Assembly (NCBI RefSeq): GCF_021502675.1
Contig: NZ_JAKFHA010000001.1
Coordinates: forward strand, 788,698 to 852,697
Length of the DNA: 64,000 nucleotides
Origin: Yinghuangia soli
Lineage (GTDB): Bacteria; Actinomycetota; Actinomycetes; Streptomycetales; Streptomycetaceae
Reading direction: 5' to 3'
Shown here: one piece after another, positions 1-64,000 of the stretch
Position numbering within the stretch: the stretch's first letter is position 1
Layout of the letters: the number at the start of each line of letters is the position of its first letter
Translations under genes and position numbers: made by a program
The notes under the pieces: generated by a model
Told to the model about the DNA's origin: nothing
The model's input: the letters and a program-made list of their open reading frames with translations, nothing else
The model's database searches: none

Positions 1-60
1 CGGCGCCCCCCCCGGGCGCCCGCCCCCCCCCGGGGGGGGGCGCCCCCCCCCCCCGGCCCG
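1..60. repeat. GC homopolymer-rich low-complexity tract
   Basis: Runs of 8 to 12 C or G residues alternate so that the tract can fold on itself. It could be a terminator for a gene left of the window, or a sequencing or assembly problem. The next 190 bases up to the permease start hold no gene that I can support. Confidence 0.5.
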
Positions 61-249
61 GCCACGGACACTGCCGTGCCCCTGCCCCTCCCCCTGCCCG
101 TGCCCTTGGGCAACAGGACTTTCGTCCCTGCCGTACGTGTCTTACGCCCCGAGTTGCCCTGTTCTATCCATATAGAGTCGTACCCGTCCTCGCGACGTGG
201 GTGGAATCCCCCTCCGCCCGGCGAGCATCCGAAACGGGAGTGCGGCACC

Positions 250-1701
250 GTGACCATCTCGGACCCAGGGACCGAGGCCGAGCCCGGTCCCGATCCTGAT
301 CCCGACTCCGACTCCGGCAGACCGCGGCCGGAGGGCCCGCGGCCCGCCCGCGGCAGCCTCGGCCTCCTGGCCTGCACCGCGCTGGTGATCGGCAACATGA
401 TCGGCTCGGGCGTCTTCCTGCTCCCCGGCACGCTGGCGCCGTACGGCGGACTGGCGATCGTGGCGTGGTGCTTCACCTGCGCGGGGGCGCTGCTCCTCGC
501 GCTCGTGTTCGGGCGGTTCGCCCGGCTGCAGCCGCACACCGGCGGCCCGTACGCCTATGTGGAGCGCACGTTCGGCCGCTTCACCGGCTTCATGATCGGC
601 TGGGGCTACTGGATCGCGGTCTGGGTGGGCAATGCGGCGATCGCGATCGCCGCGGTGGGCTACCTGGCCTATTTCGTGCCCGCGCTCGAAGGCCGGGCGC
701 TGTCCTCCGCGCTGGTGGCGGTCGCCCTGTCGTGGGCGGCGACGTACCTGAACGTGCGCGGCGTGAAGGACGCGGGCTTCGTCGCGATACTGACCACCGC
801 GCTCAAGCTGATCCCGCTGGTGGGCATCGCGGTGGTCGGGCTGTTCTTCCTGGACCGCGGCGCGGTGCCGGAGTTCAACCCGACCGGCGGCTCGGCGTTC
901 CAGGGCATCACGGCCGCGGCGGCGCTCACGCTGTGGGCGTTCATCGGCATGGAGTCGGCCACGGTGCCGGCCGGCGACGTGAAGGACCCGCGGCGCACCA
1001 TCCCGCGCTCCACGATCCTGGGCGTGAGCGTGGCGTCCGCGGTCTACGTGCTGAGCACGTTCGTGGTGATGACGCTGGTGCCGGCCGGGCAGCTGGAGTC
1101 GTCCAGCGCGCCGTTCGCGGACGCCGCCGAGGTGATCGTGGGCAAGGCGGGCGGCTCGATCGTGGCCGCGGGCGGGCTGATCGCGTGCCTGGGGGCGATG
1201 TCGGGCTGGGTGATGCTGCAGGGGCAGGTGCCGATGGCCCTGGCCCGGGACGGGCTGTTCCCGAAGCGGTTCGGCGCGGTGAACCGGCACGGCTCCCCGG
1301 CGTACGGCCTGGTGTTCTCGAACGTGCTGGTGACCGTGCTGATCCTGATGACCGCGAACAGCGGGCTGGCCGGCCAGTTCAAGGAGATCATCCTGATCGC
1401 CACGCTGTCCTCGCTGATCCCGTACGGCATGACCGCGCTGGCACTGCTGAAGGTGATGCGCGCCGACCGGTCGCAGTTCCCGGGCTCGGCCTTCGCGAAG
1501 TACACGGCCATCGCGGTGCTGGCCGCCGCGTACTCGGCCTGGGCGATCTACGGCTCGGGCTGGGAGACGGTGTGGAAGGGGCTGGCCGCACTGGTCCTGG
1601 GCCTGCCCGTCTACTTCTGGCTGCGCCGCCGCGGCGACGGCCCGGACGCCTGGCAGGCCGACAGGACCGAGCGTCCGGCCCGGGCGGGAACAGCCCCCTA
1701 G
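250..1701 (+). CDS. APC-family amino-acid/polyamine antiporter-like permease (AdiC/PotE type)
   Basis: A 483-aa inner-membrane permease with about 12 hydrophobic segments. The first helix carries GNMIGSGVFLLPG, the substrate-binding unwound motif of the arginine/agmatine and putrescine exchangers in the APC superfamily. An acidic, Pro-rich N-terminal tail of about 35 residues (EPGPDPDPDSDSG) precedes helix 1. I chose the GTG at 250 because GGGAG sits 9 bases upstream; an in-frame ATG at 76 would add a Pro-rich, non-conserved stretch. No decarboxylase gene lies beside it, so the substrate cannot be assigned. It is transcribed in the same direction as fadA but separated by a regulatory-looking gap. 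Confidence 0.85.
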   Translation: MTISDPGTEAEPGPDPDPDSDSGRPRPEGPRPARGSLGLLACTALVIGNMIGSGVFLLPGTLAPYGGLAIVAWCFTCAGALLLALVFGRFARLQPHTGGPYAYVERTFGRFTGFMIGWGYWIAVWVGNAAIAIAAVGYLAYFVPALEGRALSSALVAVALSWAATYLNVRGVKDAGFVAILTTALKLIPLVGIAVVGLFFLDRGAVPEFNPTGGSAFQGITAAAALTLWAFIGMESATVPAGDVKDPRRTIPRSTILGVSVASAVYVLSTFVVMTLVPAGQLESSSAPFADAAEVIVGKAGGSIVAAGGLIACLGAMSGWVMLQGQVPMALARDGLFPKRFGAVNRHGSPAYGLVFSNVLVTVLILMTANSGLAGQFKEIILIATLSSLIPYGMTALALLKVMRADRSQFPGSAFAKYTAIAVLAAAYSAWAIYGSGWETVWKGLAALVLGLPVYFWLRRRGDGPDAWQADRTERPARAGTAP

Positions 1702-1711
1702 GCGATCTGGT

Positions 1712-1723
1712 TACTCATGAGTA
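1712..1723. promoter_or_regulatory. 12-bp perfect palindrome upstream of fadAB, candidate operator
   Basis: TACTCATGAGTA is a perfect palindrome 39 bases before the thiolase start, with a possible -10 (TAGCAT) overlapping its right edge. Fatty-acid degradation operons in actinomycetes are commonly repressed by TetR-type acyl-CoA-sensing regulators binding such sites. The regulator itself is not in the window. Confidence 0.5.
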
Positions 1724-1762
1724 GCATGTGCCCGTAACCCTTCCACGAGGAGTGCTGCCACT

Positions 1763-2965
1763 GTGTCTCGTCACCCCAGGGACGTCGTCTTCGTCGACGG
1801 TGTCCGAACCCCCTTCGGCAAGGCCGGCCCCAAGGGCATCTACCACGAGACCCGCGCCGACGACCTGGTCATCGCCTGCATCCGCGAGCTGCTGCGCCGC
1901 AACCCGCAGCTGCCGGGCGAGAAGGTGGACGAGGTCGCAATCGCGGCCACCACGCAGATCGGCGACCAGGGTCTGACCATCGGCCGCACCACGGCTCTCC
2001 TGTCCGGCCTGCCGAACACCGTCCCGGGCTACTCGGTCGACCGCATGTGCGCGGGCGCCATGACCGCGGTCACCAACGTGGCCGGCGGCATCGCGCTGGG
2101 CGCGCTGGACATCGCCATCGCGGGCGGCGTGGAGCACATGGGCCGCCACCCGATGGGCGAGCAGGCCGACCCGAACCCGCGCATCATCGCGGAGAAGCTG
2201 GTCGACATGTCCGCGCTGAGCATGGGCATGACCGCGGAGAACATCCACGACCGGTTCCCGCAGCTGACCAAGGAGCGCGCCGACGCGTTCGCGGTCGGCA
2301 GCCAGGACAAGGCCGCGAAGGCGTACGCCGACGGCAAGATCCAGCCGGACCTGGTCCCGGTCGCGGTGCGCTCCGCGGAGAAGGGCTACGGCCTGGCCAC
2401 CGAGGACGAGCCGCCGCGCCCCGGCACCACGCTGGAGAACCTCGCCGCGCTGAAGACCCCGTTCCGGGTCCGCGGCCGGGTCACCGCGGGCAACGCCGCG
2501 GGCCTGAACGACGGCGCGACCGCCGCGATCCTGGCGTCCGAGGAGACCGCGCGCGAGCTCGGCCTGCCGGTCAAGATGCGCCTGGTGCAGTACGCGTTCG
2601 CGGGTGTGGAGCCGGAGGTCATGGGCATCGGCCCGGTGCCGGCCACCGAGAAGGCGCTGGAGCGCGCCGGCCTGACCATCGACGACATCGGCCTGTTCGA
2701 GCTGAACGAGGCGTTCGCGGTGCAGGTCCTGTCGTTCCTGGACCACTACGGCATCGCCGACGACGACCCGCGGGTCAACAAGTACGGCGGCGCCATCGCG
2801 TTCGGCCACCCGCTGGCCTCGTCCGGCGTGCGTCTGATGACGCAGCTGGCGCGGCAGTTCGAGGAGCACCCCGAGGTCCGCTACGGCCTGACGTCGATGT
2901 GCATCGGCCTCGGCATGGGCGGAACGGTCATCTGGGAGAACCCCCACTGGGAGGGCGACAAGTGA
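1763..2965 (+). CDS. fadA: Acetyl-CoA C-acyltransferase (3-ketoacyl-CoA thiolase)
   Basis: Thiolytic cleavage of 3-ketoacyl-CoA to acetyl-CoA plus a shortened acyl-CoA, the last step of beta-oxidation. At 400 aa it has normal thiolase length. The acyl-accepting cysteine is in DRMCAGAMTAV near residue 96, the NEAF motif follows, the catalytic histidine is in FGHPLASSG near residue 350, and the second cysteine is in MCIGLGMGG near residue 379. The GTG start has GAGGAG about 10 bases upstream. It overlaps fadB by four bases (GTGA), so the two are translationally coupled. Confidence 0.95.
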   Translation: MSRHPRDVVFVDGVRTPFGKAGPKGIYHETRADDLVIACIRELLRRNPQLPGEKVDEVAIAATTQIGDQGLTIGRTTALLSGLPNTVPGYSVDRMCAGAMTAVTNVAGGIALGALDIAIAGGVEHMGRHPMGEQADPNPRIIAEKLVDMSALSMGMTAENIHDRFPQLTKERADAFAVGSQDKAAKAYADGKIQPDLVPVAVRSAEKGYGLATEDEPPRPGTTLENLAALKTPFRVRGRVTAGNAAGLNDGATAAILASEETARELGLPVKMRLVQYAFAGVEPEVMGIGPVPATEKALERAGLTIDDIGLFELNEAFAVQVLSFLDHYGIADDDPRVNKYGGAIAFGHPLASSGVRLMTQLARQFEEHPEVRYGLTSMCIGLGMGGTVIWENPHWEGDK

Positions 2966-5073
2966 CGGACCTCAAGCAGCTCGCCGAGGAGATCTTCCCC
3001 GACGAACTCGTCACCCACTTCCCGGTGCGGCTTCTCGACCTCCCGTACGGCGCGGGCAAGTTCGCGCTGATCACGATGGACAACGGGTTCGACCACACCA
3101 AGCCGACCACGTTCGGCCCGGCGGGTCTCGCCGAGCTGGGCGCGGCGCTCGACCAGGTCGAGGCGTACGCCGCGGCCGGCGAGATCGTCGCCGCGGGTGT
3201 GACCGGCAAGCCGTTCATCTTCGCGGTGGGCGCCGACCTCAAGGGCGTCGGCGTCATCAAGAACCGGGACCAGGCGCTGGCCATCGGCCAGGCCGGGCAC
3301 GACGCGTTCCGCCGCCTGCGGAACCTCTCGGTGCCGACCTTCGCGTTCTACAACGGCGCGGCGATGGGCGGCGGCGTCGAGATCGGCCTCGCGTGCACGT
3401 ACCGGACGATCTCGTCCGCGGTGCCGGCCCTCTCGCTGCCGGAGTGCTTCCTCGGCCTGGTGCCGGGCTGGGGCGGCTGCACGCTGCTCCCCAACCTGAT
3501 CGGCCCCGAGAAGGCGATCACGGTCGTCATCGAGAACGCGCTGAACCAGAACAAGCAGCTGAACGGCCCCAAGGCGTTCGAGCTCGGCATCGCCGACGTG
3601 CTGCTCGACCCGGCGGACTTCATCGCCGAGTCGCTGCGCTGGGCCTCGCGCGTGCTGTCCGGCGACATCGTGGTCGAGCGGCCCGAGTTCGACCGCGGCG
3701 AGGGCTGGGACAACGCCATCGCGACCGGCAAGTTCATCGCCGACATGAAGGTGTCGGGCGCCTCGCCGGCCCCGTACCGCGCGCTGGAGATCATCGACGC
3801 GGCCCGCAGCGGCGACGTCGATGCCGGCTTCGCGCTCGAGGACGAGGCCCTCGCGGACCTCATCATGGGCGACGAACTGCGCGCCGGGCTCTACTCGTTC
3901 GACCTGATCCAGAAGCGCGCCAAGCGCCCGGCCGGGGCTCCGGACCGCGCGCTGGCCCGCCCGGTGACCAAGGTCGGCGTGGTCGGTGCGGGCCTGATGG
4001 CCTCGCAGCTCGCCCTCCTCTTCGCGCGCCGCCTGGGTGTGCCGGTCGTGCTGACAGACATCGACCAGGAGCGCGTGGACAAGGGCGTCGGCTACGTGCA
4101 CGCCGAGATCGACAAGCAGCTCGCGAAGAAGCGCCTGAGCCCGGACGCGGCCAACCGCTACAAGGCCCTGGTCTCCGGCTCGCTGTCGAAGGACGCGTTC
4201 GCGGACGCGGACTTCGTCATCGAGGCCGTCTTCGAGGAGATGTCGGTCAAGCAGCAGGTGTTCGCCGAGGTCGAGGCCGTCGTCTCGGACACCTGCATCC
4301 TGGCCACCAACACCTCCTCGCTGTCGGTCACCGAGATGGCGTCGAAGCTGAACCACCCGGAGCGGGTCGTCGGCTTCCACTTCTTCAACCCGGTCGCGGT
4401 GCTTCCGCTGCTCGAGGTCGTGCGCGCGGAGCAGACCGACGACGCGTCGCTCGCCACCGCGTTCGGCGTCGCCAAGCAGCTGAAGAAGACCGCGGTGCTG
4501 GTCAAGGACGCGCCGGCCTTCGTGGTCAACCGCATCCTGACCCGCTTCCTCGGCGAGGTCCTCGCGGCCGTCGACGAGGGCACCCCGATCGAGGTCGCCG
4601 ACAAGGCCCTGCAGCCGCTGGGCCTGCCGATGTCCCCGATGGTGCTCCTCGAACTCGTCGGCCCGGCGGTCGCGGCCCACGTGGCGGGCACCCTGAACGC
4701 CGCGTTCCCGGAGCGCTTCGGCGTCTCGGAGAACCTGGAGCGCGTGGTCAAGGCGGGCAAGCGCTCGTTCCTGACCTGGGCGTCCGGCGCCCCCGAGGTC
4801 GACCCGGAGGTCGCCGCGCTCATGGAGGTCGGCTCCGCGCCGCTCACCTCCGAGCAGGTCCGCGAGCGCGCGCTCGCGGCGCTGGCCACCGAGATCCGCC
4901 TCATGCTCGACGAGGGCGTCGTCCAGGCTCCGCAGGACATCGACCTGTGCATGATCACCGGTGCGGGCTGGCCGTTCCACCTGGGCGGCATCACGCCGTA
5001 CCTGGACCGCGCGGGCGTGTCGGAGAAGGTCACCGGCAAGCGCTTCCTGGACCCGGGCGTGGCCTCGGTCTGA
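2962..5073 (+). CDS. fadB: Fatty-acid oxidation complex alpha subunit: enoyl-CoA hydratase / 3-hydroxyacyl-CoA dehydrogenase
   Basis: A 703-aa bifunctional beta-oxidation enzyme. An N-terminal crotonase domain (about residues 10-310) keeps both glutamate regions, GGGVEIGLACTYR and LPECFLGLVPGWGG. An NAD-binding 3-hydroxyacyl-CoA dehydrogenase domain begins with GVVGAGLMASQL near residue 338 and has HFFNPVAVLPLLE near 472. Two C-terminal dehydrogenase helical domains complete it. The GTG at 2962 overlaps the fadA stop, which fixes the start. With FadA it should form the alpha2beta2 complex. The order thiolase then FadB is the usual actinobacterial one. Confidence 0.95.
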   Translation: MTDLKQLAEEIFPDELVTHFPVRLLDLPYGAGKFALITMDNGFDHTKPTTFGPAGLAELGAALDQVEAYAAAGEIVAAGVTGKPFIFAVGADLKGVGVIKNRDQALAIGQAGHDAFRRLRNLSVPTFAFYNGAAMGGGVEIGLACTYRTISSAVPALSLPECFLGLVPGWGGCTLLPNLIGPEKAITVVIENALNQNKQLNGPKAFELGIADVLLDPADFIAESLRWASRVLSGDIVVERPEFDRGEGWDNAIATGKFIADMKVSGASPAPYRALEIIDAARSGDVDAGFALEDEALADLIMGDELRAGLYSFDLIQKRAKRPAGAPDRALARPVTKVGVVGAGLMASQLALLFARRLGVPVVLTDIDQERVDKGVGYVHAEIDKQLAKKRLSPDAANRYKALVSGSLSKDAFADADFVIEAVFEEMSVKQQVFAEVEAVVSDTCILATNTSSLSVTEMASKLNHPERVVGFHFFNPVAVLPLLEVVRAEQTDDASLATAFGVAKQLKKTAVLVKDAPAFVVNRILTRFLGEVLAAVDEGTPIEVADKALQPLGLPMSPMVLLELVGPAVAAHVAGTLNAAFPERFGVSENLERVVKAGKRSFLTWASGAPEVDPEVAALMEVGSAPLTSEQVRERALAALATEIRLMLDEGVVQAPQDIDLCMITGAGWPFHLGGITPYLDRAGVSEKVTGKRFLDPGVASV

Positions 5074-5155
5074 ACGTCCTGAGCGGATCGGACCGGTCCT
5101 GAATGATCTTGACCGGGCCGAACCGATCCGCTCCGGCAGCATCACCGCGGGACAC

Positions 5156-5193
5156 GAAGGCGCCGCCCCCTCCGGCAAGGGGGCGGCGCCTTC
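5156..5193. terminator. Bidirectional terminator between fadB and glutaminase
   Basis: A perfect 15-bp stem (GAAGGCGCCGCCCCC and its complement) with an 8-base loop lies between the convergent fadB and glutaminase genes. A related element occurs at 6747-6782. Confidence 0.85.
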
Positions 5194-5258
5194 GCCGTTG
5201 CGGCGATGCGCGTCATGCGGGACAGCGCGCGCCGGCGGCAACCCGCGCGACACCCCTG

Positions 5259-6620
5259 CTACGGGACTCCTGGCTCCCCCGGCTCTCCCAGCTCCCCCGG
5301 CTCTCCCAGTTCCCCTGGCTCCCCCGGCTCGCCCAGTTCGCACCAGGCCAAGGCCTGATCGCGGGTCGTGAACCTCCTCCAGGGCACTGGACGGTCCCGG
5401 GCCACTGCCAGGAACGTCTGCTGCGCGGCGACCGCGACATGGTGTCCGCGGGCGGCAAGGTCGGCCAGAACCGCTGCCAACGCGGTGGCCTGGCCCGCCA
5501 CGACACCCGTCACCGCGGTCAGATCCAGCAGCACCCAGCCCGGAACCGGCGGCGTGACCTCCCGGACCGCCCGCAGAACCGCCTCCATCTCGGTGAACTC
5601 CAGCGTCCCCTGGGCGCTGACGACCGCGATGCTCCGGCCGCCCCGCTCGATCCGCTGCGCACCGGTCACGGTCGCCGCATGGACCCCGGACTTGTGCATC
5701 AAGTGCAGCCCGAAGCGGGCCGACATCTCGGTGAGGGCCGCCACACCCCGCACCGGATTCCCGGCCTGGTTCAGCGGGGGACTGTAGACGGCGACGCCGA
5801 AACGCCCGGGACTGCACGCGATCAAACCGCCCGCGACCCCGCTCTTGGCCGGCAGGCCGACATCGAGCAACCACTGCCCGGCCCCGTCGTACATCCCGCA
5901 GGTAGCCATGATCGCCAGGGTCCTGACCGCGTCCGGCTCGGCGACGACCTGCTCGCCGCTGACCGGGTTGCGGCCGCCGCCGGCGAGGGTGGCGGCCATG
6001 ACCGCCAGATCGGCCGCGGTGACGCGGACGGCGCACTGGCGGAAGTAGACGTCGACCGCCTCGTCCGGGTCGCCGTCCAGGGAACCGGCCGAGCGCATCA
6101 GGTACGCCAGGGCCCGATTGCGGTCCCCGGTCCGGGCCTCGCTGGCGTAGACGTCCTCGTCGACGTCCAACTCCCGTCCGGCGAAAGCCGACAGCACCCG
6201 CAGAATGCGCCCGAACCTCTCCGCCGGGCTCTCGGCCCGCACCAAGGCCGTCGTGGCGATCGCCCCGGCGTTGACCATCGGATTGGCCGGTCGACCGGTG
6301 CCCGGCTCCAGGCTGACGGCGTTGAACGAGTCGCCGCTCGGCTCGGCCCCCACGCGCCGGAGCATCTCCTGCGGTCCCAGGTCGCCCACGGCCAAGGCGT
6401 ACACGAACGGCTTGGACACCGACTGGATGGTGAACGGCAGATCGGCCTCCCCGGCCTGGTACCGGTGCCCGGCCATGCTGCACAGTGCCAGCCCGAAGGC
6501 ATCCGGATCGGCCAGTGCAAGCTGCGGGATGTACGCCGCGACCTCACCGTCCCGCAGCACGGCCAGCCGGCCGTGCAACTCCTCCAAGGCCGCGGTGACC
6601 GGATCATCCACGCCCGCCAC
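5259..6620 (-). CDS. glsA: Glutaminase A with C-terminal STAS domain
   Basis: Serine-dependent beta-lactamase-fold glutaminase converting glutamine to glutamate and ammonia. The N-terminal 310 residues carry FTIQSVSKPFVYALA (the S-x-x-K nucleophile region) and NPMVNAGAIA. A STAS domain follows (about 320-420), a known fusion in actinobacterial glutaminases. At 453 aa it ends with a tail of repeated GEPGEL/GEPGEP units (bases 5259-5340), which looks like a recent repeat expansion into the stop region. The GTG start at 6620 has GAGGG just upstream. STAS domains often sense nucleotides or partner proteins, so enzyme activity may be modulated; that is inference. Confidence 0.9.
   Translation of the reverse strand: MAGVDDPVTAALEELHGRLAVLRDGEVAAYIPQLALADPDAFGLALCSMAGHRYQAGEADLPFTIQSVSKPFVYALAVGDLGPQEMLRRVGAEPSGDSFNAVSLEPGTGRPANPMVNAGAIATTALVRAESPAERFGRILRVLSAFAGRELDVDEDVYASEARTGDRNRALAYLMRSAGSLDGDPDEAVDVYFRQCAVRVTAADLAVMAATLAGGGRNPVSGEQVVAEPDAVRTLAIMATCGMYDGAGQWLLDVGLPAKSGVAGGLIACSPGRFGVAVYSPPLNQAGNPVRGVAALTEMSARFGLHLMHKSGVHAATVTGAQRIERGGRSIAVVSAQGTLEFTEMEAVLRAVREVTPPVPGWVLLDLTAVTGVVAGQATALAAVLADLAARGHHVAVAAQQTFLAVARDRPVPWRRFTTRDQALAWCELGEPGEPGELGEPGELGEPGEPGVP
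5262..5343. repeat. Short tandem repeats coding the GEPGEL tail of glutaminase
   Basis: Nine-base units of the type CTCCCCCGG(C/T)T recur imperfectly and encode Gly-Glu-Pro/Leu repeats at the extreme C-terminus of the glutaminase. Length variation between strains would be expected. Confidence 0.6.
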
Positions 6621-6746
6621 CGTCCCTCACCCGCAAGCCCGACGGGCACGTTGCGCATCACCGAGATCTGCCGCCACAAGGTCCACCTTCCGACAATGCT
6701 CACCAGCCGACCACTCGAAAGGCCCGACCACCCGGACAGCGCAAAA

Positions 6747-6782
6747 GGCACGCCGCCACCCTTCGGCAAGGGGGCGGCGCCT
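6747..6782. terminator. Imperfect stem-loop related to the one at 5156
   Basis: It lies between the Imm7 gene and the glutaminase start, both on the minus strand. The right arm and following bases are identical over about 25 nt to the terminator at 5156-5193, while the left arm is interrupted. Its position after the Imm7 stop suggests a terminator for that gene. Confidence 0.6.
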
Positions 6783-6817
6783 TCGCCGTGCGCGGGGCTC
6801 GCGGCGGCCCGCCGAGC

Positions 6818-7219
6818 TCAGTCCGTGGCGGGGAAGGGGTCCTCCAGCAGCGGGATACAGGGCGACAGCAGCGCATCCGGACACTCGGCCACGCTCCCCC
6901 GCACCATCCTGAACACCCGGAATTCGTTCTCGTGTCCGCGCCACTCGTCGTCGTGCACATGCAGCAGGCCGTATGACCCCGGCGCTCGGCGCCCGACCTC
7001 GCCGAAAAAGGCGATGACACCCGCATGCCGGTGGTTCGGCATCCCGCCGAAGTGCACAAACAGCTCGCCGTTCATCCAGCGCAGATCCAGAAGGTAGGGG
7101 CTGTCGATCTCCCGGATGCGGTCCCGAAGCTCCGCGGCGATGCCCTGGAGCCGCCCGTCATCCTCGTCCTCGGCGCCCGCGCTCTCCAGCACATGAACCC
7201 ACCCGTGGTACTCGAACAT
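6818..7219 (-). CDS. Imm7-family immunity protein (orphan)
   Basis: A 133-aa soluble protein matching the Imm7 family of polymorphic-toxin immunity proteins. Visible hallmarks are the start MFEYHGWV, LDLRWMNGELFVHFGG, GSYGLLHVHDDEW, NEFRVFRMVRG and the tail LSPCIPLLEDP. Imm7 members normally protect against a toxin domain delivered by a large secreted protein. No toxin gene is visible in the window, so this looks like an orphan immunity gene guarding against kin toxins. The start region is duplicated in tandem (7201-7277), creating a second, immediately terminated copy of the N-terminus upstream. Confidence 0.85.
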   Translation of the reverse strand: MFEYHGWVHVLESAGAEDEDDGRLQGIAAELRDRIREIDSPYLLDLRWMNGELFVHFGGMPNHRHAGVIAFFGEVGRRAPGSYGLLHVHDDEWRGHENEFRVFRMVRGSVAECPDALLSPCIPLLEDPFPATD

Positions 7220-7277
7220 GCGCGGACCCTACCGAGGAACTCACCCGTGGGACTCGAACATGCGCGGACCCTACCGA
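7201..7277. repeat. 42-bp tandem duplication of the Imm7 start region
   Basis: Two 35-base copies (7201-7235 and 7243-7277) differ at one position and are offset by 42 bases. On the minus strand the upstream copy reads as a seven-codon ORF MFESHG-stop ending just before the real gene. Confidence 0.85.
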
Positions 7278-7397
7278 CCCGGAACCCCCATCCCACCCCA
7301 CGCGTTCTTGGACCAAGGGGGCCTTCAGCCAGCCGATTTGCACCCACCATTGCCATCCCCGCCCACTCCTCCCCCTCCCACCAGGCATGATGAGGCG

Positions 7398-7835
7398 ATG
7401 AACCGAAGCGAATGGCCGCTGCGCGTCCGCCAAGCCTCCGCTGCCTGGGGCGCGGCCCGGGTCGCCCTCGGCGTCCTGGCGATCACCGCCCCGCCCGTCG
7501 CCTCCCGCCCCTGGGTCGGCCGCGACGTCGAGAACCCGGGCGGCACCGTCTTCGCCAAGGCCCTGGGCGTACGCGACATCGCCCTCGGCGCGGGCACCGC
7601 CGTCTCCGCCCTCACCGGCCGCGGCTTCACGACCTGGGCCCTGGCCTCCGCGGGCGCCGACCTCGGCGACACCCTCATCACCCGCCGCCACTGGGACGGC
7701 CTCCCCCGCACCCGCGCCGCCATCGTCGCCCTCGCCGGAGCGTCCGCCGTCGCAGGCGTCGCCCTCGCCGCGGCCGACCCCCTGGCCCGCCGCTCGGAAG
7801 CCCGCCGCGCCGCCGGCGTCACCGCAGGCACCTGA
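7398..7835 (+). CDS. Conserved small membrane protein of unknown function
   Basis: A 145-aa protein with three or four weak hydrophobic segments: AAWGAARVALGVLAITAP, KALGVRDIALGAGTAVSAL, WALASAGADLGDTLI, and AAIVALAGASAVAGVALAA. I recognise the general pattern of small actinobacterial integral membrane proteins but cannot assign a function. ATG 7398 is chosen because GAGG sits a few bases before it; longer in-frame extensions run through the repeat region. It may be co-transcribed with the next gene, about 100 bases downstream. Confidence 0.7.
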   Translation: MNRSEWPLRVRQASAAWGAARVALGVLAITAPPVASRPWVGRDVENPGGTVFAKALGVRDIALGAGTAVSALTGRGFTTWALASAGADLGDTLITRRHWDGLPRTRAAIVALAGASAVAGVALAAADPLARRSEARRAAGVTAGT

Positions 7836-7936
7836 CCGCTGCCCGGGCCAGGCAAGATCACAAAAGGCGCCGCAAACGGAATCCGCCCTACCGCTCGCCA
7901 TTGATACTTGCACCGGCGCGGGCTACATCTGACGGC

Positions 7937-8383
7937 GTGACAGATGACGCGAAAGACCTCGCCGCGGCCGCCCGCGAAGCCGTGCTCGCCCACGTCCGCC
8001 ACTGGAACAACCAGGACAAAGACTCCTGGCTCAAGATCCTCGCCGACGACGTCCGCTACGAAGACCCGCCCGGCACCGTCGCCGGCATCGGCCGCGACGT
8101 CATGTCCGTCCAGGCCTGGGACAAGTCCTTCACCCCCACCAAGACCTGGATCCTCGAACCGGTCCTCATCATCGCCTGCGGCCGCGAGGCCCAGGTCCAC
8201 ATGCGCAACCACGGCTCCGTGGCCGGCAAGCCCGCGTGGGTCGACAGCATCGAACTCTGGCGCGTGAACGACGAAGGCCTCGTCGACTCCGTCCGCGCCT
8301 TCTGGGAACCCCCGGCCGAAATCCGCTCGCACCTCGGCCTGTCCACCTGGGAAGGCGAAACCTCCCTCGCCCCCGAGGCCTGA
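7937..8383 (+). CDS. SnoaL/NTF2-like domain protein
   Basis: A 148-aa single-domain protein with the cone-shaped NTF2/ketosteroid-isomerase pattern: an N-terminal helix (REAVLAHVRHWNNQDKDSWLKIL), then ADDVRYEDPPGTVAG, then beta strands ending in a variable tail. Members bind small hydrophobic substrates, as isomerases, hydratases or non-catalytic binders. The GTG at 7937 gives the expected N-terminus. No neighbour specifies the ligand. Confidence 0.75.
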   Translation: MTDDAKDLAAAAREAVLAHVRHWNNQDKDSWLKILADDVRYEDPPGTVAGIGRDVMSVQAWDKSFTPTKTWILEPVLIIACGREAQVHMRNHGSVAGKPAWVDSIELWRVNDEGLVDSVRAFWEPPAEIRSHLGLSTWEGETSLAPEA

Positions 8384-8406
8384 GCCGACCGGAACCGCCG
8401 CGCGCA

Positions 8407-8428
8407 GGCGTCCCTTTCGGGGGACGCC
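8407..8428. terminator. Terminator hairpin after the SnoaL-like gene
   Basis: GGCGTCCC and GGGACGCC form an 8-bp stem with a 6-base loop, 24 bases after the stop at 8383. Confidence 0.65.
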
Positions 8429-8585
8429 CGCAGCTCCGATCCGATGGTCGGATGATCCGAACAGGGCGGCCGAGCCGACGACTTGCCCGGTTCGGGGAAA
8501 TGCCGACGCCTCCCCCGCGCGGATGCCACCCTGATCGGCAAGGCGGCACGCGGTGGGTGCCGTCAGGCGCGGGAAAGGGGGCACC

Positions 8586-10166
8586 GTGGCGCGGCGACTT
8601 GTCGTCTTCGTACCGGCGATCACCGGCCGTACGGAAGCGTGGACCGATCTGCAGAAGCGGCTGGCCGAGCTGGACGGGTACAGCGCAGCGGACTGCGACT
8701 ACAGGGTCGTGCCGCACGGCGGCCGCAGCTACAAGCCCGGTTCCGTCAAGGATCTGGCCAAGGCCGTCGGGGCGCACATCCACGAGCTCTGGACGACCGG
8801 CGACTACGGCGACGTGGTGCTGGTCGGCCACAGCATGGGCGGACTCGTCCTGCGCCAGGCGTACTTGGACGCCCTCGGCGCGAACGGGCCCACCGGGCGT
8901 CGGCCGTGGGCGGCGAAGGTCGACCGCATCGTGCTCTTCGCGAGCCTCAACCGGGGCGTCGACGTGTCGCGGCACCGGGCGTGGTGGCTACCCGCAGCGG
9001 CGTGGTCCGCGCGGGTCCTGCCGGTGCTCCGGCGCTGGCTGGTGCACGACCTTCTGCGCGGCTCGGACTTCATCACCAACCTGCGCATCTCGTGGATCCG
9101 CGAGATCAATGCCCTGGACCACCCGCCGCTGATCCGGCAGTTCCTCGGCACCGAGGACAACCTCGTCACCGACGACGACAGCAGCGACGTACGCGCCTTC
9201 CCCACCGGCGAAGAAGTGCCCCTCGCCGGTGCCACCCACAACAACCTGCTGCAGGTGGACCTCGCACCGGACCCCGAGACCCGGTTCCGGCTCATCGCCG
9301 AGGCGTTCACCACCCCGCGCCCCACCGCCGTCATCCCGGAGATCGGCAAGCCGGAGAAGCGCGTCGTGATACTGCTGCACGGCATCCGCGCGGGCAACAC
9401 CACCTGGGTGAAGGACCTGAAGGAGCTCCTCAAGGCGCAGGATCCGGACACCGAGGTGGTGGCGGCGACCTACGGCCGCTTCTCGGCACGCAAATTCGTC
9501 CTTCCGATCACCCGCCGCAAGTACATCGGCTGGCTCGAGGACATGTACGCCGAACAACTCGCCAGGAACCCGAAGGCGACGTTCCACTTCGTCGGCCACA
9601 GCAACGGCACCTACCTGCTCGGGCACAGCCTCAAGCGGATCCCGGGCATGCGCTTCCAGCGCGTGCTGCTGACCGGGAGCGTCCTGCCGCCGTCCTACGG
9701 CTGGACAGAGCGCATCGACCAGGGGCAGGTGGGCTGGATCCGCAACGACCGGGCGTCGCGCGATGTCCCTGTCGCGGTCCTGTGCGCCGGCCTCCGCGGC
9801 TTCAGAATGCGCGATATCGGCACCGGCGGCGTCGACGGCTTCAACGACGACCCGGCCACCAAGACCGAGGTCTACTACCACGACGGGGGCCACAGCGCGG
9901 CCCTCGAACCCCAGCACCTGGACGGCATCGCCAAGTACGTGCTGACCGGCGACACGAAGCCGCCGTCCGGCCTGGTCCGCACCCCCGCGTGGGCCGTCTC
10001 CCTGCTGTCCCGGATGGCCGCGCCGCTCTTCCTCGTCCTGGGTGCCGCCGCGGTGTCCGGCCTCGTCTGCCTCGCCCTCTTCGGCCCGTGGGGCCTGCCG
10101 CTGAACCTCCTTGCCGCGCTCGTCGCGGTGCCGATCGTGCTGTTCTTCATCCTCGACGTGGTGTGA
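8586..10166 (+). CDS. Tandem alpha/beta-hydrolase protein with C-terminal membrane segments
   Basis: A 526-aa protein with two alpha/beta-hydrolase-like units. Unit 1 begins LVVFVPAITGRTEAW and has a GHSMGG nucleophile elbow near residue 83. Unit 2 begins RVVILLHGIRAGNTTW (about residue 258) and has a GHSNGT elbow near residue 338. The last 60 residues hold two hydrophobic helices (LFLVLGAAAVSGLVCLALF and LLAALVAVPIVLFFIL), placing the enzyme on the membrane. The GTG at 8586 has GGGGG a few bases upstream. The two lipase-like units could act on lipids or esters, but the substrate is unknown. Confidence 0.7.
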   Translation: MARRLVVFVPAITGRTEAWTDLQKRLAELDGYSAADCDYRVVPHGGRSYKPGSVKDLAKAVGAHIHELWTTGDYGDVVLVGHSMGGLVLRQAYLDALGANGPTGRRPWAAKVDRIVLFASLNRGVDVSRHRAWWLPAAAWSARVLPVLRRWLVHDLLRGSDFITNLRISWIREINALDHPPLIRQFLGTEDNLVTDDDSSDVRAFPTGEEVPLAGATHNNLLQVDLAPDPETRFRLIAEAFTTPRPTAVIPEIGKPEKRVVILLHGIRAGNTTWVKDLKELLKAQDPDTEVVAATYGRFSARKFVLPITRRKYIGWLEDMYAEQLARNPKATFHFVGHSNGTYLLGHSLKRIPGMRFQRVLLTGSVLPPSYGWTERIDQGQVGWIRNDRASRDVPVAVLCAGLRGFRMRDIGTGGVDGFNDDPATKTEVYYHDGGHSAALEPQHLDGIAKYVLTGDTKPPSGLVRTPAWAVSLLSRMAAPLFLVLGAAAVSGLVCLALFGPWGLPLNLLAALVAVPIVLFFILDVV

Positions 10167-10282
10167 CGGGCCTCCACCGAAAGGCGGAGTACCGCCCGGT
10201 TCGCTACCACGACATCCGCGTTGCACGGCAAGGCCCCGGCCGACTACGGCATTTCGTACGACCACGACAAGAAACCCGCCAC

Positions 10283-10612
10283 ATGGACGACACCCGGATG
10301 TTCGGCGAACTCCTGCGCCGCTTGAATGCGGACGACTGCGCAGCCGCGCCCCGGCCCGGCGGCGAAGCCATCGAAATCAGCCGCTGGGCGGGCACCGACC
10401 TCCCCGACCCCATGGTCCTGGAAGTCAGCCCTGCCTCACTCGGCGACCGCCTGCGGGCGACCGCCGCAGACGCCGTCCAGGTCTTCCCGAGCGCCGAGCC
10501 CGCGACTGCGGCACTTCAGTTGCTCGTCGTACACATCCAAGAAGCCCTCAAGACGCGTCCCCCGGGAAGCCGCAGGCTGCTCCTCGAACCCGGCGGCGTG
10601 CGAGCAACCTGA
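10283..10612 (+). CDS. Hypothetical protein
   Basis: A 109-aa predicted soluble protein with no motif I recognise. It starts MDDTRMFGELLRRLNADD and ends in a charged, Arg-rich tail. The ribosome site is weak. Codon use is in keeping with the neighbours, with strong third-position GC. It lies 116 bases after the hydrolase gene on the same strand and may be an unrelated single gene. Confidence 0.45.
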   Translation: MDDTRMFGELLRRLNADDCAAAPRPGGEAIEISRWAGTDLPDPMVLEVSPASLGDRLRATAADAVQVFPSAEPATAALQLLVVHIQEALKTRPPGSRRLLLEPGGVRAT

Positions 10613-10696
10613 CCGTGGACGTCGGCCTTCGGCAACCCCGAGCCTCAGGGCCCGACACCGATCGCCGCGAGCGGCACGGAGATCCTCCAGGCCGCC

Positions 10697-11395
10697 CTAC
10701 GGCAGCGGCCACTGCACCGGGGGCTGGTCGAAGCCGCCGCGGTGCTGGATCTTGACGAGCTTGGCGTTCAGGGGGACTTCGTACGTCACCAGACCGGTAC
10801 GCGACTCGCCCGGGGCCAGTTGGGCGGTCGCGGGGAACGGCGTGCCGAAGGCCTGCCCGCCGATGGAGTAGTCGTACGCCTTGCCCTGCGCATCGTGGAC
10901 CTTGACGTCCGCAGACGGCGAGGCATCCAGCGTCTCGGCCCCCAAGTTGGTGATGCGCCATTCGAGCGCGACCAGGCGGCCGGTCGGTTCGGCCTTGGTC
11001 GACTCGCTCTGCGGCGGCGCGGGGTCGACCACGCGGAGCAGCGTCACCTCGACCGGCTGCTTCGCACCGTCCAGCATGCGCACGGGCTCCCCGATCCGCG
11101 CCGGCCCCACGAACGGCGTGACGGTCACCGACGGAGCCGTCGTCGTCGCGGACGGAGACACGGATGCGGACGAAGTGGCAGACGCGCCCGCCCCCGTCGT
11201 CGAAGCACCCGCACCAGGAGCCGGAGACGTCCCGGCCGGAGCCGACGCCGCCGGGGTCGTCGCCCCCGCACCCGCCTTCTTGTCGTCCCCGCCACATCCG
11301 GCCAGCAGCAGGACCCCCGCCGCCACCGCCGCAACACCACCCGCCCGTCGGTGCCCTGCCCCGGTACCTGCCGCTCTGCCCCGCACCCGCGTCAT
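10697..11395 (-). CDS. DUF4352 lipoprotein (copy 1)
   Basis: A 232-aa secreted lipoprotein. The signal peptide ends in the lipobox LLLAGC near residue 36, followed by about 60 residues rich in Ala, Thr, Ser and Pro as a cell-wall-spanning linker. The C-terminal DUF4352 immunoglobulin-like domain runs from about residue 90, with RLVALEWRITNLGAETLDASP and SRTGLVTYEVP. The family's role is unknown, possibly extracellular binding. A paralogue lies at 13312 on the same strand, and both have similar leader sequences. ATG 11395 is preferred over the upstream codon at 11410. Confidence 0.85.
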   Translation of the reverse strand: MTRVRGRAAGTGAGHRRAGGVAAVAAGVLLLAGCGGDDKKAGAGATTPAASAPAGTSPAPGAGASTTGAGASATSSASVSPSATTTAPSVTVTPFVGPARIGEPVRMLDGAKQPVEVTLLRVVDPAPPQSESTKAEPTGRLVALEWRITNLGAETLDASPSADVKVHDAQGKAYDYSIGGQAFGTPFPATAQLAPGESRTGLVTYEVPLNAKLVKIQHRGGFDQPPVQWPLP

Positions 11396-11483
11396 ACTTC
11401 CCCACCCCACTCAGTCGGACCGGCCATGATGCCAGCCTGGCACCCGCGGGGCGCGGACGGCGGAGATCACGGCGCCGGTTCGG

Positions 11484-13166
11484 TCACAGCCCCCATTCCT
11501 CGCACAGGCGCGTGACCAGGTACTCCTGCCGCTCCTTGAGGTGGGCGGGGGTCCACTGCTCGGCGGCCAGCACCTGGCCCGTCAGCGCGAAGGTGGTCGT
11601 CCCGTGCTTGCCGCCGAAGTACTTCGCCTTCTTGACGGTGAAGTCGTAGTTCTGCGCCTCGGAGTTCTTGCGCCGGGTGAGCAGGACGAGGTTGCCGAGC
11701 CGATGCGTCCACAGTTCGCGCTCGTCGTCGGTGAAGTCCGTCAGCCACTGCGAGCCCGGAGTCGGGTTCTGCGGCAGTACGTGCTCGACGGTCACCAGCG
11801 GGTGCACGTACACGGCTCCGGAGGCGTCGGCCAGGACCTCGTCCAGGCGCAGCAGTACGTACCTGCGGGTCTTCTTCTCCCTATAGATGTCGCCGTCGAG
11901 CTGGTCGCGGGTGGCCTGGCGCTCTTCGTCGTCGAGCCGGAAGGCCGGCGCATCCAGACCATGGCCCGCAGCGAGTTCCTTGAGCAGGGCCTCGTAGCGC
12001 TGGAGGCGCGGTGTCGTGTAGATGCGGCGGACGAACATGCTCGCGGCGAGGCGTTCCAGCGCGCGGAAGAAGTGGTCGAGCCAGACCGGGTCGTTCGGGT
12101 GCTCCTTGAGCGCCCACAGAGCCGGCGGGATCCAGTCGCTGTTGTCGAGCTGGTCCAGGCGGCGCAGCCAGGCGTTGACCTTCTCGGCCCCGGCGGGCGC
12201 GCTGTAGTCGAAGTCGCGGATGACGCCGTACGCCGCGGCGTACGGGTCGAGCACCTCGGTGACGAACTCCTTCGCCCGCCCCGGAAGGTAATTCTTCTTC
12301 AGAACCAACTCGTCGAATTCCTTAAGGAGTTCGACCTTGGCGCGTTCCTTGACGAAGACCATCCTCAGGTGCATGAACAGGTCTGCGAAGTCCGCGCGCC
12401 CGAGTGCTTCCTCGGCGTCCTCCCAGTGCGCCGCGCACATCTCCGCGGCCTTGGGGTCGTCCTCGAGATCGCCGATGACGAGGGACTTGAAGATGTCCGC
12501 GGGAGACAGGTCCAGCCCCCGCGAGTTCATGACGCTGAAGATCCGGTGGGCACTGACCAGGTCCGGCGTCCGCACGATGACCAGGAATGTCCGCTGGGAC
12601 AGCATCCGGGTCAGCGCCAGCCGCTGCTCCTCCGTCCAGGTGGCGAGCCGTCGGCGCAGCGCCGATGCGTTGGCGATGACCGCGCGCTGCGCGTCCGTCG
12701 GCACGTAGGACGGGTCCACGGCGTCAAGTCCAGACGTGGCGCCGTCGTCCTGGACGTGCTTGCGGAAGAAGTCGGAGTCCTTCTCGCGAAGCGTCAACCG
12801 GGGCTTGGGCTCGAGCGCGAGCATCTTGCTGCCGGGTTCGGCGATCATCCGGGCCAACTCGCCGCGCAGTTCGCCGTCGTCGGTCAGGTCGCGGAGCACG
12901 GCGAGCAGGATCGTCAGCGTGGTGAGGCGCTGCTGGCCGTCGATGACCTCCGCGGCTGCTTTGTCCGCCTCCTTGACCAGCACGATGGAGCCCAGGAAGT
13001 AGGGCTCATCCCCGTCCCGCTGCAGCGCGTCATCCAGATCGGCGAGCAGTTGCTCGGCCTGTTCCACTTCCCATGCGTACGGCCGCTGGTAGCGCGGGAT
13101 CCGGAAGTCGTAGTCGGCGCAGAACACCTTGTGCAGCGCCACTTCGTGCGCCTCGAGCTTTCGCAT
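11484..13166 (-). CDS. DUF262/DUF1524 protein, GmrSD-type restriction nuclease candidate
   Basis: A 560-aa single-chain protein. The N-terminal DUF262 (ParB/Srx-like NTPase) domain shows RIPRYQRPYAWE near residue 23 and EVIDGQQRLTTLTIL near residue 74. The C-terminal DUF1524 HNH-type nuclease region shows VTVEHVLPQNP and HRLGNLVLLTRRKNSEAQN. This architecture is that of GmrSD type IV restriction enzymes, which cleave phage DNA with modified cytosines; relatives act in SspE and BrxU. It stands alone, with no methylase, between two DUF4352 lipoproteins. ATG 13166 is the natural start. Defence is inferred from the family. Confidence 0.85.
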   Translation of the reverse strand: MRKLEAHEVALHKVFCADYDFRIPRYQRPYAWEVEQAEQLLADLDDALQRDGDEPYFLGSIVLVKEADKAAAEVIDGQQRLTTLTILLAVLRDLTDDGELRGELARMIAEPGSKMLALEPKPRLTLREKDSDFFRKHVQDDGATSGLDAVDPSYVPTDAQRAVIANASALRRRLATWTEEQRLALTRMLSQRTFLVIVRTPDLVSAHRIFSVMNSRGLDLSPADIFKSLVIGDLEDDPKAAEMCAAHWEDAEEALGRADFADLFMHLRMVFVKERAKVELLKEFDELVLKKNYLPGRAKEFVTEVLDPYAAAYGVIRDFDYSAPAGAEKVNAWLRRLDQLDNSDWIPPALWALKEHPNDPVWLDHFFRALERLAASMFVRRIYTTPRLQRYEALLKELAAGHGLDAPAFRLDDEERQATRDQLDGDIYREKKTRRYVLLRLDEVLADASGAVYVHPLVTVEHVLPQNPTPGSQWLTDFTDDERELWTHRLGNLVLLTRRKNSEAQNYDFTVKKAKYFGGKHGTTTFALTGQVLAAEQWTPAHLKERQEYLVTRLCEEWGL

Positions 13167-13311
13167 GTCGCACAGTCTCGCCTACCAGGCCGCCCCCGAA
13201 AGGGACTTCGGATCGACCGATGGACGCAGCAGCAGTTCACCGGCCGGCGGCCGACCAGACTCCTCGGGCAGGGCGAGAGGCGCCCGGCCCGAGGAGTGTC
13301 GCCGCGCAGAG

Positions 13312-13992
13312 TCAGGACAGGCGCCACTCGGCGTTGGGCTTGCCGTAGCCGCCGGAGAATTCGACCTTGACGAGCTTGGTGTTCTGGGGGACTTCGTAGG
13401 TCACGAAGCCCAGGCGCGAGTCGCCCGGGGGGATTTGGACCATCGCCGGGTATTCGACGCCTTGGGCGCGGCCGCCGATGGAGAAGTCGAAGACCTGGCC
13501 CTGGTCGTCGATCAGCTTGCTGAACGACGCGGGCGACGCGGAGAGGGGCTTGCTGCTGGTGTTGGTGACGCGCCACTGGATGGCGACGAGGCGTCCGCCG
13601 TCGTCGGCCTTGCTGTACTCGTTCGCCGGCGTTGCCGGGTCGACGATCTGAACCAGCGTCACCTGGAAGTCCTGGTCGCTGTGGGAGACGTTGAGCGTGT
13701 CTCCGACGTTCGCGACCGAGGGTGCTGCGGACGACGATGCCGAGGCGGATGCGGAGGGTGCCCCGCTCGGCGTGCCGGGCGTGCCGGGCGTGCCGGGTGC
13801 GCCGGGTGCCGGGGTCTCGCAGCGCTTCCTGAACTCGCCCATCGGGATGTTCGGGTTCGCGCAGTCCAGGGTGGAGACGTCCTGTGCCTGCGGTGTCGTA
13901 TTCGTCTTCTTGTCGTCGCTGCTGCACGCCCCCAGCAGCGCGACCCCCAGTGCCACTGCCGCGACCCCGCCGATTCCGCGCCGAATCCCCAT
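13312..13992 (-). CDS. DUF4352 lipoprotein (copy 2)
   Basis: A 226-aa paralogue of the protein at 10697. The lipobox LLGAC lies near residue 23. A short extra segment with two cysteines (LDCANPNIPMGEFRKRC) follows, then a PGTPGTPGTP/Ser-Ala linker, and a DUF4352 domain with GRLVAIQWRVTNTSSKPLSASP and LGFVTYEVPQNTKLVKVEF. The second of two adjacent ATG codons (13992) is best spaced from GGGGAG. The shared leader and domain point to duplication around the DUF262 gene. Confidence 0.85.
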   Translation of the reverse strand: MGIRRGIGGVAAVALGVALLGACSSDDKKTNTTPQAQDVSTLDCANPNIPMGEFRKRCETPAPGAPGTPGTPGTPSGAPSASASASSSAAPSVANVGDTLNVSHSDQDFQVTLVQIVDPATPANEYSKADDGGRLVAIQWRVTNTSSKPLSASPASFSKLIDDQGQVFDFSIGGRAQGVEYPAMVQIPPGDSRLGFVTYEVPQNTKLVKVEFSGGYGKPNAEWRLS

Positions 13993-14113
13993 CATGCTCC
14001 CCACCCCGCCGAGATTGAGTCGATCATGATGCCAAACGGCGGGTGGGGACTCCAGGGCGGTGCCGGGACAGCAACCAAGTCGCAACCGGACGTTTTATGG
14101 GCGGCCAGGGAGG

Positions 14114-15565
14114 TCAGAGACCGGCGTCAGCAAGGATCTTGTGCATGGCTGACAGCGGCAGGCGGGGAGACGCGGCGGCGGCCTGCGCGACGTACGGCTC
14201 GGCGTCGGCGAGCAGGCGTTCGAGGGTGCTGGTCGAGAGGGACGCCTGGCCGATGGCGGCGGACCGCAGCGATGACGACTCGTCGACGGCGAGTTGCTCT
14301 GCGATGCCGGCGGCGTGCGTTCCGTTCTTTGCTGCCAAGTAGTACAGCTCCGCATCCTCGGGGCTGGTGCGGGTGATCCAGTCGTCGTACGCCTCCGCCG
14401 GAAATTGCGGCATCGACGTCAGAGGGGGATGGAGCTTCATGGATTCGCCGTATGCCTCGACGACTTTGCGCAGCACGTGGCCGGGCAGGCGTTCGGCATG
14501 GCAGACGGCGATGACTTGGGCATCGAACTGGTCCGCTTCGGCCAACATCTCGATGACCGTGTCGAGGGAGAGGTCTCCCTGGGAGGCCGCGACGCAACGG
14601 ATGAAGTAGAGCGGCGACCGGGCGTGGCGCTCGCGGGTCTCCACGGGGGCGGTGCGGAGCCACTCCATCATGCTGGAGTGGGCCCACATCATGTCGACGC
14701 CGGCCCTGACCGGGTACCGGCGCTCGCCGTCATGGCGCGGGCCTTCTGCGTCGAGTTCCTCCCAGATCTCGACGCGCTGCTCATCCGACAGTTCCTCTTG
14801 GGTGAGGAGCGCCAGGCGCACCCGTGGACTGGGGTCGTTCCGCAGCAGCCGGTACGCATCCTGGAGTTGCGAAGACGCGGCGGCGACGCGGCGCACCATC
14901 TCGTCTTCGTCGTGCGCGAGTTCCCGGGCCTGTTCCGGAGTGAGCGTGACTCGGCCGGCGACGGCCACCCGGGTCGCCGGATTAGCCAGCAGCGCGCCGA
15001 CGAGGTCGGCTGGGATGTCCCAGCGCCACGCATTGCCAAGCGCTGCGAGGCGCACCCGCAGGTCAGGGTCGGTCAAGAACGCCCGGCGTTGCTCCTCGGG
15101 CGGGTCGGCCCAGGTCCCGGCCATGGCGGCGCGGACCCCCGGGTCCGGGTCGACCGCGCGGGACATCTTGATGGCGAGCGGGAAGCCTCTCCCCAAATAG
15201 TCCAGCTTCCGGACCTCGGGGTCGGCGGCGATGTGGGCGACGAGTTCGTCCGGCGTCTCGCAGCCCGGGAGCTCGTCCGGACCGCTGCTGCGCAGCCCCG
15301 CGACGCGGACCCAAAGGTCGGGGTGGGAGGCGAGCGTCCAGCGGACGCCGGTCGGGGTGCGCGGGCTCGCGGCGAGTTCCTGCAGCGCCCCAGGTTCGTC
15401 CGCTTCGAGGATGACGGCGCGCATGACGTCGTCGATCCCGGCGTAGGACGCGGCGATCGACTGCCGCCCGACCGGGTGGCCGAGGAGGCGGAAGGCCAGG
15501 TCGTATGGGAGCGCCGGGTTGCTGCCCAGGCCGAAGAGGTGGGGGAACTTGGTGTTCGCCGTCAT
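14114..15565 (-). CDS. Leucine-rich-repeat-variant (LRV)-like helical repeat protein
   Basis: A 483-aa soluble protein made of recurring helical units of roughly 24-30 residues with the pattern (A/L)ASxPxxWVRVAxLxxS, for example TLASHPDLWVRVAGLRSS, LTDPDLRVRLAALGNAW, LANPATRVAVAGR, LRNDPSPRVRLALL and ADAEPYVAQAAAASPRLP. Such LRV/HEAT-like solenoids are protein-interaction scaffolds common in Streptomyces. The ATG at 15565 is preferred to the GTG three codons earlier. The next gene upstream is 36 bases away on the same strand, so an operon is possible. Confidence 0.7.
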   Translation of the reverse strand: MTANTKFPHLFGLGSNPALPYDLAFRLLGHPVGRQSIAASYAGIDDVMRAVILEADEPGALQELAASPRTPTGVRWTLASHPDLWVRVAGLRSSGPDELPGCETPDELVAHIAADPEVRKLDYLGRGFPLAIKMSRAVDPDPGVRAAMAGTWADPPEEQRRAFLTDPDLRVRLAALGNAWRWDIPADLVGALLANPATRVAVAGRVTLTPEQARELAHDEDEMVRRVAAASSQLQDAYRLLRNDPSPRVRLALLTQEELSDEQRVEIWEELDAEGPRHDGERRYPVRAGVDMMWAHSSMMEWLRTAPVETRERHARSPLYFIRCVAASQGDLSLDTVIEMLAEADQFDAQVIAVCHAERLPGHVLRKVVEAYGESMKLHPPLTSMPQFPAEAYDDWITRTSPEDAELYYLAAKNGTHAAGIAEQLAVDESSSLRSAAIGQASLSTSTLERLLADAEPYVAQAAAASPRLPLSAMHKILADAGL

Positions 15566-15601
15566 GGAACGCACCTTGGCACAAGGCGTGGTGAGTGTGT
15601 G

Positions 15602-16246
15602 TCAGCGATTCGTCGGCGACCATGCAGGGTTGCGGCCCAGCGCCCGGAGGATCTCGGCGAAGGGTGCGGTGCCGGCGGACGTCCCCCGAGATCCCCGCGG
15701 CGCCGGCCGCGCCGGAACAGGTGGGAGCGGCGGGGCGAATGCCGCGCCCGGGGCGAGGCGTGACGGGCCGTCGGGGACGGCGAGGGCGATGGGCAGTGCG
15801 GCTTCGGCGATGTCGGGTTCGGGGGCGTGCGGGAGGCCGAGGGTGCGGGCGACGTCCCAGGCGTGCACGACGTAGTCGATGAAGTGGAACCCGATGGCCT
15901 GCCAAGCCGGGAAGGGCATCGCGGAGGTGATCTCCGGAAGCATGAAGTCCTGCTCGCGGTCGGTGACTTCGCCGAAGGCGGCGAAGACGTCGGCGGCGGC
16001 TTCGCGGTACTGGGCGATGCTCGGGGGTTCCGTTGCCCAGTGCCGCGGATCGGCGCCGTCCCCGCGGGCCGCGGCGGCGAACCCGCGGTGCTGGGCGGTC
16101 ATGTGAGCCAGCAGGTCGGCGAGCGACCAGCCGGTGCAGGGCGTCGGTTTGTCGAGGTCGTCGGCGGTGACCTGCTCCACCACGGCGACGCCGGCCTTCA
16201 CCGTACGCGCGTCGTACCACTTGACGGCATCCAGCTTGATAGGCAT
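15602..16246 (-). CDS. TIGR03086/DinB-like metal-binding protein (mycothiol-dependent enzyme family)
   Basis: A 214-aa four-helix DinB/maleylpyruvate-isomerase-type protein. The hallmark PTPCTGWSLADLLAHM (metal-binding His) is near residue 35, and FHFIDYVVHAWDVA (second metal-binding His region) is near residue 120. The family belongs to actinobacteria that use mycothiol and probably catalyses thiol-dependent transfer or detoxification. It is divergently transcribed from a MarR gene, with a shared 53-base promoter region, so it is probably that regulator's target. Confidence 0.8.
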   Translation of the reverse strand: MPIKLDAVKWYDARTVKAGVAVVEQVTADDLDKPTPCTGWSLADLLAHMTAQHRGFAAAARGDGADPRHWATEPPSIAQYREAAADVFAAFGEVTDREQDFMLPEITSAMPFPAWQAIGFHFIDYVVHAWDVARTLGLPHAPEPDIAEAALPIALAVPDGPSRLAPGAAFAPPLPPVPARPAPRGSRGTSAGTAPFAEILRALGRNPAWSPTNR

Positions 16247-16255
16247 TTGCTTACC

Positions 16256-16271
16256 GTAGGCAGGTGCTTAC
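16256..16271. promoter_or_regulatory. Candidate MarR operator between divergent genes
   Basis: GTAGGCA-GG-TGCTTAC is an inverted repeat with 6 of 7 arm positions matching. A further GCTTAC copy at 16249-16254 gives a direct repeat. It sits in the divergent promoter gap just before the TIGR03086 start, the usual place for MarR auto-regulation. Confidence 0.5.
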
Positions 16272-16299
16272 TGATTGGTCAACGGCTATGTTCGGGCGC

Positions 16300-16869
16300 A
16301 TGTCCGCGAACGCCCCCGACCCGCCGCGCCGCGACCTGGCCGCGATGATCGTCCCGCTCGGCCGCCACCTGATGGCCGCCGAGATGCCGGTGCTGCGCGC
16401 GCACAGGACGTCGATGTGGGCGTATGTGGTGCTCCTCGGCCTGGGTGACGCGGGCGACGAACCGGTGCGCACGCAGGCGGCGTTGGCCCGCGAGATCGGC
16501 GCGGACAAGACGCGCATCATCGGCGTCCTGGACGACCTGGACGCCCGCGGCCTGATCCGGCGCGAGCCCGACCCCGCCGACCGGCGCGCCCGGCTGCTGT
16601 CGCTGACCGCGGAGGGGCGGCGGGTCCGCGACAGCATCCGGGCGGGCATCCGGGAACGCGAGGATCGCCTGCTCGCCCGCCTCTCCCCCGCCGACCGCCG
16701 GGGCTTCCTCAACGCGCTCGACGTCCTGGCGTCCCTCCCGCCCGGAGCCTTCGCCGACGAAGACGAAGGGGAAGCGGAGGGGGGAGCGGAAGGGGAAAGG
16801 GTCGGGGCAGGGGAAGGCGACGACGAGGACGGGAGCGCGGACGGCGGCGAAGGCGCGCCGGGCGTCTAG
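16300..16869 (+). CDS. MarR-family transcriptional regulator with acidic C-terminal tail
   Basis: A 189-aa winged-helix protein. The recognition region is AALAREIGADKTRIIGVLDDLDARGLIRREPDPADRRARLLSLT, typical of MarR. The last 35 residues are an unusual low-complexity Glu/Asp/Gly tail (GEAEGGAEGERVGAGEG). Starts at 16264, 16288 or 16300 are possible; I prefer 16300 because the upstream codons overlap the inverted repeat. It probably represses itself and the divergent TIGR03086 gene. Confidence 0.8.
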   Translation: MSANAPDPPRRDLAAMIVPLGRHLMAAEMPVLRAHRTSMWAYVVLLGLGDAGDEPVRTQAALAREIGADKTRIIGVLDDLDARGLIRREPDPADRRARLLSLTAEGRRVRDSIRAGIREREDRLLARLSPADRRGFLNALDVLASLPPGAFADEDEGEAEGGAEGERVGAGEGDDEDGSADGGEGAPGV

Positions 16870-16891
16870 CGGTACCCAGAGGCGGCGCCTC

Positions 16892-16943
16892 GAGGCACCA
16901 GCCGGAGGCACCAGCCGGAGGCGTCAGCCGGAGCCGTCAGCCC
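16892..16943. repeat. Four 13-bp tandem repeats at the 3' end of the SnoaL-like gene
   Basis: Units of GAGGCACCAGCCG, progressively diverged, run through the stop codon (16937-16939) of the minus-strand gene and fill most of the gap to the MarR stop. Confidence 0.75.
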
Positions 16944-17395
16944 AGCGGCAGCATCAGATGGTGCGAAAGGTCCCCGGCCTGCTCGGTGACCATGTGGCGG
17001 CTCGCGAACGACCAGGCGCCGCCGGCGTCGCGCGTGAAGGTGTCCCGGTAGCGGCCGGTGATGATGGGCTGCAGCGGGAGGTCCGGGGTGGCCTGCAGGA
17101 CGGTGAAGTAGGAGCGCGCCGAGGCGGTGCCCGCGTCCTCGTCGATGTCGAGGATGAGGTTGGTGGTGACGTGCTTGGTACGCGGCGTGCCGTCCTCGTA
17201 GCGGCGGGTCCAGGTCGCGTACAGGGCGTGGATCGCCTCGCGGCCGACGATCTTGTCGGGCGAGGCGTCGGTGGTGACGACGCAGTCGGCGAGCAGGTCG
17301 GCGACCGCGTCGAAGTCGCCGGCGTCGATCCCCTCGGCGTACAGGGCGACGAGGTTGGGGACAGCGATGTGGCCGGGCTGGCGTTCCGGGGCCAT
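16937..17395 (-). CDS. SnoaL-like polyketide cyclase/NTF2 family protein
   Basis: A 152-aa NTF2-fold protein: NLVALYAEGIDAGDFDAVADLLADCVVTTD, then REAIHALYATWTRRY, then FASRHMVTEQAGDLSHH. Members are small-molecule isomerases, dehydratases or binding proteins and often accompany SDRs and flavin oxidoreductases in catabolic clusters. The ATG at 17395 is chosen for its GAGG site; upstream in-frame codons run into Arg/Pro-rich promoter sequence. It is divergent from the SDR at 17611. Confidence 0.8.
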   Translation of the reverse strand: MAPERQPGHIAVPNLVALYAEGIDAGDFDAVADLLADCVVTTDASPDKIVGREAIHALYATWTRRYEDGTPRTKHVTTNLILDIDEDAGTASARSYFTVLQATPDLPLQPIITGRYRDTFTRDAGGAWSFASRHMVTEQAGDLSHHLMLPLG

Positions 17396-17610
17396 GGGCA
17401 CCTCACAAAGGACGGAGCGGCGAGCAGGTCGGGGGCGGTGAAGCGGCGTCACAGTACGTCGCGGGCCCGCCGGAATCCAGCGCCTCCCCGCCGTCCCGCG
17501 ACCTAAATCGCGTCCGATCACTCTTTAGTGACGCGCCGTCAGATGGCATGGTGAGCTGAGCGCCGTGCGCCCCCGCACGCGCGGGTCCGACGGCAAGAAG
17601 AGGTACGAAC

Positions 17611-18402
17611 GTGGTTCTCGATGCGTCCAGCAGCCTGCTCACCGGCAAAGTCGCCGTCGTCACCGGCGCCGCACGCGGGATCGGCGCGGCGACCGCGGTG
17701 GCCCTGGCGCGCTTCGGCGCCGATGTCGCGATCTGCGACAAGGAGGACCAGAGCACCACGCTCAAGGCGCTCGAGGAGACCGGCCGCAAGGTGTACGCGG
17801 GCACGCTCGACGTCCGCGACACGGAGGCGGTGGAGGCGTTCGTGCAGGGCGCGCACGCCGAGCTCGGCGCCCTGGACGTGCTGGTCAACAACGCGGGCGG
17901 CGGCTTCTGGGCGCCCTTCCTGGAGGTCAGCCCGAAGGGGCAGCGGGCGCTGATCGACGAGAACTTCACGACCGTCGCCAACGTGGTCCGCAGCGGCGTC
18001 CCGCTCATGAACGACGGCGGCTCGATCGTGAACGTGACCAGCGTCGAGGCGCACCGCGCGGCGCCCGGCTTCGCCGTGTACGCGGCGATGAAGGCCGCCG
18101 TCGAGCAGCTCACCAAGTCGCTCGCGCTGGAGCTGGCGCACCGCCGGATCCGGGTCAACTGCGTCGCCCCGGACGCCATCCCCACGCCGGGCGACGAGGG
18201 CCTCGCCGAGTCGGTCGGCGGGCTCGACTACGCAGCCAAGGTGCCGTTCGGGCTGGGTACGCCGGACGACTGCGCCGCGCCGATCGTGTTCCTGGCCGGG
18301 CCGATGTCCGGCTTCATGACCGGGACGACGCTGCATGTCGACGGCGGCACCCACGCCGCCTCGGGATGGACGCGCCGCCCGGACGGAGTCTGGACGCCGT
18401 AG
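17611..18402 (+). CDS. Short-chain dehydrogenase/reductase
   Basis: A 263-aa classical SDR using NAD(P)H. It has TGAARGIG near residue 18, NNAGGG near residue 92 and the catalytic S/Y/K set in VTSVEAHRAAPGFAVYAAMKAA (residues about 145-165). The C-terminus holds the usual MTGTTLHVDGGTHAASGW. The GTG has AAGAGG about 9 bases upstream. It oxidises or reduces a ketone/alcohol in an unidentified pathway shared with the neighbouring flavin oxidoreductase. Confidence 0.9.
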   Translation: MVLDASSSLLTGKVAVVTGAARGIGAATAVALARFGADVAICDKEDQSTTLKALEETGRKVYAGTLDVRDTEAVEAFVQGAHAELGALDVLVNNAGGGFWAPFLEVSPKGQRALIDENFTTVANVVRSGVPLMNDGGSIVNVTSVEAHRAAPGFAVYAAMKAAVEQLTKSLALELAHRRIRVNCVAPDAIPTPGDEGLAESVGGLDYAAKVPFGLGTPDDCAAPIVFLAGPMSGFMTGTTLHVDGGTHAASGWTRRPDGVWTP

Positions 18403-18422
18403 CCGCAGCCACCCGGCCTCTG

Positions 18423-18449
18423 CCGCGGTCCGCACGGTGCGGACCGCGG
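18423..18449. terminator. 13-bp perfect hairpin between SDR and luciferase-like gene
   Basis: CCGCGGTCCGCAC and its complement are separated by one base. It lies 20 bases after the SDR stop and 64 before the next start, so it may terminate or attenuate transcription between them. Confidence 0.65.
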
Positions 18450-18513
18450 TATCTCCCGCCCCGACCGAACCACCACGCCAGGCCCCACCCACCCGCCCGT
18501 GCAAGGGAGCCCC

Positions 18514-19635
18514 ATGGAATTCGGCATTTTTCTGCAGGGGTACAACCCCAAGTTCCGGCGCGACGGCAATCCGAACGCCGAGCACGAAGCACTCATGAAC
18601 GACATGGCGTACGCGATCGCCGCCGACAAGGCCGGCTTCAAGTACGTGTGGCTGAGCGAGCACCACTTCCTCGACGAGTACTCGCACCTGTCCGCCAACG
18701 ACGTGATGCTCGGCTACCTCGCGCACGCGACCGAGCGGATCCACATCGGCAGCGGCATCTTCAACCCGCTGCCGCAGGTCAACCACCCCGCCAAGGTCGC
18801 CGAGCGCGTCGCGATGCTCGACCACCTCTCCCAAGGGCGGTTCGAGTTCGGCACCGGCCGCGGCGCGGGCAGCCACGAGATCCTCGGCTTCCTGCCCGGC
18901 ATCGAGGACATGAACCAGACCAAGGACATCTGGGAAGACGTCATCCGCGAGTTCCCCAAGATGTTCCTGCAGGACGAGTACGAGGGCTACGAAGGCCGCT
19001 TCTGGTCCCTCCCGCCCCGCAAGATCCTGCCCAAGCCGTACGGCAAGGGCCACCCGGCCATGTGGTACGCCGCGGGCTCGCCCAGTTCGTACGCGATGGC
19101 CGCGAAGCTGGGCCTGGGCGTCCTCGGTTTCTCGATCGGCGACGTCGAGCAGGCCGAGCGCGCGGTCGCCGACTACAAGCGGCAGATCGTGGACGCGGAG
19201 CCGATCGGCGCGTTCGTCAACGACAACGTCATGGTGACCTCGACCGGGTTCGTCGCGGAGACGAAGGAGGCCGCGTACCAGGCCGCGGTCGACTCGCGGC
19301 TGATGTACCTGACCAGCAACGTCTTCCGGTACCACGACACGTTCCCGCACCCGGAGGGCATTCCGTTCTGGCCGGAGACGATCCCCGACCTGACGTACGA
19401 GGCGGTGGAATTCGCGGCCGACGCGGGCGCCATGATCGTCGGCGACCCGGACACCGCGATCAAGGCCATCAAGGCGTACGAGGCGGCCGGCGTTGACCAG
19501 CTGACACTCGGCCTGGGCGCCGACACCCCGGAGAACACGCTGCGCACGATCCGGCTGTTCGGCGAGCACATCATCCCCAAGATCGACACCGACCCGGAGC
19601 ACCGCACCACGAAGCTGCGCAACGCGGGGGCGTGA
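18514..19635 (+). CDS. LLM-class (luciferase-like) flavin-dependent oxidoreductase
   Basis: A 373-aa TIM-barrel monooxygenase or dehydrogenase of the bacterial luciferase family, using FMNH2 or F420. It has MEFGIFLQGY at the start, VWLSEHHFLDEYSHL, RIHIGSGIFNPLPQVNHP, and GRFEFGTGRGAGSHE, as in alkanal monooxygenase relatives. The ATG at 18514 has AAGGGAG a few bases upstream. With the SDR and the EthD-like protein it suggests breakdown of a hydrophobic ring or chain compound. Confidence 0.9.
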   Translation: MEFGIFLQGYNPKFRRDGNPNAEHEALMNDMAYAIAADKAGFKYVWLSEHHFLDEYSHLSANDVMLGYLAHATERIHIGSGIFNPLPQVNHPAKVAERVAMLDHLSQGRFEFGTGRGAGSHEILGFLPGIEDMNQTKDIWEDVIREFPKMFLQDEYEGYEGRFWSLPPRKILPKPYGKGHPAMWYAAGSPSSYAMAAKLGLGVLGFSIGDVEQAERAVADYKRQIVDAEPIGAFVNDNVMVTSTGFVAETKEAAYQAAVDSRLMYLTSNVFRYHDTFPHPEGIPFWPETIPDLTYEAVEFAADAGAMIVGDPDTAIKAIKAYEAAGVDQLTLGLGADTPENTLRTIRLFGEHIIPKIDTDPEHRTTKLRNAGA

Positions 19636-19776
19636 CGGGGGGGCGTGACGGGGCGCAACGGGGGCGTGACGGGGCCGCCACGCCGACAAGCCGGCCGGTC
19701 GGCCTTCGGGCCGCCGGTCGACGCGGCGGCGGCTTCATGACCGGTGTGGCGGGCGTGAACGGTGTGATCCAAACGC

Positions 19777-19796
19777 GTGTCAGCAAGTGCTGACAC
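19777..19796. promoter_or_regulatory. 20-bp operator palindrome overlapping a -35 box
   Basis: GTGTCAGCA-AG-TGCTGACAC has perfect 9-bp arms. It covers the -35 hexamer CTGACA (19790-19795), which is 17 bases from a -10 TACTGT. Confidence 0.75.
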
Positions 19797-19821
19797 CTCA
19801 TCAGTTCTGACGTACTGTCAG
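19790..19821 (+). promoter_or_regulatory. Sigma-70-type promoter with second inverted repeat over the -10
   Basis: The -35 is CTGACA (19790-19795) and the -10 is TACTGT (19813-19818), spaced 17 bases. A second inverted repeat, CTGAC-GTACT-GTCAG (19807-19821), covers the -10 and reuses the CTGAC/GTCAG half-sites of the first palindrome. It drives the gene at 19871. Confidence 0.65.
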
Positions 19822-19870
19822 CCAGGCCGACACGACCTGGATCTTCGTCGACAAGGACCAAAGGACCAAC

Positions 19871-20662
19871 ATGGGCTTCAAGGAGTACCCGATCCGCACG
19901 ACCGGGATGCTGTTCACCGCGGTGGACCCGGAGCGCGGCCACGAGGTCGAGTACCACCGCTGGTACGAGCGCGACCACTTCTACGCGGGCTGCATGATCG
20001 GCCCCGGCATGCTGGCCGGCAAGCGCTGGGTCGCCACCCGCGAGCTCAAGGACCTGCGGTTCCCCGCCGAGTCGGACCTGGTCCCGGCGATCGACGCGGG
20101 CTCGTACCTCGCCGTCTACTGGGTCAACGAGGGCCAGTGGGACGAGTGGAACGCCTGGGCCGTCGAGCAGGTCAACTGGCTCTACTCCAACGACCGCGGC
20201 TTCCCGAACCGCATCCACGCGCACACCGGCATGTACCTGCACGACAAGCGCTGGTACCGCGACGAGGACCCGGTCCCGCTGGAGCTCGCCCTCGACCACG
20301 GCTACCAGGGCCTCGTGTCCCTCACCGTGCAGCGCGCCGAGGGCGTCTCCCAGGACGAGCTCGAGACCTGGTTCGACGCCAACCTCCCCAAGTTCCTGGA
20401 CGGTTCCGCCGTCGAGTCGGTCGCCGCCTGGACCGCGCTCCCGCTCTCGGACGACGCCCCGGCCTTCGTCCCCCGCGACCCCAACGCGGCCACCCGCAGC
20501 ATGCAGCTGTACTTCCTGGGCGGGGACCCGCGCGACAGCTGGGACTCGTTCCGTACGTGGGCCGACACCATCAACGCGAGCGGCATCGGCACGGTGACCT
20601 TCGCCGCCCCGTGGATCCCGACGATCCCGGGCCGCGACACCTACACCGACCAGCTCTGGTAG
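19871..20662 (+). CDS. EthD/dimeric alpha-beta barrel-like conserved protein
   Basis: A 263-aa protein built of two similar ferredoxin-like halves. The first has MLFTAVDPERGHEVEYHRWYERDHFYAG and the second begins YQGLVSLTVQRAEGV, with aromatic and acidic residues recalling EthD-type proteins that assist ring-degrading enzymes. I do not recognise a named family with certainty. AAGGACC precedes the ATG. It has its own tightly overlaid promoter and a strong terminator, so it is an independently regulated unit, although its position next to the SDR and LLM genes suggests the same pathway. Confidence 0.6.
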   Translation: MGFKEYPIRTTGMLFTAVDPERGHEVEYHRWYERDHFYAGCMIGPGMLAGKRWVATRELKDLRFPAESDLVPAIDAGSYLAVYWVNEGQWDEWNAWAVEQVNWLYSNDRGFPNRIHAHTGMYLHDKRWYRDEDPVPLELALDHGYQGLVSLTVQRAEGVSQDELETWFDANLPKFLDGSAVESVAAWTALPLSDDAPAFVPRDPNAATRSMQLYFLGGDPRDSWDSFRTWADTINASGIGTVTFAAPWIPTIPGRDTYTDQLW

Positions 20663-20680
20663 ACCGCACCGAACTCCCCC

Positions 20681-20715
20681 GACAGGGCGGCGACCTGCAC
20701 AGGTCCCGCCCTGTC
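20681..20715. terminator. Strong terminator between convergent genes
   Basis: GACAGGGCGG pairs with CCGCCCTGTC, and an inner GACCTG/CAGGTC stem extends it. It lies between the EthD-like gene (+) and the PIN gene (-). Confidence 0.85.
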
Positions 20716-20723
20716 CCCTTTCC

Positions 20724-21359
20724 TCACCCCGTCGGACGCCGAGACTTCCACAGGGCATGCGTCTCTTTGAGCCCGCTCTTTTCGAAGGGAAGCATCCCGT
20801 CGCCAAAGGCACGTAGCTTCGCGTACGCGCCGACCAGGTCCGCAGCGTTCGGAAAGAACCCCAGTTCCACGGCCATGGTCAGGATGTCCTCGATGGCGAG
20901 GACCTCAAGACCCCAGCGTGCGGCCAGGCGCTGCCCGCCGTGGTCATCGATGAGCACCTTGACGTCGACCCCTTGTTCGGCCAAGTGGACGGCGTGGGCG
21001 ACCACCACTACTTCACCGAGATCCCGGTGCTGCCGCACCGCCTGCTCCAGATCCGTTTCGCGGATGTCCTCGATTACTTCGATCACCCGCGCGAAGCCAG
21101 TGGCCAACTCGACCCTGGGCAGCACCCGGACATGACGGCTCGCAACCAAGCGCTTCCAACGCTGCTCCAACCCCCGGTACTTGCGGCCCTTTCCGGCGAC
21201 CTCGCCGACCACCTCCTCCGGGACCAGGACCACGAGCTGTACTGCAGCGAGGACGTCGATCAGCAGGCCGTGCAGGTTCGCGCCGACGAAATGCACGCAT
21301 ATGACAGCGTCGAGGACGCAGCACGAATCCCCGGATAACTCCTCGTTCCCCTCGTCCAT
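20724..21359 (-). CDS. PIN-domain toxin-like ribonuclease (COG2405/DUF3368 type)
   Basis: A 211-aa protein with the acidic PIN-nuclease pattern: VLDAVICVHF at the N-terminus, HRDLGEVVVVAHAVHLAEQ in the middle, and VKVLIDDHGGQRLAARWGL then LAIEDILTMAVELGFF at the C-terminal end. PIN toxins are Mg2+-dependent RNases. The ATG at 21359 sits 4 bases after the stop of the upstream XRE-ImmA gene, with GGGGTGAG just before it, so the two are one operon. This order (XRE-ImmA/IrrE then PIN) is that of a type II toxin-antitoxin-like module. Confidence 0.8.
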   Translation of the reverse strand: MDEGNEELSGDSCCVLDAVICVHFVGANLHGLLIDVLAAVQLVVLVPEEVVGEVAGKGRKYRGLEQRWKRLVASRHVRVLPRVELATGFARVIEVIEDIRETDLEQAVRQHRDLGEVVVVAHAVHLAEQGVDVKVLIDDHGGQRLAARWGLEVLAIEDILTMAVELGFFPNAADLVGAYAKLRAFGDGMLPFEKSGLKETHALWKSRRPTG

Positions 21360-21363
21360 GCAC

Positions 21364-22596
21364 TCACCCCTTGTGCTGCGCACGGGCGAGCAGGTCCGAG
21401 ACTGCCGCCCTCCGTACCTGCTGCGGTGCCGGGGTCAGCCCTGCGTCGTCCAGGCGCGCTTGGACCTCGCCGACGCCCTCCCCCGCGAGTCTGGCGACCA
21501 CGCGCACGCCGACCCTGCCCTCCGTGTACGCCTGCACAGCCCGCTCCAGGATTCGCCGGGGCGGCTTGGGGCGCAGGGCGGCGTCCCGTTCCGCCAGATA
21601 CTGCGGCCCCCAGCCGAACCTCTGAGCAAGCTGGGCACCGGTCTGCCCCCGGAGGGCCTGCACCCGCGCAGTGGTCAGGAGGCCCATGGCCCGCAATTGG
21701 AAGAGCACGACGGGGAGGCTCACACGAAAATGCCGCGCCAGCAGTGCACACGTACGCAAGTCCGGTTCCGGTACCGCTGCGGCTCCGCTCCCACCGCCTT
21801 CGAGCGGGCGGAGCCATGCGGCAATGCCGTCCGTCGGTGCCAGCAGATGCCGGGCAAAGGCGTCGCAACGACGCTCCTTGGGCGTGCAGTCACCGTCCGT
21901 GCGGTGAGCCTCCGCACAGTCCCCGAACAGCACGTGCCCCAGCTCGTGGCAGCTGGTGAACCGCTGGCGTTCCGGGGAGGAACTCGTGGCCAACGCCACT
22001 ACCAGGACCCCGCGTTCGGGGTCTGCCACCGAGAACCCGTCCACGCCTTCCGGCAGGTCGAGAACAGCAGTGTCCGCACCGGTCAGGCGCTCCAGCAGCT
22101 CTGCGGCATCAGTGATCGGCGCACCGGCCAGGTCGAGCCTGTCACGAACCGCCTTGGCCAGCCGCGCACCCTGGTCTTCCGGGGGTAGCGCGCTGTCCGG
22201 GAGATCCACTGGCGCTGTCGTCAAACCGTCGCGCCTGCCCGCCTCGTCCGTACCCACTCGCGACGCACCGGCTCTGTCCATGCGGTCGTCGAGAACCAGC
22301 AGGTCCACCACCGCGCCGAGGGCAGCCTCCCGCGTGGCTTCGTCCACATCGGCCATGCGCGCGGCGACGACGACCCGGCTGCGCACTGAGCTGCCTTGGG
22401 TGAGCTCGCGCAGCGACACTTCGAGGACCTCGGCGATCCGGTCCAGCTCCGCCAGCGTGACACGGGAACGCGTACCGGCTTCGATGCGGGCAAGAGTCGG
22501 CTGCGACAGCCCGGCGAGCGGGGCCAGCTCGCGCTGCGTGTAGCGGGAAGCCTCTCGGGCGCGCCTGACCCGTTCTCCGACCTTGCCGAGATCCAT
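21364..22596 (-). CDS. XRE-family HTH regulator fused to ImmA/IrrE metallopeptidase
   Basis: A 410-aa protein. The N-terminal XRE helix-turn-helix (residues about 5-65) reads TQRELAPLAGLSQPTLARIEAG. A central zinc-peptidase domain has SCHELGHVLFGD (HExxH) near residue 195 and further ImmA/IrrE (COG2856) features. The C-terminus is helical. ImmA relatives cleave phage or element repressors, and fused forms serve as antitoxins that can be proteolytically regulated. ATG 22596 is preferred over the GTG at 22605 because GGAGG lies 8 bases before it. It is the first gene of the operon with the PIN gene. Confidence 0.9.
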   Translation of the reverse strand: MDLGKVGERVRRAREASRYTQRELAPLAGLSQPTLARIEAGTRSRVTLAELDRIAEVLEVSLRELTQGSSVRSRVVVAARMADVDEATREAALGAVVDLLVLDDRMDRAGASRVGTDEAGRRDGLTTAPVDLPDSALPPEDQGARLAKAVRDRLDLAGAPITDAAELLERLTGADTAVLDLPEGVDGFSVADPERGVLVVALATSSSPERQRFTSCHELGHVLFGDCAEAHRTDGDCTPKERRCDAFARHLLAPTDGIAAWLRPLEGGGSGAAAVPEPDLRTCALLARHFRVSLPVVLFQLRAMGLLTTARVQALRGQTGAQLAQRFGWGPQYLAERDAALRPKPPRRILERAVQAYTEGRVGVRVVARLAGEGVGEVQARLDDAGLTPAPQQVRRAAVSDLLARAQHKG

Positions 22597-22610
22597 GCGA
22601 GCCACCTCCG

Positions 22611-22636
22611 TGAATCAATTCTATCATCGTGATTCA
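22611..22636 (-). promoter_or_regulatory. Promoter and inverted-repeat operator of the XRE-ImmA/PIN operon
   Basis: Perfect 7-bp arms (TGAATCA and TGATTCA) are spaced 12 bases apart. On the minus strand a -10-like TAGAAT (22618-22623) lies inside the repeat and the GGAGG ribosome site begins right after it, so binding would block initiation. Auto-repression by the XRE protein is the natural reading. Confidence 0.7.
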
Positions 22637-22662
22637 GCAGATCGGCGTCGGCCGGGCCGGCC

Positions 22663-24075
22663 CTACGGGGTGATGCGCCGATAGATCACCACATGCCCGC
22701 TGCGGGATTCCTCCTTGTAGTTCTCGCGGAGGAACTCGTCGAACTTGGGGATGCGGTCCGGGCGGTACGCGGCCTGGCCGGAGTCGTCGATGACCAACTC
22801 GGGTCTGGTGCGGGTGAGGTCGGCGGCGAACTGGTCCCACGCGCCGCGTACGGCAAGTTCTTCGGTGACCAACTTCTCCGGGCGGCCCCCGGAGAAGTTG
22901 GTGAGGAAGCCGGCGGTCAGGAAGCGCGTCGCGGGCGGGCGTTCGGAGTAGTAGTAGAGCGCTGGGTTCATGCCCCAGATGAGGACGTGTTCGCCGGGGT
23001 GGGTCTCGGCCCGTACGGCGCGCCCGACTTCCTGGATGTGGCGGAGGCGCGACTCGGGCCAGTTGAGGGCCAGCCAGCTGAACACGCAGGCGGAGAGCAG
23101 CGCGTAGACCGCGGCGGTACGCCAGCGCAAGGCACCGCGGGCGATGCCGGCCACGCCCACCATGACCAGGGCGGGCAGCAGTTGCAGGAAGTAGTGGCCG
23201 AAGAAGCGTGTGCCTGCGCTGATCGCGATGAAGGACGCGGCCAGCCATAGCCACAGGTCAGCGTCCGCGCGGAGGCGGCGTCCGCGGAGTGCGGCCCAGA
23301 CGAGGGGCAGGCTGGCCGCGACCACGATGCCGAGGTTCACGGACGCCCGGGCCAGCGCGCGGAGCCAGCCGCCTTCGAGGGAGAGGTAGCCGCCGGAGCC
23401 GGTCACCACCCAGAACAGGAACCGGCCGACCCCGAACAGCGGCGCAATCGCGAGGAACGGCAATGCCGTACCGACGAGGGCACGCGATACGCCGCCCCGG
23501 CCCGCGGTACGCCAGGCCAGCCACAGCACCGGGATGAGCACCGCGCCCCCGGACTGCTTGGTCAGCGCGGCGACGGCGACGGCCACTCCGGCGGCCCCGT
23601 ACCGCCCCCGGTCGGCGAGCAGTACGGCCGCCGCGGTCGCCGGGAGCATGAAGACCTCGAAGTTGGCGGCGTGCGCGTCGGGCGGGGAGAGGCCGGTGCT
23701 GGCAACGAGGTAGAGGAGCCCGGCGGCGAGGCCTGCGGTGGGGCCGTAGCGGCGGCGGGCGAGGAGGAGGAGCAGTACTGCGGTGAGGACATGCGCGCCC
23801 AGGGCGAGGACCTTGACCGGCCAGAGTCGGTCGTCGCCGAAGATGCCGAAGACCGCGGCGTACAGGTACGGGAGCAGCGGCGGTTTGCGGTCGACCACTC
23901 CGCTGTACAGGTCGGCGCCGGCTCCGAGTATCCGCGCCTGGGTGGCGAGGAACCCCTCGTCCGGGTTCCAGAAGGCGCGGAGAAACGACGGCAGGTGCGT
24001 CGCCACGGCCACGGACACGAGGAGCAAGGCGGTGACAGGCGGCCGGAGCAACACCCGGAGTACGCGACGGAGCAC
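22663..24075 (-). CDS. GT39/PMT-like integral membrane glycosyltransferase
   Basis: A 470-aa protein with about 11 membrane segments. The first extracytoplasmic loop holds NPDEGFLATQARILGAG (the acidic DE motif of GT-C transferases) and DRKPPLLPYLYA. A soluble C-terminal tail of about 120 residues follows, including GEHVLIWGMNPALYYYSERP. GT-C enzymes transfer sugar from polyprenyl-phosphate carriers to surface glycans, lipids or proteins. The start is GTG 24075, with no clear ribosome site. It stands alone, so the acceptor is unknown. Confidence 0.75.
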   Translation of the reverse strand: MLRRVLRVLLRPPVTALLLVSVAVATHLPSFLRAFWNPDEGFLATQARILGAGADLYSGVVDRKPPLLPYLYAAVFGIFGDDRLWPVKVLALGAHVLTAVLLLLLARRRYGPTAGLAAGLLYLVASTGLSPPDAHAANFEVFMLPATAAAVLLADRGRYGAAGVAVAVAALTKQSGGAVLIPVLWLAWRTAGRGGVSRALVGTALPFLAIAPLFGVGRFLFWVVTGSGGYLSLEGGWLRALARASVNLGIVVAASLPLVWAALRGRRLRADADLWLWLAASFIAISAGTRFFGHYFLQLLPALVMVGVAGIARGALRWRTAAVYALLSACVFSWLALNWPESRLRHIQEVGRAVRAETHPGEHVLIWGMNPALYYYSERPPATRFLTAGFLTNFSGGRPEKLVTEELAVRGAWDQFAADLTRTRPELVIDDSGQAAYRPDRIPKFDEFLRENYKEESRSGHVVIYRRITP

Positions 24076-24418
24076 ACGGAAACGGTAGCCGCTGCGGAGC
24101 GAACTACCTTGCCAGGAAAGGAAGTCCGATCATCTGAAAGTCTGCGGATCGGGGTGGCGGGCCGCATAGGAAGGCGCTGCCGACAGCCAAGGACTTTCTA
24201 TGGCCTGTCACTGGTCGTACCCGGCCCCTGCCGTAATGTCCGCGGCCATACCCGGATGCCGTCATGCCAATGGCCACATAACGAGCTTGCTGTGGAAGCG
24301 AGTTGCCGCCAGGCCCACCGACCCAGCGGTTGTCCGCTTCTTGAAAACATCGCGTCTCTATGGATTCATGACCGGACTCTGCACTCCCAGGCACGACTCG
24401 CGCTCCAGGAGGTACCGC
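24076..24418. other. 343-bp intergenic region without a gene
   Basis: This is the divergent gap between the membrane glycosyltransferase and the protease. It is less GC-rich than the flanks. A TTGAAA at about 24352 followed by TATGGA is too closely spaced to call a standard promoter. I see no RNA gene or coding segment. Confidence 0.5.
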
Positions 24419-25741
24419 ATGTCGCGTCGCAGAAGGAGATCGTGGGTCTTCGTGGCGGGGTTGTCGCTCGCCGTGGCCGCGTCGGGTCTCCAGTCCGATG
24501 CCGGAGCCGTGCCGGGCCCGGACGGGGAGTCCCGGCACCGCAGCGGCCTGACGGTTCTGGCCAAGGAAGTTTTCGTCCCGCCTGGTCTGCCCGCCGCGGC
24601 AGAGGCCACGCTGTCCGAGGCGGGCAAGCTCGCCGCCTCGGCTCCCGAGGACTTCAGCCACGCCTGGTACGACCGGAAATCCGGCGCAGTTCGCATCGGC
24701 GTGGTCGAGTCGGCCGGCAAGTCCATGGTGGACAAAAGGACTTCGCGCGCCAAGGGCATCGGCGCGGAAGCCCGGACGGTGTCGCGCAGCCTCGGCGCCC
24801 TGGAGCGCATCAAGGACGAGGCGATCACCATCGGCACCGTCGGCGTGCCCGATGCGGGCAGCGTCTTCCGTACCCAGGTCGATGCCGAGAACAACCGCGT
24901 CATCATCGACGTCGAGCAGGCAAGCGATGCCTTCCTGACGGCAGTGGCGAAGCGCTACGGCCCCGACGCGGTCGCGGTGCGCGTCAACGGTCCCGGAAGC
25001 CGTCCGCACTTCCAGAGTCGGCTCAGCGAAGGTCCGGACTACTTCGGTGGCGGCGCGCGGCTCACCATGCACGGGAACGTCGGCTCGGGTCATTGCACGT
25101 CCGGGATCCCCTGGGAGGCAGGAACCAGCACGTACCTGATCACCGCCGGCCACTGCGGCCTCGACGGCGCCTGGGTCTCGACGCCCACAGGGCTGTTCGG
25201 CGCGGTCTACAGCGACACCGGCGAGAACTGGGCGCCCGGGTTCGGCACCGTGTTCTTCCCGGGCCAGACCGACTTCCGCGGCGACATCGCCATGATCACC
25301 ATCAGCAGTTCGGGCCCTGCGGCCGGGTACTACATCTACCGGGGAGCCGTCGACTCCGACTCGACGGCTGTCGTCACGGCTCGTGCGCCGAGCCGGTCGA
25401 CCGCGGGAAGGCCCTACTGCACGGGTGGTTCCTTCAGCGGCGAACTGTGCGGCTGGACCGTGCAGAACAACGGCGTGAACTTCGCCGATATCGGCGGCCA
25501 GGTCGCCCGCAACATGGTGTACGGCACCAAGACCGGCGCCTGTGCCAGGGGCGGGGACTCCGGCGCGCCGGTCTACCAAGTCCGCGCCAACGGGACGATC
25601 ACCATGCTCGGCGTGCACAGCGCCCATGCCGGCAACGGCACTCAGGCCGACCCCTGCCGCGAGTACTTCACCGACTACTGGGACGTCTGGTCGGCGCTGC
25701 CCGGCGACCTGCGGTACTACCCGCCGTGGGCCGGCCCCTGA
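24419..25741 (+). CDS. Secreted chymotrypsin-fold serine protease with pro-domain
   Basis: A 440-aa pre-pro-protease. The Arg-rich signal peptide (MSRRRRRSWVFVAGLSL) is Tat- or Sec-like. A pro-region of roughly 150-170 residues follows, then an S1 domain. The triad is visible: His in LITAGHCGLDG near residue 245, Asp in RGDIAMITI near 288, and Ser in RGGDSGAPVY near 380. Paired cysteines flank His and Ser. The architecture resembles streptogrisins and alpha-lytic protease. AGGAGG lies six bases before the ATG. It is probably a nutritional extracellular protease. Confidence 0.9.
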   Translation: MSRRRRRSWVFVAGLSLAVAASGLQSDAGAVPGPDGESRHRSGLTVLAKEVFVPPGLPAAAEATLSEAGKLAASAPEDFSHAWYDRKSGAVRIGVVESAGKSMVDKRTSRAKGIGAEARTVSRSLGALERIKDEAITIGTVGVPDAGSVFRTQVDAENNRVIIDVEQASDAFLTAVAKRYGPDAVAVRVNGPGSRPHFQSRLSEGPDYFGGGARLTMHGNVGSGHCTSGIPWEAGTSTYLITAGHCGLDGAWVSTPTGLFGAVYSDTGENWAPGFGTVFFPGQTDFRGDIAMITISSSGPAAGYYIYRGAVDSDSTAVVTARAPSRSTAGRPYCTGGSFSGELCGWTVQNNGVNFADIGGQVARNMVYGTKTGACARGGDSGAPVYQVRANGTITMLGVHSAHAGNGTQADPCREYFTDYWDVWSALPGDLRYYPPWAGP

Positions 25742-25833
25742 GCGGACCGCTGCTGTGGTGACGACCCGAACCACGGAGCGGGCGGCCCTGAGCACTCCTG
25801 CTGGTAGCCGCCTGGACGGGTGCCGCGGAGGAG

Positions 25834-26724
25834 TCAGGACTCTGGCGGTGTCTCCAGCCAGGCTGCGAAGGGGCGGGGGCCGCGGCCCAGGACCTCGCGT
25901 ACGTGGTCGGTGACGCCCGCGCCGCCGCCTTCGCGGATGACCCGGAACAGGCTGTTGACCAGCTCTACTTCCTCGGTGGGGGCACCCGCTGCGGTGTAGT
26001 CGGCGGCGTACTCCGCTTCGCTGACGGGGACGTAGCGCAGGTCGCGGCCCACGGCGCGGGCGTATTGCGCAAGGGCCTCGCCGAAGGTCAGGTCGTCGGG
26101 GCCGGTCAGTTCGTAGGTGCGGCCGGCGTGGCCGTCCGTGGTGAGCGCCTCGGCGGCGACGTCGGCGATGTCGCGGATGTCGATGAAGGGTTCGCGGCCT
26201 TCGCCGGTCGGCAGGCGCAGTTCGCCGCTGTGCTCCAGGGGGACGGCGAAGAGCGGGAGGTCGGTGAAGTTCTGGTTGAACCAGGCCGGCCGCAGGATCG
26301 TCCAGGCCGTGCCGGAGGCGCGTACGGCACTCTCGGCGGGTTCCTTCATCGCGAGGTTGACGGCGTCGCGGCTGCGGGCGGAGAGAAGGACGAGGCGCCG
26401 TACCCCGTGCTCGACCGCCTGGGCGACGAACTCCGCGAGTGGCACTTGCTCTTCGTCCGGCTCGACGAGGTAGACGGCGGCGGCGCCGGTCAGCACGGGC
26501 GACCAGGTCGCGCGCTCGTTCCAGGCGAAGCGCAGCGGGGTGGTCGAGCGCGCGACCGCGCGGGTCGGGACGCCCTTGCGGGCAAGGGCCTCGACGACAC
26601 GGCGGCCCGTTTTGCCGGTGGCGCCGAGAACGACGATGGGCGCAGGCTTCTCGGCGGAGTCGGACGCGGTGTGGGAGTGGGTGCGGGCGTGAGTGTCGGT
26701 GACCGTGGGGCGCTGGCTGCTCAT
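25834..26724 (-). CDS. NmrA-like NAD(P)H-binding protein
   Basis: A 296-aa atypical SDR. The N-terminus has a Thr/His-rich stretch, then IVVLGATGKTGRRVVEAL (GxxGxxG dinucleotide motif) near residue 30. LLSARSRDAVNLAMKE, TILRPAWFNQNF and EPFIDIRDIADVAAEAL are typical of the NmrA/ergot-type NAD(P)-binding family, which act as redox sensors or reductases. ATG 26724 is preferred over 26766. It is divergent from an AraC regulator across about 80 bases, so probably regulated by it. Confidence 0.85.
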   Translation of the reverse strand: MSSQRPTVTDTHARTHSHTASDSAEKPAPIVVLGATGKTGRRVVEALARKGVPTRAVARSTTPLRFAWNERATWSPVLTGAAAVYLVEPDEEQVPLAEFVAQAVEHGVRRLVLLSARSRDAVNLAMKEPAESAVRASGTAWTILRPAWFNQNFTDLPLFAVPLEHSGELRLPTGEGREPFIDIRDIADVAAEALTTDGHAGRTYELTGPDDLTFGEALAQYARAVGRDLRYVPVSEAEYAADYTAAGAPTEEVELVNSLFRVIREGGGAGVTDHVREVLGRGPRPFAAWLETPPES

Positions 26725-26804
26725 GGCTCCAGCCAACCGGGTCGGCCCTGGACGGGAAATGTGCATCCATCCAGATTCGATGTGCCTGCGTCTAGGCTGC
26801 CGCC

Positions 26805-27815
26805 ATGGATGCGCTGGCCTCGCTGCTCTACGACACCCGGGCGCACGGAGCGCACTTCTGCCGCTCGCTCGTCGATCCGCCGTGGGCGGTGCGCTTCGCG
26901 AACGGCGTGCCGCTGACGCTGCTCACCATGCCGCGCGGGTCCGGCTGGGTGCTGCACGACGACCACCCGCCGGTACGCCTGCCGAGCGGCAGTGCCGCCA
27001 TCGTCCGCGGCCCGGCGCATTTCACCGTCGCGGACTCCCCCGACTCGCGTCCGCGCGTCATCGTGCACGCCGAGGAGCAGTGCACCGACGAACTGGGCCG
27101 CGAGCTGGCCGGCCCCGCGGCCCTCGGCCCGCGCACGTGGGGCGACCGCCCCGACTCGGACGCCGTGCTGATCACCGGCAGCTACCAGGTGCACGGCGAC
27201 ATCAGCGGGCGCCTGCTCGCCGGCCTGCCGCCGGTCGCGGTCCTGGCCGTCGACGAGTCGGACGATCCGCTCGTGAGCCTGCTGCTCGCCGAGATCAGCG
27301 TCGAACGCGCCGGCCAGCAGGTCTTCCTGGACCGGCTGCTCGACCTGCTGCTCGTGTCGTCGCTGCGCTGCTGGTTCGACGCCCAGGGCGCCGACGCACC
27401 CGCCTGGTACCAGGCACTCGGCGACCCGGTGGCGGGCCGGGCGCTGCGGCTGATCCACGAAGACCCGGCGCATGCCTGGACGGTCGCCGAGCTGGCCGCC
27501 CGGGTCGGGGTGTCCCGGGCCGGTTTCGCGCAGCGCTTCGCGAAGGTGGTCGGCGAGCCGCCGATGGCCTACCTGGCCGGCTGGCGGGTGTCGCTCGCCG
27601 CCGATCTGCTGCGGCGTACCGACGGCACCGTCGCGGCGATCGCCCGCCAGGTCGGCTACAGCGACGGCTACGCCTTCAGCGCGGCGTTCACGCGGCTGCG
27701 CGGCGTACGCCCGGGCGAGTTCCGCCGCGGAGCCGCCGCGCCGCCGCCTCCGATGCCGGCAGGGGCGGCAGAGGCGGCACGAGCGACAGCGCCGGTTCCG
27801 GCCGCCGCGGGCTGA
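26805..27815 (+). CDS. AraC-family transcriptional regulator (cupin N-domain)
   Basis: A 336-aa activator-type regulator. A cupin_6-like ligand domain occupies residues about 1-185, and two HTH motifs lie in the C-terminal third: WTVAELAARVGVSRAGFAQRF and VAAIARQVGYSDGYAFSAAF with the signature GVRPGEFRR. It ends in an Ala/Pro-rich tail. The divergent NmrA-like gene is the likely target, as is common for AraC/oxidoreductase pairs. Confidence 0.9.
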   Translation: MDALASLLYDTRAHGAHFCRSLVDPPWAVRFANGVPLTLLTMPRGSGWVLHDDHPPVRLPSGSAAIVRGPAHFTVADSPDSRPRVIVHAEEQCTDELGRELAGPAALGPRTWGDRPDSDAVLITGSYQVHGDISGRLLAGLPPVAVLAVDESDDPLVSLLLAEISVERAGQQVFLDRLLDLLLVSSLRCWFDAQGADAPAWYQALGDPVAGRALRLIHEDPAHAWTVAELAARVGVSRAGFAQRFAKVVGEPPMAYLAGWRVSLAADLLRRTDGTVAAIARQVGYSDGYAFSAAFTRLRGVRPGEFRRGAAAPPPPMPAGAAEAARATAPVPAAAG

Positions 27816-27823
27816 GGAAACGC

Positions 27824-27871
27824 CGCGCGCCCCTTCGCGTCCGGGTCGTACCGGAGGCGAAGGGGCGCGCG
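27824..27871. terminator. Bidirectional terminator, 15-bp stem
   Basis: CGCGCGCCCCTTCGC pairs with GCGAAGGGGCGCGCG, with a smaller TCCGG/CCGGA hairpin in the loop. It lies between the AraC gene (+) and the permease (-). Confidence 0.85.
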
Positions 27872-27878
27872 CGGTGTG

Positions 27879-29432
27879 TCAGTTCTTGTCGTCGCGGTCG
27901 CCGGGGAGCGGCGGGAGTTGCTCGTTGACGACCGGGGAGATGCCGGGGAGGTCCGTCTCCACGATGCTCAGGCGGCTGCGCTTGCGGCTGTAGAGGAAGT
28001 AGATGACGAAGCCGAGCGCCATCCACACCAGGAACCGCCACCAGGTCTCCACCGGCAGGTTGATCATCAGCCACAGGCAGGCGAGGACCGACGCGATCGG
28101 CAGGTACGGGACCCACGGGGTGCGGAACGAGCGGGGCAGGTCGGGGCGGGTGCGGCGCAGGACGATGACCCCGATGGAGACCACGACGAAGGCGAACAGC
28201 GTGCCGATGTTGACCAGTTCGGCGAGTTCCTTGAGCGGGATGATGCCCGCGACGAAGGCCACCACGAAGCCGAGCGCGATGGTCGAGCGGTACGGGGTGC
28301 GGTAGGTCGGGTGGGTCTCGCTGAAGAAGCGCGGGATCAGGCCGTCGCGGCTCATCGCGAAGAAGACGCGGCTCTGGCCGAGCAGCATGATCATGGTGAC
28401 CGAGGTGAGTCCGGCCACCGCGCCGACGTTGATCACCCAGGCCCAGCCGCCGTGGCCGACGGCTTTGAAGGCGTCGGACAGCGGGGCGGAGATCGAGAGT
28501 TCGGTGTACTTCTGCATGCCGGTGACGACGATGGAGACCGCGACGTACAGGACCGTGCAGATGGCGAGCGAGCCGAGGATGCCGATGGGCAGGTCGCGCT
28601 GCGGCTTCTTGGTCTCCTCGGCGGCGCTGGCCACGATGTCGAAGCCGATGTAGGCGAAGAAGACGGTCGCGGCGCCGAAGAAGATGCCCATCACGCCGAA
28701 GGACGAGGGTTCGAAGCCGCTCATCCACTCGATGAGGGGCTGCTTGAGGCCGTCGTCCTCTCCCCCGGGGTTCTGCTTCGGCGGGATGAACGGCGAGTAG
28801 TTCGAGCCCTTGATGAAGAAGAGCCCCGCGAAGATCACGATGAGGACGACGGCGACCTTGATGAACACGATGACGGCGGTGAAGCGCGAGGAGAGCTTGA
28901 CGCCGTACACCAGGATCAGGGTGAGGAGGAGGACCAGGAGCGCGGCGGGGAGGTTGAAGCCCCAGTCGTCGTCGGTGCCGCCGTTGATCGCGTTCGGCAG
29001 GGTGATGTCGGCGGAGGCCAGCAGGGACTGCACGTAGCCGGACCAGCCGACCGCCACGACCGCGGCGCCCAGGGCCAGTTCGAGGATGAGGTCCCAGCCG
29101 ATGATCCAGGCCGGCAGCTCGCCGATCGAGGTGTACGCGAAGGTGTACGCGGAGCCGGCCACCGGGACGGTCGAGGCGAACTCCGCGTAGCAGAGCGCCG
29201 CGAGCGCGCACACGATGCCGCTGACCACGAAGGAGAGCGCGACAGCCGGGCCGGCGGTGTCGCGCGCGACGGTGCCGGTGAGCACGAAGATGCCGGTGCC
29301 GATGATGACGCCGACGCCGAACACGGTGAGGTCGAGCGCGGACAGCGCGCGCTTGAGCCCGTGCTCCGGATCCTCGGTGTCGCGGATCGACTGCTCGACC
29401 GTTTTGGTCCGGAAGGGACTGGACGTGGTCAT
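27879..29432 (-). CDS. APC-family amino-acid permease (cationic amino-acid transporter type)
   Basis: A 517-aa transporter with about 12 membrane helices. FGVGVIIGTGIFVLTG in helix 1 and CYAEFASTVPVAGSAYTF near residue 90 are the hallmarks of the YfnA/CAT branch. A cytosolic C-terminus of about 40 residues is charged. ATG 29432 is favoured by the upstream GGGGG site. It is unrelated in detail to the permease at 250, which is of the AdiC branch. Confidence 0.9.
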   Translation of the reverse strand: MTTSSPFRTKTVEQSIRDTEDPEHGLKRALSALDLTVFGVGVIIGTGIFVLTGTVARDTAGPAVALSFVVSGIVCALAALCYAEFASTVPVAGSAYTFAYTSIGELPAWIIGWDLILELALGAAVVAVGWSGYVQSLLASADITLPNAINGGTDDDWGFNLPAALLVLLLTLILVYGVKLSSRFTAVIVFIKVAVVLIVIFAGLFFIKGSNYSPFIPPKQNPGGEDDGLKQPLIEWMSGFEPSSFGVMGIFFGAATVFFAYIGFDIVASAAEETKKPQRDLPIGILGSLAICTVLYVAVSIVVTGMQKYTELSISAPLSDAFKAVGHGGWAWVINVGAVAGLTSVTMIMLLGQSRVFFAMSRDGLIPRFFSETHPTYRTPYRSTIALGFVVAFVAGIIPLKELAELVNIGTLFAFVVVSIGVIVLRRTRPDLPRSFRTPWVPYLPIASVLACLWLMINLPVETWWRFLVWMALGFVIYFLYSRKRSRLSIVETDLPGISPVVNEQLPPLPGDRDDKN

Positions 29433-29686
29433 GGCTGACCCCCGCTTCACTCGGCGTCAGCTCATGATTAACCGATTTGTACGAACTCACGCAGATTTGA
29501 GCGCAGCGCGTACGAGTGAATCCGCGGGCGGCTGCGCGCGGCGGGTCACGGGTGGTGGAGAACGGGGTCTGGTGGAGGCAAAGCGGGTGGGCCCCCTGTG
29601 TGGCCACAACGGGTGACGGGGGTCGGGGAGTTTCCGGGGAGTGGTCGCTCGTGCGGGTGACGGGGAGGCTGCGGCTTTGCAACGGC
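29433..29686. other. Intergenic region between permease start and dxs terminator
   Basis: The first 60 bases next to the permease are comparatively AT-rich, with a -10-like TAATCA on the minus strand at 29465-29470 but no good -35. No gene is seen in the rest. Confidence 0.4.
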
Positions 29687-29722
29687 GGACGGCCCCCTCC
29701 GCACAAGCGGAGGGGGCCGTCC
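29687..29722. terminator. dxs: dxs terminator, 16-bp perfect stem
   Basis: GGACGGCCCCCTCCGC and its exact complement enclose ACAA. It is located 51 bases after the dxs stop on the minus strand. Confidence 0.85.
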
Positions 29723-29733
29723 GATCGTTTGTT

Positions 29734-29772
29734 CGTCAGGCCGTCAGGCCGTCAGGCCGTCAGGCCGTCAGG
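29734..29772. repeat. 8-bp tandem repeat (CGTCAGGC x 4.9) abutting the dxs stop
   Basis: Five near-perfect CGTCAGGC units end exactly where the dxs stop codon (29773-29775) begins. It is a potential variable-number tandem repeat. Confidence 0.85.
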
Positions 29773-31716
29773 TCAGGAAGCCTGCTGGGCTGCCTCGTCC
29801 TCCGGGGTCACCGGGTCGCCGGACAGGCGGGCGACCTCTTCGACGACCTTGCGGGAGATGTCCTGCGCGTTGAGCCCGATGCGGGACAGGATCGCGCCCG
29901 GCTTGGCGTGGTCCAGGAACTCCTGCGGGATGCCGAAGTCGCGCAGCGGGACGTCCACGCCCGCATCGCGCAGCGACTGCGCGATGGCCGCGCCGACGCC
30001 GCCCGCGCGGCCGTTGTTCTCGATGGTGACCACCAGGCGGTGCCGGGCCGCGAGGCCGGGCAGCTCCGGGTCGACCGGCTTGACCCAGCGCGGGTCCACC
30101 ACCGTGGACACGATGCCCTGGTCGGCCAGCCGGTCGGCGATCTCGATGCCGGCCTCGGCCATGGTGCCGACGGTGACGATGAGGACGTCGCCGCCCTCGC
30201 CGCCGCCGTTGCGCTCCGGACCGGTGCGGCGCAGGACGTCCATGCCGCCGATCCGGCCGACCGCTTCGATCTCGGGGCCGACGATGCCCTTGGCGAAGCG
30301 CACCACGGTCGGCGCGTCGTCGACGTCGAGGGCCTCGCGCAGCTGCGCGCGGACCTGGGCGGCGTCGCGCGGCGCGGCGAGCCGCAGGCCGGGCACGACC
30401 TGCAGGATCGACATGTCCCACATGCCGTTGTGGCTGGCCCCGTCGTCGCCGGTCACGCCGGCCCGGTCCAGCACGAACGTGACGCCGCACTTGTGCAGCG
30501 CGCAGTCCATCAGGACCTGGTCGAACGCGCGGTTCAGGAAGGTCGCGTAGACCGCGACCACCGGGTGCAGGCCGCCCATCGCGAGACCCGCCGCCGAGGT
30601 GACGGCGTGCTGCTCGGCGATGCCGACGTCGAAGGTGCGGTCCGGGTACGCGGCCGCGAACTTGTGCAGGCCGACCGGGATCAGCATGGCCGCGGTGATG
30701 CCCACCACGTCCTGCCGCTCGGCGCCGACCTTGACCATCTCGTCGGCGAAGACCGAGGTCCACGACGCACCGGCGGCCTTGGCGACCGGCAGGCCGGTCT
30801 CCGGGTTGATCACGCCGACCGCGTGGAACTGGTCGGCCTCGTCGTTGCGGGCCGGGTCGTACCCGCGGCCCTTCTGGGTCAGCGCGTGCACGATGACCGG
30901 GCCGCCGAAGCCCTTGGCCTTGCGCAGCGCCTGCTCGACCTGCTCGGTGTCGTGGCCGTCGACCGGGCCGATGTACTTCAGGCCCAGGTCCTCGAAGAGG
31001 CCTTGCGGCGCGACGAAGTCCTTCAGGCCCTTCTTGGCGCCGTGCAGGATGTCGTACACCGGGCCGCCGACCACCGGGGTGCGCCCGAGGACGCCCTTGC
31101 CCCAGTCGAGGAACCGCTCGTAGCCGCGCGTGGTGCGCAGCGTGGAGAGGTGGTTCGCGAGGCCGCCGGTGGTCGGGGCGTACGAACGCTCGTTGTCGTT
31201 GACCACGATGATCACCGGGCGGTCCTTGGCCGCGGCGATGTTGTTGAGCGCCTCCCAGGCCATGCCGCCGGTCAGCGCGCCGTCGCCGATGACCGCCACC
31301 ACGTGCCGGTCGTCGAGGCCGCGGACCTGGTACGCCTTGGCGAAGCCGTCCGCGTAGGACAGCACGGTCGACGCGTGCGAGTTCTCGATGATGTCGTGCT
31401 CGGACTCGGCCTGGCTCGGGTAACCCGAGATGCCGCCCTCCTGGCGGAGCGCGGTGAAGTCGTGCCGGCCGGTGACGATCTTGTGGACGTACGACTGGTG
31501 CCCGGTGTCCCACAGGATCTTGTCGCGTGGCGAGTCGAAGACCCGGTGCAGCGCCAGGGTCAGCTCGACGACGCCCAGATTGGGGCCGAGGTGGCCGCCG
31601 GTCCGGGAGACGGAGTCGACCAGGAATTCGCGGATCTCGCCGGCGAGCACGGTGAGCTGCTCGGGAGAGAGCGCCTTGAGATCACGGGGTCCTCGAATGC
31701 TCTCCAGCAGGCCCAC
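29773..31716 (-). CDS. dxs: 1-deoxy-D-xylulose-5-phosphate synthase
   Basis: A 647-aa thiamine-diphosphate enzyme condensing pyruvate and glyceraldehyde-3-phosphate, the first step of the MEP isoprenoid pathway. It has [20 protein letters not shown] near the N-terminus, the TPP motif [16 protein letters not shown], and the active-site stretch [18 protein letters not shown]. The GTG at 31716 is preceded by AAGGAGG with 5-base spacing; an ORF extension to 31854 is not needed. It stands as a single gene with its own terminator. Confidence 0.97.
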
Positions 31717-31786
31717 CCGTACCTCCTTCTTCGGTCTGTCGCGGTCCTCGCCCGTCCCCCAGGCGGGAAACGCACTTATCGAGTCT

Positions 31787-31805
31787 AGACGCGCGGAACG
31801 CGTCT
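31787..31805. promoter_or_regulatory. Inverted repeat in the dxs upstream region
   Basis: AGACGCG-CGGAA-CGCGTCT has perfect 7-bp arms, 71 bases upstream of the dxs start. A -10-like TAGACT on the minus strand borders it. It could be an operator, or part of a terminator for the preceding lipoprotein transcript. Confidence 0.4.
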
Positions 31806-31914
31806 CCTGGTTCGCCTCGGCGCAGTCGGGTGTACGGGCGGTCGCGAACGGCACATGCGGCAGCGGCCCGCCGCGGCGAACGCGAGAAAGATCACCAGGG
31901 CGGGCGGCGGGCCG

Positions 31915-33054
31915 TCAGCCCAGGCCGGCGGCCTTGCAGGCGGCCGCGTACTCGGGCGTGCAGATCTCCGCGGCCGTGTAGTAGGGCTTCCGCACGACGG
32001 TGGCCTTGACGTCGGCCTTCGTCACCGGGAGCGGCGCCAGGATGGTCGCGTCGACCTCGACCGTGCCGTTGTTCCTCTTGCCGGTGGCGTCCTCGTACTT
32101 CTTGCCGACCGCCGCGGCGACCGCCATCTCGGCGGCGGCCTCGGCCTGCGGCTGGTACGGCTTGAACACGGTCATGTACTGCTCGCCCGCGACGATCCGC
32201 TGGATCGCGGCGAGTTCGGCGTCCTGCCCGGTCACCGGCGGCACCGGGGCGAAGCCCGCGGCCTTGAGGGAGGCGATCGAGCCGCCGGCCATGCCGTCGT
32301 TGGCGGCGTAGACCCCGAGGACCTTGCCGGGGCCGCCGAGCGCGGTGATGGCCTGCTCGGTGGCCTTCTGGGCCTTGTCGCCGGACCAGTCCGGGGTGTC
32401 GTACTCGCGGCCGATGATCACCTGGCCGTCCAGCGCGAGGTGCACGCCGCGCTTGTACTCCCCGGCATTGGGGTCCGTCGGCGAGCCGTGGACCATGATG
32501 ATCGGCGCGCGCTTGGGGTCGCCGCCCTTCTTGAGCGCTTCGAGCAGAGCGGTGCCCTGGAGCTTGCCGACCGCCTCGTTGTCGAAGGAGACGTATCCGG
32601 AGATCGGGCCCTCGGCGAGCCGGTCGTACGCGATGACCGGGACGTTCTTGGCCTTCGCCGCTGCCACGGTCGCCGCCGCGGCCTTGGTGTCCACGGCGTC
32701 CAGGACCAGGACGTTCACGCCGCCGGCGAGCATCGCCTCGGCCTGCTGCTGCTGGGTGCCGGCCTGCTGGTGGGCGTTGGCGTACTGCACCTCGCATTTG
32801 GGGCACAGGTCGCGCACCCTGGCCTCGAAGAACGGCTTGTCGAAGCGCTCGTACCGGGCCGTCTTGTTCTCCGGCAGCAGCAGCCCGACCTTGAAGCCCT
32901 GGGCCACGGTCAGCCCGGTGCCGCCCTGGGCCTGCCCGGCCTTGTCCGCCTTGTCGGTGTCGTCGGACGTGCCGCAGGCGGCCGCGCCGAACAGCAGGAC
33001 CGCCGCGGCCGCGCCCGCCGCCACGCCTCGAAGCACCGTCCGCGCCGTCCGCAC
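31915..33054 (-). CDS. Sugar ABC transporter substrate-binding lipoprotein, XylF-like
   Basis: A 379-aa periplasmic-binding-protein fold of the pentose/hexose (peripBP type I) class. The lipobox is GAAAC near residue 27. VGLLLPENKTARYERFDKPF, GYVSFDNEAVGKLQG and VYAANDGMAGGSIASLKAAG closely recall xylose-binding proteins. AGGAGG lies 6 bases before the GTG start. The ATPase and permease genes expected next to it are absent from the window, so it either works with a transporter encoded elsewhere or acts as a sensor. Confidence 0.85.
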   Translation of the reverse strand: MRTARTVLRGVAAGAAAAVLLFGAAACGTSDDTDKADKAGQAQGGTGLTVAQGFKVGLLLPENKTARYERFDKPFFEARVRDLCPKCEVQYANAHQQAGTQQQQAEAMLAGGVNVLVLDAVDTKAAAATVAAAKAKNVPVIAYDRLAEGPISGYVSFDNEAVGKLQGTALLEALKKGGDPKRAPIIMVHGSPTDPNAGEYKRGVHLALDGQVIIGREYDTPDWSGDKAQKATEQAITALGGPGKVLGVYAANDGMAGGSIASLKAAGFAPVPPVTGQDAELAAIQRIVAGEQYMTVFKPYQPQAEAAAEMAVAAAVGKKYEDATGKRNNGTVEVDATILAPLPVTKADVKATVVRKPYYTAAEICTPEYAAACKAAGLG

Positions 33055-33128
33055 CTGGGACCTCCTGGATGAACCTGCATCACTTGGATCTTTCCGAGTC
33101 CCTCCATGCCCACGTCAGAGTGAAAAAA

Positions 33129-33159
33129 GTTATAAATAGTCAGAATTACTCAGAATTAC
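33129..33159 (-). promoter_or_regulatory. Promoter region of the XylF-like gene with tandem 10-bp repeats
   Basis: Two adjacent copies of TCAGAATTAC (33140-33149 and 33150-33159), one DNA turn apart, lie beside a -10-like TATAAC on the minus strand (33129-33134). The surrounding 40 bases are the most AT-rich stretch in this part of the window. Confidence 0.55.
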
Positions 33160-33186
33160 CCCCATTTGGATGACCGCACGAAACCG

Positions 33187-33218
33187 CAGGGTCTGCGTAT
33201 CCGGATACGCAGACCCTG
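33187..33218. promoter_or_regulatory. 32-bp perfect palindrome just upstream of gene 33235
   Basis: Two 16-base arms with no spacer centre on TATCC|GGATA; the palindrome ends 16 bases before the ATG at 33235. It lies in a divergent gap, where a terminator would be out of place, so an operator, or a hairpin controlling translation, is more likely. Confidence 0.65.
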
Positions 33219-33234
33219 TGCCATGATCGAACAT

Positions 33235-33681
33235 ATGAGCGACTCCGCATCCGACTCCGCCGCCCGGCCCGCCTGGGAGCGCCCCGGCCGCTTCGAGCGC
33301 GCCGCGGGCGGGCAGGACGGAGTCGCTCCCCCCGGCTGGCCGCGCGGCGTCCGGCCGCCCGGCGTGGAGGGCTGGGAGGAGACCGCGGTGCGCTGGCTGT
33401 ACGACCTGGTCCCGCCCGGCTACCGCCGCCACGAGGTCCTGCGCCGGCACCCCGAACTGCTCGCCCGGATGGCCCGCCAGCACGTCGCCGCCGCCCTGCA
33501 GGCCGCCCGGTACGGCTACGGCACCGCCCGCGTCGACCTGCGCGACCGCGTCGAGGTGCACGTCGTCGAGTCGGTCCTGCGGATGTACGAATACGAGGGC
33601 TCCCGCGCCGCCGCCCTCGAACGCGAGGTCTCCCTCGTGGAAGAAGCCCTCACCGGCCGCCGCTGGACCCCGCGCCTCTAG
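33235..33681 (+). CDS. Conserved actinobacterial hypothetical protein
   Basis: A 148-aa soluble protein. After a Ser/Ala/Arg-rich N-terminus, a conserved-looking block reads LYDLVPPGYRRHEVLRRHPELLARMARQHVAAALQAARYGYGTARVDLRD, probably helical and basic. I cannot assign a family. ATG 33235 lacks a clear ribosome site; upstream ATGs fall inside or beside the palindrome. It is divergent from the XylF-like gene. Confidence 0.65.
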   Translation: MSDSASDSAARPAWERPGRFERAAGGQDGVAPPGWPRGVRPPGVEGWEETAVRWLYDLVPPGYRRHEVLRRHPELLARMARQHVAAALQAARYGYGTARVDLRDRVEVHVVESVLRMYEYEGSRAAALEREVSLVEEALTGRRWTPRL

Positions 33682-33797
33682 CGCCGCGCCCTTCGGGCAC
33701 GCCCCCGCCCCGCAGTGATCATTTGGCCGCGGCCGGCCGGTAGTCTTCCGCGTCCCGGGGAGCGGCAGAGCCTCCCCGTCGGGGCGGAAGAGGACGC

Positions 33798-35183
33798 ATG
33801 CGGCGCAGTGGGGGAAGTCCACGGCGGAGAACAGCGGCGATAGCCGGGCTGCTCGCGGTGGTGTTGGCGGGTTCCGGCTGCGCGGCCGTACCCGTGGCCG
33901 GCCCGTTGGCCGAGTCGCAGCAGGACGCGCGGCCGGAGCCGGCGTCTTCCACCGCGCCCCGCGGCACCGCCCCCGCGCCTTCCGCGTCGCCCGCCGACCC
34001 GTCGGCCCCCAAGCGGTCGATCTCCAAGGAGGACGTCCACGCCCTGCTCGCCGAGCAGAGCAGGGCGCTGGCGGCCGGCGACGAGGCGGCGTTCCTCGCA
34101 CCGTACGAAGGCGCGCCCGCCGAGATGGCGGCCGAGCGCCGCCGGACCTTCGCGAATCTGCGGAAAATCCCCTTCTCCGATGCCAAGTTCGCCGCGGACA
34201 TAGTGAACGAACCCGCTGCCGTGACCGGCCCCGCCGAGGCAAGTGTCGCGGTCGCTTTCCACCACCGGATCGAAGGCGTCGACACGGCATACGCCGCCGA
34301 GTGGTACCGCTACCGCCTGACCCGGACCGCCCCCGGGGCACCGCTGCGGATCGCCGAGGTCGTCGGCGCCGGAGAGTCGGGCGGCCACCCGTCGCCTTGG
34401 GACGGCGGCGAGTTGGCCGTGCTGGAACGCCCCCATGTGGTCCTGCTGACCCGGCAGGCCGATGCGAAGGCGGCCGCGGCATGGGCCGACCGGGTCGAGA
34501 GCATCGCAGCCGAGAGCGTCGCCGCGTGGCAGGGGCCGTCCGACATCGGGAAGCGCTTCCTGGTGTACGCGGCGTCGAACCGGCAGGACTTCCTGGCGGT
34601 CTACCCGAGCACCCCCACCGCCGCGCGCGAGCCTGTCGAGTGCCGGGTCTCGTGGGAGATGAGCGGCAGGCACCGCCCCTGCACCGACAGCTACCGCGGG
34701 GTCGCCCGGATCGTGCTCGACACGGGCGCTCCCGGTTTCCGCGCCGAAGAGGGCGACATCGGTATGCGCTTCGGCGTGGCCCTGGCAATGCTGCGCCCGC
34801 TGTGCGGCAGCAAGTGCGAAGACCCCGACTGGGCCCTCTACGGATTCGCCACCGCCTTCGCGTGGAAGTACGCAGCGGCGCCGAACACCCACCGGCTCAG
34901 CGCCCGTTCGCTCCTGCAGGCGCGCGCCTACACCGGAAAGCTCCCGGACATGGGGAGCCTGGACTGGAGCTCCGAAGAGGACGTCGAGGTGGCGTATGCG
35001 TCGTCCGCGCTCGCCTTCCAGTACCTCGTGGCCAAGTACGGCACCGCCAAGGCGCAGGAGTTCGTGTCCGAGGTCGCCTGGGCCGACGACGCCCGCACCG
35101 AGGCCGCACTCAAACGCCTCACCGGCCTGGACCGCAGCGCTTTCCAGGCGCAATGGGCCGCCTGGGTCTCGGAGACCGGCTGA
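33798..35183 (+). CDS. Tandem lipoprotein 1, degenerate peptidase-like
   Basis: A 461-aa secreted lipoprotein with a lipobox GSGC near residue 28, then an Ala/Pro/Ser linker. The body is SKEDVHALLAEQSRALAAGDEAAFLAPYEG, AERRRTFANLRKI, RPHVVLL, LVYAASN, and a pair of cysteines in LRPLCGSKCEDPDWALYGFATAF. It ends FQAQWAAWV. The second half follows the pattern of actinobacterial peptidase-MA lipoproteins, but no HExxH is present where the zinc motif would stand. It is first of three paralogues. GAGG precedes the ATG. Confidence 0.75.
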   Translation: MRRSGGSPRRRTAAIAGLLAVVLAGSGCAAVPVAGPLAESQQDARPEPASSTAPRGTAPAPSASPADPSAPKRSISKEDVHALLAEQSRALAAGDEAAFLAPYEGAPAEMAAERRRTFANLRKIPFSDAKFAADIVNEPAAVTGPAEASVAVAFHHRIEGVDTAYAAEWYRYRLTRTAPGAPLRIAEVVGAGESGGHPSPWDGGELAVLERPHVVLLTRQADAKAAAAWADRVESIAAESVAAWQGPSDIGKRFLVYAASNRQDFLAVYPSTPTAAREPVECRVSWEMSGRHRPCTDSYRGVARIVLDTGAPGFRAEEGDIGMRFGVALAMLRPLCGSKCEDPDWALYGFATAFAWKYAAAPNTHRLSARSLLQARAYTGKLPDMGSLDWSSEEDVEVAYASSALAFQYLVAKYGTAKAQEFVSEVAWADDARTEAALKRLTGLDRSAFQAQWAAWVSETG

Positions 35184-35342
35184 CCGACCGGACTCGGCAG
35201 CGAGCCGCCTGGGCGGAGCAGCCCGGCCGAGCGGAATTCTCTCTTCCGGTGCGTCAACCCGGGGCGGGAGCCACCGCGTTCTTGATCATGCGGGGCAATC
35301 AACGTGGGGGTGCGTACTCCCGCACGCTCGAGGGAGAACGTC

Positions 35343-36698
35343 GTGCCTGTCGGTTTGTTCGTGTCCGGGGCCGTCCGCAGGCGGCGCGCCGGGAGGCTGC
35401 TGCCCGGTCTGGCCGGAGTGGCGGCGCTGGCCGTGCTCACCGCGGGGTGCGGGGGCGGCGATGCAAAGGACGCGAAGGATGTGAAGCCGTCCGGCTCCGC
35501 GGCTGCCCCGGCCGGGGCGCAAGGTGCGGTCGCGCAGATCACCAAGGCCGAGGTGAAGGCGCTGCTCGACGCCCAGACGCAGGCGCTGAAGGCGGGCGAC
35601 GAGGCGGCCTTCCTGGCGGCGTACGAAGGCGCCGACGCGGCGGTGCTCGCCGAGCGCAGGCGGACCTTCGCGAACCTGCGCCTCGTGCCTTTCGACAGCG
35701 TGGAGTTCACCGCGCCGACCGCGCCCGAGGTCAAGGCCGCGGAAGGGAGCGGGCCCGCCGAGCTCGAGGTCCCGGTGGTGTTCATGCACCGGATCACCGG
35801 GATCGACGCCGTGCCGGTCGGGGAGGGCTACCGGTACCGCATCGTGCGTACCGCGCCCGGAGGGCCGCTGCGCATCGCGCACGCCGAGGGCGGCGGCGGA
35901 AGTGTCGGGTACCCCGCTCCCTGGGACCAGGGCGAGATGGCCGTCGTGGCGCGCCCGCATGTCCTGCTGCTGGCCGCGAAGGCCGACCAGGCCAAGGCCG
36001 AAGGCTGGGCGGACACCGCGGAGACGGCGGCCGCGGCAGGCGTCGCGACGTGGCGCGGCCCGGCCGGGACCGCAAGCCGCTTCCTGGTGTACGGGACCGC
36101 CGAAAGGATCGGCTACGCCAAGATGTTCGGCGGTGAGAAGGGCACGCGGAACGCCTCGACCGACTGCCGGCTCGCGACGGCCGCCGGAGCGGCGACGCCC
36201 TGCTCTCTTGCCGTGGCCGGCAGCCCCCGCCTCACCGTGGACTTCTCCGGAAAGCCGGCCGCGACCGCGGAGGCGCTCGTCGGCCCGCTGACCGACGCAC
36301 TCCTCAGCCCGCTGTGCAAGGAGACGTGCAAGGGCCGCGCGTCGTGGGTGCTGGAGGGGTACTCCCTGGTGCAGGACTGGGGCCTGGGGAACGATGACGG
36401 AATGGTCCGGGGCACCGTCCAAGAGCTCTTCAAGCAAAGGGAGTTCACCGGCAAGCTGCCCAGCCTGGACAGGTCGGGCAGCTCGGTGCTCAGCCTGGAC
36501 GCCGACGGCTATGCCGCCGCACTCGCGATGCACCGCCTCACCGAGAAGTTCGGGGCGGAGAAGGCCCACACCGTGGCCGCCGGGGCATTCGGCACACCCG
36601 ACGACGCAGCGTTCGCCGCGCTGTTCCGGAGCACCACCGGTACGGACCTCGCGGCATTCGAGAAGGACTGGGCGGCCTGGGTCCGGGCGAAGGCCTGA
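35343..36698 (+). CDS. Tandem lipoprotein 2, degenerate peptidase-like
   Basis: A 451-aa paralogue of the flanking lipoproteins. Lipobox LTAGC is near residue 36. Shared blocks are TKAEVKALLDAQTQALKAGDEAAFLAAYEG, AERRRTFANLRLV, ARPHVLLLAAKA, FLVYGTAERI, LCKETCKGRASWVLEGYSLV and FEKDWAAWV. No HExxH is seen. The GTG at 35343, with GGGAG eight bases upstream, gives a normal signal peptide; an in-frame ATG at 35304 would add an unneeded 13 residues. Confidence 0.75.
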   Translation: MPVGLFVSGAVRRRRAGRLLPGLAGVAALAVLTAGCGGGDAKDAKDVKPSGSAAAPAGAQGAVAQITKAEVKALLDAQTQALKAGDEAAFLAAYEGADAAVLAERRRTFANLRLVPFDSVEFTAPTAPEVKAAEGSGPAELEVPVVFMHRITGIDAVPVGEGYRYRIVRTAPGGPLRIAHAEGGGGSVGYPAPWDQGEMAVVARPHVLLLAAKADQAKAEGWADTAETAAAAGVATWRGPAGTASRFLVYGTAERIGYAKMFGGEKGTRNASTDCRLATAAGAATPCSLAVAGSPRLTVDFSGKPAATAEALVGPLTDALLSPLCKETCKGRASWVLEGYSLVQDWGLGNDDGMVRGTVQELFKQREFTGKLPSLDRSGSSVLSLDADGYAAALAMHRLTEKFGAEKAHTVAAGAFGTPDDAAFAALFRSTTGTDLAAFEKDWAAWVRAKA

Positions 36699-36788
36699 CC
36701 GGCAGGGTGTCCCGGGGGTTCCGGCACGCCTTAGCCTGGCTTGGCCGCGGTGGCGCGAGCTCGCCGCGGCCAGGGGAAGCGAGGTCGC

Positions 36789-38180
36789 ATGTACGGCACT
36801 TCGCAAGGTCCGCACCGGCTCCGGCGCGGGCGGAAAGCGCTGCGGGCCGGCGCCCTCTGGGCCGCGCTGGCGGCCGTCGCGGCGGCCGGCTGCCAGGGGA
36901 ACGGTGCGGCGGGGGACGCGAAGGCGGCCGCCGACCAGGAGGCCGGGCTGCGCGCCGCGGGGGTGTCCGCCTCGCCGGCCGTGCCCACCGGGCCGCCGCG
37001 GATCACCAAGGCCGAAGTGGAGGCCCTGCTCGACGCGCAGACGCGGGCCCTGGCCATCCGCGACGAGGCCACCTTCATGGCGCCGTACAAGAACGCCGCG
37101 TCCGGGGTGCTCGCCGAGCGGCGGCAGTTGTTCGCCAACCTGCAGCTGCTGCCGCTCACCGTGGCCAAGTTCGTGGCCCCGGCCGTCCCCGAAGCGCGCG
37201 CCCCCGCCGCGGGCGACGTCGCGGAGGTCAACCTGCTGGTGGCCTTCCGGCACCAGGTGGCGGGCATCGACCCGTCGCCGATCGACGAGGGCTACCAGTA
37301 CCGCATCGTGCGCGAGACGGCCGGGGCGCCCTTGCAGATCGTGTACGTGGGCGGCTCAGGACCGGCGGCCGGGAATCCGGCGCCGTGGGACCGGGAGCCG
37401 CTGGTGGCCGAGTCGCGGCCGCATGTCCTGCTGCTGGCCCCGGAGTCCGAGCGCGGCCGGGCCGGCGCCTGGGCGGACACCGCCGAGGCGATCGCGGCCC
37501 GCGAGGTGGCCGCATGGCAAGGCCCGGGCCCGACCGGTCGGCGGTTCCTGGTGTACGCGGCCGCGGACGGCCTGGCGTTCGACCGGACGTACGCGTTCCC
37601 GCGGGAAAACGAGGGCCTGGCCGTCTGCCGGGTCATGTCGTTCTCCCAGGACCGGCCGATCGGCTGCCCGCCCGAGCAGCCCGGCGTGGCACGGCTGGTG
37701 GTGAACACCGCCGACCCGGCGTTCGCCGCGCAGCCCGACGTCGCCGCGACCGCGCTGCGCCAGGCCGTCGCGGAGGCGCTGCTCGTGCCGCTCTGCACGC
37801 GGACGTGCGACGGCTCGTCGTGGGCGGTGACCGGGTATGCCCGCGCCCGGGCCTGGGAGCTGGCCGAGCGGCCCGACGCGGTCGCGAACAGCGCCAGGGT
37901 GCTGGTGGGGTCCGACTTCTTCGTCGCCCGCCTGGTCGGCACCCAGCTGCTGTACTTCTCCGACAGCCGGGCCTTCCCCGGCGACCACGCCGGCGCGCTC
38001 GCCGTGCAGTTCATCGCGGAGCGGTACGGCACCGACCAGCTGCGGCGCTTCGTGGCCGGCGCGGTGAACACCACCCGCGGCGACGAACTGGCCGGCCTGC
38101 TCAAGACGGTCATCGGCCAGGACATCCTGGCCTTCGAGCAGGAGTGGGCAGCCTGGGTCCGCGCCCTCGCGGCAACCTAG
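36789..38180 (+). CDS. Tandem lipoprotein 3, degenerate peptidase-like
   Basis: A 463-aa third paralogue. Lipobox AAAGC is near residue 35. Shared blocks are TKAEVEALLDAQTRALAIRDEATFMAPYKN, AERRQLFANLQLL, SRPHVLLLAPES, FLVYAAADGL, LCTRTCDGSSWAVTGYARAR and FEQEWAAWV. The ATG at 36789 follows GAGG; the upstream in-frame ATG at 36741 is within the intergenic spacer. The 90-150-base gaps between the three copies could carry separate promoters. Confidence 0.75.
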   Translation: MYGTSQGPHRLRRGRKALRAGALWAALAAVAAAGCQGNGAAGDAKAAADQEAGLRAAGVSASPAVPTGPPRITKAEVEALLDAQTRALAIRDEATFMAPYKNAASGVLAERRQLFANLQLLPLTVAKFVAPAVPEARAPAAGDVAEVNLLVAFRHQVAGIDPSPIDEGYQYRIVRETAGAPLQIVYVGGSGPAAGNPAPWDREPLVAESRPHVLLLAPESERGRAGAWADTAEAIAAREVAAWQGPGPTGRRFLVYAAADGLAFDRTYAFPRENEGLAVCRVMSFSQDRPIGCPPEQPGVARLVVNTADPAFAAQPDVAATALRQAVAEALLVPLCTRTCDGSSWAVTGYARARAWELAERPDAVANSARVLVGSDFFVARLVGTQLLYFSDSRAFPGDHAGALAVQFIAERYGTDQLRRFVAGAVNTTRGDELAGLLKTVIGQDILAFEQEWAAWVRALAAT

Positions 38181-38187
38181 GCCCGGC

Positions 38188-38221
38188 GCACCAGCACCAG
38201 CACCAGCACCAGCACCAGCAC
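38188..38221. repeat. 6-bp tandem repeat (ACCAGC x ~5.5)
   Basis: Uninterrupted ACCAGC units directly follow the stop of the third tandem lipoprotein. Confidence 0.85.
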
Positions 38222-38243
38222 GCTCTTGCGTACACACGAAGAC

Positions 38244-38270
38244 GGGCCGGCCCCCGCGGGGAACCGGCCC
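38244..38270. terminator. Terminator between third lipoprotein and acnA
   Basis: GGGCCGG pairs with CCGGCCC, with a C-rich/G-rich inner stem. It lies between convergent genes. Confidence 0.75.
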
Positions 38271-38300
38271 ATCCTTCGTTCAACGGCTAACGCGTGCGGG

Positions 38301-41144
<2,844 letters not shown>

Positions 41145-41185
41145 CTACGATGCGCGCAACGTGCCACACCACCAGGGGGGCTGCC

Positions 41186-42220
41186 ATGGACCGGATCCGC
41201 ATCGGTGTGCTCGGCGCGGCGCGGATCGCGCCGACCGCGCTGACCAGGCCCGCACGGCTCATCCCGGAGGTCACCGCGGCCGCGGTGGCGGCCCGCGACC
41301 CGGAGAAGGCGGAGGCCTTCGCGCGCCGCCAGGGCATCCGCACCGTGCACCGCGACTACGCCGAGCTGCTGGCCGACCCCGATCTGGACGCCGTCTACAT
41401 CCCGCTGCCCAACGGCCTGCACGCCGAGTGGACCATCCGGGCCCTGGAGGCGGGCAAGCACGTGCTGTGCGAGAAGCCGATGACGGCCAACGAGGCCGAG
41501 GCCCGGGACGTGGCCGAGGCCGCCAAGCGCACCGGCCTGGTGTGCATGGAGGCCTTTCACTGGCGATACCACCCGGTGGCCCGGCGCATGCGCGAAATCC
41601 TCGACGAGGACGAGATCGGCCCGGTACGCCACATCTCGGCGACCATGTGCTTCCCGCTGCCGGTCCTCAGTGACATCCGCTACAACTACGCGCTGGCCGG
41701 CGGCTCGCTCATGGACGCGGGCTGCTACGCGGTGAACGCGGTGCGCCACCTCGCCCCGGCGCCCGCCCCGGGCGCGCCGGACGCCGCCGGGGCCCGTATC
41801 GAGGTGGTCTCCGCGCACGCCGAGACGCTGCGCCGGGACCCGCGGGTGGACCGGTCCATGGAGGCCCGCCTGGCACTGCCCGGCGGCGGCACCGCGACCG
41901 TGCGCTGCTCGATGCTGTCCCGGCACGTCTTCGGGATCAGCGCCAAGGTGGTCGGCGAGCGCGGCGAGATGCAGGTCATGAACTACGTCGCGCCGCATTA
42001 CCGGCACAAGTTCACCGTCACGGCCGGCGGCCGCAAGCGCCGCGAGCACTTCGGGCAGGCCGCCAAGACGTCCACGTACCAGTACCAGCTGCAGGCCTTC
42101 GCGGATGCCATCCGGCACGGCACCGAGCCGGCCACCCCGGCCTCGGACGCGGTCGAGACGATGCGGCTGATCGATGCGGTCTACCGCAAGGCGGGGCTGC
42201 CGCTGCGCGGCACCGGCTGA
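41186..42220 (+). CDS. Gfo/Idh/MocA-family oxidoreductase
   Basis: A 344-aa NAD(P)-dependent sugar or inositol dehydrogenase-type protein. The Rossmann fold starts IRIGVLGAARIAPTAL, the conserved EKP is in VLCEKPMTANEAEA near residue 97, and a C-terminal alpha/beta domain contains AFHWRYHPVARRM. The trans-dihydrodiol dehydrogenase/xylose dehydrogenase branch is likely, but the substrate is not determined. ATG 41186 is favoured by GGGGGG upstream. Confidence 0.9.
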   Translation: MDRIRIGVLGAARIAPTALTRPARLIPEVTAAAVAARDPEKAEAFARRQGIRTVHRDYAELLADPDLDAVYIPLPNGLHAEWTIRALEAGKHVLCEKPMTANEAEARDVAEAAKRTGLVCMEAFHWRYHPVARRMREILDEDEIGPVRHISATMCFPLPVLSDIRYNYALAGGSLMDAGCYAVNAVRHLAPAPAPGAPDAAGARIEVVSAHAETLRRDPRVDRSMEARLALPGGGTATVRCSMLSRHVFGISAKVVGERGEMQVMNYVAPHYRHKFTVTAGGRKRREHFGQAAKTSTYQYQLQAFADAIRHGTEPATPASDAVETMRLIDAVYRKAGLPLRGTG

Positions 42221-42430
42221 GTGCCGGGCACCCCGGACCGGGCCGGCGCAGCCCGGGACCGAACGGATATCGGGGGCCGAACGGACCTTCGCCCCGATTC
42301 GGCCGCCTGTCCGGTTGGTCCGGCTTTCGGGGCGGACAACGCGGCGCCACTGAGGTAGAACGTGTTTCCGTCGGCGCGGCTTCCGCGCTGGTCGACACGT
42401 GCACATCAGCCACAGCCCGGGGGCCGTCCC

Positions 42431-43924
42431 ATGCGCATCGCAGATCTTCTGCATCCCAGCCGCCTCGAACAAAAGATCGTCGTCAGCATCGTCTTCGTGG
42501 TCGCGATGTTCGTGACCGTGCTCGACTCGACGATCGTCAACGTCGCCATCCCGGCCATCGCCGCCGAGTACGGCGAGTCCCCGGACTCCATCGGCGGGGT
42601 CAACGTCGGCTACCTGGTGAGCCTCGCGGTGTGCATATCCGCGGCCGGCTGGCTCGGCGACCGGTTCGGCATGAAGCGCGTGCTGCTCTTCGCCCTCGGC
42701 CTGTTCACCGCCGCGTCCGCGCTGTGCGGGCTGGCCCAGGACCTTCCGCAGCTGGTCGGCTTCCGGGTGCTGCAGGGCATCGGCGGCGGCCTGCTCACCC
42801 CGGTCGGCATGGCGATGATGATGCGGACGTTCCCGCCCGCCGAGCGCATGCGCGCCTCGCGCGTGCTCATCGTCCCGACCGCGCTGGCGCCCGCGCTCGG
42901 CCCGATCGTCGGCGGACTCATCGTCGACCACGCGTCGTGGCAGTGGGTGTTCTACCTGAACCTGCCCGTCGGGGTCTTCGCGCTGGCGTTCGGTGCGATG
43001 TTCCTGCGCGAGCAGAAGCAGCCCGACGTCGGCCCGTTCGACGTGCCCGGCTTCCTGCTCGCGGGCGGCGGCCTCGCCGCGGTGCTGTACGCGCTGACCG
43101 AGGGCGCCCAGGAGGGCTGGACGTCCCCGCTGATCCTCGGCACCGGCATCGGCGGCCTGCTGCTGCTCGGCCTGCTGGTGGTGGCCGAGACGCGCGCCGA
43201 GCACCCGATGCTGGACCTGAGCCTGATGCGCAACCGGCTCTTCCTCACCTGCTCGATGGTGACGGTGACGTCCACGGCGGGCTTCCTGGGCGCGATCTAC
43301 GTGCTGCCCATCATGATCCAGCGGGCTCGCGGGCTGGAGGCCACCGACAGCGGCCTGACCACCTTCCCGACCGCCATCGGCATCACGCTGGCCACGCAGC
43401 TCGTGGTCCGGTACTACCCGAAGATCGGCCCGCGCCGGCTGACCGCGGCCGGACTGGCCGGCACCACCGTCATGATCGCGCTGCTCACCCGGATCGGCCC
43501 GGACACCAGCCTGTGGTGGGTGCGCCTCGACCTGTTCCTCACCGGGATCTTCCTGGCGCATGTCTTCATGCCCGCCCAGACCGCGGCGTTCGGGGCAATC
43601 CCCATGGAGCGCATGGGCAATGCGTCCACGCTGTTCAACGTGCAGCGGCAGCTCGGCGCGGCGGTCGGCGTCGCAGTGCTCGGCAGCGTGCTGGCGGGGG
43701 TCGGTGTCTTCACCGTCACCCCGCAGGGCGTGCAGCCCGAATACTCGGCGTACCACTGGGCCTTCGGAGCCGCGGCGCTGATGGCCTTGGCGGGCATCGC
43801 GTTCGCCCTGCTGATCAGGGACAAGGACGCCGCGGCCACCATGAAGTCGCCTGATGGCAAGTCAAGCGCGGCGGGCGGCAAGGCCGTCGCACCGGAGTCG
43901 GACAAGGCGGAGGCCGGGGGCTGA
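42431..43924 (+). CDS. DHA2-family (EmrB/QacA) MFS drug transporter
   Basis: A 497-aa, 14-helix proton antiporter. Motif TVLDSTIVNVAIP lies in helix 1, WLGDRFGMKRVLLFA is motif A in loop 2-3, and GPIVGGLIVDHASWQWVFYLNLPVG is motif C. It exports hydrophobic drugs or secondary metabolites. The ATG at 42431 gives the expected short cytosolic N-terminus. A TetR or MarR partner is not adjacent. Confidence 0.9.
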   Translation: MRIADLLHPSRLEQKIVVSIVFVVAMFVTVLDSTIVNVAIPAIAAEYGESPDSIGGVNVGYLVSLAVCISAAGWLGDRFGMKRVLLFALGLFTAASALCGLAQDLPQLVGFRVLQGIGGGLLTPVGMAMMMRTFPPAERMRASRVLIVPTALAPALGPIVGGLIVDHASWQWVFYLNLPVGVFALAFGAMFLREQKQPDVGPFDVPGFLLAGGGLAAVLYALTEGAQEGWTSPLILGTGIGGLLLLGLLVVAETRAEHPMLDLSLMRNRLFLTCSMVTVTSTAGFLGAIYVLPIMIQRARGLEATDSGLTTFPTAIGITLATQLVVRYYPKIGPRRLTAAGLAGTTVMIALLTRIGPDTSLWWVRLDLFLTGIFLAHVFMPAQTAAFGAIPMERMGNASTLFNVQRQLGAAVGVAVLGSVLAGVGVFTVTPQGVQPEYSAYHWAFGAAALMALAGIAFALLIRDKDAAATMKSPDGKSSAAGGKAVAPESDKAEAGG

Positions 43925-43958
43925 CGAGCGCCCGGAGTTCAGCACATAGGGTGACGGT

Positions 43959-45176
43959 GTGACGCGGCAAGAACTCGGACTGAGCACTGATGACGCACCG
44001 TCAGCGGAACGGCCGACGCCGGAAGCTGGGCGGAGACAGCCGCGTCCCTCCGGCTCGGTGCGGCGGCCGCCCGTGCTCGACTGGCTGAGCCGCAACCGGT
44101 CCGCGGTCGGGACCGGTGCGGCCGCGTACGCGATCCTCGTCGGGCTGTTCCTGGTCGGCGTCTTCGTGGACGCGGAGATACCGGGCGCGGTCGCGCTCGG
44201 CATCGTCCCGGCCGCGTTCGCCGCGCTGTGCCCGCCGTGGGCGGTGGCCCGCCTGGCCGCCGCCGCGGCGGTGTTCGCGGCGTACCTGACCATGGAGTAC
44301 GAGAACACCGGCACCGCCACCAAAGCCATCCACCTGGGCGTGGTGGTCGGCCTCGGGGTGGTCGGCGTGTGGGCGTCGGCCACCCGCGTGCGGCACAGCA
44401 TCCAGCTGGGCCAGGCGCGTTCGGCCACCCTCATCCTGCAGCGCACGGTCCTGGAGCCGATACCCACCGACCTGCCCGGCTACGAAGTCTCCGCGCTCTA
44501 CCTGCCCGCGGACCTGGAGACGAAGGTCGGCGGCGACATGTTCGCGGTGGTCCGCTCGCGGCACGGCATGCGCGTCCTGATGGGCGACGTGCGCGGCAAG
44601 GGCATCGGTGCCGTCACCACCGCCGCCACGCTGATGGCCTGCTTCCGCGAGGCCGCGCACTACGAGCCGAGCCTGCCCGGTCTCGCCGCCCGCCTCGAAG
44701 AGCGCATCGCGCAGATCGACGAGGAGCGGGCCGGCCCCGCCGACGAACGCTTCGCCACCGCGGTGCTGTTCGCCTTCGACGAGCCCACCCACCTGCGCAT
44801 GCTGTCCTGCGGCCACACCCCGCCGCTGCACCTGCGCAGCGGCCGCGCGGTCGAGCTGGAACTGCCGATCAACGCGCCGCCGCTGGGCACCGCGGGACTG
44901 TACGACCGCATCGAATACGCCGAATACCGGGTCAGCTACGTGCCCGGTGATGTCCTGGTGGTGGTCACCGACGGCGTCACCGAGGCCCGGGACCCCGCAG
45001 GCCGCTTCTACCCGTTCGGGGAGCGCCTGATCCGCTGGGGGCACCACGGCGCGCAGCGTATCGCCAACGAGCTCATCACGGACGTCACCATCCACACCGG
45101 CGGGCGGCTGCGCGACGACGCGGCGGTCCTGGTGGTCCGCAAGGCGCACGACGACGAGATGTCCCCCGTCGCCTGA
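43959..45176 (+). CDS. Membrane-bound PP2C/SpoIIE-type serine phosphatase
   Basis: A 405-aa protein. Three or four N-terminal transmembrane helices (residues about 45-150) replace the usual sensor. The C-terminal SpoIIE/RsbU phosphatase domain shows KVGGDMFAVV, MGDVRGKGIGAVTTAATLMACFR, LSCGHTPPLHL, VVVTDGVTEARD and RDDAAVLVV. Such phosphatases act on anti-anti-sigma factors in stress sigma cascades. The GTG start overlaps its AGGGTGA site closely. It is on the same strand as the MFS and MHYT genes. Confidence 0.9.
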   Translation: MTRQELGLSTDDAPSAERPTPEAGRRQPRPSGSVRRPPVLDWLSRNRSAVGTGAAAYAILVGLFLVGVFVDAEIPGAVALGIVPAAFAALCPPWAVARLAAAAAVFAAYLTMEYENTGTATKAIHLGVVVGLGVVGVWASATRVRHSIQLGQARSATLILQRTVLEPIPTDLPGYEVSALYLPADLETKVGGDMFAVVRSRHGMRVLMGDVRGKGIGAVTTAATLMACFREAAHYEPSLPGLAARLEERIAQIDEERAGPADERFATAVLFAFDEPTHLRMLSCGHTPPLHLRSGRAVELELPINAPPLGTAGLYDRIEYAEYRVSYVPGDVLVVVTDGVTEARDPAGRFYPFGERLIRWGHHGAQRIANELITDVTIHTGGRLRDDAAVLVVRKAHDDEMSPVA

Positions 45177-45292
45177 CCGGGCAACTAGCGCGATCAGCAC
45201 GGGCCGGCGAGAACTGCCGCGCCGCGCCCCGCGTCTCGAACTCATGGACGCATCACGTGCGTCCGCTGCGACGTCCCCGAAGGGGCCCTTCC

Positions 45293-46114
45293 ATGGGTCA
45301 GATCGACCAATTCTCCGCCGGCCTGACCACGCCGGTGGCCGCGTACGCGGTGTCCTGCATCGGGTCCGTCCTCGGCCTGGTGTGCACCACCCGCGCGCAC
45401 GGTGCGCACGGGTGGGCGCGCCGCCGCTGGTTCGTCCTGGGGGCGTTCGCGATAGGCGGGACCGGCATCTGGGCCATGCACTTCATCGCGATGCTGGGCT
45501 TCGCGGTCGAGGGCAGCCCGATCCGCTACGACGCGGTGCTCACCCTCGTCAGCATGCTGGTGGCCATCGTGGTGGTCGGCGCGGGCCTGAGCATCGCGGC
45601 GCACGACGCCTCGCGGTTCCGGTTCCTGGCGATGGGCGGCGCGGTCACCGGGTGCGGGGTCGCGACGATGCACTACATGGGCATGGCGGCGCTGCGCATG
45701 CGCGGGCACGTCTCGTACGAGCCGAGCACCGTCGTGCTGTCGGTGTGCGTGGCGGTGATCGCCGCGACGCTTGCGCTGTACGCGGCGCTCAACGTGCGGA
45801 CGCTGGGCTCGATGGCCGGTGCCGCGCTGGCCATGGGAGTGGCGGTCGGCGGCATGCACTACACCGGGATGACCGCGGTGTCCGTGGAAGTGCACGCGCA
45901 CGACGCGGCCATGACCGGCTCGGACAGCACGCATCTGCTGGCGCCGCTGCTGGTCGGCCTGACCGTGTGCACGCTTGTGGCGCTCGCCATGGTCGGCTGG
46001 CGTCCGGAGGCGGCGGCCGACGACGAGGGCCCCGAGCCGGACGCCGCACCGGACGCGCCCGCGCCGGGCAGTGCCGCGCCGGTGACCATCGAGCGGATTC
46101 CCGCCGGGGAGTAG
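45293..46114 (+). CDS. MHYT-domain integral membrane sensor
   Basis: A 273-aa protein with seven membrane helices and three MHYT-type motifs, MHFIAMLG, MHYMGMAAL and MHYTGMTAV, whose Met and His residues are thought to bind copper and sense O2, CO or NO. The usual fused output domain (GGDEF/EAL) is absent, and the C-terminus is a short acidic, Pro/Ala tail. It follows the SpoIIE phosphatase by about 115 bases, which suggests a shared signalling role, but no biochemical link is visible. Confidence 0.85.
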   Translation: MGQIDQFSAGLTTPVAAYAVSCIGSVLGLVCTTRAHGAHGWARRRWFVLGAFAIGGTGIWAMHFIAMLGFAVEGSPIRYDAVLTLVSMLVAIVVVGAGLSIAAHDASRFRFLAMGGAVTGCGVATMHYMGMAALRMRGHVSYEPSTVVLSVCVAVIAATLALYAALNVRTLGSMAGAALAMGVAVGGMHYTGMTAVSVEVHAHDAAMTGSDSTHLLAPLLVGLTVCTLVALAMVGWRPEAAADDEGPEPDAAPDAPAPGSAAPVTIERIPAGE

Positions 46115-46144
46115 AGCCGGCAGGAACCGGTGACCGGCAGTCGG

Positions 46145-47908
46145 CTACGCCACGGTGTACGCGTCGTAGACGACCGCGTCGGGCGTGCGCATGCCCGCGG
46201 CGACGCCCATCGTGCGGTTGAGCCACGCGTAGCGCTCGTCCGAGGTCTCGAAGCGCAGGAAGAGCCGGAAGTAGTACTCGGCCGGGTCGACCGCCTCGCC
46301 GCGGGCGAGGCGGCCCATGACCTCGGGCGGCCCGTGCCGCAGGCCGGTGGTGGTGAGGTGGATGAGCGCCCCGTCCGCGGTCTGCAGCGTGTAGCGGGTG
46401 TCGATGTCCGCGGCGCCGTCCGGGTGCACGACCTGCCAGTCGCCGCCGCCGGAGAGGATCTCGCCGGTCAGGCGCGGTCCTTCGAACGAACCTCCGACGA
46501 TCGGGATGATCCGGCGCGCGCCCCAGGGGGTCTCGCCGAGGTCCAGGATCGGGTCGACGCGGATCCGGAAGCGGGCCAGCGGCTCCAGCCCGGGCCGCGG
46601 CGGCTGCGGCTGCGGCTGCGGCTGCGGCTGCGGGCCGGGTTCCGCGTTCGCCGCGGGCTGCCACGTCGCGTCGTACGAGGCGCGGCTGTTGAGGGTCTCG
46701 GGGTCGAAGCCCGCGGTGCGCTTGTAGGCGGCCGCGACCTCTTCGCGCTCGGCGAGCGACAGGACCTCGTCGATGTCCGCGAAGCCTTCGGGGGCGCGCT
46801 CGTGGACCGTGCGCATCACGACCTCCGGGCCGAGCCCGCGGTTGGCCTGCTGGATCGCGGTGGTCGGGGGGCGGCGCTCGGCCTCGTAGCGGGCCAGCCC
46901 CTCCTCGGCGGTGGCGCAGGTGGCCAGCGCGTGGGCCAGGACCCGGGCGTCGAGGATCGCCTGCGAGGCGCCGTTCGAACCGATCGGGTACATGGCGTGC
47001 GCGGCGTCGCCGAGCAGCGTGGTGCGGCCGTGCGTCCAGCGCGGCAGCGGGTCGCGGTCCACCATCGGGTACTCGAAGACCGTGTCGGCGGCCGCGATGA
47101 CGGCCGGGACGTCCAGCCAGTCGAACTTCCAGTGCCCGAAGTACCGCAGGATCTCGGCCTGGTCGGCGGGCCGGTTCCAGTCCCCGGGGGCCGGCGGCGG
47201 GGTGTCGAGCGGGCGTTCGGCGATCCAGTTGAGCAGGACCGTGCCGTCCGCGTCGGGGGTGTCGGTGAGCGGGTACGCGACGAACTTCTCGGTGCCGTCG
47301 CCCGCCATGATCATGGTGCGCCCGTCGAGGTACGCCGGCGCCGCGACGCGCGTGGTGCCGCGCCACAGGACCAGCCCGTTCCACGGCGGCGGACCCTCGC
47401 TCGGGAACAGCTGCTTGCGGATCGACGAGCGGATGCCGTCGGCGGCGACCAGCACGTCGCCGTCCACGTGCGAGCCGTCCGCGAGGTGCACGCGCACGCC
47501 CGCGCCGCGGTCTTCGTACGAGGCGACCGCCGCGCCGGTGCGGACCGCGCCGGCGCCGAGGCGCTCGCGGACCGCGTCGAACAGCATCATCTGCAGGCTG
47601 CCGCGGTGCACCGAGTACTGCGGCCACCGGTAGCCGGCCGCGACGCCGCGCGGCTCGGACCAGATGCCCTGCCCGTGCCTGCTGTAGTAGGCCAGCGCGC
47701 TGGTGCGCACGCCCAGACCCGCCAGCCGGTCGGCGAGGCCGAGCTCGGTCAGCTCGCGGACGGCGTGCGGCAGCAGGTTGATGCCGACGCCGAGCGGGCG
47801 GATCTCCGGGGCGGCTTCCAGCACGGTGACGCCCGGTATGCCCGCCGCGTGCAGCGACAGCGCGGTGGCGAGCCCGCCGATGCCTCCTCCGGCCACGACG
47901 ACGTGCAC
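46145..47908 (-). CDS. FAD-dependent aromatic monooxygenase fused to a DUF3237 domain
   Basis: A 587-aa fusion. Residues 1 to about 390 are a salicylate/3-hydroxybenzoate hydroxylase-type flavoprotein: VVVAGGGIGGLATALSLHAAG (FAD), ADGIRSSIRKQLF, and TTLLGDAAHAMYPIGSNGASQAILDA. A (PQ)n linker at about 425 joins a DUF3237 beta-barrel domain (GGSFEGPRLTGEILSGGGDW to the end). GAGGAGG precedes the GTG start. It is divergent from a MarR regulator with a perfect operator between them, as in inducible aromatic catabolism. The fusion is unusual and may couple hydroxylation to product binding. Confidence 0.85.
   Translation of the reverse strand: MHVVVAGGGIGGLATALSLHAAGIPGVTVLEAAPEIRPLGVGINLLPHAVRELTELGLADRLAGLGVRTSALAYYSRHGQGIWSEPRGVAAGYRWPQYSVHRGSLQMMLFDAVRERLGAGAVRTGAAVASYEDRGAGVRVHLADGSHVDGDVLVAADGIRSSIRKQLFPSEGPPPWNGLVLWRGTTRVAAPAYLDGRTMIMAGDGTEKFVAYPLTDTPDADGTVLLNWIAERPLDTPPPAPGDWNRPADQAEILRYFGHWKFDWLDVPAVIAAADTVFEYPMVDRDPLPRWTHGRTTLLGDAAHAMYPIGSNGASQAILDARVLAHALATCATAEEGLARYEAERRPPTTAIQQANRGLGPEVVMRTVHERAPEGFADIDEVLSLAEREEVAAAYKRTAGFDPETLNSRASYDATWQPAANAEPGPQPQPQPQPQPPRPGLEPLARFRIRVDPILDLGETPWGARRIIPIVGGSFEGPRLTGEILSGGGDWQVVHPDGAADIDTRYTLQTADGALIHLTTTGLRHGPPEVMGRLARGEAVDPAEYYFRLFLRFETSDERYAWLNRTMGVAAGMRTPDAVVYDAYTVA
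46594..46631. repeat. CGGCTG tandem repeat coding the (PQ)n linker
   Basis: About six GGCTGC-type hexamers encode the Pro-Gln linker of the monooxygenase-DUF3237 fusion. Length is likely variable. Confidence 0.75.
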
Positions 47909-47952
47909 GGGTCCTCCTCGGCTTCCGGGGTGAGCGCGGTGTTGCGAAATAC

Positions 47953-47972
47953 ATTGTTATGGCCATAACAAT
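47953..47972. promoter_or_regulatory. Perfect 20-bp MarR-type operator
   Basis: ATTGTTATGGCCATAACAAT is perfectly palindromic. It sits in the 169-bp gap between the monooxygenase and the divergent marR gene. A TTGCGA/TAACAA promoter for the marR direction overlaps it. Confidence 0.85.
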
Positions 47973-48077
47973 TTTGCTCATGGTGGGGCCTCGGCCCGAA
48001 TTGCGCAAGGGTTGGCAGGATGGGCGCCGGGCCGGACCGCGCCGCGGCCCGGCGGCACGACGACACGAGGCAGGGCG

Positions 48078-48722
48078 ATGACGCACGACACGCAGCAGCC
48101 CGGCGGCCGATCCGGCCGCGGCCCCGCGGGCGGCGGCCGGCCCGGCACGGACGGCCTCCCGGGCGACGCCGGGCTGCCCGACGACGGGCGCCTCCCCGAC
48201 GTGCGGTACGCCGAGCACGCCCGCACCCGGCTCGCCGACCTGGCCCCGGACGCCGACCCGGACGTCTTCGCGCTCGGCTACCAGCTCCTGCACCTGTCGT
48301 ACCTGCTGCTCGCCGACCTGGAGTCGACGGTGCACCGGCCGCGCGGCTGGACCGTGCCCGGCTTCCGCATCATGTTCAAGCTGTGGGTGCTGGGCCCGAC
48401 GCAGCCCGCCCGGCTCGCCGAACTGTCCGTGCTGTCCCGGTCCGCGCTCACCAACGCGGTGCACACCCTGGAACGCGACGGCCTGGTCGAGCGCCGCCGC
48501 ACCCCGGAGGACAAGCGCGCCGTCCTGATCGCACTGACCCCGCGCGGCACGGACGCGGTCGCCGAGGCCTTCGCGGCCCACGCCGAACGGGAGTCCGCGT
48601 GGTTCGCCGCCCTCTCCCCCGACGACCGCCGCCACCTCACCGGCCTGCTGAACCGCATGACCGCAGCCCGCCCGACCGCCACTCCGGGAACGCCGGACAC
48701 GCCAAGCACGTCGGACGACTGA
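48078..48722 (+). CDS. MarR-family regulator of the divergent monooxygenase
   Basis: A 214-aa winged-helix repressor. After a Gly/Pro/Asp-rich N-terminal 60 residues, the PadR/MarR core shows VPGFRIMFKLWVLGPTQPARLAELSVLSRSALTNAVHTLERDGLVERRRTPEDKRAV. Dimers probably bind the palindrome at 47953 and release it with an aromatic acid; this is inferred from family and context. ATG 48078 is supported by GAGG-like sequence nearby. Confidence 0.85.
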   Translation: MTHDTQQPGGRSGRGPAGGGRPGTDGLPGDAGLPDDGRLPDVRYAEHARTRLADLAPDADPDVFALGYQLLHLSYLLLADLESTVHRPRGWTVPGFRIMFKLWVLGPTQPARLAELSVLSRSALTNAVHTLERDGLVERRRTPEDKRAVLIALTPRGTDAVAEAFAAHAERESAWFAALSPDDRRHLTGLLNRMTAARPTATPGTPDTPSTSDD

Positions 48723-48731
48723 GCCGACGGG

Positions 48732-49100
48732 TCAGCTGGAGATGTAGTGCAGGATCACGTTGTGGACGTGGCGGCTCTTCTCCTCGCCGCGGAACTCCAC
48801 CTGGTAGGTGTGCGTGCCGACGCTGATCGCTATGTGGCCGGACGAGAAGAACGAGCCCGCGAAGGACTTGTTGCTCACCATGCTGACGCTGCTGATCTTG
48901 GAGTAGGGCACGCTCGTTATGGCGATCTTCTTGCCCACGAACGAGTTGTCCTGGATGATCACGCGCCGGTCGGTGAGGCCGATGAAGCCGGTGCCCGCGC
49001 CGATCGCGTCGTAGACGGCGATGATCTGCTCGTTGGGCATGAGGCCGCTCTGGATCTTCTCGAACTGCTCACGCTTGTCGTACACGACGTTTGCACTCAT
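48732..49100 (-). CDS. Bacterial PH-domain protein
   Basis: A 122-aa single bPH domain: IQSGLMPNEQIIAVYDAIGAGTGFIGLTDRRVIIQD, then ISSVSMVSNKSFAGSFFSSGHIAISVGTHTYQVEF. Such small proteins, common in actinobacteria, have a pleckstrin-like fold and unknown partners. Its Lys/Ser/Ile content is less GC-driven than that of its neighbours. It converges with the MarR gene, leaving 9 bases between their stops. Confidence 0.8.
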   Translation of the reverse strand: MSANVVYDKREQFEKIQSGLMPNEQIIAVYDAIGAGTGFIGLTDRRVIIQDNSFVGKKIAITSVPYSKISSVSMVSNKSFAGSFFSSGHIAISVGTHTYQVEFRGEEKSRHVHNVILHYISS

Positions 49101-49154
49101 GTCCCGCGAGCGTAGTCGCCGGTCACGCGGTGCGGAACTCCGGTGCGGGCAGGG

Positions 49155-50258
49155 TCAGGAGGCCGGCTCGCGCCATTCGCCGGTGTCGTGGAGGTGTTCG
49201 ATCGCCGCGGTGAACGGCTCGATGTCCAGGCCCTGTTCGGCGAGCCAGTCGTCCGAGTAGTACGAGTGCGCGTAGCGGGCACCGCCGTCGCACAGCAGGG
49301 TGACGATCGACCCGGTGCGCCCGGCCGCCCGCATCTCGGCGACGAGTTGGAGCGCCCCCCACAGGTTGGTGCCGGTCGAGCCGCCGGCCTTGTGGCCGGT
49401 GAGCCGGTACAGGTGCCGCATGGCGGCGATGGACGCGGCGTCCGGCACCTTCACCATGCGCTCGACGACCTCGGGGATGAAGCTCGGCTCGACGCGCGGG
49501 CGGCCGATGCCCTCGATGCGGGACGCGGCGCTGACGGTGGTCGCCGGGTCGTTGCGCGTCCAGCCGTCGAAGAAGGCGGAGTTCTCGGGGTCGACGACCA
49601 TCAGGCAGGTGTCGTGGCACTGGTAGTGCACGTAGCGGCCGATGGTCGCGCTGGTGCCGCCGGTGCCCGCGCTCACCACGATCCAGGCCGGCACCGGGTG
49701 CCGCTCCTGGGCCATCTGCTCGAAGATCGACTCGGCGATGTTGTTGTTGCCGCGCCAGTCGGTGGCCCGTTCGGCGTAGGTGAACTGGTCCATGTAGTGC
49801 CCGCCGGTCTCGGCGGCCAGGCGGCGCGAGACGTCGTACACGGTGGCCGGGTCGTCGACCAGGTGGCAGGTGCCGCCGTAGAACTCGATCAGCTCGATCT
49901 TCTCCGGGCTGGTGCGCTTGCTCATCACGGCGATGAACGGCAGCCCGAGCATGCGCGCGAAGTACGCCTCGGAGACCGCGGTGGAGCCGGACGACGCCTC
50001 GATGACGGTGGTGCCCTCGCGGATCCAGCCGTTGCACAGCGCGTACAGGAACAGCGAGCGGGCCAGGCGGTGCTTGAGACTGCCGGTCGGGTGCGTCGAC
50101 TCGTCCTTCAGGTACAGGTCGATGCCCCACTCGGGAGGCAGCGGGTAGACCAGGAGGTGCGTGTCGGCCGAGCGGTTCGCATCCGCATTGACCTTGCGGA
50201 CCGCCTCGCTGACCCAGCTCCTGGTCCGCGCACAGACCCGGTCGACATCCGTACCCAC
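49155..50258 (-). CDS. PLP-dependent cysteine synthase-family protein (Cds1-like)
   Basis: A 367-aa fold-type II PLP enzyme. The Schiff-base lysine is in [19 protein letters not shown] near residue 63, the substrate loop is [15 protein letters not shown], and the phosphate-binding glycine loop is [35 protein letters not shown] matches the actinobacterial branch containing the mycobacterial cysteine desulfhydrase Cds1; desulfhydrase or synthase activity cannot be told apart here. The GTG at 50258 follows GAGGAG. It is divergent from the SigE-type sigma gene. Confidence 0.85.
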
Positions 50259-50426
50259 GGTCGCTCCTCGATCAAAGGTGATCAATCTGGCACCAGGGTA
50301 CGTCTGCACCCGGTCGCGCCCTGATAAGCCGGTGCGAAAAGAATCCCGGCCGAATGTGTGACACGCCCGCGCGGAGCCGCGTCGGTACGGGTGGAAGCAC
50401 CGCACGCACGCAACGAGGGCGGGGAG

Positions 50427-50927
50427 ATGGCAACAGACCCTGACGAATTCCTGGAATTCGCCACGGCACGGAGCTCGCAGCTCTTCCGGACGGCATGGCT
50501 GCTCTGCGGCGACTGGCACCTGGCGGAAGACCTCGTGCAGACCACGCTCGGCAAGCTGTACCGCTCGTGGCGCCGGGTCCGCTCGGCGGACAGCCCGGAC
50601 GCCTATGCCCGGACCGTCCTGGTCCGCAGCTACCTGTCCTACCGGCGCCGACGCAGCAGCACCGAGCAGCCGTACGGCAGCCTGCCGGACTCGGCGGGCC
50701 GCGAGATCGACCCGGCGCTGCGCCTCACGCTGCTCAAGGGCCTCGCCGAACTGCCGCCCAAGGACCGCGCGGTCCTCGTGCTGCGGTACTGGGAGGACCT
50801 CAGCGTCGAGCAGACCGCGCAGCAGATGGGCTGCTCCGCCGGGGCGGTCCGGAACCGCTCGCTGCGCGCGCTGGCCAAGCTGCGCACGGTCCTGGGCGGC
50901 GAACTGCACCTGCTCACGGCGGCCTGA
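50427..50927 (+). CDS. SigE-family ECF RNA polymerase sigma factor
   Basis: A 166-aa ECF sigma. Region 2 contains [28 protein letters not shown] and region 4 contains [41 protein letters not shown], the SigE-type (TIGR02983) pattern of Streptomyces. It is followed after 175 bases by a membrane protein that is a plausible anti-sigma or sigma-linked sensor. The ATG follows GAGGGCGGGGAG directly. Confidence 0.9.
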
Positions 50928-51102
50928 TGACCGGGCCCGCACACCACCGCACTTTCCGGGGACGGACCGCCGGCACGGCCGTACGGCGGGCCCGACACAG
51001 ACCCGGCACCACCGACCCAGGCCCGGCAGGTCCCGTACGGCCCCGTGCCTTCACTCCCCGGGCCCATGCAGGCCCCGGACTCATCCAGGAGACGGTGAAC
51101 CG

Positions 51103-52080
51103 ATGAACTCCGACCACCTCGGCACGGCCGGCGCGCCCGACGCGGAGGCGCTGTCCGACGCGATGCGCACCGCCGCGACCGGTGTCCAGGCACCGGCCGG
51201 CCTCGTCCAGGGCGGCCTCGCCCGCGGCCGCCGGATGCGCGCGGTGCGCCGCATGCAGATCGTAGGCGCCTCACTGGCCGTCGTCGTCGCGGCGGCGGGC
51301 GGCACGCTCGCGCTGACCGCGGCCGACGGGGGCAGCGGCCCGGCCGCCACGGTCGGGAGGCAGCCGACCGTGACCGTCGCCTCGCCGACCGCCCCGGTTC
51401 CGAACGTGCCGCGGCTGTCCGCCCAGCAGGTCTGGGAGGCCCTCAAGCCGCTGCTGCCGCCCGGCAGCATCACGAACGTCCAGCTCCACGAGCCGGTGTG
51501 GGACGACAACCCGCACAAGATGCAGTCCGCGGCCGGCGTGAGCTTCGTCTTCGACCCGGACGGCAAGGGCGCCGGCGAAGTCTCCTTCTCGATCAAGCCG
51601 ACCTCCGACCTGGCGGCCTATGAGTGCCCCGACTACACGGGCACGGTGGCGACCTGCTCCCGGGCCGACCTGGCCGGCGGGCTGCTGATCGAGCTGCGCA
51701 AGGACCGCGAGTACCCGGTGAGCGCCACCACGGACGACGGCAAAGCCGGCTCCGAAGGCCGCGGCGCGTGGACCCACGCGGCGAACCTCCGCCTCGCCAA
51801 CGGCTTCGGCGTGACCATGTACTCGACCAGCACCCCCACCGACAAGTCCGGCACCACCGGCCGCCCGGCGGCGGTGCTCACGCTGGAGCAGCAGCAGGCG
51901 ATCACCTCGGCGCCGGTCTGGCAGTCCCTGGCCGTCCCCGGCTCGCTGCCCACCCGCCAGGCGACGCCCGCGCAGGGCGCCGGGAACGGCGCGGTTCCGG
52001 AGAACGTCGGCGCCCCCACCGCGACCACGGCTCCGAGCGGCACCGGCTGGGGCTCGGGAACGGGCACCGGCAAGGGCTGA
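51103..52080 (+). CDS. Single-pass membrane protein, candidate sigma-associated partner
   Basis: A 325-aa protein. The cytoplasmic part (residues 1-48) is GTAGAPDAEALSDAMRTAA-like and basic before one transmembrane helix (IVGASLAVVVAAAGGTLALTAA). A long exported domain with two cysteines (AAYECPDYTG, VATCSRADL) and a Gly/Thr-rich end follow. Proteins of this plan accompany SigE-family sigmas in Streptomyces, but the N-terminus lacks the zinc ZAS motif. Regulation of the sigma is inferred from order only. Confidence 0.65.
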   Translation: MNSDHLGTAGAPDAEALSDAMRTAATGVQAPAGLVQGGLARGRRMRAVRRMQIVGASLAVVVAAAGGTLALTAADGGSGPAATVGRQPTVTVASPTAPVPNVPRLSAQQVWEALKPLLPPGSITNVQLHEPVWDDNPHKMQSAAGVSFVFDPDGKGAGEVSFSIKPTSDLAAYECPDYTGTVATCSRADLAGGLLIELRKDREYPVSATTDDGKAGSEGRGAWTHAANLRLANGFGVTMYSTSTPTDKSGTTGRPAAVLTLEQQQAITSAPVWQSLAVPGSLPTRQATPAQGAGNGAVPENVGAPTATTAPSGTGWGSGTGTGKG

Positions 52081-52111
52081 CCGCGCCCCGCGCAGGACAA
52101 CTGAGCACACC

Positions 52112-52145
52112 AGGCCCGCCGCCCGTCCCCCCGGGCGGCGGGCCT
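52112..52145. terminator. Terminator after the sigma-linked operon
   Basis: AGGCCCGCCGCCCG and its complement form a perfect 14-bp stem with a C-rich 6-base loop, 32 bases after the stop at 52080. Confidence 0.85.
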
Positions 52146-52298
52146 CCTGCCGTCCGGGACCGACCGGGACCGTCCGCAGCCGTCCATCCCCTTTTCCCTG
52201 CCCTTCCCCTGGCCCACATCCGGCCTTTACCGGCGGCCTGACATGCTGCGGAGCAAGCAGGGCAGCACAGCAACAAGCGCGACAAAGGAGTCGGTGGG

Positions 52299-53615
52299 GT
52301 GTTCGAGCAGATCGACCAGGAGGAGCGCGGCGCGCGGATCCTCGACGTGTTCGGCGGGGCGTTCGGCGAGCTCATCGCCGGCGACCCGGGGGCGTTCCGG
52401 GTGAAGTTCCGCAAGATGGCGGCGTCGGCGTTCGCCTTCTACCGCGGCACCGCGTGCCTCTACTACGCGGACGTCGACAACCTGGCCAACCCGTACATCG
52501 ACGACCGCACCGGCCGCGTCTGGATCCACGGCGACCTGCACGCTGAGAACTTCGGCACGTACCTCAACGCGGACGGCAAGCTGGTCTTCAACGTCAACGA
52601 CTTCGACGAGGCCTACGTCGGCCCGTTCATCTGGGACGTGCAGCGCTTCGCCGCCAGCCTGGCCCTGATCGGCTACGCCAAGGCGCTCAGCGACGACCTG
52701 ATCGGCGAGCTCGTCGCGGCCTACGCCCGCGCGTACCGCACCCAGATCCTGCTGCTCACCACCGACCCGGCGGCCGCGCAGACCGCGGTGACGCTGGCCA
52801 CCGCGTCCGGCCCGCTGCTCGACGTGCTGCACCGGGCGCGCCTGCAGACCCGCGTCGGGCTGCTCGACGAGCAGACCGTGATCGAGGGCTACGACCGCCG
52901 CTTCGCGCTGTCCGGCGGTGCGTTCGCCCTCGACGACGACACCCGCAAGACCGTGCTGGAGGCCTTCGGCCGCTACCTGGCCACCACCACGGAGACCACC
53001 CGGTCGCGGCCCGAGACGTACGACGTCAAGGACGTGGTCGGCCGCCGCGGCGTGGGCATCGGCAGCGCCGGGCTGCCCTCGTACAACCTGCTGATCGAGG
53101 GCAACACCGAGGCCCTCGAGAACGACGTGATCCTGTACATGAAGCAGGGCCAGACCCCTGCCGCCAGCCGGCACGTGACCGACCCGGCGGTGCGGGCCTA
53201 CTTCACGCACGAGGGCCACCGCACGGTGATCTCGCAGCGCGCCCTGCAGGCCGACGCCGATCCGTGGCTCGGCTACACCGACATCGACGGCATCGGCCAG
53301 CTGGTCGCCGAGGTCTCGCCGTACGCGAACGACCTGGACTGGTCCGCACTCAACGAGGCCGACGACATCCGCGACGTGGTCGAGTACCTGGCCCGGGCGA
53401 CCGCGACCATGCACGCGGTCGCCGACGAGGGCAGCAGCGGGCACTCGCTCGTGCCGTTCTCCACCGAGCACGCGATCCGCGATGCGATCGAGCCGGACGA
53501 AGAGCAATTCGTCGCGCACATCGTCGAGTTCGCGCACGGCTATGCGGCCCGCACGCGCGCCGACCACGCGATCTTCGTGGACCTGTTCCGGAACGGCCGT
53601 ATCCCGGGCCTGTAG
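52299..53615 (+). CDS. DUF2252 family protein
   Basis: A 438-aa protein of the DUF2252 family, whose pattern recalls aminoglycoside phosphotransferase/kinase-like folds. The catalytic-loop-like WIHGDLHAENFGTY is near residue 86 and VFNVNDFDEAYVGPFIWDVQRFA follows. RGVGIGSAGLPSYNLLIEG and ILYMKQGQTPAASR are also family blocks. The function is unknown. AAGGAG lies 8 bases before the GTG. It is a single gene, convergent with the radical SAM gene. Confidence 0.85.
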   Translation: MFEQIDQEERGARILDVFGGAFGELIAGDPGAFRVKFRKMAASAFAFYRGTACLYYADVDNLANPYIDDRTGRVWIHGDLHAENFGTYLNADGKLVFNVNDFDEAYVGPFIWDVQRFAASLALIGYAKALSDDLIGELVAAYARAYRTQILLLTTDPAAAQTAVTLATASGPLLDVLHRARLQTRVGLLDEQTVIEGYDRRFALSGGAFALDDDTRKTVLEAFGRYLATTTETTRSRPETYDVKDVVGRRGVGIGSAGLPSYNLLIEGNTEALENDVILYMKQGQTPAASRHVTDPAVRAYFTHEGHRTVISQRALQADADPWLGYTDIDGIGQLVAEVSPYANDLDWSALNEADDIRDVVEYLARATATMHAVADEGSSGHSLVPFSTEHAIRDAIEPDEEQFVAHIVEFAHGYAARTRADHAIFVDLFRNGRIPGL

Positions 53616-53685
53616 GCCCGGGCCGGCTTCCCCGCAAGGGCCCCGCGGACGCCGCCACGCCCGTCCCGGTCCGGACCGACCCCGG

Positions 53686-55071
53686 TCAGGACGCGGCGTG
53701 GCGGCCGAACGCGGTCAGCGTGCGCTCCAGCAGCGGCAGCGCGTCGAGCACGTGGCCGCGCCGGATCAGCAGGTCCCAGGCGCCCTCGAACTTCTTCCAG
53801 CCGCCCGCGTACGCGAGGTGCCGCAGCTTTTCGCGGGGCAGGTCGTGGGCGTTCGCGCCGCGGTAGATGTTCCGCCAGGCGTAGAAGTCGCGGTACGCCT
53901 GCCAGTAGCCGTCTTCGAGCTGCCGCGGCGTCATGCCGTGCGGCCGGTAGACGACGTGCCGGGTGTCGTAGAGGTCCCAGTCGCGGTGCACGATGCGGTC
54001 GGCGGCCTCCATGCGCCGGAACTGCCCGGTGCCCGGGTACGGGGTCAGGATGTGGAAGGTGGCCGTCTCGACGCCCGCGCCGACCGCCCAGTCGACGGTC
54101 CGCGCGAAGACGTCCGGGCGGTCGTGGTCGAGCCCGAAGACGAAGCTGCCGTTGACCATGACGCCGCAGTCGTGGATGCGCCGCACCACGCGGTTGTAGT
54201 CGCGGCCGACGTTCTGGATCTTGAGGGTGTCGGGGAGGTTGCCGCCGTTGACCGACTCGAAACCGACGAACAGGCTGCGCAGGCCGGCGTCGCGGGCGCG
54301 CTCCAGCAGGCCCGGTTCCAGCACCGACTTGACCGTCGAGGCGGCCTGCCAGACCCGGCCCATGCCGCGCATGCCGTCGAACAGGGCTTCCGCGAAGCGC
54401 CGGTTGCCGAGCAGGTGGTCGTCCAGGAAGTACAGGTGGCGGCCGGGCAGGCGCTCGATCTCGGCGAGCGCGTCGTCGACGGCCTGCGTGTAGAAGCTCT
54501 TGCCGCCCTCGAAGAAGGCGTCCTTGTAGCAGAAGTCGCAGTGGTGCGGGCAGCCGCGCGAGACGACGATCGAGTTCGGCACCAGGTAGCGGCCGCGCTT
54601 GATCAGGTCCCGGCGGATCGGCGGGAGTCCGGCGAGGGTGCGGGTGGTGGACGTGTACCGCGGTGCGGGATGGCCGTCGCGGAACTCCTTGAGGAACACC
54701 GGCCATATGTCCTCGCCGGGGCCGAGGAAGATGCTGTCCGCGTGAGCCGCCGCCTCGTCCGGCAGCGAGGTCACGTGCAGCCCGCCGAGGGCGACGTAGG
54801 CGCCCTGCGCACGGAACGCGTCGGCCAGGGCGTAGGCGCGGCGCGCCGAGGTTATGTAGGGCTGGATCACCACCAGGTCCGGGCGGGCGTCCAGCATCGC
54901 GGGCAGGTCCAAGGCCTCGACGTGCTCGTCGTACAGCGCCACTTCGTCGTCTGCGGCGAGGTAGCCCGCCAAGGTGGCCAGGCCGAGCGGCGGGAACAGC
55001 GCGTATTTCACCGGGCGCCGGGCCGGTCCGGTGGCCTCGGTGAGGGCCGGGAGGATCATCGTGACGCGCAT
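53686..55071 (-). CDS. B12-binding radical SAM enzyme
   Basis: A 461-aa protein. An N-terminal cobalamin-binding Rossmann domain (about residues 1-150, FPPLGLATLAGYLAADDEVALYDEHVEAL, then VALGGLHVTSLPDEA) precedes a radical SAM TIM barrel with the cluster motif SRGCPHHCDFCYK near residue 178. A C-terminal helical extension follows. Members methylate unactivated carbons or cyclise lipids and antibiotics. The ATG at 55071 has AGGAAGGG upstream. Two secreted acyl-esterases lie directly upstream on the same strand, so a lipid or cell-envelope substrate is possible. Confidence 0.9.
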   Translation of the reverse strand: MRVTMILPALTEATGPARRPVKYALFPPLGLATLAGYLAADDEVALYDEHVEALDLPAMLDARPDLVVIQPYITSARRAYALADAFRAQGAYVALGGLHVTSLPDEAAAHADSIFLGPGEDIWPVFLKEFRDGHPAPRYTSTTRTLAGLPPIRRDLIKRGRYLVPNSIVVSRGCPHHCDFCYKDAFFEGGKSFYTQAVDDALAEIERLPGRHLYFLDDHLLGNRRFAEALFDGMRGMGRVWQAASTVKSVLEPGLLERARDAGLRSLFVGFESVNGGNLPDTLKIQNVGRDYNRVVRRIHDCGVMVNGSFVFGLDHDRPDVFARTVDWAVGAGVETATFHILTPYPGTGQFRRMEAADRIVHRDWDLYDTRHVVYRPHGMTPRQLEDGYWQAYRDFYAWRNIYRGANAHDLPREKLRHLAYAGGWKKFEGAWDLLIRRGHVLDALPLLERTLTAFGRHAAS

Positions 55072-55259
55072 GGCGGATCCCTTCCTGGGGCCGGCGAGGG
55101 GGCGTCCGGCCTGCGCGGGACGCCCCGCGCGGGCCGGACTGCCGGCTGTCCTCCCAGCGAAGCCGAAGTCGGGTGGCGCGCGCCGCCGCGCTGCCGGAGA
55201 TCCGGTGCGAGGATTGTGGAGATATCGCGCGGCGCCCGGCTCCGGCCCCGGCGCGGCCG

Positions 55260-56390
55260 CTATCCGGCCTGGTCCAGGGCCCCGACGAGCATGGGCAGTG
55301 CGTAGTGGATCTCGCGGTCCCAGTACGGCCAGCTGTGCGTTCCCGTCGCCGAGCAGACCTCGGCGGGGATGCCGAGTCCGGCCAGCCGCGCGCGGAAGAG
55401 GTTGTTCATCGCCCAGAACGCCTTCTCCACGCCGAGGTCGTCGGTCCCGGCCGCGGTCGGGTCGCTGCACCGCGAGGCGGGCACCGGCGGCGGGTTGCCG
55501 CCGTTCCAGTCCCAGCCGGGTCCGGCGGAGCCGTCGCCGTTGCCGTAGGTCAGGTAGAGGCGTGTGCCGCGCAGTCCTTCGGCGATGTCGTACGGATTGC
55601 TCGCCGCCCACACCGCTCGCTGCCGCACATCGGCCGGATCGAAGGTGTCGAACGGGTACCCGGGCTCGCCCCAGATCCGGCGCCAGTCGGTCTTCTCCCC
55701 GCCCTTGCTGCACGCGAGAGCGCCGAGCTTCACGAAGTCGGGCCCGCTGAAGCCGAGTCCGGGTGCCTTGTAGAGCGTGTGCGACTCCGGCGAAAGCGCC
55801 GCGACGGCCCGGAAGTGGCCGGGATTGCGGGCGGCCAGCGAAAGCGCCCCGCCGCCGCCCATCGACAGCCCGAGCACTGCGCGTTCGGTGCCTGCGCGGT
55901 AGCGGCTCTCCAGGAGCCGGGGCAGATCGCGCGTGAGGTACTCCTCCCAGCGCGGTGTGCCGCCGCGGCCGCCGTTGTACCAGTCGGTGTAGCTGCTGCA
56001 GGGGCTGGTCTCCGGCATCACGACGATGACGTCGCGCTCCGCGGCCATCTCGGCGATGTGCGACGACTCGGTGTACTGCTTGTGGTCGCCGCCTCCGCCG
56101 TGCAGCATCCACAGCGTGGGCCACGTGCGCCGCGCGTCCCTGGACCACCCGCGTGGCAGCAACAGGCGTACGGTGGTGAGGAGTTCGCCGGTCGAGGGGG
56201 CATCGACCGCGACGTCCATGACCCGCGGGTCGCCGGCGCCGTTCCCGGGGTGCACCGCGGACTCCGGGTACGCCTCCCACAGAACCGACGCCGCGGAACC
56301 GCCGTCGGCAGCCGCGGCTTCGGCGACCGCGGGCGATCCGGCGGTCAACGCCAGCGCCAGCACTACGCCGGCAAGTCTCTTCCTCAGCAC
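55260..56390 (-). CDS. Secreted antigen-85-like esterase 1
   Basis: A 376-aa alpha/beta-hydrolase with an N-terminal signal peptide (about 27 residues). It has TLWMLHGGGGDHKQY (oxyanion region), MPETSPCSSYTDWYN, the nucleophile elbow GLSMGGGGAL near residue 195, and THSWPYWDREIHYALP with the catalytic His near the end. This is the esterase D/mycolyltransferase (Ag85) fold found as surface acyl-esterases in Streptomyces. It is paralogous to the gene at 56539. Confidence 0.85.
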   Translation of the reverse strand: MLRKRLAGVVLALALTAGSPAVAEAAAADGGSAASVLWEAYPESAVHPGNGAGDPRVMDVAVDAPSTGELLTTVRLLLPRGWSRDARRTWPTLWMLHGGGGDHKQYTESSHIAEMAAERDVIVVMPETSPCSSYTDWYNGGRGGTPRWEEYLTRDLPRLLESRYRAGTERAVLGLSMGGGGALSLAARNPGHFRAVAALSPESHTLYKAPGLGFSGPDFVKLGALACSKGGEKTDWRRIWGEPGYPFDTFDPADVRQRAVWAASNPYDIAEGLRGTRLYLTYGNGDGSAGPGWDWNGGNPPPVPASRCSDPTAAGTDDLGVEKAFWAMNNLFRARLAGLGIPAEVCSATGTHSWPYWDREIHYALPMLVGALDQAG

Positions 56391-56467
56391 GGTCCCCGAA
56401 CCTCCGGCCGGCCCCGGACGCCCCGGTCGGGCGCCCGGAACCGAACACTGCCGGAGGCCGGCCGGCG

Positions 56468-56499
56468 CCGGTGCGCGCGACGCGTGCCGCGCGCACCGG
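56468..56499. terminator. Hairpin between the two esterase genes
   Basis: CCGGTGCGCGC and GCGCGCACCGG form an 11-bp stem with a 10-base loop after esterase 2, so the tandem esterases are probably separate transcripts. Confidence 0.7.
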
Positions 56500-56538
56500 A
56501 TTCAGCCGTACGGACCACCGCACCGACCGGACGGCCGG

Positions 56539-57804
56539 TCAGAGCCCGAGCGACCCCAGCAGCATGGGCAGCGCTGCGTAGATCTCGCGGTCCCAATAGG
56601 GCCACGAGTGCAGCCCGTACGCAGCGCACTCGGTGAACGGGATGCCCAACTCCCGCAGGCGGTCGGCGAAGCTCTGGTTCATCTTGCCGTCCACGCGCTC
56701 CAGCATCGCCGCGTCGATCACGGCAGGGCTGGGCTTGCCGGTGGGCGGGCTCGCGAGGCAGCGCTGGGGGTTCGGCTGCACCTGGTTCCCGGCGGCGTCG
56801 AGTTGGCCCCACGCCCAGCCGGCGCCGGTGATGTCGCCGTCCGGGACCGGCTTTCCGGTGACCGGGTCGAGGGCCGGCGGCTGGGTGGCCGAGGTGTCGG
56901 AGCCGTTGCCGTAGTACAGATACAGCGGAGTCCCGCGCAGGCCCTCGGCGTTGTGGATGGCACTATTCGCCAGCCAGTAGTTGCGCTGCCGCAGGTCGGT
57001 CGGGTCGTTGGTGAAGAACGGGTAGCCCGGCTCGCCCCAGATGCGCTTCCAGTCCACGCCGCCGGGCGCGCACAGCGGACCGCTGGCCCAGACGATGGAC
57101 GGGCCGAGGATCGGCTCCGACGTGTCGCCGGGGTGCCACAGCATGTTCACCGCGCCGCTCAGCGACGCCACCGACTTGAAGTGGCCCGGGTGCTTGCCGG
57201 CCAGCGTCATCGCACCGCCGCCGCCCATCGAGATGCCGAGTACGGCGCGGTCGCCGCTCGCCCGGTACTGGGACTCGAGGATCTGGCTGACCTCCTCGAT
57301 GATGTAGTCCTCCCAGTCGGGAGCCAGCGCCTCGTTGTTGCCGTTGTACCAGTTCGAGTAACTGCTGCAGGGGCTGGTCTCCGGCATGACGACCATGACG
57401 TCCTTGTCCAGGACCATCTGCTGGATGCTGGACTTGTCGGTGTAGCTCGTGTGGTTGTCGCCGCCGCCGTGCAGCATCCACAGCGTGGGCCAGGTGCGGG
57501 TCGCGGTCTTCGACCAGCCGACCGGCAGCAGCACGCGCACCCACTTGACCGGGGCGCCGGTGGACGGCGAGTTGATGCCGATGTCGATGATGCGCTTCTG
57601 CGTCGCGGTGCTGTTGTTCGGGTGGACGGGCGTATTGGGGAAGGCCTCCCACCACACCGTCGCGGGATTGGCGGTGGCGTTCGCCGCGGGACCGGCGGCC
57701 ACCCCCAACCCCAGCAGCGGGGCGAGCACCGCGAGGACCAGCGACCAGCCCGTGAGGCGGCGGCGCGGTATGCGGCGGGATCTTCTCCGGGGTACCTGAA
57801 GCAT
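56539..57804 (-). CDS. Secreted antigen-85-like esterase 2
   Basis: A 421-aa paralogue of esterase 1. An Arg-rich signal peptide (twin-arginine-like RRRSRRIPRRR) is followed by LTGWSLVLAVLAPLLGLGVA. The core has TLWMLHGGGDNHTSY, MPETSPCSSYSNWYNG, GISMGGGGAM and GLHSWPYWDREIYAALP. An insert near residue 300 (TGKPVPDGDITGAGWAWG) is absent from copy 1. AGGAG precedes the ATG at 57804. Two inverted repeats lie in its upstream gap. Confidence 0.85.
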   Translation of the reverse strand: MLQVPRRRSRRIPRRRLTGWSLVLAVLAPLLGLGVAAGPAANATANPATVWWEAFPNTPVHPNNSTATQKRIIDIGINSPSTGAPVKWVRVLLPVGWSKTATRTWPTLWMLHGGGDNHTSYTDKSSIQQMVLDKDVMVVMPETSPCSSYSNWYNGNNEALAPDWEDYIIEEVSQILESQYRASGDRAVLGISMGGGGAMTLAGKHPGHFKSVASLSGAVNMLWHPGDTSEPILGPSIVWASGPLCAPGGVDWKRIWGEPGYPFFTNDPTDLRQRNYWLANSAIHNAEGLRGTPLYLYYGNGSDTSATQPPALDPVTGKPVPDGDITGAGWAWGQLDAAGNQVQPNPQRCLASPPTGKPSPAVIDAAMLERVDGKMNQSFADRLRELGIPFTECAAYGLHSWPYWDREIYAALPMLLGSLGL

Positions 57805-57856
57805 GGACGGACTCCTGGGGACGGACCGGTCGGACGCGCGGCAGCCTGGCCGAGGC

Positions 57857-57866
57857 GACACGTGTC
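57857..57866. promoter_or_regulatory. GACACGTGTC palindrome upstream of esterase 2
   Basis: A perfect 10-bp palindrome with CACGTG at the core, 53 bases before the esterase 2 start on the minus strand. It is short enough to occur by chance but lies near a second inverted repeat. Confidence 0.35.
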
Positions 57867-57879
57867 ACACAAGCAAGGA

Positions 57880-57897
57880 TTCAGTCGAACGACTGAA
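57880..57897. promoter_or_regulatory. Inverted repeat between kinase stop and esterase 2
   Basis: TTCAGTCG-AA-CGACTGAA has perfect 8-bp arms with a 2-base spacer, too tight for a good terminator loop. It is a candidate operator for esterase 2. Confidence 0.55.
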
Positions 57898-57933
57898 AGA
57901 TTTCCGATCCTGCGCGGGTCGGCCCCAGGCCGT

Positions 57934-60684
57934 TCACCGGCCCCGGAGCGCGGCCGCCAAGTAGCGCCGGTAGGTCAGGCTCCGATACCGCAGCGCCTCG
58001 GCGCGGGCCGCCTCGCCGCGGGCCACCGCGGCCGCGTGCTCCGCCCGGTGGTCGGCCGCCGCGGCTTCTGCGTCGCGGAGCGCGGCCTCGGCGCGGGCCC
58101 GGTCGGCGGCGGCCGCGTGCGCGGACCGCTGCTCCTCGGCGGCGCGTTCGTCCTCCATGGCCTCGAGTTCGGCCAGCGCGGAGGTGCGGGCGCGGGCGGC
58201 CTGGCGGTTCAGGTCGAGGCGCCGGTCCGCGCGCCTGCGGTGCAGCTCCTGCGCGGCGTCGTACGGCAGCGCGCCGGGCAGGCGCACCCGCAGGTCGTCC
58301 GCGAGGCCGTCGCGCCAGGACTGGAGCCGGCGGGCCACCGAGGGGGCGATCCCGTCCGCCTTGACCGACCGGCCGGGGCCCGACACAACGGCCTGGTCGC
58401 GGAGTTCGGGGGACGTGGGCACCGCGGAGGTGACCCGGGTGAAGTCCGCGGCGGTGCGGATGCCGCCGCGCTCCAGCTCGGCGACCAGCCGGGCGCCGAG
58501 CAGCGAGACGGGCAGGCCGTGCCGGGCCAGCCCGTCGTCGAGCATGCGCTCCTGGAGTCTGCGCAGGGCTTCGAGCTCTTCCCGCGCGCCGGATCCTTCG
58601 AGGGCGGTGCGGCGCTGCTCGACCGAGCGCAGGGCCTCGTCGAGGCGCTGCTGCACGCGCTCCTGCTCGAACCGGTGGCGCTCCGCCAGTGCGGTCGCGG
58701 CGGCCGCCTGCCGTACGCCGATCTCGCCGAGGGCGCCTTTGCGGACGAGGACTTCGGCGTCCGCCTCCTGCAACCGGGCGGACGCGTCGGCCGCCGCGAC
58801 CCGTGCGACCTCGGCCTCCCACTCAGCGGTGCGGGCCTTGAGCATCTCCGGCGTGGTCCGGTACCGGACCCGCAACCGGCGCGTCCCGCGCACGTAGGTG
58901 AGGGCCAGCGACGCCGCCGCCCCAAGTGCCACCGGCAGCCCCAGGATCCACCAGCCGACGAGCGCCACCGCAACTCCCCCGACTGCTGCGGCTATGCCTG
59001 TCGCCCAGACCGCAAGGGTCCACCGCACGGCTGCAACATCCGCACGCCCCAAGGGCGCGAATGCCGCCACCGGCGAGGGAGAAGGTGACGTACTCGAGTA
59101 CGAGTTCGCCCCCACACCCGACTGCGGGACGGAGGCACCCAGGCTGCTCCCCGGCCCGGTTCCTGGTGCCGCCGAACTCCCTGCCGCGGGGGGTGAGACC
59201 CTTGAGGCTCCCGCGGACGGGGCGGTTGCACGACCACCGCCGGGCCGAACGCCGGACCGGGCCGTACCAGGCGCGCGGCCCGATTGCGCAGCAGGCGAAC
59301 CTCGCCCGCCTCCTTGTGCGCGACCCGGCGTCCCCCCACCTGCCGTTCCACCTGCGCTCGCTCCGTGCCCGGCCGTGCCGGGTGCCGGAGGTGGGCCGGG
59401 CGCGTGGCCCGGCTGCGGAGCCGTGGTTCCTGGGCTGTTCCCCTGCCCTCGCCCGGCTCCCCGCGCTGCGGAGTTGCGCGCTGGACGGACCTGTTCGCCA
59501 GGGGCGGCTGGTGGCTGCGTACGGCCCTGCGTATCCCCGCCCGCTGTTCCGCCTGACCCCGGTCCCGGTCGGGCCGTGCCGGGTGCCGGAGGCGGGCCAG
59601 GCGTGTGGCCCGGTTGCGGTGGAGCCTCGTGCGCTGTGCGGGCGGCCTGCTGTGCGGCCAGTCCCTCGGCCAGCCAGCCCGGCAGCCGCAGATTCCCTTC
59701 CTCCGCGCGGCAGGGCACGGGCGGCAGCGTGGGGGGCACCAAGGGCGCCACGGCGGCGACCGGTTCACGGCACCAATGAGCCAGGCGCGCGAAGTCCGCG
59801 GTCAGTTCCGGGACGGCGCAGGCCACCGACGCGAAGCGGTCCGACGCGGTGGGGTCCGCGTAGTCGTCGCCTTTCAGCAGCAGGTGCTCGCCGCCCTCCT
59901 CGTGGTACGTGCGCCACAGTTCGGGGGCGCGAGCCAAGGCTCGCAGGCTCAGGTGGATCACGTGCGCCGAGAAGCGGTCCAGGCCGGGGCCGAAGTCCCG
60001 GGGGCCGCGCGCGGGGTGCTGGTAGTTGCGGTGGCCGTGTTCGGCGGCCGGCAGGCCCGCCAGCGCGGGGACGTACATGCCGTCGTAGTCGATGAGCCGC
60101 AGGCTGCCGTCGGGGCGCACGACGATGTTGCCGTGCTGCAGGTCGCCGTGCGCGAAGCCGGCCGCCTCCAGGTCGCGGACCAGGTCGGCGAACCGGTCGG
60201 CGAGGGCGCCGATCGCGGCGGGGTCGTCGAGGTGCTCTTCCAACCACGGTATGAGCCCGGTGCCTTCGACCCACTCCATCAGGATCACCGGGTACCAGGT
60301 CCCGTGCACCAGCACGCCCCTCGGCACGTACTCGACCGGCACCCGCCAGTCCCCCGCCGCAGCCCGCAGCGCCTCGCCTATCGCGCGGTAGCGCCGCAGG
60401 CGGCCCGGGACCGCGCGGGTGAAGCATTTGACCGCGATCTCGCGTCCCGCGCCGGGTTCGGCCGAGGTGACCCGGAAGACGCTGCCGAAGTTCCCGGACA
60501 CCACGCGCGGCATGCGCAGCGCACCGCCCATGGCGACCTGCCCGCGGGCCACCGCGGGATGCGCGAAGCACAGCGTGGTGTCGCGGAGCGCCTCGCTGTA
60601 GTCCGCGCCCGTCGGGTACGTCTCGCGTACCTGCGGGCCGCCGCCCGCCGGACGCCGCCCCTCCCGCGTGCCCTCCCCGCTCAT
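57934..60684 (-). CDS. Membrane-anchored protein kinase with coiled coils and helix-hairpin-helix region (TerY-P kinase)
   Basis: A 916-aa protein. The kinase domain (about residues 40-310) has the G-loop SGNFGSVFRV, REIAVKCF (Lys), the catalytic loop HGDLQHGNIVV and LIDYDGMYV in place of DFG. A Pro/Gly-rich linker (about 350-540) contains two repeats beginning PQPGHTPGPPPAPGT and PQPGHAPGPPPAPGT. Two membrane helices follow (about 550-595), then coiled coil, a helix-hairpin-helix segment (LLGARLVAELERGGIRTAADF, DGIAPSVARRLQSW) and more coiled coil. This is the COG4248 kinase plan of TerY-P triads. ATG 60684 has GGGGGG upstream; it follows the PP2C stop by 23 bases. Confidence 0.85.
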   Translation of the reverse strand: MSGEGTREGRRPAGGGPQVRETYPTGADYSEALRDTTLCFAHPAVARGQVAMGGALRMPRVVSGNFGSVFRVTSAEPGAGREIAVKCFTRAVPGRLRRYRAIGEALRAAAGDWRVPVEYVPRGVLVHGTWYPVILMEWVEGTGLIPWLEEHLDDPAAIGALADRFADLVRDLEAAGFAHGDLQHGNIVVRPDGSLRLIDYDGMYVPALAGLPAAEHGHRNYQHPARGPRDFGPGLDRFSAHVIHLSLRALARAPELWRTYHEEGGEHLLLKGDDYADPTASDRFASVACAVPELTADFARLAHWCREPVAAVAPLVPPTLPPVPCRAEEGNLRLPGWLAEGLAAQQAARTAHEAPPQPGHTPGPPPAPGTARPGPGSGGTAGGDTQGRTQPPAAPGEQVRPARNSAARGAGRGQGNSPGTTAPQPGHAPGPPPAPGTAGHGASAGGTAGGGTPGRAQGGGRGSPAAQSGRAPGTARSGVRPGGGRATAPSAGASRVSPPAAGSSAAPGTGPGSSLGASVPQSGVGANSYSSTSPSPSPVAAFAPLGRADVAAVRWTLAVWATGIAAAVGGVAVALVGWWILGLPVALGAAASLALTYVRGTRRLRVRYRTTPEMLKARTAEWEAEVARVAAADASARLQEADAEVLVRKGALGEIGVRQAAAATALAERHRFEQERVQQRLDEALRSVEQRRTALEGSGAREELEALRRLQERMLDDGLARHGLPVSLLGARLVAELERGGIRTAADFTRVTSAVPTSPELRDQAVVSGPGRSVKADGIAPSVARRLQSWRDGLADDLRVRLPGALPYDAAQELHRRRADRRLDLNRQAARARTSALAELEAMEDERAAEEQRSAHAAAADRARAEAALRDAEAAAADHRAEHAAAVARGEAARAEALRYRSLTYRRYLAAALRGR

Positions 60685-60707
60685 GTCCGTCCCCCCGCCG
60701 GCCCTGC

Positions 60708-61562
60708 TCAGCGCGGCTCTATGCGTACGAGTGTCACGTCGTCGTTGCGCATTTCCCCGGCGCCGCGCTGGCGGCCCACCCAGGACGCCAGGTCCCGCGG
60801 TGCCGCGGAGTCCAGCGCGCGCAGCATCTCCCAGGGTCTGCGGCCGTGTTCGGCCTGCCGCAGGAACCACGCGGCCATCGCGTCGGTGGCCAGGTAGAAG
60901 CGGTCGCCGGCCAGCCAGCCGCCGGTCGCGTGGCGGGCCCGCTCGGCGACCAGCGCGCGGTCCTGCCCGCGGCTCGCGGCCAGCGCGGGGCGGGTGTCGA
61001 AGCCGTCCGACGCGTCGACCGGGAAGGCCAACCGGAGCCGGTCCCCGCGCACGTGGAAGAGGCACGAGTCGCCGAGGGCGACCGCCGACCAGTGGCCGCA
61101 CGCGGGCGCCCAGCGATGCGCCGCGAAGTGGGCGACCAGCACGGTGGCATGCGCGCCGCGGTCCAGGCCGGGGCGTTCGTACCAGGCCAGCGGGCGGCCG
61201 CGCAGTTCGCGCCGGTGCTCGTAGCGCTTGGTGAGGTCGGGCCAGCGGTCCGCGGCGCGGGCCAGAACGTCGGCGAAGCCGAGCCCGGTGCGCAGCAGTC
61301 CGGTCGGTGCCGAACCCGCGCCGCGGACCAGGAGTTCGGCCCAGCGCCGGGCGAGCAGGCTCTCGGAGGCGCCGTCCGCGACCGCGGCGCGCAGGGTGGC
61401 GACGCGGCCGACCTCGCCGCGCCGGCAGGCCGGTCCGGGCGGCGGCAGGATGCTGCGGGCGGAGCCGGGGGCAGCGCTGCTGCCGACCCAGGCGGCGTCC
61501 TCGTATTCGTGCGGCTCGGCACCGCTCTTGTGCAGCGCGAGCACGGTCACGTGGGCGCGCAT
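60708..61562 (-). CDS. PP2C-type phosphatase of the TerY-P triad
   Basis: A 284-aa stand-alone PP2C-like serine/threonine phosphatase. Metal-binding aspartates are in RAAVADGASESLLARRWAELL near residue 60 and RNDDVTLVRI at the end, with AVALGDSCLFHVRGDRL and LATDAMAAWFL between. It should reverse phosphorylation by the adjacent kinase. The ATG at 61562 follows the vWA stop by 5 bases and the kinase starts 23 bases downstream, so the three are one operon. Confidence 0.85.
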   Translation of the reverse strand: MRAHVTVLALHKSGAEPHEYEDAAWVGSSAAPGSARSILPPPGPACRRGEVGRVATLRAAVADGASESLLARRWAELLVRGAGSAPTGLLRTGLGFADVLARAADRWPDLTKRYEHRRELRGRPLAWYERPGLDRGAHATVLVAHFAAHRWAPACGHWSAVALGDSCLFHVRGDRLRLAFPVDASDGFDTRPALAASRGQDRALVAERARHATGGWLAGDRFYLATDAMAAWFLRQAEHGRRPWEMLRALDSAAPRDLASWVGRQRGAGEMRNDDVTLVRIEPR

Positions 61563-61567
61563 CGCCG

Positions 61568-62452
61568 CTACCTGAGGTCCGCGGCGCGCGTGCCTATGTC
61601 GAGGAACTGCACGACCGCGGACAGGTCCGCATTGAAGACGAACCCCTTGGCGCCGTCCGCGACGTCCTGGCCCTGCTCGGTGGCGTAGGCCCGCATGCCG
61701 GGCGGCAGTTCGCTCGACATGTGGGAGAGCAGGCGCGCGTACTGGTCGGGGAGTTCGTCGTCGGGTGCAGGGAACTGCACAGGTGCGGTGCGGTTCGCCG
61801 AGATGTGCAGGTTGAACAGCAGCGCCTCGCCGTCCCCGGTGACGTGGTAGCGCAGCCGGGTCGCGGCCTCGTCGGGGTTGCCGTCCGTGGACTCGCCGTC
61901 GGTGAGGTTGAGGACGATGGGCGGGAAGCCGTCCGGGTACGCGTCGACCCAGCGCGAGACGACCTTCCCGGCGGCGGCGAGGGCCTCGCACATGGGGGTG
62001 CCGCCGGAGGCCACCGGTTCGACCCATACCGGGGATTCGATGGTGCGCTCGACCAGTCCGCCGGCCCCGTCCGGGACCTTCTTGGTGCGCGCCTCGAAGC
62101 GCGCGGGGAAGGCCGCGATCTCGCTGAGCGGCACCAGTTCGCGTCCGGCCAGCGGGCCCGCGAGTGCGGGCTGCACGATGCCGCCGTAGCCGATCACGGT
62201 GATGGTGAAGTAGTCGCGGACGCCTTCCTCCTTGGCGCAGCGCACCGACAGTTCGAACAGCAGCCGGTTGAGCGAGTCGGCCACCACGTCGGCCTTGCGG
62301 ACCGGGGCCGTTTCGGCTTCGGCCTCGGTGCGGGCCTTGCCGTCCGGTGCGCCGGGCGCCGTGCCGATCGGGTCGTGCATCGAACTCGACTGGTCGATCA
62401 GGAAGATCAGGCAGGCCGGGTGGGCCCGGCTGATCTCTGCGGTGTACGGCAT
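61568..62452 (-). CDS. TerY-like von Willebrand factor A protein
   Basis: A 294-aa vWA protein. The MIDAS metal site is complete: IFLIDQSSSM near residue 18, SGGTPMCEAL near 158, and LTDGESTDG near 184. It is of the TerY type, where vWA domains serve as a metal-dependent scaffold for a PP2C/kinase pair. ATG 62452 has AAGGG 7 bases upstream; an ATG at 62560 would add a non-conserved Pro/Ser/Cys stretch. It is first gene of the triad. Confidence 0.85.
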   Translation of the reverse strand: MPYTAEISRAHPACLIFLIDQSSSMHDPIGTAPGAPDGKARTEAEAETAPVRKADVVADSLNRLLFELSVRCAKEEGVRDYFTITVIGYGGIVQPALAGPLAGRELVPLSEIAAFPARFEARTKKVPDGAGGLVERTIESPVWVEPVASGGTPMCEALAAAGKVVSRWVDAYPDGFPPIVLNLTDGESTDGNPDEAATRLRYHVTGDGEALLFNLHISANRTAPVQFPAPDDELPDQYARLLSHMSSELPPGMRAYATEQGQDVADGAKGFVFNADLSAVVQFLDIGTRAADLR

Positions 62453-62584
62453 GCAACATCCCTTCGGGTCCCATGGGCATGGGCATGACGTTGGGCTCGA
62501 CGTGCTGCGTCCCCAGCCTAAGGACGTCCGCGCGCGGCCGTCCAAGGGACTTTCCTCCACTCGCGGCGGGGTGGTCCGGGGCGC

Positions 62585-64000
62585 TCAGGCTTCGGGGCCG
62601 TGCAGCGGGCTGGGCAGGAGCTCGGGCGGGCCGCTGCGCTGGCGCGGCAGCCGGTCGCGGTTGGGGGTGTGCCGGGCCAGGCGCGGGCCGAGCAGGTCGA
62701 ACCGCGGGTAGCGCTCCTTGAGTTCGGGGAAGCGCTGCTGGTAGCGGGTCACCTCGGCGCGGACCAGGGACCAGAAGACGGCCTCGGGGACGCCGAGGTC
62801 GTCGTCGGCGATGGCCGAGAGGTGCCGCAGGGGTCCGCCGAAGAGTCCGCCGCCGACCAGCGCACCCAGGTCCGCTGCGGTGTAGCGGGCGGCCGCGCGG
62901 CGCGGCGCGAACTCGGGCCCGGGTCCGGGATCTTCCGCCATCTCCGGGGCCAGTCCCTCGGCTTCCGGGAAGGGTGTCCCGTCCGGGTCTCCGCACACGA
63001 GCAGCCCGCGGGCGACGTCGCGGACCGCGAGCCGCACCGGGACTTCCCCGGCGTCCGAGACGACCACCAGGGCTTCGCCGTAGCTGGGGAACGCCAGACC
63101 GTACCGGTAGAGCAGGTGCAGCAGCGGCGGCAGGACGGCGCTGCACAGCCAGCGGAGCCACTCGCGCGGAGCGAGTCCGGACCGCGCGACCAGTTCGGCG
63201 ACCAGCGGCCGGCCGGTGTGGTCGCGGTGCAGCAAGGCCGGGAGGGGGCGGGCGCGTTCGCCGGTGTCCAGGCGGGCCGCGAGGGGCTCGCTCCACAGGG
63301 CGCCGAGCAGCCCGCGGTACGGATGCCCGCCGGACTCGCCGCGGACCGGGTCGAGGTGCGGGTGCCGGACGGCGACCGATGCCAGGTCGGCGAGCAGCAG
63401 CACCCGGGTCTCGCCGTGCAGGAACGGGTCGGCGTGGTAGCGGTCCACGAGGCGGCGGGTGATGTCCGGCGAGACCGCGGCGGGTGCGGGGACCGGGCAG
63501 CCGAGCGGCGCGTCGGGGCCGGCCAGCGGGAGTGCGACGTCGCGGCGGCCGGGCCGGTCCAGGTTGGTGAAGCCGCCGCCGGCCTGGCGCGGCAGGTAGC
63601 GGTCCGGGCCGCCGTCGCCCAGCGGTACGAGCAGGCCGTGCGCCAAGTCGGCGGCGAAAAGCGGGAGTACGGTCTCGTCCCACTGCCACGGATGCACCGG
63701 CAGCCATAAGTAGTCGGCCGGGTCGGCGCCGCGGTCCCGCAGCCGGGCGGTGAAGCGGCGGCGGGTGGACGGGTCGAGTTCCTCGGTGCGCAGCCGCTGC
63801 TCGGTCAGGTCGGGTGTGCTGGTGTGCCAGGTGGCGATGTCGCGGTGCACGGCCGCCCACGGGAGGCGGATCGGGTTGCGGGCCTCGGGCGCCCAGCGGC
63901 TGGCATCGGTGGCCGAGAAGCCGGGCCGCACGCGGTCCGGCACCAGGCCGGGGCGGCCGCCGACGCGGCCTTCCAGGTCGAGGTAGGCCAGGTCGGCGAG
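62585..64000 (-). CDS. IucA/IucC-like siderophore synthetase homologue, partial, eroded active-site motifs
   Basis: The ORF stays open to the window edge, so its N-terminus is missing; 471 residues are seen. Family landmarks are APEARNPIRLPWAAVHRD, YLWLPVHPWQWDETVLP and a C-terminal helical region. The usual S-x-R-T nucleotide motif is replaced (RQAGGGFTNLDRPGRRD) with VALPL for VKLPL, and the usual HGQN is YGEA (FPSYGEALVVV). The protein may therefore have lost NIS synthetase activity. One leucine codon is TTA (63707-63709), rare in Streptomyces. It ends 132 bases before the TerY-P triad. Confidence 0.75.
   Translation of the reverse strand, partial: LADLAYLDLEGRVGGRPGLVPDRVRPGFSATDASRWAPEARNPIRLPWAAVHRDIATWHTSTPDLTEQRLRTEELDPSTRRRFTARLRDRGADPADYLWLPVHPWQWDETVLPLFAADLAHGLLVPLGDGGPDRYLPRQAGGGFTNLDRPGRRDVALPLAGPDAPLGCPVPAPAAVSPDITRRLVDRYHADPFLHGETRVLLLADLASVAVRHPHLDPVRGESGGHPYRGLLGALWSEPLAARLDTGERARPLPALLHRDHTGRPLVAELVARSGLAPREWLRWLCSAVLPPLLHLLYRYGLAFPSYGEALVVVSDAGEVPVRLAVRDVARGLLVCGDPDGTPFPEAEGLAPEMAEDPGPGPEFAPRRAAARYTAADLGALVGGGLFGGPLRHLSAIADDDLGVPEAVFWSLVRAEVTRYQQRFPELKERYPRFDLLGPRLARHTPNRDRLPRQRSGPPELLPSPLHGPEA

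What the first reader, a model, noticed from the sequence alone, without database searches (positions are those of the whole stretch)
10697..13992. GmrSD-type DUF262/DUF1524 gene inserted between two DUF4352 lipoprotein paralogues
The two lipoproteins and their upstream blocks (TGGCATCATG, then GACT, in both) look like duplicates with the nuclease gene between them. This could mark insertion of a defence gene at a duplicated locus, or a defence gene carried with its surface partner.
Basis: partly seen in the sequence, partly recalled or inferred. Interest (0 to 1): 0.55.

Follow-up and report, generated by a model that had tools for sequence, protein, structure and literature searches.

The report
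DNA-cutting defence gene between duplicated lipoproteins
A common type of bacterial gene that probably cuts invading virus DNA sits between two related surface-protein genes; the neighbours look like an old local duplication with their own control signals, so the arrangement is most likely a chance neighbourhood, not a new system.

Summary
Two DUF4352 lipoprotein genes (A 10697-11395, B 13312-13995) flank a DUF262/DUF1524 gene (11484-13166), all on the minus strand, and share a 10-base leader motif. The "empty site" exists: of two genus-mates searched, neither has the nuclease. In one (G001) a single lipoprotein of this family, with the same leader, sits beside the same SnoaL/SDR/luciferase-like genes. 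A tree pairs A with B as lineage-specific duplicates (support 99/96). So a lineage-specific duplication with a nuclease gene between the copies is supported. The "surface partner" idea is not: 0 of 45 named loci with the close nuclease family, and 0 of 16 other family genomes, have such a lipoprotein nearby; each lipoprotein has its own leader; and a strong hairpin lies between B and the nuclease. The leader occurs exactly twice in this genome and twice in G001, always before these lipoproteins: an inherited promoter/leader, not an insertion scar. The nuclease keeps every known GmrSD-family motif (45 of 45 aligned sequences), and its model is closest to DndI, but the genome has no DndC match and no second GmrSD_N gene. 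Most likely a stand-alone, type IV-like restriction nuclease; target unknown. Ordinary.

The parts
10697..11395 (-). Lipoprotein A, 232 aa, DUF4352 domain at residues 115-217; lipobox-like LLAGC by eye
11425..11434 (-). Leader motif TGGCATCATG of A, 29 bases before the ATG
11484..13166 (-). DUF262 (GmrSD_N, residues 13-230) / DUF1524 (GmrSD_C, residues 419-551) protein, 560 aa; QR 27-28, DGQQR 76-80, FxxxN 210-214, E461-H462, N492, N501
13252..13304 (-). Strong hairpin after the stop codon of B (arms 13252-13275 / 13281-13304), probable terminator of B; it has no T run
   Evidence: I6; -49.8 kcal/mol, z -4.69; 0 of 200 shuffles as stable
13312..13995 (-). Lipoprotein B, 227 aa, DUF4352 domain at residues 104-216; lipobox-like LLGAC by eye
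14025..14034 (-). Leader motif TGGCATCATG of B, 29 bases before the ATG ending at 13995
14114..16869 (.). Three genes between B and the shared flank that are absent from the G001 place: HEAT-repeat protein (-), MDMPI_N protein (-), MarR regulator (+)
16937..19635 (.). Flank shared with G001: SnoaL-like (76% identity), SDR (84%), luciferase-like (94%), same order and orientation

Best explanation
The middle gene is a stand-alone member of the GmrSD-type (DUF262-DUF1524) nuclease family. Inferred mechanism, from characterised relatives: the DUF262 domain binds and hydrolyses a nucleotide through DGQQR and senses the state of DNA, and the His-Me finger of DUF1524 cuts or nicks foreign DNA. It works without the lipoproteins. 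The lipoproteins are two separately controlled, exported DUF4352 proteins made by a duplication in this lineage at a place where a genus-mate has one copy and no nuclease. The nuclease gene came by a gain at this variable place, before or after the duplication. Shown: domains, intact motifs, paralogy, empty state in a relative, no recurrent association. Inferred: nuclease activity, anti-phage role, separate transcription, direction and mode of gain.
For: Both Pfam domains over cut-off. QR, DGQQR, FxxxN, E/H, N and N conserved in 45 of 45 aligned sequences. In the AlphaFold model (pLDDT 84.8) H462 ends a strand, N492 lies just before the next strand and N501 in the helix after it, the layout that PMC11411939 describes for TgvB. 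Foldseek best hits DndI (E 1.3e-12, TM 0.68/0.64) and then BrxU (E 5.8e-5, TM 0.34). Sporadic spread: 17 of 394 family genomes in 7 of 17 genera; 131 plasmid records hold a match over at least 80% of the query. Genus-mates G001 and G002 lack it. G001 has one lipoprotein beside the shared flank. A+B pair on the tree. No DUF4352 at 45 named loci or 16 others. Leader motif twice in this genome and twice in G001, always before these lipoproteins. Hairpin after B.
Against: Only two genus-mates could be compared, and G002 has no close lipoprotein at all, so loss in G001 is not excluded. The gaps of 145 and 88 bases would still allow co-transcription: the region between the nuclease and A shows no special hairpin (z 0.15), and the promoter scan found no sigma-70-type site. 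The close nuclease family sits at one fixed place in eight Pseudonocardiaceae-type loci and near SMC-like ATPases in nine Streptomyces loci, so it is not always a mobile, solo gene. No activity was measured.
Confidence: 0.8

Rival explanations
1. The three genes form one unit: a nuclease with two exported partners that sense or block phage at the surface.
For: Same strand, gaps of 145 and 88 bases.
Against: 0 of 45 and 0 of 16 nuclease loci have the lipoprotein; 0 of 13 lipoprotein loci have the nuclease; separate leaders; hairpin between B and the nuclease; lipoproteins occur in genomes without the nuclease, e.g. G001.
Confidence: 0.03
2. The ancestor had lipoprotein, nuclease and lipoprotein together; G001 lost the nuclease and moved or lost one copy.
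For: G001 has a second, partly broken DUF4352 gene elsewhere (C7); the nuclease family is widespread.
Against: The tree pairs A with B, and the two G001 genes with each other (99/96 and 95/89); B+G001-C37 and A+G001-C7 are rejected (p 0.005 and 0.003). Gene conversion between A and B could fake this.
Confidence: 0.12
3. The nuclease is a phosphorothioate-dependent enzyme like DndI or SspE.
For: Closest solved fold is DndI; SspE also matches by sequence.
Against: No DndC-type match (TIGR03183) in this genome, 0 of 1 (5 of 14 control genomes gave weak matches, none over the cut-off, so there was no full positive control); no such genes among the scanned neighbours.
Confidence: 0.05

Closest known systems
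GmrSD / Eco94GmrSD type IV restriction enzymes (PMC4619093 passages; PMC4437046 search listing only)
   Same: DUF262 then DUF1524 in one chain, DGQQR, His-Me finger residues
   Different: DNA target of this protein unknown; EH in place of the DH described for GmrD; sequence not compared directly with Eco94GmrSD
HEC-06 (single-gene GmrSD-like defence candidate in PADLOC)
   Same: Whole-length PADLOC match, E 9.8e-65; single gene
   Different: PADLOC's 'Orf5' model scores far better (E 1.4e-146); I do not know which system that label stands for
DndI (PDB 9JFL, PMC11662687 passages)
   Same: Closest solved structure, TM 0.68/0.64, same two domains
   Different: 17% identity; no DndC-type gene found in this genome
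TgvB of TgvAB (PMC11411939 passages)
   Same: Domain order and catalytic layout
   Different: TgvAB needs a second DUF262 protein; this genome has one GmrSD_N match only
PFLU4242 of Pseudomonas fluorescens (PMC8544851 passages)
   Same: Chromosomal DUF262/DUF1524 gene with no known partner
   Different: Sequence not compared here; known through plasmid cost, not phage defence

Membership tests
GmrSD-type DUF262/DUF1524 nucleases | N-terminal DUF262 and C-terminal DUF1524 in one chain | tested here: met
   Pfam over both cut-offs
GmrSD-type DUF262/DUF1524 nucleases | QR, DGQQR and FxxxN motifs in DUF262 | tested here: met
   Residues 27-28, 76-80, 210-214; 45 of 45 aligned sequences
GmrSD-type DUF262/DUF1524 nucleases | His-Me finger H...N...N | tested here: met
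   H462, N492, N501 in 45 of 45; strand-loop-strand-helix layout in the model
GmrSD-type DUF262/DUF1524 nucleases | Cleavage of DNA with modified cytosine | not testable with these tools
   Needs an enzyme assay
HEC-06 | Best profile match to HEC-06 | tested here: inconclusive
   E 9.8e-65, but 'Orf5' is better at 1.4e-146
DndI / SspE phosphorothioate systems | Phosphorothioation genes in the genome | tested here: not met
   TIGR03183: 0 of 1; only DndC was sought, and the genome is a draft at 96% completeness
TgvAB | Second DUF262 protein | tested here: not met
   One GmrSD_N match in the genome
DUF4352 lipoproteins | DUF4352 domain over the Pfam cut-off | tested here: met
   A 37.3 and B 48.9 bits against 25.9
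DUF4352 lipoproteins | Signal peptide with lipobox | not tested
   Seen by eye only (LLAGC, LLGAC); no signal-peptide program

The most novel reading that the evidence does not exclude
The duplicated lipoproteins and the nuclease form a lineage-specific two-layer defence, with exported DUF4352 proteins acting at the surface and the nuclease inside.
Probability: 0.03. Interest if true: 0.5.

Novelty: new member of a known kind. Interest (0 to 1): 0.17.

Why it matters
It shows how a candidate defence gene can look linked to surface genes only because it sits at a variable place. The one useful by-product is a clean, rare leader motif that marks this lipoprotein family in two related genomes.

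Tried and rejected
Insertion scar: no shared word of 8 or more bases between the 164 bases upstream and the 104 bases downstream of the nuclease. Base composition of the nuclease (66-69% G+C in 500-base steps, against 67-75% around it) gives no clear foreign mark. A promoter/terminator scan gave nothing above shuffles. Phages hold only distant matches, 6 records, none at 60% identity or more. The abhydrolase on the other side (8553-10166) has no good match in G001 or G002 (one weak match in G002, E 5e-4), so the two genomes could be compared on one flank only. The luciferase-like gene's best G002 match is 43%, so that place could not be recognised in G002. NCBIfam gave no named family for the nuclease or lipoproteins. 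Papers with GmrSD, Streptomyces and lipoprotein together: 0. Papers with DUF4352: 8 in the listing, none opened.

Full report
What is there. On the minus strand lie lipoprotein B (13312-13995), a DUF262/DUF1524 protein (11484-13166) and lipoprotein A (10697-11395), in order of transcription. Pfam confirms DUF4352 for A and B and both GmrSD domains for the middle protein. The genome holds no other DUF4352 and no other GmrSD_N match.

The upstream blocks. In both lipoproteins 29 bases lie between TGGCATCATG and the start codon. The pattern TGGCATCATGRYCG occurs twice in 9.7 Mb, only here. The shorter TGGCATCATGRYC occurs twice in this genome and twice in genus-mate G001, at its two DUF4352 genes, 0 times in G002, once in G005 and 0 times in G037 (reversed control 0, 1, 0, 2, 1 for G000, G001, G002, G005, G037). 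So it is an inherited leader or core promoter of this gene family. It resembles an extended -10 element (TGN then CATCAT), but that is a reading by eye and recall, not a test. More distant DUF4352 genes have other upstream sequences.

Duplication and empty site. Of the two genus-mates held, neither has the nuclease (18 of 100 genomes have any match at E <= 0.001, most of them distant; close matches of 62-67% in four genomes besides the window's). G001 carries one DUF4352 lipoprotein (49% to B) next to the SnoaL-like, SDR and luciferase-like genes that lie at 16937-19635 in the window, with 76%, 84% and 94% identity and the same order. In the window three more genes (HEAT, MDMPI_N, MarR) lie between B and that flank. 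They are not at the G001 place, and the HEAT protein's best G001 match is only 35% and elsewhere. On the far side the genomes do not match. This is a variable place, not a clean single insertion. G002 has no match to lipoprotein B at E <= 0.001; with lipoprotein A it gives only weak matches (best E 3.3e-7).

Tree. Fifteen DUF4352 sequences, 136 columns: A and B form one group (99/96), and the two G001 genes another (95/89). Forcing B with G001-C37 or A with G001-C7 is rejected (p 0.005, 0.003). Branch A is long, one row (L086) has odd composition and is partly broken, and gene conversion between A and B would give the same picture. The simplest reading is a duplication in this lineage. By blastn, DNA likeness between A and B was found only inside the coding regions, at 70-74%, so the duplication is not recent.

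Is the nuclease tied to the lipoproteins? No. A profile of the 15 lipoproteins finds A and B in the window but nothing at E <= 1 in 45 named nuclease loci with about 655 kb of flank; 8 of the 45 loci are shorter than 13 kb because contigs end. It finds nothing in the 16 other Streptomycetaceae genomes with a close homologue, within 1.5 kb where the contig allows. These two sets overlap in at least four genomes. The other way round, 0 of 13 lipoprotein loci of 20 kb from relatives hold the nuclease. A hairpin of -49.8 kcal/mol (z -4.69) follows the stop of B; it has no T run, so 'terminator' is likely, not shown. Between the nuclease and A there is no special structure, but A has its leader.

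What the nuclease is. All motifs reported for the family are present and invariant in 45 of 45 aligned sequences: QR, DGQQR, FxxxN, E461-H462, N492, N501 (one of the 45 named loci, L141, was left out of this alignment and the window's protein added). Motif names were read in passages of PMC4619093, PMC11411939 and PMC10952713. A model with mean pLDDT 84.8 is closest to DndI (TM 0.68/0.64) and then BrxU; by sequence DndI's chain and SspE match. PADLOC gives 'Orf5' (1.4e-146) and HEC-06 (9.8e-65). HEC-06 is said to have antiviral activity and to act alone in passages of PMC12988326 and PMC11411939; I did not read the original paper. There is no DndC match and no second GmrSD_N protein, so DndI-, SspE- and TgvAB-type working is unlikely. 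A stand-alone type IV-like restriction nuclease is the best reading; the DNA feature it senses is unknown.

Spread. 17 of 394 genomes of the family, in 7 of 17 genera, have a close homologue. 665 plasmid records hold some match and 131 cover 80% or more of the query; only 2 of the 665 have 60% identity or more. This fits a gene that moves between lineages. No defence profile hit the genes next to the locus that were scanned: A, B, the HEAT protein, the abhydrolase and the SnoaL-like gene; MarR had one weak match. So there is no sign of a defence island.

Verdict. Real, correctly described, ordinary: a new member of a known nuclease family at a variable place between lineage-specific duplicates.

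Noticed in passing
L105:9755-12319, L111:9714-12314, L112:9714-12317 and six more loci: In 9 of 45 loci of the close nuclease family an SMC/AAA-type ATPase gene is a neighbour, mostly 43-230 bases downstream on the same strand (Pfam SMC_N, AAA_23, AAA_21 on one of them; PADLOC LmuB E 1.4e-20). Another locus (L094) has an OLD-like nuclease upstream. Possibly a two-gene system in Streptomyces.
   Followed up: partly
L118, L131, L133, L135, L136, L140, L146, L147: In eight loci (Lentzea, Umezawaea, a strain labelled Nocardia) the nuclease sits at one fixed place among genes that look by eye like ligA and gatCAB, as a vertically kept gene would.
   Followed up: partly
window 6818-7219 (-): Imm7 immunity protein (E 3.3e-43); no partner was looked for.
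   Followed up: no
window 21364-22605 (-): Regulator-like protein that matches PADLOC RmrA, capP and capH models (E 1.1e-18 and weaker).
   Followed up: no
L086 about 9600-10200 (G001 C7): Second DUF4352 gene of G001 with the same leader motif but an interrupted reading frame.
   Followed up: partly

What the first reader, a model, noticed from the sequence alone, without database searches (positions are those of the whole stretch)
57934..62452. TerY-P triad: vWA, PP2C phosphatase and membrane-tethered kinase with HhH region
Three tightly spaced genes (gaps of 5 and 23 bases) encode an intact-MIDAS vWA protein, a PP2C and a kinase with coiled coils and helix-hairpin-helix. Comparative genomics named this set the TerY-P triad and linked it to stress and DNA processing, and a Gao et al. 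defence screen lists a TerY system. The membrane helices between kinase and HhH, and the repeated Pro/Gly linker, point to a membrane-anchored variant that I have not seen described.
Basis: partly seen in the sequence, partly recalled or inferred. Interest (0 to 1): 0.85.

Follow-up and report, generated by a model that had tools for sequence, protein, structure and literature searches.

The report
Membrane-anchored TerY-P kinase–phosphatase triad
Three neighbouring genes of a Yinghuangia soil bacterium encode a known type of on/off phosphorylation switch (metal-binding adaptor, phosphatase and membrane-anchored kinase) that protects other bacteria from viruses; its membrane anchor and DNA-binding-like tip are unusual for the studied versions but follow a plan already known from an E. 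coli kinase.

Summary
Window 57934-62452 (- strand) encodes, with gaps of 5 and 23 bases, a vWA protein with an intact MIDAS, a PP2C phosphatase and a kinase carrying two membrane helices, coiled coil and a helix-hairpin-helix (HhH) region. All three match PADLOC's TerY-P models (4e-100, 2e-25, 1e-65). The kinase match covers only the catalytic half: the model's OB fold is absent. In its place AlphaFold (pLDDT 92) shows a transmembrane hairpin and a ~16 nm antiparallel coiled-coil stalk with the HhH domain at its tip. This tail is not unique: nearly all ~75 actinobacterial homologues examined have it, and it is homologous to that of E. coli YegI, a reported inner-membrane kinase encoded in the same vWA-PP2C-kinase order. 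The triad is patchy (18/200 genomes in the family, 4/296 in the phylum) and homologues often sit beside caspase-helicase, Mrr, PglW, DruE and type I RM genes, so defence is the best reading for the family. The window's own copy lies in a non-defence setting, stays at one locus within Yinghuangia, and has lost the glycine hairpins of the HhH. A new variant of a known kind; function untested.

The parts
61568..62452 (-). TerY-type vWA protein, 294 aa, first gene of the triad
   Evidence: PADLOC TerY E=4e-100 over 1-277/277; MIDAS residues invariant
62381..62395 (-). MIDAS DxSxS motif (D20-S24, DQSSS); T152 at 61997-61999 and D185 at 61898-61900 complete it
   Evidence: sequence; invariant in alignment A4
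60708..61562 (-). PP2C-type Ser/Thr phosphatase, 284 aa
   Evidence: PADLOC PP2C 2.3e-25; AlphaFold pLDDT 91.8; Foldseek top hits are PP2C phosphatases
57934..60684 (-). Membrane-anchored protein kinase, 916 aa
   Evidence: PADLOC STK_OB 1.3e-65, kinase half only
59695..60621 (-). Kinase catalytic domain (residues about 22-330), catalytic residues intact
59062..59694 (-). Pro/Gly/Ala-rich linker (residues 331-541), longest in the family
   Evidence: 211 aa, median 52.5
59321..59418 (.). 98-nt direct repeat inside the linker, copy 1
59522..59619 (.). 98-nt direct repeat inside the linker, copy 2 (80% identical)
58954..59046 (-). Transmembrane helix 1 (residues 547-577)
58858..58938 (-). Transmembrane helix 2 (residues 583-609), followed by a strongly basic segment (cytoplasmic side by the positive-inside rule)
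58525..58851 (-). Outgoing coiled-coil stalk helix (residues 612-720, about 16 nm)
58282..58518 (-). HhH domain with a beta insert at the stalk tip (residues 723-801); glycine hairpins degenerate in this copy
57991..58263 (-). Returning coiled-coil stalk helix (residues 808-898)
57943..57972 (-). C-terminal helix back at the membrane end of the stalk (residues 905-914; family motif RYLRF..GR)
62585..64000 (-). Neighbour, not part of the system: NIS siderophore synthetase (IucA/IucC + FhuF), 132 bases upstream, syntenic in Yinghuangia

Best explanation
A TerY-P triad in which the kinase is tethered to the membrane. Supported by sequence and models: the kinase is fused through a flexible linker to a transmembrane hairpin, which continues into a ~16 nm coiled-coil stalk carrying an HhH domain at its tip; the charge pattern puts kinase and stalk both in the cytoplasm. 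Inferred: the phosphatase keeps the kinase and its substrate unphosphorylated in healthy cells; the vWA protein uses its MIDAS metal to hold kinase, phosphatase and substrate together; a signal of phage infection or envelope/DNA stress, sensed by the stalk-HhH tip or by the vWA, tips the balance so that the kinase phosphorylates host or phage targets and stops virus growth. In the family the HhH tip probably binds nucleic acid near the membrane, or a partner protein; in the Yinghuangia copy the lost glycine hairpins make a protein contact more likely than canonical DNA binding.
For: TerY-P model matches for all three genes; catalytic and MIDAS residues conserved; PP2C fold; kinase profile matches. 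Cassette vWA>PP2C>kinase conserved in nearly all ~80 loci with varying neighbours. Tail structure, positive-inside pattern in 55/55 homologues, canonical HhH in most relatives, homology to the YegI tail at hhalign probability 98.1. Patchy spread: 18/200 in family, 4/296 in phylum. Defence genes recur beside it: UPF1-like helicase 14 loci (10 fused to a caspase), Mrr 12, EACC1 9, PglW 4, DruE 4; 98 PADLOC families matched in 131 neighbours against 14 in 131 control proteins. TerY-P blocks phages in E. coli (reported in PMC7699616) and P. aeruginosa (PMC10889362). Within Yinghuangia the kinase and HhH domains are 68-75% identical while TM, coiled coil and linker are 24-42%, so the tip is under selection.
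Against: No function is tested for this tailed form. The window's own neighbours are siderophore and esterase genes, not defence genes. It is present in 3/3 Yinghuangia at one place next to the siderophore genes, like a resident gene. No defence role of E. coli YegI/PphC was found in the papers read, and its proteins do not match the TerY-P models. The neighbour enrichment counts overlapping model families, not independent genes.
Confidence: 0.55

Rival explanations
1. A YegI/PphC/YegL-like housekeeping or stress phospho-switch: the triad regulates a host process (envelope, iron, cell cycle) and is not a defence system in this genus.
For: Tail homologous to YegI and same gene order; fixed in 3/3 Yinghuangia at a syntenic place beside NIS siderophore synthetases; no defence genes next to it here; own divergent vWA clade, 100/100 support, on a long stem.
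Against: Its catalytic proteins match the TerY-P models and YegI/PphC/YegL do not; absent from over 90% of the family; only three species in the genus, so fixation means little; homologues are often surrounded by defence genes.
Confidence: 0.3
2. A regulatory module that serves a separate effector (such as the adjacent caspase-helicase in relatives, or genes elsewhere in the genome), with no antiviral effect on its own.
For: Caspase-UPF1-like helicase fusions with an intact His-Cys dyad beside the triad in 10 loci, helicase alone in others; TerY-P accompanies CoCoNuT nucleases (PMC11090510).
Against: Most loci, the window included, have no such neighbour; an OB-type TerY-P acts as a stand-alone system (PMC11090510).
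Confidence: 0.15

Closest known systems
TerY-P defence system (Gao et al. 2020; PADLOC TerY/PP2C/STK_OB)
   Same: Same three proteins; strong model matches of vWA, PP2C and kinase catalytic domain
   Different: No OB fold; tail replaced by TM hairpin, coiled-coil stalk and HhH
E. coli K-12 yegL-pphC(yegK)-yegI
   Same: Same gene order (yegJ inserted on the opposite strand in K-12) and the same kinase-2TM-coiled coil-HhH architecture; tail homologous; YegI reported membrane-bound and dephosphorylated by PphC
   Different: Catalytic proteins too far apart for pairwise BLAST and not matched by the TerY-P models; stalk shorter
TerY-P of CoCoNuT systems (kinase with zinc ribbon)
   Same: vWA + PP2C + kinase set associated with defence loci (PMC11090510)
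   Different: Zinc-ribbon tail instead of TM-stalk-HhH; no CoCoNuT genes seen next to the window triad

Membership tests
TerY-P triad | TerY-like vWA with MIDAS | tested here: met
   PADLOC TerY 4e-100 full length; D20/S22/S24/T152/D185 invariant
TerY-P triad | PP2C phosphatase adjacent | tested here: met
   PADLOC PP2C 2.3e-25; PP2C fold; 5-base gap
TerY-P triad | Ser/Thr kinase adjacent with catalytic residues | tested here: met
   PADLOC STK_OB 1.3e-65; H179/D181/N186/D199 invariant, K86 nearly
TerY-P triad, OB or zinc-ribbon subtype | C-terminal OB fold or zinc ribbon on the kinase | tested here: not met
   Match stops at 288/562 of STK_OB; model shows TM hairpin, stalk and HhH, no OB fold. 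So it is filed as a TerY-P triad but not as the OB or zinc-ribbon subtype
TerY-P triad | Antiphage activity | not testable with these tools
   Needs plaque assays; reported for other TerY-P systems
YegI/PphC/YegL triad | Kinase followed by 2 TM helices, coiled coil and HhH | tested here: met
YegI/PphC/YegL triad | Catalytic proteins orthologous to E. coli YegI, PphC, YegL | tested here: not met
   Pairwise BLAST insignificant or marginal; E. coli proteins do not match the TerY-P models that the window proteins match
HhH nucleic-acid-binding domain | GhG hairpin motifs | tested here: not met
   Degenerate in the window and both congeners, canonical in most other homologues; Pfam HHH_5 in 17/55 homologues, not in the window

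The most novel reading that the evidence does not exclude
A membrane-tethered TerY-P subtype, the usual form in Actinobacteria, in which a kinase on the inner membrane carries a 16 nm cytoplasmic stalk with an HhH tip that probes incoming phage DNA near its entry site and switches on phosphorylation, in some lineages driving a caspase-helicase effector; in Yinghuangia the tip has been re-purposed for a protein contact.
Probability: 0.2. Interest if true: 0.75.

Novelty: new variant of a known kind. Interest (0 to 1): 0.4.

Why it matters
How TerY-P senses infection and what it phosphorylates was not explained in the papers read here. A conserved membrane anchor plus a stalk with a nucleic-acid-binding-type tip gives a concrete, testable sensor model, and links the little-understood E. 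coli YegI/PphC pair to a defence family.

Tried and rejected
Unique membrane variant: rejected, the plan is general in the family and in YegI. SLATT pore domain in the TM region (NCBIfam E=0.0025, 17.8 bits against a cut-off of 41): rejected as a weak membrane-composition match; the model shows a two-helix hairpin leading into a stalk. Universal housekeeping locus: rejected by patchiness. Recent plasmid or phage cargo: no phage match and only two cyanobacterial plasmids at about 40% identity. PDB fold search with the whole tail gave only generic coiled coils (SMC arms, dynein stalk), uninformative for function. No consensus iron box near the siderophore-triad junction and no sigma-70-type promoter or intrinsic terminator (such scans are weak for this host). 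Anantharaman 2012, Gao 2020 and the two YegI/PphC papers are not held in the library, so whether TM/HhH-tailed TerY-P kinases were listed there could not be checked. The self-search of the kinase in the own genome failed technically and was not repeated.

Full report
OBSERVATION. The window lies at C1:788698-852697 of a 9.7 Mb genome.

DOMAINS. PADLOC gives TerY 4e-100 over the whole vWA protein, PP2C 2.3e-25 for the second and STK_OB 1.3e-65 for the third; Pfam alone sees only sub-threshold VWA and kinase-like matches. The MIDAS (D20, S22, S24, T152, D185), the PP2C metal-ligand aspartates (D63, D165, D227, D274/D275) and the kinase catalytic residues (H179-G-D181, N186, D199; K86 nearly) are conserved throughout the family. 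The PP2C model (pLDDT 91.8) is closest to solved PP2C phosphatases (PppA 1.1e-8), and the kinase profile to solved Ser/Thr kinases (6.6e-9).

THE TAIL. The STK_OB match stops at position 288 of 562, so the OB half is not there. AlphaFold with 55 homologues models residues 542-916 at pLDDT 92.3: two helices in the membrane region, a 109-residue helix (about 16 nm), a compact HhH region with a beta insert, a 91-residue returning helix, and a last short helix. The relative packing is less certain (pTM 0.68). Basic residues flank the hairpin on both outer sides and are almost absent from its loop in 55/55 homologues, which puts kinase and stalk in the cytoplasm. Profile comparison with the tail of E. 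coli YegI gives probability 98.1 and E=9.6e-14 over 137 columns spanning stalk end, HhH and stalk start.

THE HhH IN THIS COPY. Most homologues have GIG-type hairpins; the window and both congeners have VSLLGA/DGIAPS-like forms. Pfam HHH_5 matches 17 of 55 homologues and not the window. The region is nevertheless 68-71% identical between the Yinghuangia species, as well kept as the catalytic domain (70-75%), while TM helices, coiled coil and linker are at 24-42%. So it is constrained but probably no longer a canonical DNA binder. The linker is 211 aa against a median of 52 and carries a 98-nt repeat.

DISTRIBUTION AND CONTEXT. The vWA protein is found in 3/3 genomes of the genus, 18/200 of the family, two of these by weak partial matches, and its PADLOC family in 4/296 of the phylum. 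Some 80 loci from other genomes show the same cassette. Neighbours change from locus to locus and often belong to defence: a UPF1-like helicase (14 loci, ten of them fused to a caspase-like protease with its His-Cys dyad), Mrr nuclease (12), EACC1 (9), PglW (4), DruE-like helicase (4), HsdM (3). Gene calls at these loci are my own (codon-position GC scoring), so gene ends are approximate. Among 131 sampled neighbours 98 PADLOC families were matched at E<=1e-10, against 14 among 131 proteins from random places in related genomes; these are overlapping models, so the ratio is only a guide. In the window the neighbours are NIS siderophore synthetases upstream and esterase-like genes downstream. 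The upstream side is syntenic in all three Yinghuangia species and the downstream side differs. In the vWA tree the three form one clade on a long stem, while the second triad of Y. seranimata groups with the Streptomycetaceae.

MECHANISM. Reported for the wider families: TerY-P triads protect against T7-like phages in E. coli (PMC7699616) and Autographiviridae in P. aeruginosa (PMC10889362); YegI is membrane-bound and is dephosphorylated by PphC (PMC13232886). Inferred here: a kinase/phosphatase balance on the membrane, organised by the vWA adaptor and triggered through the stalk tip or the vWA. Neither trigger nor substrate is known. For the Yinghuangia copy a host-regulatory role remains a serious rival.

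VERDICT. The triad and its identity are confirmed. The membrane anchor is a prediction, well supported, but general in the family and preceded by YegI. New variant of a known kind, moderate interest.

Noticed in passing
L035, L036, L053, L073, L076, L082, L085, L087, L093, L095 (next to the triad): A 1200-1254 aa fusion of a caspase-like protease (SGHG ... DCCFSG) with a UPF1-like SF1 helicase sits beside or near the TerY-P triad, often with EACC1 and an Mrr nuclease; Nocardia L099, L108 and L109 have the helicase without the caspase.
   Followed up: partly
L031:8730-17177 (G001, Yinghuangia seranimata): Two TerY-P triads face each other tail to tail, one of the Yinghuangia lineage and one of the Streptomycetaceae lineage.
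   Followed up: partly
L042, L044 and the first triad of L099: TerY-P-like kinases with the hydrophobic hairpin at the extreme C-terminus and no stalk-HhH tail after it: a further tail type.
   Followed up: no
window 55260-56390 and 56539-57861: Two tandem, apparently paralogous secreted esterase-like proteins just downstream of the triad; the nearer one has no counterpart at this place in the two congeners.
   Followed up: no
window 62585-64000 and L009:6282-9881: Two adjacent NIS siderophore synthetase genes (IucA/IucC + FhuF) upstream of the triad; in G002 only one of them is present.
   Followed up: partly
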